A stretch of 28,791 nucleotides of DNA from a virus. The notes beneath the pieces are model-generated. The model did not search any database. It worked only from the letters and a program-made list of their open reading frames with translations, and had not been told where the DNA came from. Of this stretch, positions 1-28,791 are shown piece after piece. The position numbers and the translations under genes were made by a program. Position 1 is the first letter of the stretch. Every line of letters begins with the position of its first letter. Location of the stretch: positions 1 to 28,791 of IMG/VR virus record IMGVR_UViG_3300050821_003523; one strand, written 5' to 3'.

Positions 1-356
1 GCCTCGGGATCGTTCTGGTCAGGCTTGTGCGTGACCGTTGCGAAGATCTCCTTGCCCGCGAAGTCGTCGATGTGGAACCCATCGTCCGTCCAAGGGACCC
101 GCGCCTTCTTGAGGAAGAGCTTCATGTTCCACATTGCCTGGGGATGGAAGCTGAGAGTAAGAGGAATGTTCCGCTTGAGGAACTTCTCCTCCACATCCAG
201 GGGATTGAGGATCACCTGGATGTAGGGATACTCGCTGCCCTCCTTGTGCTTCTTCTGCGCGGACTTGATCCGGAACTTGGTCAAGCCGGCTGGGATGGGA
301 TCGCTCCCATCGTCCACGTCATCCAGGTTGATGTTGATGAAGCCTGGCTCGCTCAT
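1..356 (-). CDS. DUF669-like phage protein, 3' end cut by window edge
   Basis: The first 118 codons of a leftward gene are visible and stay open to the window edge. The start (MSEPGFININLDDV) follows a strong Shine-Dalgarno (GGAGGAG) about 7 nt upstream. The protein has an acidic N-terminus, then a core containing the residues TKFRIKSAQ and NPLDVEEKFLKRNIPLTL. This layout resembles the DUF669 family, whose members sit beside phage recombination ATPases and are suspected ssDNA-binding proteins. It lies downstream of a Sak4-like ATPase and a RecB/Cas4-like nuclease, the usual neighbourhood for this family. The 68-nt gap before it carries two hairpins. The family call rests on resemblance and context, so a different ssDNA-binding family remains possible. 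Confidence 0.75.
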   Translation of the reverse strand, partial: MSEPGFININLDDVDDGSDPIPAGLTKFRIKSAQKKHKEGSEYPYIQVILNPLDVEEKFLKRNIPLTLSFHPQAMWNMKLFLKKARVPWTDDGFHIDDFAGKEIFATVTHKPDQNDPE

Positions 357-375
357 ATCTCTCTCCTCCTCTGTG

Positions 376-413
376 ACGCACTACCGTGCGTCGGTAAGGC
401 CGGGTTACCGGCC
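376..413 (-). promoter_or_regulatory. Two perfect hairpins in the leader of the DUF669-like gene
   Basis: Two inverted repeats sit between the stop of the ATPase gene and the Shine-Dalgarno of the next gene. One is ACGCA/TGCGT with a 6-nt loop (376-391). The other is GGCCGG-GTTA-CCGGCC (398-413), a 6-bp stem with a tetraloop. No U-tract follows on the transcribed strand, so an intrinsic terminator is unlikely. RNA stabilisation, processing or translational control would fit better. Confidence 0.6.
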
Positions 414-424
414 GTGTAAGCATG

Positions 425-1198
425 TTACCGGTAGATCTCGGGTCCTGCTGTCACTTCTGGCTCAAGGCCCACGCTTGTTCGGGCAGCAGCTCCATTCGCA
501 GTGACAGTTTGTAGCTTGTACTTCCCGGATCGCTCTCGCCCAGAAAGCCAGTAGGCCTCGGAGAAGAATCTAACGAGATTATCTCCCATCTGCCCTGCGA
601 CAGAAGGGCGGACAATGTCTTGTTTAGTATCCTCATCGGTACGTCGCTTCTCGTGGCAGAGGACGATTCGATCACAAGGGAGAGTGAGAAAACCATTGAG
701 ATACTCCATCATGCCGGCGAGATATATTCCCCATAGCCTCTCGGTCATAAAGCTCACGCGATGCGTGTACATGAGCAGCCGGGTCCAGTGATCGCCGACC
801 GCGGTCAGCGTATCCAGCACGACGCAGTCGTAGTCGAGCTTGCCACCCTTGGCAGCTAGCAAGAGCTCATTGGTCACACCGACTAGCCTCTCGTATCCCT
901 GAGGCTTCTTGGTGGGGATCTGCCCGGCTTGTACGTTCTTGGGGTCTGGACTCCAGGGAATCTCGATGCGATCAGGATTGCCTAGCGGCTCGTGCGGAGC
1001 CCACACGCTGATGTTGGCCCGGTTAGCCAGCGTGGTCATCTCATGCAGCTTCTGGTCCATGTCGAGCCAGAGCTTACGCTTACCTGGATGCATGGTAGCG
1101 AGCGTGGTCTTGCCGCTACCTGGAGGCCCATAGAATAGATAACTGCGACCGGTAGCTTTGGTATCAGAAAGGGGCGCGACGCCTGCGAGCTCACTCAT
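425..1198 (-). CDS. Sak4-like AAA/RecA-type phage nucleotide-binding protein
   Basis: A 257-aa P-loop NTPase. Walker A is GPPGSGKT at residues 24-31, and a Walker B strand (CVVLDT) ends at about D129. The motif KRKLWLDMDQK follows soon after the P-loop. The C-terminal part (HEKRRTDEDTKQD, then SVAGQMGDNLVRFF) matches the organisation of the AAA_24/Sak4 group of phage recombinases, which bind ATP and promote single-strand annealing or exchange. The start overlaps the stop of the upstream 77-aa gene by four bases (ATGA), so translation is probably coupled. The upstream nuclease and downstream DUF669-like protein make a recombination role likely. Its exact activity (annealing versus helicase-loader-like) cannot be told from sequence alone. 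Confidence 0.85.
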   Translation of the reverse strand: MSELAGVAPLSDTKATGRSYLFYGPPGSGKTTLATMHPGKRKLWLDMDQKLHEMTTLANRANISVWAPHEPLGNPDRIEIPWSPDPKNVQAGQIPTKKPQGYERLVGVTNELLLAAKGGKLDYDCVVLDTLTAVGDHWTRLLMYTHRVSFMTERLWGIYLAGMMEYLNGFLTLPCDRIVLCHEKRRTDEDTKQDIVRPSVAGQMGDNLVRFFSEAYWLSGRERSGKYKLQTVTANGAAARTSVGLEPEVTAGPEIYR

Positions 1199-1428
1199 AG
1201 CATTTGCCCCACACGATGGTTGAGCATGATCTCCTTGAACTCTGTGAGTGTCCAGTTAGCGCGAATGAAGTCGCCTCGTCGAAGGTAAATCCTAACCGTG
1301 GATCCCGTCCGATGGGCTACGTCGCTGTCGCTGATGTGGTAGGTAGGATCCTCTACTACCTTAACTATTTGGTTGAGGTTTATGAGCTGGGCAGTGCCGT
1401 CGCTGTCACTAATCTCTACGTACTTCAT
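1195..1428 (-). CDS. Small protein of unknown function (77 aa)
   Basis: It is joined by ATGA overlaps to both the nuclease gene upstream and the ATPase gene downstream, so it is part of the recombination operon. The N-terminus contains MKYVEISDSDGTAQLINLNQ and the middle contains STVRIYLRRGDFIRAN, suggesting a small beta-rich fold. I recognise no family. Its placement suggests an accessory factor for the ATPase or nuclease, which is inference. Confidence 0.75.
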   Translation of the reverse strand: MKYVEISDSDGTAQLINLNQIVKVVEDPTYHISDSDVAHRTGSTVRIYLRRGDFIRANWTLTEFKEIMLNHRVGQML

Positions 1429-2327
1429 TCCTCAGTATCCTTTCGAGGTTCCCAGGGAACCCGCTCGTAAGCAGATTGCTTAAGAGTCTCGCGAGTTTGC
1501 GCTGCGCTAATGCAGAGAGGATAGTACTCGCAGACGCGGTTGTACGCGCCGCAAGCGAACGGCGCGCTCTTTGGGAAGAAGCCTGTCGCTCGCATCTCGA
1601 GGATCTCTGCTGCTAGGTGGTTAACCTGGCGCTCCCACACATCGAAGTCTTCGGGCGTGCGCTGGGTGTAGATGCGAGCGAAGGAGCTGTCGTCTAGTTT
1701 AGATGTGACGCGAATGGCATTGACGAGGCCGTTGGTGACAGGGCGGTGGAACTTATGCTGTGCGCCTCGCATGTAGCCGGTGAACTGGCCGCTGAGCTTG
1801 AACGAGCTGTCGAATATCATTCCAAAGCGCGTGGTAGTCTTGTGGTCTACCACGAGCGGGACGCCCTCCCAATCTACGAACAGGTCGATGCGACCTACGT
1901 ACGTAAAGGTCACACCGTATGTCTTGTGGGGTAGCTCGAAGGGAATCTCGACAGCTAATACCTTGAAGCCTTCGCGTCGCCACTTGCTCAGATATTGCAC
2001 GAGCAGGTCGAGCCCGCGATCAACCGTGCGCATCTCCCTTGGATCGTCTGGATCATCCTCGTAGTTCTTGAGGAAGGTCGCACTGATGCGGGGGATCGTC
2101 TTGTCCCTACAACGAACGCACGGCCCGAGCGGGCAGGGAACCTGCTCGAAGGCCGTGCCTTTATACAGAGTCTCAAGGGCCTTGTGGATGGCCCCGCCGA
2201 ACATGAGGGCTGAGTCGCGCTTGCGTTCTATCGGTACTAGATGCTCCTCGAATCGGTAGGCATACTTCTGCGGACAGAGCATGAAGGTGTCGAGCTTGGA
2301 ATTGTCAAGCCAGAAATCTTCGTCCAT
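1425..2327 (-). CDS. PD-(D/E)XK nuclease, Cas4/RecB-like, with probable Fe-S cluster
   Basis: A 300-aa exonuclease-family protein. C18 (KLDTFMLCPQKY) and the C-terminal C259, C266 and C272 (FACGAYNRVCEYYPLC) give the four cysteines that hold a 4Fe-4S cluster in Cas4/AddB-type enzymes. The catalytic core is visible as H48 (GGAIHKAL), E127, D148 (GRIDLF), D161-H-K163 (VVDHKTT) and Q181 (QFTGYM). An extra cysteine patch, CPLGPCVRC (65-73), lies between them and may bind a second metal. The enzyme probably resects DNA ends to feed the neighbouring Sak4-like ATPase. It overlaps the following gene by ATGA. The family assignment is firm; polarity of resection is unknown. Confidence 0.88.
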   Translation of the reverse strand: MDEDFWLDNSKLDTFMLCPQKYAYRFEEHLVPIERKRDSALMFGGAIHKALETLYKGTAFEQVPCPLGPCVRCRDKTIPRISATFLKNYEDDPDDPREMRTVDRGLDLLVQYLSKWRREGFKVLAVEIPFELPHKTYGVTFTYVGRIDLFVDWEGVPLVVDHKTTTRFGMIFDSSFKLSGQFTGYMRGAQHKFHRPVTNGLVNAIRVTSKLDDSSFARIYTQRTPEDFDVWERQVNHLAAEILEMRATGFFPKSAPFACGAYNRVCEYYPLCISAAQTRETLKQSAYERVPWEPRKDTEE

Positions 2328-2334
2328 GGAGACC

Positions 2335-2595
2335 TCATTCTGTGTCTAGGACCTCACGAATCTGGTCGACGTTGTCGTTCATATCTTCGATGCATTCGGC
2401 ACAGATAGGTCCGAGCCTAGTCGTTACGACCAGCGGTCGCACGTGCCCACATGCTTCGCAGACTTCCGAATTGGTTGCATTTAAACGCACGTAGAGCTGC
2501 GAGGCGAGCCATTGCATGTCGATGAAAGGCAGCTCGACGTGCCCGCCCCAGTCAAGGAGTTCCAGCTCGCGCATGATCCTCTTGCGTGTGAGCAT
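2335..2595 (-). CDS. Small zinc-finger-like protein (86 aa)
   Basis: I chose the start at MLTRKRIMREL because GAGG lies about 7 nt upstream and this removes the overlap with the 58-aa gene before it. An upstream in-frame ATG at 2670 would give 111 aa. Residues CEACGHVRP and CAECIEDM form a CxxC...CxxC pair typical of a small zinc ribbon. The N-terminal part is helical and basic. It lies just upstream of the nuclease gene with a 7-nt gap, in the same transcription unit. It could be a DNA-binding accessory protein, but no family is recognised. Confidence 0.72.
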   Translation of the reverse strand: MLTRKRIMRELELLDWGGHVELPFIDMQWLASQLYVRLNATNSEVCEACGHVRPLVVTTRLGPICAECIEDMNDNVDQIREVLDTE

Positions 2596-2605
2596 GGGCG
2601 TGACC

Positions 2606-2782
2606 TCAATTCTCACCAAAGAGGTCGTCGCGCCATGTCCTCTTTGCCGGGTCTTTCTTCTTGCGATCATCTAACCGCTTAGGCTGCTTGGCCTTCTCGC
2701 TGGGGACGCGTGTCTGTTGTAGCTGTGTGATAGCTGCTATCAACTCGTCCTCGGACATCTCATCTATCGTTTTGTTCATCAT
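2606..2782 (-). CDS. Small charged protein (58 aa), with a long structured leader
   Basis: The sequence reads MMNKTIDEMSEDELIAAI at the N-terminus, then a Q/K/R-rich helix and ends TWRDDLFGEN. Shine-Dalgarno GAGG lies about 5 nt before the first ATG. It ends 10 nt before the chosen start of the next gene. The acidic-then-basic helical composition suggests a small nucleic-acid or protein-binding factor. No family is recognised. Its 164-nt leader is filled with RNA hairpins, so this gene is the most likely target of that regulation. Confidence 0.65.
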   Translation of the reverse strand: MMNKTIDEMSEDELIAAITQLQQTRVPSEKAKQPKRLDDRKKKDPAKRTWRDDLFGEN

Positions 2783-2792
2783 GTGCCTCGAT

Positions 2793-2866
2793 GTAGGGGA
2801 ATTATCTCTCCCAGTTTACCCCTACGTCCGGCCCGCTGGGGCTTATCCAGCCTCCCGGGGAGAGGC
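2793..2866 (-). promoter_or_regulatory. Hairpin series in the leader of the 58-aa gene
   Basis: Three inverted repeats lie downstream of the three-way-junction element on the transcribed strand. They are GCCTC/GAGGC (2850-2866), GCCC-GCTG-GGGC (2831-2842) and GTAGGGG/CCCCTAC (2793-2825). The last is a 7-bp stem with a 19-nt loop ending 3-4 nt from the Shine-Dalgarno. Together with the element at 2877-2935 they occupy almost the whole gap, which is unusual for a simple spacer. Confidence 0.6.
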
Positions 2867-2876
2867 GCGCACGTAA

Positions 2877-2935
2877 CCGTTGTCAGCAGGCGTTGCCCGT
2901 TGGGGCAATTGACGCAGTGCGTCCACAGACAACGG
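2877..2935 (-). ncRNA. Candidate three-way-junction RNA element
   Basis: On the minus strand an outer 8-bp stem, CCGTTGTC/GACAACGG, closes two perfect inner hairpins. These are GACGC-ACT-GCGTC (5 bp, 3-nt loop) and TTGCCC-CAAC-GGGCAA (6 bp, 4-nt loop). The junction linkers are 4, 2 and 8 nt long. All 19 pairs are Watson-Crick. It lies in the 164-nt gap between the 98-aa and 58-aa genes, in the transcribed orientation. I see no hammerhead, twister or HDV ribozyme core and no U-tract. It could be a riboswitch-like leader, a protein-binding site or an RNA-processing site. The structure is predicted by eye only. Confidence 0.5.
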
Positions 2936-2946
2936 AATGCTCAAGG

Positions 2947-3243
2947 TCAGAGACCGAGGGACTCGAGGTACTGCGCCCGCTTGCGCTCCTTGGGCTCGGT
3001 GTCGACGCTCTTCATGAGCTTCGCCCGCTCGACGCCCTGCAGGTAGACGACATGCGCGTTGATGAAACGCCTGAACACGGCCTTCTCACCGAGCAGTGCG
3101 ACCGCGTCGCCGATGCTGGCCGGTAGCTCTGCCTCGAAATCCTGCTCGGACTTCTCGTCGCCACCGGCCTTGGTGGAGACCTTGAGAGTGACGGTCTTGA
3201 CCTGAGCCTCGTGCTTGTCTGGGACGTTGATGCTGGATGCCAT
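2947..3243 (-). CDS. Conserved-looking phage protein of unknown function (98 aa)
   Basis: The start (MASSINVPDK) follows GGGAG about 7 nt upstream. The first half is beta-like (AQVKTVTLKVSTKAG), followed by an acidic linker. The second half is helical, with GDAVALLGEKAVFRRFINAH and then QGVERAKLMK. The compact two-part layout and good Shine-Dalgarno support a real gene. I do not recognise a family. It is flanked on both sides by hairpin-bearing gaps, so it may be expressed somewhat independently of its neighbours. Confidence 0.75.
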   Translation of the reverse strand: MASSINVPDKHEAQVKTVTLKVSTKAGGDEKSEQDFEAELPASIGDAVALLGEKAVFRRFINAHVVYLQGVERAKLMKSVDTEPKERKRAQYLESLGL

Positions 3244-3272
3244 GAAATCTCCCTTCTATGGGCTTCAATTGT

Positions 3273-3341
3273 GCCCGAAATGGGCTATAGCAAGACACTG
3301 CAAAAATGGGGCCAATTTCGGGGTGCCAACTGGAATTGGCA
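3273..3341 (-). promoter_or_regulatory. Hairpins in the leader of the 98-aa gene
   Basis: TGCCAA/TTGGCA with a 6-nt loop (3324-3341) begins directly after the stop of the upstream gene. A shorter GCCC-GAAAT-GGGC hairpin (3273-3285) lies nearer the Shine-Dalgarno. On the transcribed strand a run of five T follows the first stem only after about 17 nt, so it is a poor intrinsic terminator. Confidence 0.45.
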
Positions 3342-3773
3342 TTACGGGAGACGGGCATTGATAACGGCAGCCTGGTCGCGCAACGCCTGCTTGAGCTTCG
3401 TGACGTAAGGGCGTAGGACTGCGCTGCCGACTATGGTCGGATCGTGGGTTAGCTCAGGAGTGATCTGGTACTCCCACCACAAGGTGGGGCGTGTGACCTT
3501 ACGCCGGACGACGGCGGCGCCGGTGGCGCTGGTCCTGAGCTGAAGGCGCAGCTGTGCCATGATCTCCTCGCGTAGGAGATCTAGTCGTAGCTGGACCTCA
3601 GGATTTAGGAGCGCGCAGATTGCCTGCGCAAGATAGAACAGCTCGATCTGAGCCTGATCGAAGTGACGGCGGGCGTCGGGGCTCGCGTTGCGGCCCGGCG
3701 AGTGTGCGTAACGCTTGCGGAGAAAGTAGAAGTTGTCGAGTAGCGAGGATAGCCTACAATCGTCATGGTCCAA
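3342..3773 (-). CDS. Protein of unknown function (143 aa)
   Basis: The protein is mostly helical: DNFYFLRKRYAHSP, then a stretch DQAQIELFYLAQAICALL, and a C-terminal helix rich in K, Q and R. The start is uncertain because only a distant GAGG precedes ATG 3773. A competing frame over the same DNA is serine/arginine-rich and was rejected. No family is recognised. It sits between two hairpin-bearing gaps in the early operon. Confidence 0.6.
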   Translation of the reverse strand: MDHDDCRLSSLLDNFYFLRKRYAHSPGRNASPDARRHFDQAQIELFYLAQAICALLNPEVQLRLDLLREEIMAQLRLQLRTSATGAAVVRRKVTRPTLWWEYQITPELTHDPTIVGSAVLRPYVTKLKQALRDQAAVINARLP

Positions 3774-3866
3774 TGCGCCTCGTCCATCTTAAATTCCACA
3801 CCTACAGCCCCACCATCCATGCCACGTCTACCACCGCGTTTAGACTTAAACGATTTGAAGCGTATA

Positions 3867-3891
3867 GGTGGGGGCCACGACGACCCCCACC
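3867..3891 (-). promoter_or_regulatory. Perfect 8-bp hairpin in the 126-nt gap
   Basis: GGTGGGGG/CCCCCACC with a 9-nt loop starts 9 nt beyond the stop of the 174-aa gene. No U-tract follows on the transcribed strand. The rest of the gap (3774-3899) shows no convincing gene, although one frame encodes a short basic stretch (RFKSFKSKRGGRRG) that runs into the next gene. Confidence 0.55.
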
Positions 3892-3899
3892 CACGTGAA

Positions 3900-4424
3900 T
3901 CACTCTTCGTTGTTGAGATATTCGACGAGAATTCTCTTCCCGTCCCTTGTGATCGCACCATGCTCGTCGATGAGGTTCCGGAACATGCAGATAGTCCGGA
4001 TGATCCTTTCGACGCCCGGTGTGAGTGTGTTCCCGATGAGGAACATGATTTCCTCAGGAGATAGCTTGTTGCCAGGTGCACAGTCCCAGTCGAAGTCGGT
4101 CATGAACCCGGGATGCAAGAACAAGAACATTGTCCTTCGGCGTCCCTTGACGACTGGGAGTGCGGCGATTGCCGTGTTGTACGTTAGATCTATACGGCTG
4201 TCCTCCTTCTGCTTTAGGGGCAGGCATTTGAAGTTCCTTGTGCTGACGAGTCGATACCGTATCCTGTTCTCACCAGCGGTGCTGGCATGAACGAGATTAA
4301 TCGCTCGACAACTACGGAGCCATACGTACCTACCCTGATAGAACAACTCCTCGGATATAGCCATGAGCATCTCACGCTCGCGGCTATGCCCGTGACGCTG
4401 ACAGCGGAATGCCTTGAGAACCAT
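3900..4424 (-). CDS. Protein of unknown function (174 aa)
   Basis: The ATG lies close behind AGGAGG (only 3 nt away), so a start slightly further in, such as MLMAISEELF at residue 19, is possible. The middle has a basic beta-like segment (ENRIRYRLVSTRNFKC) and the motif RRTMFLFLHPGFMTDFDWD. The C-terminus is helical and ends LVEYLNNEE. The overall feel is of a small globular enzyme or regulator, but I cannot place it. It follows the 150-aa gene after 7 nt in the same operon. Confidence 0.6.
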   Translation of the reverse strand: MVLKAFRCQRHGHSREREMLMAISEELFYQGRYVWLRSCRAINLVHASTAGENRIRYRLVSTRNFKCLPLKQKEDSRIDLTYNTAIAALPVVKGRRRTMFLFLHPGFMTDFDWDCAPGNKLSPEEIMFLIGNTLTPGVERIIRTICMFRNLIDEHGAITRDGKRILVEYLNNEE

Positions 4425-4431
4425 CGACCTC

Positions 4432-4884
4432 CTATACGAGACTCCAACGCGTGCCCTTGCTCCAGCCTACGCGCTTGATCTTCTTCTGCTTCGTGAGCCT
4501 GCGGATGGTCCCCGCGCGGGACGCTGGCTTGAGCTTGATGAGCTTGCGTAGTTCCTTCGATGTCGCGGGCTCCTTCAGCTTCGCGAACACTTCGAGCACG
4601 TGCTTCTCGCGCTCGTCCCAGAGCTTCTTGTTCTTCGCACGCACGGCAGCGTACGACGCATCGGTGTATACTTTCTTCTTGCTGTAAGCGGCCTTCTTGC
4701 GGTGGGTGGGCATGCCGCCTGCCCCGCGTGGCTTGAACTTCCTACGCATGTCGTTGGCATGCGTGAGGCATAGCTCAAGTGTTGGCGCGCTTTTGGTCTC
4801 GCGACCGTTTGTTAGACTTAACACTGTGACCGCGGGCCTTCTTGGCTCGGGGCACAGGTCGCACACCTTGATTGTTCTGTCCAC
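4432..4884 (-). CDS. Zinc-knuckle plus winged-helix-like DNA-binding protein (150 aa)
   Basis: The N-terminus carries CDLC (residues 9-12) and a later C/H pair (LELCLTHA), suggesting a small metal site. The C-terminal 75 residues look like a winged helix: EKHVLEVFAKL, then TSKELRKLIKLK, then SRAGTIRRLTKQKKIKRVG. The middle is very basic. It begins inside the 3' end of the 134-aa gene (110-nt overlap, different frame). A small hairpin, AGGTG/CACCT (4901-4914), lies directly before its AAGGAG. A regulator or nucleoid-type protein is likely; its target is unknown. Confidence 0.72.
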   Translation of the reverse strand: MDRTIKVCDLCPEPRRPAVTVLSLTNGRETKSAPTLELCLTHANDMRRKFKPRGAGGMPTHRKKAAYSKKKVYTDASYAAVRAKNKKLWDEREKHVLEVFAKLKEPATSKELRKLIKLKPASRAGTIRRLTKQKKIKRVGWSKGTRWSLV

Positions 4885-5179
4885 GCTTTATCTCCTTTGT
4901 AGGTGCTTGCACCTTTTTGATGTCAGACCCGAGGATAGCCATCCTGGCGTCTGCCGGCTTGTGGCCGTTCAAGAACTCTCGATATGCTGCCGAGTAGCGA
5001 TAGCTGGGACTCTTGAGGATGACTCCGCGCGCGCTCCAGATCGGAAACTTCTCCGACTTGCACTGGCTGCATACCTTGTGCAACTTGAACGTGTTGTCCG
5101 GGAGCACGATGATCATGACCGTGCGAAAGGCATGACGTACTCCCGCGCGACATTCCATCAACAACTCGTACTTCGCCAT
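4775..5179 (-). CDS. Small zinc-ribbon-like protein with basic tail (134 aa)
   Basis: The start has AAAGGAG about 5 nt upstream. The N-terminal domain (MECRAGVRHAFRT, then HKVCSQCKSEKFP) has three cysteines and a histidine in zinc-ribbon-like spacing. The C-terminal 40 residues are lysine/arginine-rich and overlap the start of the next gene. The fold suggests nucleic-acid binding. No named family is recognised. A hairpin stands just before the Shine-Dalgarno. Confidence 0.7.
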   Translation of the reverse strand: MAKYELLMECRAGVRHAFRTVMIIVLPDNTFKLHKVCSQCKSEKFPIWSARGVILKSPSYRYSAAYREFLNGHKPADARMAILGSDIKKVQAPTKEIKRGQNNQGVRPVPRAKKARGHSVKSNKRSRDQKRANT

Positions 5180-5192
5180 CAGTCTCCTTTTC

Positions 5193-5234
5193 GGCGCGTT
5201 GCGCCGGCTAATGGCTGGACGGGATTGTCCAGCC
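5193..5234 (-). promoter_or_regulatory. Two perfect hairpins before the 134-aa gene
   Basis: GGCGC-GTT-GCGCC (5193-5205) lies between the stop of the 48-aa gene and the Shine-Dalgarno of the 134-aa gene. GGCTGGAC/GTCCAGCC with a 6-nt loop (5213-5234) overlaps the last codons of the 48-aa gene. Neither is followed by a U-tract. Confidence 0.55.
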
Positions 5235-5354
5235 TAGATCTTCGGGGCTTTGGGCGACGTGGCCGCAACTTTGAGCGAGGGCGACCACGTGCATCAGTAC
5301 CCACATAGCGCCAAGGATTCCCACAACCTTCCATATTGGCCTCAGCTTATACAT
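5208..5354 (-). CDS. Small single-span membrane protein (48 aa)
   Basis: The protein starts MYKLRPIWK, followed by a hydrophobic span (VVGILGAMWVLMHVVALA, residues 10-27) and a soluble tail ending TIPSSH. The positive N-terminus predicts an N-in, C-out topology. Its ATG overlaps the last codons and stop of the upstream 67-aa gene (ATGTATAA), which suggests coupled translation. The role is unknown. An accessory membrane protein is possible, and so is a superinfection-exclusion or anti-defence factor. Both are speculation. Confidence 0.6.
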   Translation of the reverse strand: MYKLRPIWKVVGILGAMWVLMHVVALAQSCGHVAQSPEDLGWTIPSSH

Positions 5355-5550
5355 GAAACATGAGCTGAGCCAAGATATTAGCAAAGGCTACGCGGAGCAA
5401 GTCCTTCTCGTTGTCAGAGAGCCACGCGAACAGGTAAAGCGCGGCGAAGCACACGATCTGCTCGCGCTTGTCCATGTTGCTGGCTTCAACGCCTTTGATC
5501 GCGCGCGTGATATCCTCAACGACTTCCTTCTCAAAGTCCGTCAGTGGCAT
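5347..5550 (-). CDS. Small helical protein (67 aa)
   Basis: I chose the start MPLTDFEKEVVEDI because an upstream ATG (5586) would overlap the preceding gene by 35 nt, and GAGG lies about 11 nt before this one. The protein is acidic, then has a hydrophobic helix (QIVCFAALYLFAWLSD). A membrane-associated or helical-bundle protein is possible. No family is recognised. Confidence 0.6.
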   Translation of the reverse strand: MPLTDFEKEVVEDITRAIKGVEASNMDKREQIVCFAALYLFAWLSDNEKDLLRVAFANILAQLMFHV

Positions 5551-5551
5551 G

Positions 5552-5737
5552 TTAGCGAAACCTCGGTTGCTCGCGGATGGCGTCAATGATCTTGATTTCA
5601 GTCCGCAACTTTATCACTGCGAGCCAGAACTCACCCGTGGTCGCGAGCTGCTCAACGGGTGTATCGGGCAAGATGGCTAAAAGCGCGCGAACCTTCCGCT
5701 CGAGTTCCGTCAACACATGATCGGGCAGATCAGTCAT
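5552..5737 (-). CDS. Small helical protein (61 aa)
   Basis: It is made almost entirely of amphipathic helix (VLTELERKVRALLAIL, then WLAVIKLRTEIKIIDAI). It overlaps the preceding gene by 8 nt. It has no recognisable motif. Confidence 0.6.
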   Translation of the reverse strand: MTDLPDHVLTELERKVRALLAILPDTPVEQLATTGEFWLAVIKLRTEIKIIDAIREQPRFR

Positions 5738-5939
5738 CTGCCTTCTCCATGCCCCTCATGACTTCGATGAGGTCGTTTGCGGTCTCGCCTGCAAATACTG
5801 CGAGATCAGGCATCTGATTGCCCAGCTTGGCCTCGAGGTAAATGACGTCGCCCGCTATGAGGTGGTCGACGTCTTCCCTGTCAAGACCTATGAGGATGAT
5901 GAGTCGTCCGTGTCGTCTGCCGAGACTGATTGCTGACAT
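5730..5939 (-). CDS. Small beta-rich protein (69 aa)
   Basis: The start MSAISLGRRHGRLIILIG has GGAG about 6 nt upstream and is preferred over an ATG 24 codons earlier. The sequence alternates hydrophobic strands (RLIILIGL, GDVIYLEAKLG) and ends in a helix (NDLIEVMRGMEK). No family is recognised. Its start lies inside the tail of the overlapping upstream reading frame. Confidence 0.6.
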   Translation of the reverse strand: MSAISLGRRHGRLIILIGLDREDVDHLIAGDVIYLEAKLGNQMPDLAVFAGETANDLIEVMRGMEKADD

Positions 5940-6250
5940 ATGGTCTCCAGATCTGCCATCAAGATGTTCCAGATGGCTCGAGCTTGATCTTGCGTGGGCG
6001 TCAGTATGCAATCTTCGTCTTCATCGTAGACCTGATACTCGAAGACGATCTCATCGTCTGGTCCCACGTGGTGTGACCGGATCTGGATGGTTACTGAGCG
6101 CCCGTCGAGCGCGGTCTGGATTTGGTACGGCGGACATGACTCGATCGTAAGAGACGGTGCCCTTGTCGATCCTGAGAGCAAAGCCGCAGCTTTCGTTGGG
6201 GCAGGCCCAGGCTTTGAAGATGACGGGGGCTCCATCGGCTGCGTAGTCAC
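5888..6250 (-). CDS. Protein of unknown function, start uncertain (up to 120 aa)
   Basis: The convincing part is the last 65-70 residues: TALDGRSVTIQIRSHHVG, then DEIVFEYQVYDEDEDC and QARAIWNILMADLETI, ending in an acidic serine tail. The first 45 residues are low-complexity P/S/A and overlap the zinc-ribbon gene by 200 nt in another frame. The true start may therefore be an internal TTG. Alternatively this and the zinc-ribbon frame may be one gene split by a frameshift. Confidence 0.5.
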   Translation of the reverse strand: MTTQPMEPPSSSKPGPAPTKAAALLSGSTRAPSLTIESCPPYQIQTALDGRSVTIQIRSHHVGPDDEIVFEYQVYDEDEDCILTPTQDQARAIWNILMADLETICQQSVSADDTDDSSSS

Positions 6251-6299
6251 TCAGGGGTAGAAGGTTCGTCTTGCACTTCGGACAGTTTGGCAGTTCCAT
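6051..6299 (-). CDS. Zinc-ribbon protein (82 aa)
   Basis: The start (MELPNCPKCKTNLLPL) follows a strong GGGAGGAG. CPKC at residues 6-9 and CPNESC at 33-38 form a classic zinc ribbon. The C-terminal third (RARRALSNHPDPVTPRGTRR) is basic and less protein-like, and this stretch overlaps the 120-aa frame. A programmed or accidental frameshift between the two cannot be excluded. Probable nucleic-acid or protein interaction module. Confidence 0.65.
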   Translation of the reverse strand: MELPNCPKCKTNLLPLSDYAADGAPVIFKAWACPNESCGFALRIDKGTVSYDRVMSAVPNPDRARRALSNHPDPVTPRGTRR

Positions 6300-6591
6300 C
6301 TGCTCCTCCCATCACATCATCTAGATCGCTTTGAAGGCACGAGGGCGGCCTTGGTGGTCCTGACACGAGCAAGTTCATCGCCTCGTAGAGCTTGGTGTAG
6401 ATCATCGTGCAGTGCTGCTCGAACTCCAGGCTTCCAGGCGGGTCATCGCGCATCTCTTGCATCGCCGCCTGGATGTGGTACGAAACCTTCTCGAGTGGAT
6501 TGTTTGGTAGCGTGATCGGGCCTGCGGTTGTGCGTGACTGCGTGTATTCTACAGCCGGTTGCGTATTACGGATGAGCTTCGTTGATTCCAT
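6247..6591 (-). CDS. Protein of unknown function with shared KLIxNxxP N-terminus (114 aa)
   Basis: It begins MESTKLIRNTQPAVEYTQ, which resembles the N-terminus of the 141-aa protein at 10416-10841 (STKLIFNTEP). The middle is helical (VSYHIQAAMQEMRDD, then IYTKLYEAMNLLV) and the tail is acidic. Its end overlaps the zinc-ribbon gene by 53 nt. The shared N-terminal motif may be a protein-interaction tag. No family is recognised. Confidence 0.65.
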   Translation of the reverse strand: MESTKLIRNTQPAVEYTQSRTTAGPITLPNNPLEKVSYHIQAAMQEMRDDPPGSLEFEQHCTMIYTKLYEAMNLLVSGPPRPPSCLQSDLDDVMGGADGTAKLSEVQDEPSTPE

Positions 6592-6800
6592 CAGTACCTC
6601 GGCTTCTTCTTCGCGATGCCTGGCATGCCGGGGATGGATTGCCTAGCACGCCAGTAGTCGTCGGTTGCTTCCTCTAGCTCACTGACGAGTCGGTAGCCCT
6701 CGTCGTAAGCCGCTTGTAAGTGAGGATCGCCCCACTTGTGACGTTTCATGCCCATGCGGGCGTGCTCGTAGCCGAGCTTGCGATGCTCGTCGTAGAGCAT
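6591..6800 (-). CDS. Small basic protein (69 aa)
   Basis: The sequence MLYDEHRKLGYEHARMGMKRH and the repeated Y/H/R pattern, ending GIAKKKPRY, give a basic helical protein. The pattern YEHARMG...HLQAAYDEGY resembles short phage proteins with a repeated G-Y helix. No function is assigned. It abuts the next gene by 1 nt. Confidence 0.6.
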   Translation of the reverse strand: MLYDEHRKLGYEHARMGMKRHKWGDPHLQAAYDEGYRLVSELEEATDDYWRARQSIPGMPGIAKKKPRY

Positions 6801-6803
6801 GCG

Positions 6804-7019
6804 TTACGCCTTCGGGGAAGCGAGGTACTTCTTCGCGCGCAGGGGTGGCCGCTTGTCCTGGTAGATGGCGAAGCGGAGCGTCTCGGTCACGAAGCGGGAG
6901 ATCGGGATGTTGTTCTCGACGCAGTACAGCTTCAGCTCCCGATAGAGCCACTGTGGGATACGCGTAGCGAGTTGGCTCGGGTTGGCATCGGCTCCCTGGT
7001 ACGGGAAGGGCGTATACAT
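6804..7019 (-). CDS. Ribbon-helix-helix DNA-binding protein (71 aa)
   Basis: A short strand (QLATRIPQW) is followed by two helices (LYRELKLYCVENN, then SRFVTETLRFAIY) separated by a turn. This is the layout of the Arc/MetJ ribbon-helix-helix fold, which dimerises and binds operator DNA through the strand. It is clearly related to the 95-aa protein at 7430-7717 (shared pattern R-I, REL, C, NNIP/HNIP, F, E). The start overlaps the stop of the 53-aa gene (TAATG). It probably represses an early or late promoter. Confidence 0.7.
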   Translation of the reverse strand: MYTPFPYQGADANPSQLATRIPQWLYRELKLYCVENNIPISRFVTETLRFAIYQDKRPPLRAKKYLASPKA

Positions 7020-7180
7020 TACTTTCCCTCCTTATCGGGCAGCACGAGGCAGATCTCACCGGCTGGGTCCTTGAGGCAGTCGTAGCACACGTCACTGGAG
7101 TCCCAGACGGTGTCGTCTTTGATCTTGACGACGGTGACCCGAAGGGTCGCTTCGTTCTCTTCGCAGACGATACACTTCAT
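7019..7180 (-). CDS. Zinc-finger miniprotein (53 aa)
   Basis: It begins MKCIVCEENEATLRV and continues with the second pair VCYDCLKDP, giving CxxC and CxxC separated by about 26 residues, then a final cysteine. GAGG lies about 8 nt upstream of the ATG. It is overlapped at its stop by the ribbon-helix-helix gene (TAATG). It is one of several CxxC miniproteins in this operon; its target is unknown. Confidence 0.7.
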   Translation of the reverse strand: MKCIVCEENEATLRVTVVKIKDDTVWDSSDVCYDCLKDPAGEICLVLPDKEGK

Positions 7181-7181
7181 G

Positions 7182-7433
7182 TCATTCGTCCTCGACTGTG
7201 ATGGTGAAGGCCGTCAGCGGCCGGTTGGGCTTGCCGTCGTGGGCACGCACGGGTTCCTTCTCGAGCACGCTGCGCCAAAGCTCGAAGGCTTCGGGAGCGT
7301 CGAGGAACTTCTTGGCCTTCTCCTTGTGGCGTGTCCAGACGGAGAAGCCAGTTCGTGGGTCGTACTCATGGAGGTACTGACCCGCGGGGCCAGGCTGGCC
7401 GTTCGCGAGTTCGAGACACCGCATAACCTTCAT
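7182..7433 (-). CDS. Small protein of unknown function (83 aa)
   Basis: The N-terminus reads MKVMRCLELANGQPGPAGQY, and the middle has the beta-like GFSVWTRHKEKAKKFLDAPEAF segment in which the basic helix follows the strand. The last strand is TAFTITVEDE. It overlaps the upstream RHH gene by ATGA. The family is not recognised. Confidence 0.65.
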   Translation of the reverse strand: MKVMRCLELANGQPGPAGQYLHEYDPRTGFSVWTRHKEKAKKFLDAPEAFELWRSVLEKEPVRAHDGKPNRPLTAFTITVEDE

Positions 7434-7717
7434 GCTTCACCTCGCGCTTGTTTGCGCGCATCTTCGATGGGCGCGGTTGCTTCCAGTTCACGCTTGACGC
7501 GGGAGAGAACTTCCTTGATGGCCTCGGCGATGAAGTGTTGCTGCGGGATGTTGTGCAGTTTGCAGAATTCTCGCAGCTCGTCCCTGAGGGCTTCCTCGAT
7601 GCGGACGGACATCATGACCTCAGGGGTGGGCTCGACGTTGAAGATGAGCTTTGCTTTGTAGAACTCATCCTCGGTCAGCTCCTCCCGCTGCTTCTCTTCA
7701 ACCTTGTTTGCTTTCAT
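7430..7717 (-). CDS. Ribbon-helix-helix protein with KLIxNxxP motif (95 aa)
   Basis: I use the internal start MKANKVEEKQ, because an upstream ATG (7771) would extend the protein into the preceding gene. Residues 23-30 read KLIFNVEP, the motif also found at the N-termini of two other proteins in this operon. Next comes an RHH unit: strand MMSVRIEEA, helix LRDELREFCKLHN, turn and helix QHFIAEAIKEVLS. It resembles the 71-aa RHH protein closely enough to be a paralogue. Likely a DNA-binding repressor. Confidence 0.7.
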   Translation of the reverse strand: MKANKVEEKQREELTEDEFYKAKLIFNVEPTPEVMMSVRIEEALRDELREFCKLHNIPQQHFIAEAIKEVLSRVKRELEATAPIEDARKQARGEA

Positions 7718-7976
7718 TGGCTCTCGTTCGCTTGGACGTCTTTCCCGCGTCCTGGTTCCCGTGTTGACCACCCTTTGCCTCCGCAGCGTCGACCGCTTCG
7801 AGCAAAGCCTCTGCGAGCTTGCGAATGTCTGCCGTCGGACAGTGGATCATTGCCATGAACCATCCATGCCGTCGGCACGGCCCGTATGCGAGCGTACCAC
7901 CCAGTGGGGTTTGGTACTCGCCAGCGGGCTCCGTTTCGCACACCTTGACCAACGTGTTGGACCTAAGGCGTGCCAT
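7698..7976 (-). CDS. Small protein of unknown function (92 aa)
   Basis: The middle contains a hydrophobic/aromatic stretch (GPCRRHGWFMAMIHCPTAD) with two cysteines and histidines, then an alanine-rich helix (LAEALLEAVDAAEAKG) and a basic tail that overlaps the next gene. Just upstream a second ATG in another frame (7989), with the better Shine-Dalgarno GGAGGAAG, opens an 8-codon mini-ORF. That mini-ORF ends inside the start of this gene and may act as a leader peptide. Confidence 0.6.
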   Translation of the reverse strand: MARLRSNTLVKVCETEPAGEYQTPLGGTLAYGPCRRHGWFMAMIHCPTADIRKLAEALLEAVDAAEAKGGQHGNQDAGKTSKRTRANESKQG

Positions 7977-7997
7977 CGGTGTTCTCCATCGTGCTTC

Positions 7998-8011
7998 CTC
8001 CTTTGCGGGCC
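7998..8011 (-). repeat. 14-nt Shine-Dalgarno/hairpin repeat, copy 1
   Basis: CTCCTTTGCGGGCC occurs here and again at 9193-9206. On the transcribed strand each copy is GGCCCGCAAAGGAG, the end of a GC-rich hairpin zone joined to a Shine-Dalgarno. The two copies lie in front of unrelated genes, so this looks like a reused leader module. Confidence 0.6.
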
Positions 8012-8071
8012 TGGCGGTATGCCGCCAAGATTAGCCCCCGCTTGGCGCTTCAATTGCTTGAAGCGCCAAGC
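8012..8071 (-). promoter_or_regulatory. Two perfect hairpins in the 109-nt gap, one with a 14-bp stem
   Basis: GCTTGGCGCTTCAA-TTGC-TTGAAGCGCCAAGC (8040-8071, split here into two arms of 14 nt and a tetraloop) is a perfect stem. A second hairpin, TGGCGG-TATG-CCGCCA (8012-8027), lies nearer the next gene. No U-tract follows on the transcribed strand, which argues against an intrinsic terminator. The long stem could serve as a transcript 3'-end barrier or an RNase III site. Confidence 0.7.
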
Positions 8072-8085
8072 AAGTGGTAATCTTG

Positions 8086-8283
8086 TTAGCTCTGGATGTC
8101 TGCCTCCTTATTGATCTGCTCGATGACCGCGACGCCTTCGTTGAAGAGCGCCCGCATGTCACCGAGCCGCAGATCGAGCGATGTCTCGTGGAGTCCCTGG
8201 TCGCTCTCGATCGTAGACGCTAGCTCGCTCATGCCGCGTACGAGGGCAACCAGGATGCTATCCAGCTCGAAGTGTTTGTTCAA
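8086..8283 (-). CDS. Small helical protein (65 aa), TTG start
   Basis: Translation probably begins at TTG 8283, with GGAG 7 nt upstream. The protein is an acidic amphipathic helix: ELDSILVALVRGMSELAS, then DMRALFNEGVAVIEQINK. No motif is recognised. The gene ends just before the 14-bp hairpin. Confidence 0.6.
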   Translation of the reverse strand: MNKHFELDSILVALVRGMSELASTIESDQGLHETSLDLRLGDMRALFNEGVAVIEQINKEADIQS

Positions 8284-8284
8284 A

Positions 8285-8446
8285 TCAGACTCCTTTCTTC
8301 GCGTGGCGAGCTCGTTCGCGCTTGGCCGTGTAACCAGCCTTGTCCAAGCGCGCGAGCTTCTGTTGAACAGTGCGAGACGCTGCGACCAACTTCATGGCCA
8401 TGGCCTTCTCGCGACGTGCGTCTTTGTGAACCTTGCCTCGTTTCAT
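8285..8446 (-). CDS. Basic miniprotein (53 aa)
   Basis: The protein is dominated by K and R: MKRGKVHKDARREKAMAM, then LARLDKAGYTAKRERARH. It overlaps the stop of the upstream 73-aa gene (ATGA). The composition suggests a nucleic-acid-binding or histone-like peptide. It is followed after one base by the TTG start of the next gene. Confidence 0.65.
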   Translation of the reverse strand: MKRGKVHKDARREKAMAMKLVAASRTVQQKLARLDKAGYTAKRERARHAKKGV

Positions 8447-8664
8447 TGCTTTGGATATACCTTATCGGCTGCGTCCTTGAAGCTCTCAACGATGAGCTCT
8501 GCGAGATCAGATGCACTGATCTCGTGTTGGTAGCCGATGCGCGTGAGCGTTGCTATCAACTTGGCTGTCGCCTCGACTGGCGGCAGGTACGCGTTGACGA
8601 GCTTGTCCATGCCACGCTTCTCGACCTCTTGTTCGACTTGCGTAATGTATTCCTCAAACGTCAC
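8443..8664 (-). CDS. Small helical protein (73 aa)
   Basis: It reads MTFEEYITQVEQEVEKRG, then a helix with PPVEATAKLIATLTRIGY and a last helix LAELIVESFKDAADKV. It has ATGA overlaps on both sides. No family is recognised. Confidence 0.65.
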   Translation of the reverse strand: MTFEEYITQVEQEVEKRGMDKLVNAYLPPVEATAKLIATLTRIGYQHEISASDLAELIVESFKDAADKVYPKQ

Positions 8665-8927
8665 TTGCTCTCCCTCGTGGCCGAGCGTAGCAGCTTGATC
8701 TTCGCTGGTACGGTTGCGCGCTTCGTGTACTTGCGCTTGATCTTCTTGGGTAGGACCGCGTCGAGCAGCTCCTCGAGGAACGCTGCTGGCTTGTAGCCTC
8801 GAGCGAATGCGGTTGCACGGAGACGCGCGTCGATGCTTTGTGCGATCATGAAGTGAACGTAGACCTTCGTGCCGTTGAAGTCAGGCGACTTCGGTGCCGG
8901 CAGGACGTCTATGGCCTTGGCCTTCAC
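8661..8927 (-). CDS. Probable ribbon-helix-helix DNA-binding protein (88 aa)
   Basis: A strand (TKVYVHFMIAQSI) is followed by two helices (DARLRATAFARG, then PAAFLEELLDAVL), which matches RHH organisation. A very basic tail follows (KKIKRKYTKRATV). The fold call is weaker than for the 71-aa and 95-aa proteins. ATGA overlaps join it to both neighbours. Confidence 0.6.
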   Translation of the reverse strand: MKAKAIDVLPAPKSPDFNGTKVYVHFMIAQSIDARLRATAFARGYKPAAFLEELLDAVLPKKIKRKYTKRATVPAKIKLLRSATRESK

Positions 8928-9190
8928 TTGCTCTCGCCCGTAGTGTTGATGGCCTGGAGCATGAGGAAGTCGTTGATCTTCCTCATCGTGCCCTCGCCGA
9001 TGATGTCAGCCTCGATCTGCTGGCCTGGCATCAGCTTGCGGATGGCGTCGTGGAGCTCCTGGGGGAACTTGCCATTCTCGAAGTACAGCTCGATGACCAT
9101 GCTGTCGGGCAGCCTGTACTTCTGGCCGTTGACCTGAGCTGTGACCTGGATGCCAACATCCTTGAGCTTATCTACCTTGATAACCATCAT
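8924..9190 (-). CDS. Small protein of unknown function (88 aa)
   Basis: The protein looks like a beta sheet followed by helices: KDVGIQVTAQVNGQKYRLP, then HDAIRKLMPGQQIEADIIG. An AAGGAG Shine-Dalgarno precedes the ATG, directly behind the 14-nt repeat copy and hairpin at 9193-9216. No family is recognised. Confidence 0.65.
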   Translation of the reverse strand: MMVIKVDKLKDVGIQVTAQVNGQKYRLPDSMVIELYFENGKFPQELHDAIRKLMPGQQIEADIIGEGTMRKINDFLMLQAINTTGESK

Positions 9191-9192
9191 GT

Positions 9193-9206
9193 CTCCTTTG
9201 CGGGCC
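9193..9206 (-). repeat. 14-nt Shine-Dalgarno/hairpin repeat, copy 2
   Basis: This is identical to the copy at 7998-8011. Here the GGCC part is one arm of the CGGGCC/GGCCCG hairpin. Confidence 0.6.
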
Positions 9207-9267
9207 GTGAGGCCCGGTTGTTGGGTGTTGGGGATAACACCTTGGATGGGCTATCGCACAGCCCATC
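9201..9267 (-). promoter_or_regulatory. Two perfect hairpins in the 90-nt gap
   Basis: CGGGCC-GTGA-GGCCCG (9201-9216) lies next to the Shine-Dalgarno of the 88-aa gene. GATGGGCT/AGCCCATC with a 7-nt loop (9245-9267) lies just past the stop of the upstream gene. Neither is followed by a U-tract. Confidence 0.65.
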
Positions 9268-9280
9268 GGTGCTGGTATCC

Positions 9281-9424
9281 CTACGGTTGGAATATGGCCC
9301 TGAAGAACATGAAGGTGATCAGAGTGATGAACACGATGATATCGTCCCAGTCGCCTAGCCTACGCGAACGGGCGATTGCGATGATGAACAAGAATGGGGC
9401 TGCAAAGAATAGTTCACCCAACAT
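9281..9424 (-). CDS. Small two-span membrane protein (47 aa)
   Basis: The chosen start is MLGELFFAAPF, with AGGTG about 6 nt upstream; a longer in-frame start would overlap the preceding gene. Two hydrophobic segments (LFFAAPFLFIIAIA and IIVFITLITFMFFRA) are separated by a charged turn (RSRRLGDWDD). The two spans and small size would fit a holin-like or membrane-effector protein, but it is in the early operon, so a host-modifying role is equally possible. Confidence 0.6.
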   Translation of the reverse strand: MLGELFFAAPFLFIIAIARSRRLGDWDDIIVFITLITFMFFRAIFQP

Positions 9425-9431
9425 GGTGCAC

Positions 9432-9683
9432 CTAATATCCCATCTCTTGTTCGTGCTTCTGCTCGCGATAGGCACGGGCCTCTGAGGCCCTCATCTTGCC
9501 TGTGCCTTTGCAGGGCGAGCAGGGCTGGTCGTAGCCACCAGCGAGATATGTCTCCTGCTCCTCGGGGCTCCAGTCAGGCCCGTTCCATTCCTCTGCGGTG
9601 ATGCCATCTCCGTCGATGGCGTGCGCGTGCTTACCTTCCCCGTGACACTCGGGGCAGATGACCCAGCTATCTGGCTTGCTCAT
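9432..9683 (-). CDS. DnaJ-type zinc-finger-like protein (83 aa)
   Basis: The start MSKPDSWVICPECHG overlaps the upstream stop by ATGA. CPECHGEGKH at the N-terminus and CSPCKGTGKM near the C-terminus are CxxCxGxG repeats, the motif of the DnaJ cysteine-rich domain. An acidic, aromatic middle connects them. Standalone copies of this module are common in phages; they probably bind zinc and partner proteins. Confidence 0.75.
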   Translation of the reverse strand: MSKPDSWVICPECHGEGKHAHAIDGDGITAEEWNGPDWSPEEQETYLAGGYDQPCSPCKGTGKMRASEARAYREQKHEQEMGY

Positions 9684-9943
9684 CCTGCCACCTTCTCGAG
9701 CGTCTTGCTGTTGTACTTCTGGCCCGCTCCAACGCCCAGCTTGCACTTGTGGCTGCGGAAGCAGGCGTGGCACACGATGGCCCATGCGCCTAGCTGGCGC
9801 ACGAAGCAATCATAGAAGATGGAGCCGAGCGTGCCGTGACAGGCTTGGCACTCTTCGGGCTTGCCGCCTAGCCATTTGATGGGCTTGGGAGCATCCATCG
9901 GGAGCTTGCCGATCGCCTTGAGCATATCTCCAACGGTTGGCAT
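9680..9943 (-). CDS. Zinc-binding protein of unknown function (87 aa)
   Basis: CQAC (residues 33-36), a lone cysteine in YDCFV and CHACF further on provide a four-cysteine site with additional histidines. The N-terminus (MPTVGDMLKAIGKLPMDA) is helical. It overlaps the next gene by ATGA. A nucleic-acid role is plausible; the family is not recognised. Confidence 0.65.
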   Translation of the reverse strand: MPTVGDMLKAIGKLPMDAPKPIKWLGGKPEECQACHGTLGSIFYDCFVRQLGAWAIVCHACFRSHKCKLGVGAGQKYNSKTLEKVAG

Positions 9944-10141
9944 CTAGATCTTCCTTTCGCTGGCCATTGCCAGTGCTGTTGAGATGGCGTCCTGCAGATC
10001 GTTTGTGTAGTAGGCCGTGTCTTCGACGCCATCCTTGAAGTTGACACGGTACTCACCCTCGATGTTCTTGCGGATGGTCATCCCGTGCTGTGCGAGCCAC
10101 GCTCGGACTTCCTCCGCGGACATGTGAAACCCTTTGGACAT
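9944..10141 (-). CDS. Small protein of unknown function (65 aa)
   Basis: It contains MSAEEVRAWLAQHGMTIRK, a beta-hairpin-like EGEYRVNFKDG and a last helix LQDAISTALAMASERK. This order (helix, hairpin, helix) is consistent with a small folded domain. It adjoins the next gene directly. The start at 10141 overlaps the stop of the upstream gene (TGATG). Confidence 0.65.
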   Translation of the reverse strand: MSKGFHMSAEEVRAWLAQHGMTIRKNIEGEYRVNFKDGVEDTAYYTNDLQDAISTALAMASERKI

Positions 10142-10419
10142 CAGCTATCCTTTCTTGCGTCTATGCGCAGCTTGCGTGCTTCGTGCCAGTGCGAATGTCT
10201 GGCCTTCGTGGGCAGACCTGCAAGGCGTCGTAGCACGGCGTTGGGATTCTCGTCACCTTGCGCATTGGTGACAAGCCAGTCCCATACCTGGTTGTCAATG
10301 CGGATGACGCGGCCGTATTTGGACCGTTGGTCGATCTTGTCGATGGGGAGCACGTGCGACTGGCGCTTGAGCTCGGGAATGATCGTGACGGTTGCACCGT
10401 TCTTGAAGATAGCCTTCAT
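10141..10419 (-). CDS. Probable RHH protein, SeqA N-terminal-like (92 aa)
   Basis: The middle reads GRVIRIDNQVWDWLVTNA, then ENPNAVLRRLAGL. A short strand, a helix and a helix ending in PNxVLRRLxGL are the signature of the SeqA-N-type RHH dimerisation/DNA-binding module. The N-terminal 30 residues form a separate beta-like part, and the tail is basic. It is likely a regulator. It overlaps the upstream gene by ATGA. Confidence 0.65.
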   Translation of the reverse strand: MKAIFKNGATVTIIPELKRQSHVLPIDKIDQRSKYGRVIRIDNQVWDWLVTNAQGDENPNAVLRRLAGLPTKARHSHWHEARKLRIDARKDS

Positions 10420-10841
10420 GCGTCACCATCGAGATCAGGCTTGCCGTCGAGCTTGCGAAGCTTGAGTGCCTCGCGAACCTTCGCGCTGATTTGCATCTCG
10501 AAGTCTGGTGGGACTGGGCCGAACGCTGCGAGCGCAGTTAGGGCTTTCGAGTACTCGTGATCGATCCTCGCGCGCTCGGCAAGCAAGCGGTGGACGTTAT
10601 CCATGAGCTTGTAGAACTCGTCCTGTTGCTGTTGTGAGAGATTCTCACGCTTGAACGCTTGGTAGCCCTGCTTGTTCAGGCTGGTATTGGGGCGCCCGTC
10701 TAGCCACGTCTTGTAGGTTGGGACGTCGGACCAGACACGCTTGGGCTCGTTCTTGGTGCGGGCGTCCACGCGATACTCAAGGCCGGTCTTGACCGGGTGT
10801 ACGTGGCGTGGTTCCGTATTGAAGATCAGCTTAGTCGACAT
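10416..10841 (-). CDS. First gene behind the early promoter, function unknown (141 aa)
   Basis: The start MSTKLIFNTEPRHV has AAAGGA about 6 nt upstream and is preferred over an ATG 34 codons earlier. The N-terminal motif KLIFNTEP recurs in the 114-aa and 95-aa proteins. The centre is basic and aromatic (KRVWSDVPTYKTWLDG), followed by a long helix (QQQDEFYKLMDNVHRLLAER). It lies directly downstream of a good promoter, so it should be an early, well-expressed protein. Confidence 0.7.
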   Translation of the reverse strand: MSTKLIFNTEPRHVHPVKTGLEYRVDARTKNEPKRVWSDVPTYKTWLDGRPNTSLNKQGYQAFKRENLSQQQQDEFYKLMDNVHRLLAERARIDHEYSKALTALAAFGPVPPDFEMQISAKVREALKLRKLDGKPDLDGDA

Positions 10842-10853
10842 GGAGTCCTTTCT

Positions 10854-10869
10854 GCGCGATAGTACGCGC
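10854..10869 (-). promoter_or_regulatory. Hairpin directly before the Shine-Dalgarno of the 141-aa gene
   Basis: GCGCG-ATAGTA-CGCGC is a 5-bp perfect stem located 4-13 nt upstream of the AAAGGA ribosome-binding site, downstream of the early promoter. Confidence 0.5.
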
Positions 10870-10933
10870 GTGGGCAGAGACGTGCCTGCAAGAGTGCCTG
10901 ATCGCAGGAGGTAGAATCTGGGGCCACAAGGAC

Positions 10934-10962
10934 AGCCTACCACACGGTAGTTTGCCTGTCAA
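10934..10962 (-). promoter_or_regulatory. Sigma-70-type promoter for the early leftward genes, with an operator-like repeat
   Basis: On the minus strand a perfect -35, TTGACA (10957-10962), is followed by a 17-nt spacer and the -10 TAGGCT (10934-10939). The spacer and -10 edge contain the inverted repeat CTACC-ACAC-GGTAG (10937-10950), placed where a repressor would block polymerase. A preceding A/T-rich stretch (AATAAAAC) may act as an UP element. This is the best match to a promoter in the left half. Confidence 0.7.
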
Positions 10963-11053
10963 GTTTTATTTCATTCGGGCAAGTAAAAAGACTGACAGAA
11001 GGTTGGCACCCACTGGCCTTAGATCTTGCCTAGTTTGCCCGCGCCTCGCGTGT

Positions 11054-11104
11054 AAGGCCGTCTGCGGCCTTCAAGCATTTGAAGTACGTAGCGGCCGAGC
11101 CGCT
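11054..11104 (-). promoter_or_regulatory. Three consecutive hairpins after the 148-aa gene
   Basis: AAGGCCG-TCTG-CGGCCTT (7 bp), TTCAA-GCAT-TTGAA (5 bp) and AGCGGC-CGA-GCCGCT (6 bp) follow each other with almost no spacing, starting at the stop codon of the 148-aa gene. No strong U-tract follows. They may be a transcription or RNA-decay barrier isolating that gene from the promoter at 10934. Confidence 0.6.
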
Positions 11105-11550
11105 TAGCTCTGCTTCCGTGCCTTGGCGAGTATATCCATCACTGAGACCTGAGGATGCTCTTGTATCATGGGTCGCGTGGGTACTCCGCTCTGCTTTGTG
11201 CGGAATATCTCGAGCATATCCTCTGGGATGATTGGCTTATCAGTGAGCGAGCGCATGACTGCCTCCTCGCGTTGCTCTCGAGTGACGCGCCATGCGTGTT
11301 CGTTGCTGTGCGCACACTTGGAACAAATAGCACCCTCGAGGCTAGGCACCGGGATCTTGCATCGTGTGCAGAAGTCTAGGTGTAGAACCTGCTCGATGTA
11401 TGCTTGTTGGTCGCGCCAGTGACGGATGAAGAAGTCGTTAGGGAATAGGTGATCTACTACACCTAACTCTTGGAATGCGATGCGAAGACGTGCTCTGTGC
11501 GTGTAGTTACGGCGTCGTACGTGTGGGTATAGCCGATCTATGTCGTGCAT
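11104..11550 (-). CDS. Zinc-finger-like protein of unknown function (148 aa)
   Basis: The chosen start MHDIDRLYPHVRRRN has AGGAG about 7 nt upstream; an ATG 23 codons earlier is weaker. The protein has CTRC (CTRCKIPVPSLEG) followed by CSKC (GAICSKCAHSNEH), a zinc-ribbon pair, flanked by basic helices. It is the first gene of the leftward half, next to the presumed origin, which would fit a replication or regulatory role. That role is inference. Confidence 0.7.
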   Translation of the reverse strand: MHDIDRLYPHVRRRNYTHRARLRIAFQELGVVDHLFPNDFFIRHWRDQQAYIEQVLHLDFCTRCKIPVPSLEGAICSKCAHSNEHAWRVTREQREEAVMRSLTDKPIIPEDMLEIFRTKQSGVPTRPMIQEHPQVSVMDILAKARKQS

Positions 11551-11742
11551 GTGTCTCTCCTGTGCGTGTAGTGGTACGGTTGGACCGTCCATTGGGTATA
11601 CATGCAAGTCCTGTGCCACACGTTTTGGGCTTGATGTGTGGGCTCAGCTCGGCTATACTCGCAATGGTCTGAGAGTAATAGTTAAAGAGCATGTATTCCC
11701 CACCTCCCTATATCTCAGTCTTGCAAATTTCATCGAAGTATA

Positions 11743-11795
11743 TGTGGATAATCTATCTCTTCTTTTTATTATTTTTTTTTAACATATATAGAGAC
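11743..11795 (-). other. Candidate replication origin: DnaA box plus A/T-rich tract
   Basis: The minus strand at 11743-11751 reads TTATCCACA, a perfect match to the strongest bacterial DnaA box. It is followed within 6 nt by about 40 nt that are almost pure A/T with a run of ten T (11768-11780) and TATATA, which would melt easily. This arrangement is that of a minimal host-dependent origin. Only one perfect box is present, so chance cannot be excluded. Confidence 0.5.
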
Positions 11796-11953
11796 AGAGA
11801 TTTGCAGGATTTGACCGCTGATTTGAGGCAGCTTGAGCGTGGCTATGACTGAGAGAGAGCGTGATCTAGAATACATGCTCAATAACTATAACATGAGGCG
11901 TCATGTTGTAATCTCTTGTTGCCACTTCAACGAATTGAAATGATACGCAGCAA

Positions 11954-12023
11954 ACCAGCGGCCGTGAATCTCGAGCAGGTCGGCAAACCTACGGGCATGC
12001 AACCAGCGGCCAGACCAGCGGCC
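11954..12023 (+). repeat. Three copies of ACCAGCGGCC
   Basis: The 10-mer occurs at 11954-11963, 12002-12011 and 12014-12023. Copies are spaced 48 and 12 nt apart. Two are preceded by GCAA. Short spaced direct repeats beside an A/T-rich tract could be iterons for a replication protein or operators. Confidence 0.5.
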
Positions 12024-12115
12024 CGCGCGTCCGCCCGCTCGAGCGTGGGCTCGAGACTAGGCACGTGCGAGGTCGCAGGTGCGTGGCTAGCACATCGCAA
12101 GACTGGTAGCGCACA

Positions 12116-12129
12116 GCGCAACGTTGCGC
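12116..12129. repeat. 14-bp perfect palindrome
   Basis: GCGCAACGTTGCGC reads identically on both strands. It stands 76 bp upstream of the -35 of the next promoter and may be a dimeric regulator site. Confidence 0.5.
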
Positions 12130-12204
12130 ATGCCATATGCCCGAGCGAGGGGCAGCATAGCAACATGTGTGCCAAAAATATTTTCATCCGATCGCAGAAA
12201 AGGC

Positions 12205-12233
12205 TTGACCGGCGATGGCTCGTGCTGTACTCT
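12205..12233 (+). promoter_or_regulatory. Promoter of the 107-aa gene
   Basis: TTGACC (12205-12210), a 17-nt spacer and TACTCT (12228-12233). The -35 is a 5/6 match to consensus and the -10 is weak. It sits directly before the structured leader. Confidence 0.55.
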
Positions 12234-12260
12234 GGTTCTTGTCCGGGGCAAGAACCCCGG
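12234..12260 (+). promoter_or_regulatory. Leader with two mutually exclusive hairpins
   Basis: GGTTCTTG/CAAGAACC (12234-12256) and CCGGGG/CCCCGG (12243-12260) overlap, so only one can form fully. The second could also pair as a pseudoknot with the loop of the first. The leader begins at about the expected transcription start and ends 22 nt before the ATG, behind which a weak GAAAGG lies. An on/off leader is possible. Confidence 0.55.
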
Positions 12261-12282
12261 CTAGAAAGGTTGGGAAGTACAA

Positions 12283-12606
12283 ATGGCACAACTCGTAAGG
12301 AAGACGGAGGCGCAGAAGGCCGCACAGATCAAGGGCGGGAACTACATCCGCCTGACCGGCGATCTTCAGGCCGGTTTCAAGAACCTGATGCAGGCCCTCG
12401 GATTCGACCCCGAGAATCCGCGCGCCGACAAGGCCGTCAAGCAGGTCGGAGAGATGGTCGCCGGAATGGGCATCGAACTCGCGCAAGCGTGCTTGGCGAC
12501 CGGAACCGAGACCTTCACTCAGTACAAGGAGAAGCTCCTGGCAGATGCCAAGGCCGAGGCCGAGGCACCCGCTGAGGAGTCGCCCGAGGCAACGCCCAAG
12601 GCGTAG
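12283..12606 (+). CDS. Protein of unknown function in its own transcription unit (107 aa)
   Basis: The N-terminus is basic (MAQLVRKTEAQKAAQI), the middle is helical with GFKNLMQALGFDPENP, and the tail is A/E/P-rich and probably disordered. It is the only gene between a promoter and a strong intrinsic terminator, so it is expressed separately from both the early and late blocks. This layout is typical of a phage accessory gene (moron) or an abundant small DNA-binding or virion protein. I recognise no family. Confidence 0.75.
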   Translation: MAQLVRKTEAQKAAQIKGGNYIRLTGDLQAGFKNLMQALGFDPENPRADKAVKQVGEMVAGMGIELAQACLATGTETFTQYKEKLLADAKAEAEAPAEESPEATPKA

Positions 12607-12619
12607 CGCAAGGCAGGAG

Positions 12620-12659
12620 ATGGGGAGTGGGATAACCCACTCCCCATTTTCTTTGTCTT
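12620..12659 (+). terminator. Strong intrinsic terminator
   Basis: ATGGGGAGTGGG and CCCACTCCCCAT form a perfect 12-bp stem with the tetraloop ATAA (12620-12647), followed by TTTTCTTTGTCTT. It ends the transcript of the 107-aa gene. Confidence 0.93.
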
Positions 12660-12957
12660 AGACTATAGCCTTTGGGTTATTGCTGGCTTTATTCTTAGCG
12701 ATGGCACAGGTTTTGCCGGACAAGAAGCGTGCTTATATATAGGGGGCCATCGGTCCTTCTATAGCTCTTTTTTTGGCCTGTGATATAGCAAGTGCTATAT
12801 TGTCTGCTAGAGCACGTGCTAAAGCTTGACGCCCCCCATGAGTCTGTGACAGCTTGGGACCCGCAGGGTACCCCCGTCCTAAAGCGCGCAATAAAAAAAG
12901 GTAACTCCAATGAAAGCTTCTCTCGCTGAGTTTCAATGCTTTCAGGTTGCCCGAGCC

Positions 12958-12985
12958 TTGGCACAAGACTTGCATGACCTATAGA
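12958..12985 (+). promoter_or_regulatory. Candidate late-gene promoter
   Basis: TTGGCA (12958-12963), a 16-nt spacer and TATAGA (12980-12985), about 40 nt before the first late gene. The -35 is 5/6 and the -10 is 4/6 to consensus. It faces the whole rightward gene block. Confidence 0.5.
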
Positions 12986-12991
12986 TAAAGG

Positions 12992-13007
12992 GGGCTGAAG
13001 ACAGCCC
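12992..13007 (+). promoter_or_regulatory. Hairpin before the first late Shine-Dalgarno
   Basis: GGGCTG-AAGA-CAGCCC is a 6-bp stem with a tetraloop directly followed by AGAAGGAGG and the ATG. It mirrors the hairpin-plus-Shine-Dalgarno layout of the leftward genes. Confidence 0.6.
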
Positions 13008-13024
13008 ATTAGAAGGAGGATAGC

Positions 13025-13363
13025 ATGGCAACCGTTAAGGGAGCAGAGGGAGTAGGTTCTCATGAAGAGCACGCAGCTGCGCCACCAGCTACGCCGCCTG
13101 CTGCCTCCAACAAGGACGAGGCGAAGAAGGCCGTGAATAAGGCGGAGCATCCGGAAGCTCTTACGGAGAAGCAGGTGGCCCGTGCGGCAAGCGAATACAT
13201 GGTCGCTCTCCGCCCCCAGCCGTGGCCGATCGAGATGAAGACCGTGCTGACGAAGCTTGCTGAGAAGGACGACAAGGGTAAGCTGAAGCTGCAAGCGAAG
13301 TCCACGGACGACGTCCCCGCAGCGGTCGACGCCGCGCTCGCCGAGCTCAGCAAGGCCGCCTGA
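13025..13363 (+). CDS. Acidic A/P/K-rich protein of unknown function (112 aa)
   Basis: A strong AAGGAGG lies 5 nt before the ATG. The first 40 residues are A/P/E/K-rich and probably disordered. The rest is helical, with EKQVARAASEYMVALRPQPW and a last helix ending in ALAELSKAA. It is the first gene behind the late promoter. No family is recognised. Confidence 0.7.
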   Translation: MATVKGAEGVGSHEEHAAAPPATPPAASNKDEAKKAVNKAEHPEALTEKQVARAASEYMVALRPQPWPIEMKTVLTKLAEKDDKGKLKLQAKSTDDVPAAVDAALAELSKAA

Positions 13364-13566
13364 TGGCCGCACCGACGCCCGACCCGGGCATCGCGTCGCT
13401 GGCCCACGAGTTCCCCTGCACGATCCGCCGGTGGCTCGGCAATGGTGGGAACGCAGCGATCTTCACGAACTATAACTTCTTCCCCTGGAAGGGGCAGAAC
13501 ATCGACACGCCCGCGAAGGTTACGACTAAGTGGACTAGCGACGACGACACGCGACCCATTCCCTGA
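13363..13566 (+). CDS. Small protein of unknown function (67 aa)
   Basis: TGATG overlaps link it to both neighbours. The sequence is rich in aromatic residues and glycine (RRWLGNGGNAAIFTNYNFFP, then KVTTKWTSDDD). It has no membrane segment and no motif I recognise. Confidence 0.6.
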   Translation: MAAPTPDPGIASLAHEFPCTIRRWLGNGGNAAIFTNYNFFPWKGQNIDTPAKVTTKWTSDDDTRPIP

Positions 13567-13928
13567 TGGCGAACGGCGCGCCGGGAACTCCGCAGAATCC
13601 CTTCACTGTCGTCCCAGGCGGCGGGTGGCTTTCTATCGCCCTGCAAGCGATCACGACTGTTGGCCTCCCAACCGTGTTCGCTTGCGTTCTACTTTGGTTC
13701 GTCCTTACACGCATCGACACTGCGTTGAAGGTTATTGGCACGCAGGAGGAAGACCGCACGAAGATTGTAGCTGCCATGCAAGATTCACTAGTCTCCGCGC
13801 TGGATCGCCAAAGCAAGTTGTTCTCGGACGCTATCGATCGGAACATAGCGGCGAACCGAGACATATCCTACCGCGTGGAACAAGCATTCAACGCCCGGCC
13901 CTATACCAAAGATAAGGGGAATCAATGA
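13566..13928 (+). CDS. Single-span membrane protein with coiled coil, holin- or spanin-like (120 aa)
   Basis: A 23-residue N-terminal part is followed by a hydrophobic segment (VGLPTVFACVLLWFVLTRID, about residues 31-50) and a 70-residue charged helix. One N-terminal span followed by a charged coil resembles BhlA/UviB-type holins. It would also fit an inner-membrane spanin, especially as a spanin-like lipoprotein lies at 15890. It is near the endolysin gene, supporting a lysis role. The choice between the two is open. Confidence 0.55.
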   Translation: MANGAPGTPQNPFTVVPGGGWLSIALQAITTVGLPTVFACVLLWFVLTRIDTALKVIGTQEEDRTKIVAAMQDSLVSALDRQSKLFSDAIDRNIAANRDISYRVEQAFNARPYTKDKGNQ

Positions 13929-15127
13929 AGTCTCTCGCTCTGGTCCTACTACTCGCCACGACTGCGCGCGCCGCGAACGTCTGTAACGGATTCATCGACA
14001 TCTTCTACGAGAACTCCAAGCCCGTGAACTCCGTGGGCGACGTGATCACGACCCGGATCCAGCTAGGCGCTGGGGACATCACAGGCGGCGTGACGAATAC
14101 GCTCACGATGACAGATCTTGGCTTCGACCTATCGTGCAAGGTCCCACCCAATCCTGTGCCCGCATGTGTCACCGAAGGCCCGGGCATCATGGACTTCGCC
14201 GATAACTTCTCCACGACCTGCCCAACGACCTTCTCCTTCACGCGCACCGTAGATCACGTCTCGGTGATCGCGACGCCTCCTATTGTAATCCCGGCTAACG
14301 TGTTTCCCTTCTGCGAGCTCACCTTCGATCAGAAAGTACTCGCGCCTTCCACGAATCCCGCTGGATTCATCGAGCAGGTAATCTCGTTCGATCAGGCTGT
14401 CTGCGACAACGGCTTGCTCGATAGCGGCGGATTCCAAACGGGCGAGATCTTGGTTGAGCTCGCGAATAACTTCGACTGCTACCAGGTCCCGCGCGGCAAG
14501 ATCCCGCCGGTGCCTGTTACCGTGCTAGATCAGTTCGGGAACTTCTCCACCGTGATCAACAACCTGCACCGGCTGTGCGCGCCGGCGGACATCGCGCTAC
14601 CAGGCGGTGCCTTTGGTGGTGGGGTAGATTTTGACGGAGTCCATCTAGCCGCCTATGATATCCCCGCTATCAGTGGCACCGTCATTCATCCGAATGTCCA
14701 GATCACGACTAAGCTCGGCTCGAGCTTCACGGCCACGGTTGGGAATCCGATTCGGCTAGCGACCCAAACCGCGAAGTCGCTCGTGTCGATCCCGCCGCCC
14801 CCTCCGCCGGGCGTCATCCCGAACTTCGACTGCTACTCGCTTAAGAACTTCAAGATCAACGAGCTCGACGGCGTGACCGTGCAGGACCAGTTTGCCACGA
14901 TCACATTGGACATCGACAAGCGCGGGCCTCTTTCGCTCTGCGTGGAAGCCACGGTGAATGGCATCCCGCCGACTGGGCAGCCCACTACGCTTGTGTGCAA
15001 CCATACGAAGAACGACGGTCCATTCAAGCAGGCCCGGCCGTTCATCACCAACATCCTCGAAAGCCAGCAGATTCTCATCACGCAGTTCGATGAGCTCTGC
15101 GTGCCGGCTACCCTCGTGGTCCTATGA
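13925..15127 (+). CDS. Secreted protein with four cysteine-rich repeats (DUF7450-like)
   Basis: A signal peptide (MKSLALVLLLATTARA, residues 1-16) is followed by a beta-rich domain (about 20-165) and four repeated units of about 45 residues (181-222, 240-285, 299-345, 355-398). The pattern is C-Y, then a DQF strand, then LC-P. The clearest are NNFDCYQVPR...LDQFGNF...RLCAPAD and NFDCYSLK...VQDQFATI...LSLCVEA. The proline run SIPPPPPPG sits between units two and three. The repeats resemble those of secreted proteins in Deltaproteobacteria-like genomes. Such a protein is rare in a phage. It lies between the membrane protein and the endolysin, with ATGA overlaps on both sides, so it is co-expressed with lysis genes. 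The function is unknown. Confidence 0.7.
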   Translation: MKSLALVLLLATTARAANVCNGFIDIFYENSKPVNSVGDVITTRIQLGAGDITGGVTNTLTMTDLGFDLSCKVPPNPVPACVTEGPGIMDFADNFSTTCPTTFSFTRTVDHVSVIATPPIVIPANVFPFCELTFDQKVLAPSTNPAGFIEQVISFDQAVCDNGLLDSGGFQTGEILVELANNFDCYQVPRGKIPPVPVTVLDQFGNFSTVINNLHRLCAPADIALPGGAFGGGVDFDGVHLAAYDIPAISGTVIHPNVQITTKLGSSFTATVGNPIRLATQTAKSLVSIPPPPPPGVIPNFDCYSLKNFKINELDGVTVQDQFATITLDIDKRGPLSLCVEATVNGIPPTGQPTTLVCNHTKNDGPFKQARPFITNILESQQILITQFDELCVPATLVVL

Positions 15128-15702
15128 TCCAACGGAAGTATTTCTTCGACTCGGTAAGGGGCTCGCTGTTCGCGGGCTCACTCAACCAGTCCCAAGTGGA
15201 TGGTCTCAACGCATTGCTCGACTATGCCGAGAGCAACTTGGTCGACGATCGGCACCTAGCATATGTCCTGGCGACGACCTTCCACGAGACTGCTCAGACG
15301 ATGCAGCCCATTGCCGAATACGGGAAAGGGAAGGGCAAGTCATACGGGAATCCCGCGGGGCCATATGGGCAATGCTACTATGGTCGGGGCTACGTGCAGC
15401 TCACGTGGTACGATAACTACGTGAAGCAAGACAAGAAGCTTGGGCTGAACGACGAGCTCGTCAAGAACGCTGATCTCGCTCTGGACCCCACCATCGCGAT
15501 GCAGGTCCTATTCCAGGGAATGAACGACGGTGACTTCACGGGTGTGGGCCTGCCCAAGTACATCACATGCAAGAACGTCGAGACCGACACGACGGACTTC
15601 TACAATGCCCGCAAGATCGTGAATGGGCTCGACTGTGCGCAGCAGATCCAAGGCTACGCCCAAAAGTTCGCCAACGCGATCACCCACACACAGGAGGTCT
15701 GA
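15124..15702 (+). CDS. GH19-type endolysin (192 aa)
   Basis: The fold is that of chitinase/lysozyme GH19 endolysins. TTFHETAQTMQPIAEYGKG contains the catalytic pair E55 and E65, and GRGYVQLTW (residues 87-95) is the substrate-cleft motif of this family. There is no signal peptide or cell-wall-binding domain, which is typical of Gram-negative phage endolysins released by a holin. It hydrolyses the glycan strands of peptidoglycan. It overlaps the preceding gene by ATGA and the next by TGATG. Confidence 0.88.
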   Translation: MIQRKYFFDSVRGSLFAGSLNQSQVDGLNALLDYAESNLVDDRHLAYVLATTFHETAQTMQPIAEYGKGKGKSYGNPAGPYGQCYYGRGYVQLTWYDNYVKQDKKLGLNDELVKNADLALDPTIAMQVLFQGMNDGDFTGVGLPKYITCKNVETDTTDFYNARKIVNGLDCAQQIQGYAQKFANAITHTQEV

Positions 15703-15893
15703 TGGACTTAATCCAGATCGTCGTCGTCCTGATCGTGCTTGGCGTATTGCTGTGGGCTGTCAATACGCTCATTCCGATGGATGCCCGAATCAAGCAGATC
15801 TTGAACGCGGTCGTGATTATCGGGATCGTGATTTGGCTATTGTTTTGGCTACTTTCTATCGCGGGGCTTTCCCCGCACGCGAGGATACCATGA
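15702..15893 (+). CDS. Two-span membrane protein, Thivi_2564-like (63 aa)
   Basis: AGGAGG precedes the ATG. Two hydrophobic segments (LIQIVVVLIVLGVLLWAV and ILNAVVIIGIVIWLLFWLL) flank the conserved-looking NTLIPMDARIKQ loop. The layout matches the small Thivi_2564 membrane family of Proteobacteria and phages. Lying directly behind the endolysin, it may be the holin; the family itself has no proven function. Confidence 0.75.
   Translation: MDLIQIVVVLIVLGVLLWAVNTLIPMDARIKQILNAVVIIGIVIWLLFWLLSIAGLSPHARIP
15861..15876 (+). promoter_or_regulatory. Hairpin before the spanin-like gene
   Basis: GCGGGG-CTTT-CCCCGC is a 6-bp stem with a tetraloop, inside the last codons of the 63-aa gene and just before the GCGAGG ribosome-binding site of the lipoprotein gene. 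Confidence 0.55.
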
Positions 15894-16030
15894 AGGCTTT
15901 AGCTCTATTGCTAGTTCTTTCTGGCTGCGCCTGTATCCACCCTACCGAGCCCCCTCCGGCCTCTCCGGCTCCTTACGTCTCACCAGCACCACCTCCGCCG
16001 CCTCCAGTGACGCAGCGCCGCGGTGGGTGA
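15890..16030 (+). CDS. Rz1-like proline-rich lipoprotein, probable outer-membrane spanin (46 aa)
   Basis: A lipoprotein signal (MKALALLLVLSGC) ends in the lipobox LSGC, so C13 would be the lipidated residue. The mature part is mainly proline (EPPPASPAP, then APPPPPPPV), like Rz1 of lambda, which spans to the outer membrane and completes lysis. It overlaps the stop of the 63-aa gene by ATGA. The inner-membrane partner is not obvious; the 120-aa protein at 13566 is a candidate. A Gram-negative host is implied. Confidence 0.75.
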   Translation: MKALALLLVLSGCACIHPTEPPPASPAPYVSPAPPPPPPVTQRRGG

Positions 16031-16031
16031 G

Positions 16032-16250
16032 ATGCCAAGTGTTAGCAAGGCCCAGCAGCATTACATGGGCATGAAGTACGGCGAAGCGAAAGCCGGGAAG
16101 AAGACTGGAATGGACATGACGAAGTCGCAGCTGAAGGACTTCGCCGCTACAAAGACAAAGGGGCTCCCAGCCCATGTCAAAGCGGGCAAGCCCACGAGCG
16201 GGAAAGCAGTCGCAGCACGAGCCGCAAAGCTCAAGCGGGGCAACCGATGA
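16032..16250 (+). CDS. DUF3008-like small phage protein (72 aa)
   Basis: The start MPSVSKAQQHYMGM (an in-frame GTG at 16023 is less likely) is the typical DUF3008 opening, and MTKSQLKDFAATKTKGLP matches its C-terminal signature. The protein is basic and helical. The function is unknown; members usually lie next to structural or packaging genes. Confidence 0.8.
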   Translation: MPSVSKAQQHYMGMKYGEAKAGKKTGMDMTKSQLKDFAATKTKGLPAHVKAGKPTSGKAVAARAAKLKRGNR

Positions 16251-16429
16251 GATTCAAAAAGATCGTGCCCACAAACTTCAAGCCGCAAGATCCCGAGCCG
16301 GGCAGCTTCGTTGGAAGTGGGCAGGGACGCGCGTTAACGGGCATGTTGCGCAAGGGCCTCCGCGCAGCGCAGAGTGGTGGGAAGGAGCCTGGTGCTTTCA
16401 AGCCTACCAAGAAGGGGCCGCCAGTGTGA
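16247..16429 (+). CDS. Small basic protein (60 aa)
   Basis: It begins MRFKKIVPTNFKPQDPE and ends FKPTKKGPPV, rich in K, G and P and probably disordered. It overlaps the DUF3008-like gene by ATGA and the next gene by GTGTGA. No motif. Confidence 0.6.
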   Translation: MRFKKIVPTNFKPQDPEPGSFVGSGQGRALTGMLRKGLRAAQSGGKEPGAFKPTKKGPPV

Positions 16430-16563
16430 GGCAGGTCCTTGTGATTTGCCGCTGCGGGTGGGCCATCTCGATCGAGTGGGATGATGCGGAGTCGTACAAG
16501 CAGAAGCATGAGAACTTCTGCCAGGCGGGTGTGGAGATAGGCGGACCAATCGGTGGAGTTTGA
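16426..16563 (+). CDS. Zinc-site miniprotein, GTG start (45 aa)
   Basis: It starts at GTG (VRQVLVICRCGWAISIEW) with AAGGGG upstream and overlaps the previous stop. C8-x-C10 and H29-x3-C32 (KQKHENFC) would form a zinc site. The upstream extension of the frame is antisense-like and was dropped. Function unknown. Confidence 0.6.
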   Translation: MRQVLVICRCGWAISIEWDDAESYKQKHENFCQAGVEIGGPIGGV

Positions 16564-16729
16564 GTGGCCATACTGCGCAATTTGCGATAAGTCAGTTGAG
16601 CGAGTTGACAAGCACGTCGACCCATTTTCGGGTGACGTGCTTTATACTGTCTACTGCCACGGGTCAAGCGAGACACAGGTTGTACGTGGCTTGGACATCC
16701 ATGACACTACCTTGCTGAGTCGAGCATGA
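16553..16729 (+). CDS. Zinc-site miniprotein, GTG start (58 aa)
   Basis: The GTG start (VEFEWPYCAICDKSVERV) overlaps the previous gene. CxxC (residues 8-11) and YCHGSSET (C35, H36) match small phage proteins with a C-x2-C...CHG pattern. Its stop overlaps the ATG of the small-terminase-like gene (ATGA). Confidence 0.65.
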   Translation: MEFEWPYCAICDKSVERVDKHVDPFSGDVLYTVYCHGSSETQVVRGLDIHDTTLLSRA

Positions 16730-17346
16730 GCAGACACCTTGACTATAGAGATCTAGAGCCACTCGAGCGTCGCGTGGCCTTGATGCGCGCGGCTGGCATG
16801 TCGGAGCAAACAATAGGTCACTTCATCGACGTCGACTACATGACGATCTCCTCGATTTTGAAGAGGCCACGCGTTGCGCGTTATCTCCTCGCGATCGAGT
16901 CAACCTTCGCGGATGACATCAGGAACGGTGCGAAGACGCTGGATGATGCGATCACGCACACGGCCAACCGTGCCTTCGTCATCGAGAAGGAGGTGATGGA
17001 ACGGCTATTCGAGCAGAAGGAAAGCGTGCGGGCGCAACTCGGCGCAGCTAACACGGCCCAGGACATCCTCGACCGCGCGGGGAAGCGGGCGCCGACCAAG
17101 ATACAAAGCGAGGTTATTCACACCGTGGACGCGGAGGCGTTGGGCCGGGTGGCCCAAGTGTTGAAAGAGCACCAGGCAATCGACGTCACTCCGCGGAGGC
17201 ACAATGGCGGAGAAGTTCATACAGAAGGCCATCAAGAAGCCGGGCCAGTTGCACCGCGACCTGGGAGTGCCCCAGGGGAAGAAGATTCCGAAGTCGAAGA
17301 TAGCGGCGGCGGCGACGAAGGGTGGAAAGATCGGGCAACGGGCTAG
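16726..17346 (+). CDS. terS: Probable small terminase subunit (206 aa)
   Basis: The N-terminal part contains a helix-turn-helix (ALMRAAGMSEQTIGHFIDVD, then TISSILKRPRVARYL), then a long coiled-coil helix (HTANRAFVIEKEVMERLF). This is the layout of phage small terminases, which recognise the packaging site and form rings. It lies three small genes upstream of the large terminase. The last 48 residues are G/E/P/R-rich and overlap the next gene in another frame, so either the tail is disordered or the reading frame is shifted there. Confidence 0.65.
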   Translation: MSRHLDYRDLEPLERRVALMRAAGMSEQTIGHFIDVDYMTISSILKRPRVARYLLAIESTFADDIRNGAKTLDDAITHTANRAFVIEKEVMERLFEQKESVRAQLGAANTAQDILDRAGKRAPTKIQSEVIHTVDAEALGRVAQVLKEHQAIDVTPRRHNGGEVHTEGHQEAGPVAPRPGSAPGEEDSEVEDSGGGDEGWKDRATG

Positions 17347-17380
17347 GTTCGCCGAAACCCTAGGAAAGATGCGGAAATGA
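17204..17380 (+). CDS. Small basic phage protein (58 aa)
   Basis: GGAGG lies 3-4 nt upstream of ATG. The sequence MAEKFIQKAIKKPGQLHRDL, then KKIPKSKIAAAATKGG and RARFAETLGKMRK, is a recognisable and widespread short phage protein of unknown function, usually encoded near structural genes. It overlaps the end of the terminase-like frame by 143 nt and the next gene by ATGA. Confidence 0.85.
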   Translation: MAEKFIQKAIKKPGQLHRDLGVPQGKKIPKSKIAAAATKGGKIGQRARFAETLGKMRK

Positions 17381-17538
17381 AGAAGCCAAGTAAGGAAGAA
17401 AAGCAAGAGTTCATCGCGAAGGTTCGCAAGATGAAGCCTGCCAAGGGGAAGGGGGGTGGAGCGGGGCGGTCCGGCAGCCCTAAAAGCAAGCGCGTCCCGA
17501 ACGCAGACGGCCCTGGCGGTTCGCTAGCAGGTTACTAA
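17377..17538 (+). CDS. Small basic disordered protein (53 aa)
   Basis: It begins MKKPSKEEKQEFIAKVRK, followed by a K/G/S-rich stretch and the end GGSLAGY. It overlaps the preceding gene by ATGA and the next by TAATG. No family is recognised. Confidence 0.6.
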   Translation: MKKPSKEEKQEFIAKVRKMKPAKGKGGGAGRSGSPKSKRVPNADGPGGSLAGY

Positions 17539-17792
17539 TGAAGGCTCTCAACCGCGTTCGCCACGTCACGTTGAAGTATCCACGGCATACCCCAAGAATT
17601 TCGCGAAAGCGCAACTGGTACGATCGCTCCGAGTGGCGGCAAGATCCCCAGGCTGTGATGGAGGGTTCGCTGGGGATGATCGACAGCGCGATGGAGAACG
17701 CGAGGAACCCACCGCCTAGCGGTGGAGTGAACTACGGCGACTTCCCTGACATGATGGAGCGCGCGGCACGCGTAGGGCTCAAGAAGCTTTAA
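17538..17792 (+). CDS. Small basic protein (84 aa)
   Basis: An N-terminal R/K-rich half (RHTPRISRKRNWYDRSEWR) is followed by a helical half (AVMEGSLGMIDSAMENAR). It lies in the packaging-gene cluster. No family is recognised. Confidence 0.6.
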   Translation: MKALNRVRHVTLKYPRHTPRISRKRNWYDRSEWRQDPQAVMEGSLGMIDSAMENARNPPPSGGVNYGDFPDMMERAARVGLKKL

Positions 17793-17802
17793 GGAGGTCA
17801 CA

Positions 17803-17967
17803 ATGAATGTGTTGACGGATGTGTCGACTGGCTTCCGGTATACAAGGGTGAGTGGGTACGACGCAAAGACACCCGAAGAGGAAATCCCGGACGCTGACGA
17901 AGGCTCTGAGGAGGAACTCAGCGAGCTCGAAGAGGATGACGACGACGCTGAGGATTCAACGGATTGA
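17803..17967 (+). CDS. Acidic small protein (54 aa)
   Basis: AAGGAGG precedes the ATG. The last 30 residues are almost entirely D, E and S (EEELSELEEDDDDAEDSTD). An acidic tail next to the terminase could mimic DNA or bind basic partners, which is inference. Confidence 0.65.
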   Translation: MNVLTDVSTGFRYTRVSGYDAKTPEEEIPDADEGSEEELSELEEDDDDAEDSTD

Positions 17968-17976
17968 AGTCCATAG

Positions 17977-19509
17977 ATGCTGACTGACTTCGAATACGCC
18001 GGGATGGCCGCTGCGGAGGGTCTAAGCGATGATCACTCCGAGAACGTGCGCCAATCCTTGCGCTTTCAGGCCCAGCGGTCTACCTACGTGATGGGCAAGG
18101 CTATTGTGGGCTTCGAGGACCTCGTTCCGCATGTCCATGGGGACATGTGTCGGTGGATCGAGCGGCCGTCCCGACGCAAGCTCGGGCTAGTCCCGCGCGA
18201 CCACCTGAAGACCTCGATCTGGACTATCGCCGACACTGTACGGCGGATCGCGGTTGACTGTAACACACGGATGCTAATTGGCAATGAAACCGCAACTAAC
18301 TCTGCACACTTTCTACGACGTATCCAAGCCGTGTTCGAGCGGTCGCAGATCTTCCGGTGGCTCTTCCCGGAGATTATACCTGATACCGCCAAGACAAAGT
18401 GGAACGAGCAAGAGATGCTCATTCCCCGGACCCAAGACTTTCCCGAATCGACCGTGGAAGCAATGGGTGTCGGTGGCGCTGTGGTTAGCCGACATTATAC
18501 CCATATCAAGCTCGACGACCTTGTCGGGAAGGAGGCATCCGAATCCGTAGACGTGATGAAGAAGACGATCGACTGGTATCTATATACCGAATCCCTGCTC
18601 GTTCGCCCGACGGACCCGATCGACGTGTATGGCACGACCTGGACCTTCAAGGATCTCTACAGCTGGATCCAGGAACATGAACTAGACGTGGATTTCTTCC
18701 ATCGGAAAGCGATCGACAAGCGGGGTCGCGTGCTATGGCCCGAGCGCTTCCCGCTGCACGAACTTGAGCGCATTCGGGCCAAGATAGGTCCGTTTAAATT
18801 CTCTTGCCAGTATCAAAATGAGCCGTTCGATCCCGAGCACATGACATTCGATCCGGGATGGCTTCGCTACTATGAACTTGACGGGTGGGAGCCCGACAAC
18901 GAGTCGAGTTCTCAGGTCTTGCGTGTAGTGGGGCAGCCGAAGCCATCCCGGGTCATACCTGTTATCCTCATCGACCCCGCGATCAGCGAGAAAGACTACG
19001 CGGCGCGCTCTGCCGTTGTATGCGCGGGCCTTGACGAGATGGATCGCATCTTCGTGCTCGAGGCGTGGGCCGACCGGTGCCAGCCGCTTCGTATGATCGA
19101 CAAGGTGTTCGAGATGGCCGAGCGGTGGGACCCGATGGTGGTCGCCGTGGAAGGCGTCGCTTACCAACGCGCGCTGAAAGGCTTCATGGAGGCCGAGTGT
19201 CTGCGCCGTAGGAAGTGGTTGAATATACGGGAGGTGAGGCCCGGCAGCCGTGAGGGGAAGGAGACTCGGATCCGCGGTCTCCAGCCATATGCCGAACGCG
19301 GTCGCCTTTGGCTACGGCGCAGCACTTGCAAAGCACTCGTTGAGGAGTTTGAGAGCTTCCCTCTGGGCGAAACCGTAGACTTGCTGGACGCTCTCGGATA
19401 CGGACCTCAAGTGTGGATAGCCCCGGAGGGAAGCTCGACTCAGCAGTTCGAGGCCGACGAGGACAAGCCCTATCGGTATGAGGGCATCTCTGCGCACACG
19501 GGATACTGA
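17977..19509 (+). CDS. terL: Large terminase subunit (510 aa)
   Basis: The N-terminal ATPase has a deviant Walker A (LVPRDHLKTS, residues 71-80) and a Walker B in HIKLDDLVG (176-184). The motif VYGTTWTFKDLY (218-229) fits the coupling region. The C-terminal RNase H-like nuclease has acidic residues D333 (ILIDPAIS), E392 (VAVEGVAY) and D471 (LLDALGYG). It is of usual length for the family. It pumps DNA into the procapsid and cuts concatemers. The ATG has a weak ribosome-binding site, so a start nearby is possible. It lies behind the small-terminase candidate. Confidence 0.95.
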   Translation: MLTDFEYAGMAAAEGLSDDHSENVRQSLRFQAQRSTYVMGKAIVGFEDLVPHVHGDMCRWIERPSRRKLGLVPRDHLKTSIWTIADTVRRIAVDCNTRMLIGNETATNSAHFLRRIQAVFERSQIFRWLFPEIIPDTAKTKWNEQEMLIPRTQDFPESTVEAMGVGGAVVSRHYTHIKLDDLVGKEASESVDVMKKTIDWYLYTESLLVRPTDPIDVYGTTWTFKDLYSWIQEHELDVDFFHRKAIDKRGRVLWPERFPLHELERIRAKIGPFKFSCQYQNEPFDPEHMTFDPGWLRYYELDGWEPDNESSSQVLRVVGQPKPSRVIPVILIDPAISEKDYAARSAVVCAGLDEMDRIFVLEAWADRCQPLRMIDKVFEMAERWDPMVVAVEGVAYQRALKGFMEAECLRRRKWLNIREVRPGSREGKETRIRGLQPYAERGRLWLRRSTCKALVEEFESFPLGETVDLLDALGYGPQVWIAPEGSSTQQFEADEDKPYRYEGISAHTGY

Positions 19510-20927
19510 TGGGTCCAGAAGAGGCATTCGTTGACGATCCGATTCCGCCGAAGCAGCGGCACGTCAAGGAGATTAGGTGGCCCAGCGAGATGCCTAGTCT
19601 CGAGTTCTCTCCTGACTACAGGAATCTACCAGATGCCCCGCGTTCGCTACATGACTATGCGGGCATGGCCACCCGGCCAATCAGCGCGAATATCGAAGAC
19701 CGCCGCCAAGCGCCTGGATATACGTTTGATTGGTGGCAGGATCTGCAGAAGCGGCATGATCGATTCGAGCGAAAGCGGCATCCGCCAGGAGAGCCACTGA
19801 TGGCTAGCGACTATACCCCAGCAGATCCAGCCGACGCGTTTATCGTAGGCATGAGGCGCCGTGGGTGGACCCCCGAGGAGGCCAAGGGCACAGCCGGCAA
19901 TATCGCTGTGGAGTCGGGCTTCTCGCCTAGCGTCAAGTCGTCCGTGCCGAACGAAAGCAGCTACGGCTTCCTCCAGTGGAACAAGGATCGCTTACAGGGT
20001 TTGAAGAATTACGCTGACTCAGTCGAGAAGGATTGGCGCGACCCCGAGACGCAGATGGACTGGATGGACATGGAGCGCTCGGGTACGTCTCGCGACTATG
20101 GTGGCTCGGACGAGCGAACAGCATACAGGCGGGCCTTTGCCGGTGGCGGCACACCCGCTGAGATTGCTGGGCGGTTCGCCAAGTACGTCGAGCGGCCGAA
20201 GGATCTTAGCCAGTCTATAGCCCAGCGTGAAGCCGCTGCGGGTGGCGATGCTAGGCAACAAAATCTCCGCATGTTCGCCGACGCTCGTGTTGGCTACCCG
20301 TCGGGTGCGCCTGCCGACGAGGGCCGGACGTATGGATCAACCACAGGCGACATCATGTGGAAGAAGATTGATCCAAAGACGTTCGAGCTAACGAATAGGC
20401 AGCCTACGCCCGAGGAGCAGCCTGCTGAGCAGCCAAGCCAAGATGATTCTGATAACCAGATAGCTGCTGAGCGGATGCTCGCGCTTCATGGGCAGCGTTT
20501 CAATCAGATGGAACAGGCGATGTTCATGCATGATCTCGTCAACCATGGCTCAGATGTTGCCATGGAGCGAGCTAAGCGGCACCTGCATATGAGGCAGCTT
20601 GCTGATCTCAATCATGACCTCAAGCACGATCCCAACATTGATGTTCAAACTCGGGTCCAGGAGTTGATGGATAGCGGGGCGCTTCGCATCGACGAGCGAG
20701 GCGATCTGTATACGAGCATCCCGATCAATCGGCAGGCGTCGGATCGAATCCTGGACGCCACCAAGCAGTGGACGTCTCCTGACCAGCAAGGTGTAGAGCG
20801 CGACGAGGGCGACTATACCCAAGAGCAGCCTGATCAAACTACGGGCGAGTGGAAAGACAACATGGAGCAGTACATGGAGCAAATGGGGAACATGACGCCT
20901 ACGACACTCGGCCCAGAGGCGCAGTAA
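19509..20927 (+). CDS. Virion protein with phage lysozyme-like domain (472 aa)
   Basis: After a 100-residue lead, residues about 105-260 match the Phage_lysozyme2 type: FIVGMRRRGWTPEEAKGTAG, then NIAVESGF with the likely catalytic E135, then SYGFLQWNKDRL. The rest is helical, Q/D-rich and ends in a methionine-rich acidic tail. A second ATG at 19800, with GGAG 8 nt upstream, would give a 375-residue form that starts at the lysozyme domain. Such domains usually open the cell wall during infection. Its place between terminase and portal is unusual for that role. Confidence 0.75.
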   Translation: MGPEEAFVDDPIPPKQRHVKEIRWPSEMPSLEFSPDYRNLPDAPRSLHDYAGMATRPISANIEDRRQAPGYTFDWWQDLQKRHDRFERKRHPPGEPLMASDYTPADPADAFIVGMRRRGWTPEEAKGTAGNIAVESGFSPSVKSSVPNESSYGFLQWNKDRLQGLKNYADSVEKDWRDPETQMDWMDMERSGTSRDYGGSDERTAYRRAFAGGGTPAEIAGRFAKYVERPKDLSQSIAQREAAAGGDARQQNLRMFADARVGYPSGAPADEGRTYGSTTGDIMWKKIDPKTFELTNRQPTPEEQPAEQPSQDDSDNQIAAERMLALHGQRFNQMEQAMFMHDLVNHGSDVAMERAKRHLHMRQLADLNHDLKHDPNIDVQTRVQELMDSGALRIDERGDLYTSIPINRQASDRILDATKQWTSPDQQGVERDEGDYTQEQPDQTTGEWKDNMEQYMEQMGNMTPTTLGPEAQ

Positions 20928-21319
20928 TGCCAACAACGATTCAGCTCCTCGTCTCGATGGTGGGCGTGAATAACACGGCTGTCGAGTCGCTAAGCGATAC
21001 GTTCGTCTCCCAGTTTGGGCGGCATTTAGTCGTTGACATTCCGGCTCCGCTTCAATTTGTTAAGATTCCGTGGCCGTCGACGGGTGAGGAATCTGTGTAC
21101 TTCAAGTTTCCTCAATTGGCCAACGATTACGATGTGGTTTTCCAGTGGGATAGCACAATACAGACTGCTGAGTTCCCACTAACGATTCCGGCAGGGAGTG
21201 GATTTATACCTATATTCTTACCGAAAGCGAAGCAAGCTAGCAATGGGACAGTCTCGTATTCGCTGCTTCTGTCCCCGGTAGACACGCCAGGTATAACGCT
21301 ACCTGTGTTCTTCTTCTAG
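20927..21319 (+). CDS. Small beta-rich protein of unknown function (130 aa)
   Basis: The start MPTTIQLLVSMVGVNN overlaps the previous stop (TAATG). The protein is almost all predicted strand, with ESVYFKFPQLANDYDVVFQW and ending GITLPVFFF. A virion or decoration protein is plausible from its location; no family is recognised. Confidence 0.65.
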   Translation: MPTTIQLLVSMVGVNNTAVESLSDTFVSQFGRHLVVDIPAPLQFVKIPWPSTGEESVYFKFPQLANDYDVVFQWDSTIQTAEFPLTIPAGSGFIPIFLPKAKQASNGTVSYSLLLSPVDTPGITLPVFFF

Positions 21320-21321
21320 CC

Positions 21322-21594
21322 ATGACACCCGCAGAGCACCAGATGTTCATGCAGCTGGCGCAAAGCCAGGTCAACTTGACGCCTCAAATGGGCCTGGGCA
21401 CGCCGGCATGGAATCCTAATAACGGACTCGAGATGTACCGCAAGCGCCAGATGGCACAGGGCCTCACGGCGCAGCAGCGGATGCACATGCTACAGAGCGC
21501 GGGTGTGACCAACCGCGATGGTATGTATAAGGTGTTCCAAAACATGCATGCGAGCCCACAACAAGCGTTCATGATAAACGGAGGTAAGAAGTAA
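21322..21594 (+). CDS. Small Q/M-rich protein (90 aa)
   Basis: It starts MTPAEHQMFMQLAQSQ and contains QRMHMLQSAGVTNRDG. Its composition (Q, M, N) matches the adjacent 148-aa gene. It lies between lysozyme-domain protein and portal. Unknown. Confidence 0.6.
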   Translation: MTPAEHQMFMQLAQSQVNLTPQMGLGTPAWNPNNGLEMYRKRQMAQGLTAQQRMHMLQSAGVTNRDGMYKVFQNMHASPQQAFMINGGKK

Positions 21595-22040
21595 TGGGAC
21601 AGATGCTAGGTGGCGCCGGCGACATGTCGGCCGCAAGCGGAGTAGGCGGAGCTACAGCCAGCGCGGCGGGCATGCCGTCGGATACCCTCTTTGGGATGCC
21701 CATTGGCGGTGGAGGTGGAGGCACGCCGGGGATGGATCCATCGGCCATGCAGAACATGTCCGCGAACATGCAGGACCTGAATCAGATGGCCCAGTGGATG
21801 GGCGACACTCCTGAGGAGCGCACGAAGAACGCGCAGACCTTCGCGTCGCTGGTGGGTCAGCTGGGGAAGATGGGCAAGGATGCCGCATCTTCGACCATCT
21901 TCCAGCGTATGATGAAGGGTCGGATCAGGCCCATCGAAACACTTCCGAATCAGCAGTCGTCGGGCGGCACAGGAGCAATGCCGTCTACGTTCACTCCGGA
22001 CGTGGCCTCGGCGATCATGTCCAGAATGGGGTACAAGTGA
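21594..22040 (+). CDS. Gly/Met-rich protein (148 aa)
   Basis: GGAGG lies about 11 nt before the ATG. The N-terminal 50 residues are glycine-rich (including GMPIGGGGGGTPGMD), then a helical section (MQDLNQMAQWMGDTPEERT) follows. The protein is probably partly disordered. It may be a structural or packaging-related component; no family. Confidence 0.6.
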   Translation: MGQMLGGAGDMSAASGVGGATASAAGMPSDTLFGMPIGGGGGGTPGMDPSAMQNMSANMQDLNQMAQWMGDTPEERTKNAQTFASLVGQLGKMGKDAASSTIFQRMMKGRIRPIETLPNQQSSGGTGAMPSTFTPDVASAIMSRMGYK

Positions 22041-22041
22041 A

Positions 22042-22203
22042 ATGGGACGTGCAATGAAGAACGAGCGTCGTGGCGGGAACACACAAAAAAGTGCCCCCAA
22101 TCCAGACCCTGTAGCAAAGAGTCTGAAAGGGGGCTCGGGGAAAAGCGGCGACCTTGGTAAGAGTCGCTCTTCGAAGGTATGGGGAGCAGCTAAGAAAGTC
22201 TAA
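22042..22203 (+). CDS. Small basic protein (53 aa)
   Basis: It begins MGRAMKNERRGGNTQKSAP, is rich in K, G and S, and ends KVWGAAKKV. TAATG links it to the portal gene. No family recognised. Confidence 0.6.
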   Translation: MGRAMKNERRGGNTQKSAPNPDPVAKSLKGGSGKSGDLGKSRSSKVWGAAKKV

Positions 22204-24098
22204 TGCCCATCGTCTCTGGAGTGATTCCTGGGGCGCCCGTAGCGCTCACAGAGAAGGATCGTCAGTTCCTGAGGTATTACTTCGACCAGGAACTGGAGGA
22301 AGCTCTGCGGGCGCATGAGCGGAAGATGGAGTGGATCGACGAGTCGAATCGCTTGTACATGGGCGAGCCACTTACGAAGCGCAAGACGTTCCCGTGGGAC
22401 GGCGCGGCGAACCTGGTGGTGCCGCTAGTGGGCATCACCGTGGATAGCATCGTGGCCCGCATCATGAACACGATCTTCGCCGTGCAGCCGTTCTGGTCGA
22501 GCGCAGCGCTGATCAAAGACCTCGAGCCCGTCGTGCATCCGCTGCAGGACTTCATGGAGTGGAGTCGGGTCAATGAGCTAGATATGTACATGCAGACCCG
22601 CTCCTGGATCATGGAGGTGGTAAAGCACGGATGGGCGTATCTCAAGGTCTACTGGACCAGCTTCACCCAGAGGACATTCCAGGTTCAATCTCGAAGGGCC
22701 GTGCCGGTCGACGCGATCGTGAGGAAGCCGTCAGTCGAGCATATCTTGCTCCAGGATATCATCTGCCAAGCTGGCATCGAGGACGAGCTGGTTCAGAGTG
22801 AATGGATCGCGCAGCGAATTCGGCTGACTGATGGCGAGCTGGCTTGGCGTAAGCACGATCGGGTGTACGAGGACACAGATATCATCATCAAGGCCAAAGA
22901 GCATCCGACGCCTCTAGAAGAGCGGTTACAGGAAAACGAGTTCGAGGCCCTCGCTTCGCGGCCGCGGGAGAAGCTGAATACCCTCTACGAGATGTACGCG
23001 GATCTCCCAGTCGCGGGAAGTGAGCTCCCCGTGCCGATCATGGTCACGTTTCACAAGGAGTCGCGGACCATCGCCCGGTGCGTCTATAACCCCGATATAA
23101 CGGGCGCGCGGCCATTCTTCAAGGGGAAGTTCCTCGATCGGGAGGGCAAGCGTGAAGGCATCGGAATCTCCCGACAGCTCCAGCTCATTCAAGAGGAAAT
23201 TAGCACGATACATAACCAACAGGTGGATAACGCAACATTGGCCAATACTCGTTTTTTTATTGGCCGTCGCGGCGTTGTTCGCAATGGCACACGTGTCTGG
23301 CCTGGACGGTTTCTGACCGTACCTGATCCCTCGCGAGATGTCATTACATTGCCGATGGCGGATATCTACCCAAGCATGCAGCAACTCGAGCAGTCGTGCC
23401 TCGCGTATAGCGAGAGGCGATCGGGCATTGCGGACTATCAGCTGGGCCGTGAAAGCTCAACTATTGGAAATCGGGCAACGGCGACCGGCACATTGGCCCT
23501 CATCCAAGAAGGCAATCGTCGCTTCGATCTTAATGTACGCGATATTCGGGAGTGCTTGGGAGGTGTGGGTAAGAAGTTACTATTGCTCAACGCGCAGTTC
23601 AGGCCGTCCGGGATGGCCTACTTCGTCAAGGGTAGCGACGGGAAGCTGGTGGAGCAAGCGCTGGACCTACCTGACGAATTCATCGCCGATGGTATCGGGA
23701 TCGAGCTCACGGCCTCTACCGCGACTATCAACCGCGAGATAGAGAAGCAGGGCTTGATGGCTATGATGGGTCAACTATCCCAATACTATCAGCAATTGCT
23801 CCAGATCAGTGGCGTTGCGATGAACCCGGCGACGCCTCCACCGATACAACAACTTGCGCTCCAGATGGCAGATGGTGCTCGATATCTGATGTCGATGATC
23901 GTCCAGACGTACGAGATCAGGGCCGTCGACACCCTGCTACCGAAGAGCGTAGCGGAGCTACAACAGCAAAATGCCCAGCCACCAGGAACTCCAGGAGGCC
24001 CTGGACAAAGTCCAGCGGAGCCCGGAGTGGCAACTTCTGTGGGCCCACCTAGTGCAAGCACGCCAGGATTGCCTTTTGCGCCTGGCGGCCAGCAATAG
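22203..24098 (+). CDS. Portal protein (631 aa)
   Basis: The protein has the length and layout of podovirus-like portals. The N-terminal part includes WDESNRLYMGE-type acidic helices and PWDGAANLVVPLVGITVDS. The core has GISRQLQLIQEEISTIHNQ and NTRFFIGRRGVVRNG, which resemble the wing/stem of portals. The C-terminal 45 residues are P/G/Q-rich. It forms the ring through which DNA enters and leaves. The position between terminase and scaffold/capsid genes supports the call. Confidence 0.88.
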   Translation: MPIVSGVIPGAPVALTEKDRQFLRYYFDQELEEALRAHERKMEWIDESNRLYMGEPLTKRKTFPWDGAANLVVPLVGITVDSIVARIMNTIFAVQPFWSSAALIKDLEPVVHPLQDFMEWSRVNELDMYMQTRSWIMEVVKHGWAYLKVYWTSFTQRTFQVQSRRAVPVDAIVRKPSVEHILLQDIICQAGIEDELVQSEWIAQRIRLTDGELAWRKHDRVYEDTDIIIKAKEHPTPLEERLQENEFEALASRPREKLNTLYEMYADLPVAGSELPVPIMVTFHKESRTIARCVYNPDITGARPFFKGKFLDREGKREGIGISRQLQLIQEEISTIHNQQVDNATLANTRFFIGRRGVVRNGTRVWPGRFLTVPDPSRDVITLPMADIYPSMQQLEQSCLAYSERRSGIADYQLGRESSTIGNRATATGTLALIQEGNRRFDLNVRDIRECLGGVGKKLLLLNAQFRPSGMAYFVKGSDGKLVEQALDLPDEFIADGIGIELTASTATINREIEKQGLMAMMGQLSQYYQQLLQISGVAMNPATPPPIQQLALQMADGARYLMSMIVQTYEIRAVDTLLPKSVAELQQQNAQPPGTPGGPGQSPAEPGVATSVGPPSASTPGLPFAPGGQQ

Positions 24099-24243
24099 TT
24101 GGGAAGGATTTCTCGAGATGAGAGGCGAGCTGAACGCGATCAATATATTCATCGAATTCGGCGACGACCTACTAAATCGCCTCGAAGAGGCGCAGGGAGC
24201 AGAGGATGGCAGACCAGGACCAGCAGGATACAACGGAAGATAA
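23971..24243 (+). CDS. Small helical protein overlapping the portal gene (90 aa)
   Basis: It starts within the portal's low-complexity tail (128-nt overlap, other frame): MPSHQELQEALDKVQRSPEW, then DCLLRLAASNSWEGFLEM and the end RGELNAINIFIEFGDD. The amphipathic-helix pattern is coherent over the whole length while the portal frame is low complexity there, so the overlap looks real. Function unknown; it may be a head-morphogenesis helper. Confidence 0.65.
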   Translation: MPSHQELQEALDKVQRSPEWQLLWAHLVQARQDCLLRLAASNSWEGFLEMRGELNAINIFIEFGDDLLNRLEEAQGAEDGRPGPAGYNGR

Positions 24244-24907
24244 AGAGGACGTAGCGGCGAAGATCGCGCGTCTCGAGCGAGAGAATCAAGAGTTCAAGGG
24301 CGTGGCCCAGCAGAGCCTCCAAGAGGCTGCTGGTGCTCGTGCTCAGGTGCAGGTGATTCTCGATCAGATCCAACGAGCAGCTGCGCAGGGTGAGATCCCG
24401 AAGGCCGACGCACAGAAGGCAGTGAACTCGTTGCGGGAGCAGTTCGATATGGACCCCGTGAAGGCCATGAACGACCTCGTGACGATGCGAGTGGGCCCGA
24501 TCGTGCAGGAGTACTTTGGACGGTCCGCTGAGACTGAGAGAGTCGCAGCCTATTCTTCGGAGCCCGACCTCATGAAGAAGTACGGGCCTGAGGTAGACGA
24601 ATTTATGAAAGACATGCCGCTAGACGTGAAGGCGAAGTCTGGATCGTACCTGGCGGCACTCAAGTACGTGCGCTCCCAGCACCTCGAAGAGGAAGTGGAG
24701 GATGCACGTAAGGCGGAGCGGGAACGAGCATCACGGCCGGAAGGTGCGTCCCACGCGGAACCCGATAGGGAGCGGAGCAAGGTCCTCTCGCGCGAAGAGC
24801 GGGAGGTCATGAAGCTCGGGTTCAAGGATATGTCGGAGTCCGACTGGTCGAAGTGGAATACGCCGGCTGGCGAGCGTCCCGTGAAGCAGAAGGGGAAGGC
24901 AGCATGA
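24206..24907 (+). CDS. Probable scaffolding protein (233 aa)
   Basis: AGGGAG precedes the ATG. A highly charged N-terminus (MADQDQQDTTEDKEDVAAK) leads into a long coiled coil (IARLERENQEFKGVAQQS), then helices and a basic C-terminus rich in E, R and K. This layout, between portal and capsid genes, is that of scaffolding proteins, which drive procapsid assembly and then leave. No protease domain is visible. Confidence 0.7.
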   Translation: MADQDQQDTTEDKEDVAAKIARLERENQEFKGVAQQSLQEAAGARAQVQVILDQIQRAAAQGEIPKADAQKAVNSLREQFDMDPVKAMNDLVTMRVGPIVQEYFGRSAETERVAAYSSEPDLMKKYGPEVDEFMKDMPLDVKAKSGSYLAALKYVRSQHLEEEVEDARKAERERASRPEGASHAEPDRERSKVLSREEREVMKLGFKDMSESDWSKWNTPAGERPVKQKGKAA

Positions 24908-25353
24908 GTATCGAGTTCGTCAAGGACGAAGCTGACAAGAAGATGGCAGGGGGCGTGTATGATCCCCTCCACGTGAAAAACAAGGACCCAAACTACCACT
25001 ACCGCTGGCTCCGCAAGGAGAAGCTCAATCTGAGCCGCAAGAAGGATTTTCTGAAGTACGAGATCGTGCAGGCTGGCCCGGAGGAGGGCGTCTGCAGCGA
25101 CAACACGCCTCTGAAGGCGGGCGAGGCCGTGGCCGGCCCCGTCGAGGTGGGTGATCTCGTTCTCGCGAAGATCCCGAAAGAGCTTCACGAGGAGTATCGG
25201 CGGCGCAACAAGGCGAAGATCGACGCGATGGCGACTGGCGTGTCTGCGACGTTCAAAGCGCAGGTGGGCGACCGGGGCTATGAGGAGCACAAGGACGTGC
25301 CCGGCTACGCTGGTTCGGTGTCGCGGGACGACGTCGATCTGGAGGAGCGATGA
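24904..25353 (+). CDS. Head-region protein of unknown function (149 aa)
   Basis: The start MSIEFVKDEADKKM overlaps the scaffold stop by ATGA. The middle has a conserved-looking aromatic/basic stretch (DPNYHYRWLRKEKLNL) and a beta region (GPVEVGDLVLAKIPKEL). It is co-located with head genes. Unknown. Confidence 0.65.
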   Translation: MSIEFVKDEADKKMAGGVYDPLHVKNKDPNYHYRWLRKEKLNLSRKKDFLKYEIVQAGPEEGVCSDNTPLKAGEAVAGPVEVGDLVLAKIPKELHEEYRRRNKAKIDAMATGVSATFKAQVGDRGYEEHKDVPGYAGSVSRDDVDLEER

Positions 25354-25814
25354 GACAGCTATCACAGCAGATGACGGTGAGCGGGAACTCACCCCTCACC
25401 TTGACGTTTCCCGAAGCGGCAGGCCAAACGTTCGAGCGCGGAGCTCCTGTCGTGCTCAACGCCTCGGGAGCAGTTCAGGAAGCTGCAACGCCAGCTGCGT
25501 CTCTCGTGGGCATCGCAGCAATGCCTGCCAACGGAGCCGGGGCGTCGCGGTATCTACCTCCGCCGACTGGTCAGCCGGTTACCGTCTGGATCGCCAACGA
25601 CGATACCCTGTTCGGCGTCCAGATGAATGGTGGCGTGCAGGCAGATGTCGGTAAGCTCGTGACGGTCAGCAAGGCAGCGAGCCTGTGGACCGCTGATCGG
25701 ACGACTGCCGGCACGTTCATGGTCCTGTTCATCTACACCGAGGCGCAGACGAATCTCGTAGTTGCCGTGGGCAAGTTCATCGAGTCTGCGACTCAGATGA
25801 TGAAGGCGGCGTGA
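25350..25814 (+). CDS. Probable head decoration protein (154 aa)
   Basis: The protein is beta-rich and glycine/alanine-rich: TFERGAPVVLNASGAVQE, then ASLVGIAAMPANGAG and QPVTVWIANDDTLFG. This pattern (a repeated-strand domain just before the capsid gene) resembles capsid cement/decoration proteins. It overlaps the preceding gene by ATGA and precedes the capsid gene by 1 nt. Confidence 0.65.
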   Translation: MRQLSQQMTVSGNSPLTLTFPEAAGQTFERGAPVVLNASGAVQEAATPAASLVGIAAMPANGAGASRYLPPPTGQPVTVWIANDDTLFGVQMNGGVQADVGKLVTVSKAASLWTADRTTAGTFMVLFIYTEAQTNLVVAVGKFIESATQMMKAA

Positions 25815-25815
25815 G

Positions 25816-26724
25816 ATGGTAAACGTAACTGGTGCATTTTCATTCCTGCTAGCACCTGGGCTCCGCAAGGTGTTCTTCCAGCTCCTGGAAGAGCGCCCGC
25901 CCGAGTATAGCAAGATCGCCAACGAGGAGACGAGCGAACGGGCGTGGGAAGAGGACCTGGAAGTAGCAGGTCTGAGATCCATGCCAGTGAAGCCCGAAGG
26001 GCGGGGCATCCAGTACCAGGATCTCCTGCAGGGTGGGAAGAAGCGTTACACGCATCTCACCTATGGCTTGGGCTTCCGCGTGACGCTGGAGATGATGGAG
26101 GACGATCTCTACAACGTCATGAAGAAGAACACTCGCGAGCTAGCCAAAGCGGCTCGCAACGCGAGAGAAGTCGCGTTCTTCAACATGCTCAACAACGCGT
26201 TCACGACTGAGTTCGGCTTCCCGAAGTTCGGGAACAACGAGCCGCTGATCGCTGCGACGCACACGAAGCTAGGTGGCGGGACTGGAAGCAACCGGGCGAC
26301 CACCGACGCAGATCTTTCGCCGACCAGTCTGGAGGCTGCGATCATCAGCTTCGAGTCGCTGTCTGACGAGATGGACATCCCGGTGGTCGTCAAGCCGAAG
26401 CTCCTGCTGTGCGGGCCTCAGCTGAAGATGACTGCTCGGGAGATTCTGGGCAGCGAGTTCCGCCCGTATACTAGCAACAACGAAATCAATGCGCTCCGTG
26501 AGGAGGGCCTTGATTACATGGTCGGCCACTACATCGTCGACCCTGATTCGTGGTTCCTGCTCGCTGGCAAGGGCGATCACGATCTCAACTTCTTCGAGCG
26601 GCAGCCGGAGCGTTTCCAGAATGGAGATGACTTCGATACTGGCGACGCGAAGTTCAAGAGCTTCCAGCGCTTCTCGATTGGCGCTGGCGAGTGGCGAGGG
26701 ATCTACGGCTCGCAGGGGGCCTAA
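25816..26724 (+). CDS. Major capsid protein, HK97-like fold (302 aa)
   Basis: The N-terminal part holds the acidic helix (ERAWEEDLEVAG), the middle contains HLTYGLGFRVTLEMMEDD and NAREVAFFNMLNNAF, and the C-terminal part includes VVKPKLLLCGPQLKMTAREI and YIVDPDSWFLLAGKGDH. This order matches Mu-type/HK97-fold major capsid proteins, without a prohead protease. The location after scaffold and decoration genes confirms it. Confidence 0.88.
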   Translation: MVNVTGAFSFLLAPGLRKVFFQLLEERPPEYSKIANEETSERAWEEDLEVAGLRSMPVKPEGRGIQYQDLLQGGKKRYTHLTYGLGFRVTLEMMEDDLYNVMKKNTRELAKAARNAREVAFFNMLNNAFTTEFGFPKFGNNEPLIAATHTKLGGGTGSNRATTDADLSPTSLEAAIISFESLSDEMDIPVVVKPKLLLCGPQLKMTAREILGSEFRPYTSNNEINALREEGLDYMVGHYIVDPDSWFLLAGKGDHDLNFFERQPERFQNGDDFDTGDAKFKSFQRFSIGAGEWRGIYGSQGA

Positions 26725-27476
26725 TGTTCATCAACACGGAAATCTATCCACGAAACTGCAGCATCTACGGCTCCTCCCACCTGCCGAGCCTGGTGGGGGC
26801 TGCAAGTCTCGTGAACACGTGTGGGGTCCTCGTCTTCGCGACACCTGACGGGAACGAGTATTACATCTTCATGGACGGAATCACGCCCTCGCTTGGGGGC
26901 GTGAACGAAGTCATGGCGGGTGGAATCGGCACCGTTGGATGCGCGTTGGGGGCCGCAGTGGCCCCCGCACCTAACCCAATCGGGATACAAGATGGGTTGT
27001 CCGTGCTCGGCGGACAGCGCATGTCAAGCTCAGTGTATATCTCGGCTGGAATATCTCCTCGTGATGGCTCGCCGATGAGTGGAGCCCTTGCGATGGCGAC
27101 AGGTAAGGGTACGAATCAAGGCGCTAGGTATCTATTCATGTCAAAGACGGCTGCCAACACGTGGCAGCTGTGCTGCGACAGCGAGAACATGTATCTTCAG
27201 AACACCCCTGGAGCCATTCCTGTGGGAACCCCAGTTGTGGGCTCAGGGGCGCTCGGCGCGTTCCGTGATGGGCGAACGATCATCGGGAACGATCAGCGAG
27301 CCGGCGGGTATCCGCCAGTTCTATTCGTCGATTCAGGCGGGCGAGGAGCGGGGTTTGCGTTCGAGTTCGGGGGACAGGATGACCAAGGGAAAGCTGTGGT
27401 CATGTATATCAGCGATCTGACTGGCATGCCTACCTTCGTAACGCCAGCGGCTTGGCTCACGTGGAATGGATCCTAG
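26724..27476 (+). CDS. Virion-region protein of unknown function (250 aa)
   Basis: It begins MFINTEIYPRNCSIYG and is glycine-rich throughout: GGVNEVMAGGIGTVGCALG, then SGALGAFRDGRTIIGNDQRA. The pattern suggests a beta-sandwich or beta-helix protein such as a tail or fibre component. It overlaps the capsid stop (TAATG). No family recognised. Confidence 0.65.
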   Translation: MFINTEIYPRNCSIYGSSHLPSLVGAASLVNTCGVLVFATPDGNEYYIFMDGITPSLGGVNEVMAGGIGTVGCALGAAVAPAPNPIGIQDGLSVLGGQRMSSSVYISAGISPRDGSPMSGALAMATGKGTNQGARYLFMSKTAANTWQLCCDSENMYLQNTPGAIPVGTPVVGSGALGAFRDGRTIIGNDQRAGGYPPVLFVDSGGRGAGFAFEFGGQDDQGKAVVMYISDLTGMPTFVTPAAWLTWNGS

Positions 27477-27654
27477 GTACCGCATAGAGATCGAGCATGA
27501 TGGGGAATGCTGGACCGTCAGCTTCCCCAAGCTGCCTGGGTGTCTCGGCAGGGCTGAAGATCTGCACGAGGCACTCAGCGCAGCGGAATTTGCGCAGGAC
27601 GACTATCTAGGTCGTTTCTGCGATGCCCAGCGATGGGGAGAACGCTGTGGCTAA
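27466..27654 (+). CDS. HicB-like antitoxin-fold protein (62 aa)
   Basis: It has the HicB pattern: [24 protein letters not shown], then [19 protein letters not shown]. This matches the strand-strand-helix fold of HicB antitoxins (W-V-FP-lpGc, EAL). No HicA toxin lies next to it, so it may be an orphan with a regulatory or anti-defence role. It overlaps the 250-aa gene by 11 nt and the fibre gene by 8 nt. Confidence 0.65.
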
Positions 27655-28791
27655 GGCTCTCGTTTCGGGGAAGATTCTTGACACGGATACCATACAGGCG
27701 CTCCTGCCACGCCTTACTACACAGGACGCTCTCCTCCAGTGGAGCCGGCAGCTTGTTGATTCGCTGCAAGATATACTCATCGGCAAGCGCAGCCAGATTA
27801 GCCCCAACGCGATCGTAGGTGGGGTCTGCCAGCCACCATGTGGTAGCGGGGGCACCGCAGGTCCACCAGGACCTCCAGGGCCGGCGGGATCTACCGGCTC
27901 CGCAGGGCCGGCCGGACCTACAGGGTCCACGGGTCCCGCTGGTCCAACGGGTCCTGCGGGCTCGCAAGGACCGCAAGGACCACCAGGTACAACTGGCGCG
28001 CAAGGTCCACCTGGCACGACTGGCGCACAAGGTCCGCCAGGCTCGACAGGTCCTGCTGGCCCAACGGGTCCGGGCGTGCCAGTGGGCGGCACAGCCGGTC
28101 AGGTACTGACGAAGAACTCTGCCACCAACTACGATACCATATGGGCCGCTGTCACTGGCGGTGGCGGATCGCCGACTGGACCTGCGGGCGGGGATCTAAC
28201 TGGAACGTATCCGAATCCTACACTTACGCCCGCTGCAAAGTCAAAGTGGGCGCTTTCGAGTGCGACGCTTACGCCAGTTGATCCTACTGTAACGACGCTA
28301 GCGTGGGGCCCAGGAACAGTAAAAGGTGACTTGAATATCAACGCGGCTGGGACTATCCTGGGGATGGACCTGAACTCCTACAGTGCGCCCCAGGATCTGA
28401 CCAAGCCATCGTGGCTGCTCCAGATGGAGACAGTTACAGACGCGTTGCACGTCTATCGTCGTGCGCCGAACGCGACGGCGGGCACTGTCACCGAGATGCT
28501 GCGAGCGGATGCCGCGGGCAAGATAATCATCCCTGGCCCCGCTGCTGCCGGCGCTGATCAATCACAGCTTGTTCTCGGGACTGGTGCGGCCAAGGGGCGT
28601 GTCGCGGCGCTCCCGGGGCTCGATTGGTTTGGGCTCGCCTATAACGCTTCGTATAACGGAAGCGCGTGGGTTCAAGATAACACGGCTAAGCCATCTTGGC
28701 GCTGCTACGAGAACGGAGATGGCTGGGTTATTGATCGCTTGGCGCCTGGCGGGACGCCTTCGACTCCGCTCCAGATAGATTCAGGGGGCAA
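27647..28791 (+). CDS. Collagen-like tail fibre, 3' end cut by window edge
   Basis: The GTG start ([16 protein letters not shown]) has GGGGAG 6 nt upstream; an ATG at 27623 is an alternative. A helical base with CQPPC (about residues 57-65) is followed by about 24 Gly-X-Y triplets, including repeats of GAQGPPG. Then comes [16 protein letters not shown], a hinge motif common in phage fibres, and a beta-rich C-terminal part that is still open at 28791. Such fibres use the collagen triple helix as a stalk and the C-terminus for receptor binding. Confidence 0.85.

Follow-up and report, generated by a model that had tools for sequence, protein, structure and literature searches.

The locus examined here raises the question of whether the 164-nt gap at positions 2783-2946, which lies between two conserved minus-strand genes encoding proteins of 98 aa and 58 aa, carries a structured RNA, and which part of it is conserved among related phages. 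The window, meaning the whole stretch of DNA that was analyzed, is a 28.8-kb piece of DNA from an uncultivated bacterial virus of soil (IMG/VR record IMGVR_UViG_3300050821_003523); it encodes a terminase, an SU10-type portal, an exonuclease, and a Sak4-like protein. No match to the window was found in cultured phage DNA.

The gap and its predicted fold

Homologs of the upstream 98-aa gene (2947-3243, minus strand) were found in 15 contigs, with a further fragment in L005, and homologs of the downstream 58-aa gene (2606-2782, minus strand) in 16 contigs. In total, 16 IMG/VR contigs supplied homologs of the two proteins, and the comparison covered 17 related records. Past these two genes the order continues with a 111-aa gene, the exonuclease, a 77-aa gene, and Sak4. 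The 98-aa protein had no match among cultured phages, was absent from the bacterial and archaeal genomes searched, and obtained neither a match nor an identity from AlphaFold and Foldseek; the 58-aa protein matched no Pfam or PHROG family. The conserved acidic-hydrophobic tail of the 58-aa protein (WRDDLFGE, 2606-2626, minus strand) resembles clamp- or polymerase-binding tails, a resemblance only. Other repeats in the window were an inverted repeat of 28 nt with 86% complementarity and a 4-nt loop (8026-8085), an imperfect inverted repeat of 46 nt with arms 126 nt apart where gene direction switches (11675-11892), and a 9-nt periodic repeat (GGxCCx-like) that suggests a collagen-type Gly-x-y stretch (27869-28071).

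Homologs of the 58-aa protein use the second ATG (2777-2779) as their start, so the gene probably encodes 57 aa. Because these homologs either share the start of the window gene or have an N-terminal extension absent from the window, the gap looks non-coding in the window phage. The extension, in frame and about 35 aa long (MILWKTxNGPRPYGTTTxEI.YYR...), was found in L009-L016 and L018 and was missing from the window, L007, L008, L017, L019, L020, and L021.

A preliminary description of the gap, made from this one sequence, had proposed a fully structured leader whose main element was a three-way junction. That the gap is a folded leader before the 58-aa gene was borne out, though as a whole it was only mildly more stable than expected by chance: the minus-strand leader had a predicted energy of -66.5 kcal/mol vs -57.9 +/- 4.3 kcal/mol for dinucleotide shuffles (z -2.0), and in this comparison, one of the checks that had been suggested, 9 of 200 shuffles were at least as stable. 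The junction (2877-2935, minus strand) had been drawn as an 8-bp outer stem closing two hairpins, and the predicted fold agreed with the drawing (5 and 6 bp, with 2 extra pairs). Taken alone it had a z of -3.1, for a segment picked after the fact because it was foldable. The plus strand of the leader folded as well as the minus strand or slightly better. Since the leader was only mildly more stable than shuffles, the junction was chosen post hoc, and the plus strand did equally well or better, stability was not decisive and comparison with relatives was needed.

Comparison did not support the junction as the RNA element. Only the nearest relative, L021, shares its sequence (a GCACUGCGUCAAUU stretch), which is folded there as a different, single hairpin. 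The junction is specific to the window, lies outside the conserved element described below, and was rejected as a candidate.

A covarying pseudoknot before the start codon

Among the relatives, both the length and the sequence of the intergenic regions vary widely, and the motif that was conspicuously shared was a hairpin with the loop UAAAGCGAGGGGAUAAUU before the start codon. The conserved element of which it is part was present in 7 of the 17 related uncultivated phage records, with one copy in each. Six copies are in the same gap (the window, L009, L010, L012, L021, and L018), and the copy in L020 precedes a gene whose product carries ParB and N6/N4 methylase domains. In the window the element is a predicted mRNA leader segment of about 75 nt (2793-2867), delimited by covariation and by a blind descriptor scan; it and all of its parts given below are on the minus strand.

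At the core of the element is the hairpin at 2793-2825. About 32 nt upstream, a pyrimidine strand pairs with the purine-rich loop of this hairpin. The hairpin stem, S2, is formed by GUAGGGG (2819-2825) and CCCCUAC (2793-2799), with all seven pairs present in the window. Over the seven copies, 49 of 49 S2 cells were paired (permutation p 0.001); among the six copies other than L018, every pair of the 7-bp stem was intact, three pairs varied on both sides, and no shuffle matched the observed score. The loop consists of L2, UAAACU (2813-2818, consensus URAAGC), a purine tract GGGAGAG (2806-2812), which is the 3' strand of a second helix, S1, and L3, AUAAUU (2800-2805), which is invariant in six copies; both loop segments were read from alignment A4.

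The 5' strand of S1 in the window, CUCUCCC (2858-2864), is the best complement of the S2 loop, and 1.2% of shuffles gave one as good. In the other copies as well, the letters just before the loop AUAA pair with an upstream pyrimidine strand, and this is the best available helix in each upstream region. The S1 pairs were CUCUCCC/GGGAGAG in the window, CUCCCG/CGGGAG in L012, CCCCUC/GAGGGG in L021, CUCCUC/GAGGGG in both L009 and L010, and CCCCU/AGGGG in L020. L018 proved to be a divergent seventh copy that was missed by the covariance model, with S1 formed by CCCCAC/GUGGGG and S2 by CAGGGUCC/GGACCCUG. Over the seven copies 41 of 42 S1 cells were paired (permutation p 0.005), in a sample of seven sequences of which some are related and four have an identical S1 3' strand.

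A third helix, S3, lies directly 5' of S1, where NGGY pairs with an RCCN just before S2. In the six copies other than the window all 24 of 24 S3 cells were paired, with exchanges of AU/UA/CG and UA/CG/UG, and 6 of 720 permutations were as good. S3 is weak in the window copy, which has at most 3 bp between CGC (2865-2867) and a tentative 3' strand GCG (2834-2836) that corresponds to the RCCN of the other copies and is not clearly conserved here. This possible strand overlaps a variable hairpin, GCUGG(AUAAGCC)CCAGC (2835-2851), which is located between the 5' strands of S1 and S2, is part of the minimum free energy (MFE) fold, and is kept in position and not in sequence. The strand order S3, S1, S3', S2, S1', S2' corresponds to two kissing hairpins, in which the S1 5' pyrimidine tract opens the loop of the small hairpin S3; S1 and S2 alone form an H-type pseudoknot.

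Alignment of the S1 and S3 strands was manual. A MAFFT alignment of the seven condensed sequences (A5) misaligned L018 and the window copy, so S1 and S3 were counted by script for these two, and alignment A6 has one misplaced gap, which limited the S1 count on A6 to four pairs. For those four pairs and the seven of S2, 100% of the A6 cells were paired and 5 pairs were changed on both sides, vs 29-71% paired when the registers were slid. The covariation in six copies exceeded that of all shuffles and all slid registers. Spacing between S1 and S2 was 31-36 nt in six copies and 23 nt in L020. On the gene-sense strand there were five G-U wobble cells and no A-C cells, which indicates that the structured molecule is most likely mRNA; the plus strand folds slightly better, but the wobbles suit only the minus strand, and the plus strand was rejected as the RNA.

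Nested MFE folding, which cannot score pseudoknots, included S2 in the window, L018, and L021 and lacked it in the other four copies. The pairing of 2806-2812 with 2858-2864 is invisible to such folding, and it takes a strand that the preliminary description had assigned to a hairpin at 2850-2866. That hairpin and the one at 2793-2825, also drawn there, were both confirmed as hairpins; the latter is conserved, whereas the former conflicts with the conserved pseudoknot. Of the drawn structures, only the 2793-2825 hairpin showed the compensatory changes that the preliminary description had named as a check; the junction is kept by no homolog.

A blind structural scan, whose only requirements were S1, S2, AAG or AAA in one of the loops, and AUA in the second, was applied to the 503,541 bases of the 17 records. 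It recovered six of the seven sites and one further site that is likely due to chance, whereas three shuffled sets yielded none; L020 was missed because S1 there has 5 bp. The covariance model gave a single strong copy in each record and no other convincing match, and a dispersed repeat was rejected on this count. A chance fold in a GC-rich gap, for which the whole-leader z of only -2.0 and the small number of sequences could speak, is already disfavoured by the compensatory helix changes, the constant spacing, the recovery of L018 by structure alone, and the empty shuffled sets, and we regard it as highly improbable. The comparison of copies shows the fold, the strand, and a position 0-26 nt before a start codon, and the conserved pseudoknotted mRNA leader element is very probably real.

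Distribution and resemblance to known elements

The element is confined to a single family of uncultivated soil phages. Searches of cultured phages and of bacterial and archaeal genomes did not find it, and a pattern built from the L018 variant matched L018 only. Matches to a loose pattern (L023, L024, L028, L030, and L075-L124) were rejected: beyond the known copies, none joins a matching S2 stem with an S1 strand. Within the family, 10 of the 17 records are without the element, and its presence is scattered over the tree of the 98-aa protein, which is poorly resolved. The gap is short in five relatives (L011 and L013-L016) and holds other long hairpins in L007/L008 and L019/L020. In L017 an HNH endonuclease gene (424-921, Pfam HNH_3) lies between the 98-aa and 58-aa homologs, which marks the gap as an insertion site. 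The scattered presence, the short gaps, the other hairpins, and the HNH gene indicate that the element is dispensable and has been either repeatedly lost or moved.

The alternative stem in L007 (3295-3370) and L008 (686-760) is formed by GGGGCCAUCGGGC and its complement, in a pair of sequences too similar for a covariation test. The hairpin in L019 (3283-3385) and L020 (3286-3390) is very stable, at about -52 kcal/mol in two distant relatives; its stem letters differ, AGCrGACCGCCC is common to both, and it is a second candidate structured RNA. Such hairpins suggest that structure recurs at this junction between genes while its form changes, and they would suit a processing site or mRNA-stability structure that uncouples the 98-aa gene from the later genes, its proximity to the start codon being incidental. 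The element's location after a different gene in L020 also fits such a site. A stabilizer requires neither a pseudoknot nor conserved loop letters, and five relatives manage with a short gap, so this explanation, while possible, is unlikely.

Rfam 15 contained no family that matched at the gathering threshold in the window, L009, L010, L012, L020, or L021, in a search that the preliminary description had recommended, and permissive searches of the window, L021, and L012 gave only chance matches outside the element. H-type pseudoknot riboswitches include SAM-II and preQ1. The element resembles them in the crossing order of S1 and S2, in its A-rich last loop, and in its place near a gene start; it differs in its conserved letters, its third helix, the lack of an Rfam match, and a downstream gene that is not metabolic. 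A small-molecule riboswitch, with the pseudoknot as an aptamer whose ligand alters access to the start site, would account for a compact pseudoknot that adjoins a start codon and keeps the loop letters AUAAUU and URAA invariant. We nevertheless consider it quite unlikely given the absence of an Rfam family, the non-metabolic downstream genes, the restriction to one phage family, and the altered invariant letters in L018.

The order helix-AAGC-helix-AUAA recalls part of the twister ribozyme core. Permutations of twister have been discussed (PMC10085705). In contrast to twister, the element has no conserved cleavage-site block and no P2, a 7-bp S2 replaces the short tertiary helix, and AAGC is lost in the window copy. 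Even with permissive thresholds, the twister models matched nothing in the window, L021, or L012, and there were no conserved letters outside the element. Twister or another ribozyme was thus rejected by the Rfam result and the missing cleavage-site block, in agreement with the original impression that no known ribozyme core is seen.

In cluster K mycobacteriophages, a 13-bp start-associated sequence (SAS/ESAS), GGGATAGGAGCCC, with an SD inside it, is found before start codons in 11-19 copies per genome, some with inverted repeats upstream (PMC3203893). The element shares with it a short conserved GGGATA...CCC form just before start codons, but reads GGGATAATTCCC, has no internal SD, is present once per record, and forms a covarying pseudoknot. 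No copies of the GGGATAGGAGCCC type were found before starts except a partial GGGGATAGGACCC in L018, and copy number and letters rule out SAS. A DNA element, either a promoter with GATAAT as its -10 for short or leaderless mRNAs or a dyad operator, draws on these outer letters, on GATAAT lying 6-15 nt upstream of possible short leaders, and on the lack of a following SD in L009 and L012. There is no -35, L018 has no GATAAT, duplex-DNA binding does not require compensating stem changes, and the wobbles suit one strand only; this reading is very unlikely.

Possible role in translation initiation

The 3' end of the element is 0, 6, 13, 13, 15, 22, or 26 nt from the start codon of two unrelated downstream genes, and in L012 the AUG directly follows the last stem base. 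This proximity makes translational control the best-supported role, although in a compact phage genome, where any gap is near a start codon, position is weak evidence of function. Neither an intrinsic terminator or attenuator (a G+C-rich stem with a T run) nor a sigma-70-like promoter was found in 2600-3300, so the promoter and terminator readings were rejected and attenuation is not supported. The suggestion of a new riboswitch, attenuator, or protein-binding leader is otherwise right in kind, in that a covarying structured RNA with no Rfam match precedes the start codon. We see about an even chance that the element is a translational control element of the downstream gene.

An SD-like GAGG (2786-2789, minus strand) is 6 nt before the ATG at 2777-2779; the Shine-Dalgarno placed after the stems in the preliminary description fits this second ATG. 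Three mutually exclusive pairings are open to GCCUC at 2862-2866: with the S2 loop in the pseudoknot (through the shared letters 2862-2864), with GAGGC at 2850-2854 in the hairpin of the preliminary description, and with GAGGC in the SD region at 2785-2789, to which it is paired in the nested MFE fold of the window. These partners suggest a choice between two states: the pseudoknot, which leaves the SD free, and a fold in which the SD is masked. The element may be a cis-acting structured leader RNA by which initiation of translation at the downstream gene is controlled. Its folded state would abut the initiation region, probably stabilized by a phage or host protein; on opening, the anti-SD-like S1 5' strand would pair with the downstream SD (in the window, GCCUC 2862-2866 with GAGGC 2785-2789). 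Because L009 and L012 show no SD between the element and the start, one masked-SD switch cannot account for all copies. In our view the likeliest kind of control would be autogenous, exerted by one of the proteins encoded in the recombination operon around the element (exonuclease, Sak4).

The closest analogue is the gene 32 mRNA pseudoknot of T4 and RB69, an autogenous translational operator of about 28 nt located 67 nt upstream, with A+U-rich UUAAA repeats after it to which gp32 binds; the homing endonuclease gene segG can occupy the gap at T4-type gene 32 (PMC3014915, PMC535899). Both are phage mRNA leader pseudoknots upstream of a start codon in a recombination or replication context, here found by comparative evidence for S1 and S2, and in both systems the gap can hold an endonuclease gene (segG there, HNH in L017 here). 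The present element differs in its length of about 75 nt, its kissing-hairpin type, and its position 0-26 nt upstream. No UUAAA repeats were found in those 0-26 nt and no gp32 homolog was identified adjoining the element; the downstream gene encodes the 58-aa protein without a Pfam or PHROG match or, in L020, the ParB/DNA methylase.

Folding of a single sequence singled out the wrong part of this leader, and comparison revealed a pseudoknot hidden from such folding. A 2010 review raises the possibility that no viral pseudoknot other than that of T4-type gene 32 is used in translational autoregulation (PMC3014915), and phage leader pseudoknots supported by comparison seem rare. The seven natural variants with compensatory changes make the fold and its effect on translation directly testable by reporters, with no phage culture. 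That relatives keep the fold and change the letters points to a probably genuine element for the control of protein synthesis. We tentatively propose, at somewhat less than even likelihood, that it represents a new class of leader RNA in phages, a translational operator built from intramolecular kissing hairpins and specific to one uncultivated soil phage family, which may have moved between the start sites of recombination and DNA-modification genes and would be read by a phage protein.
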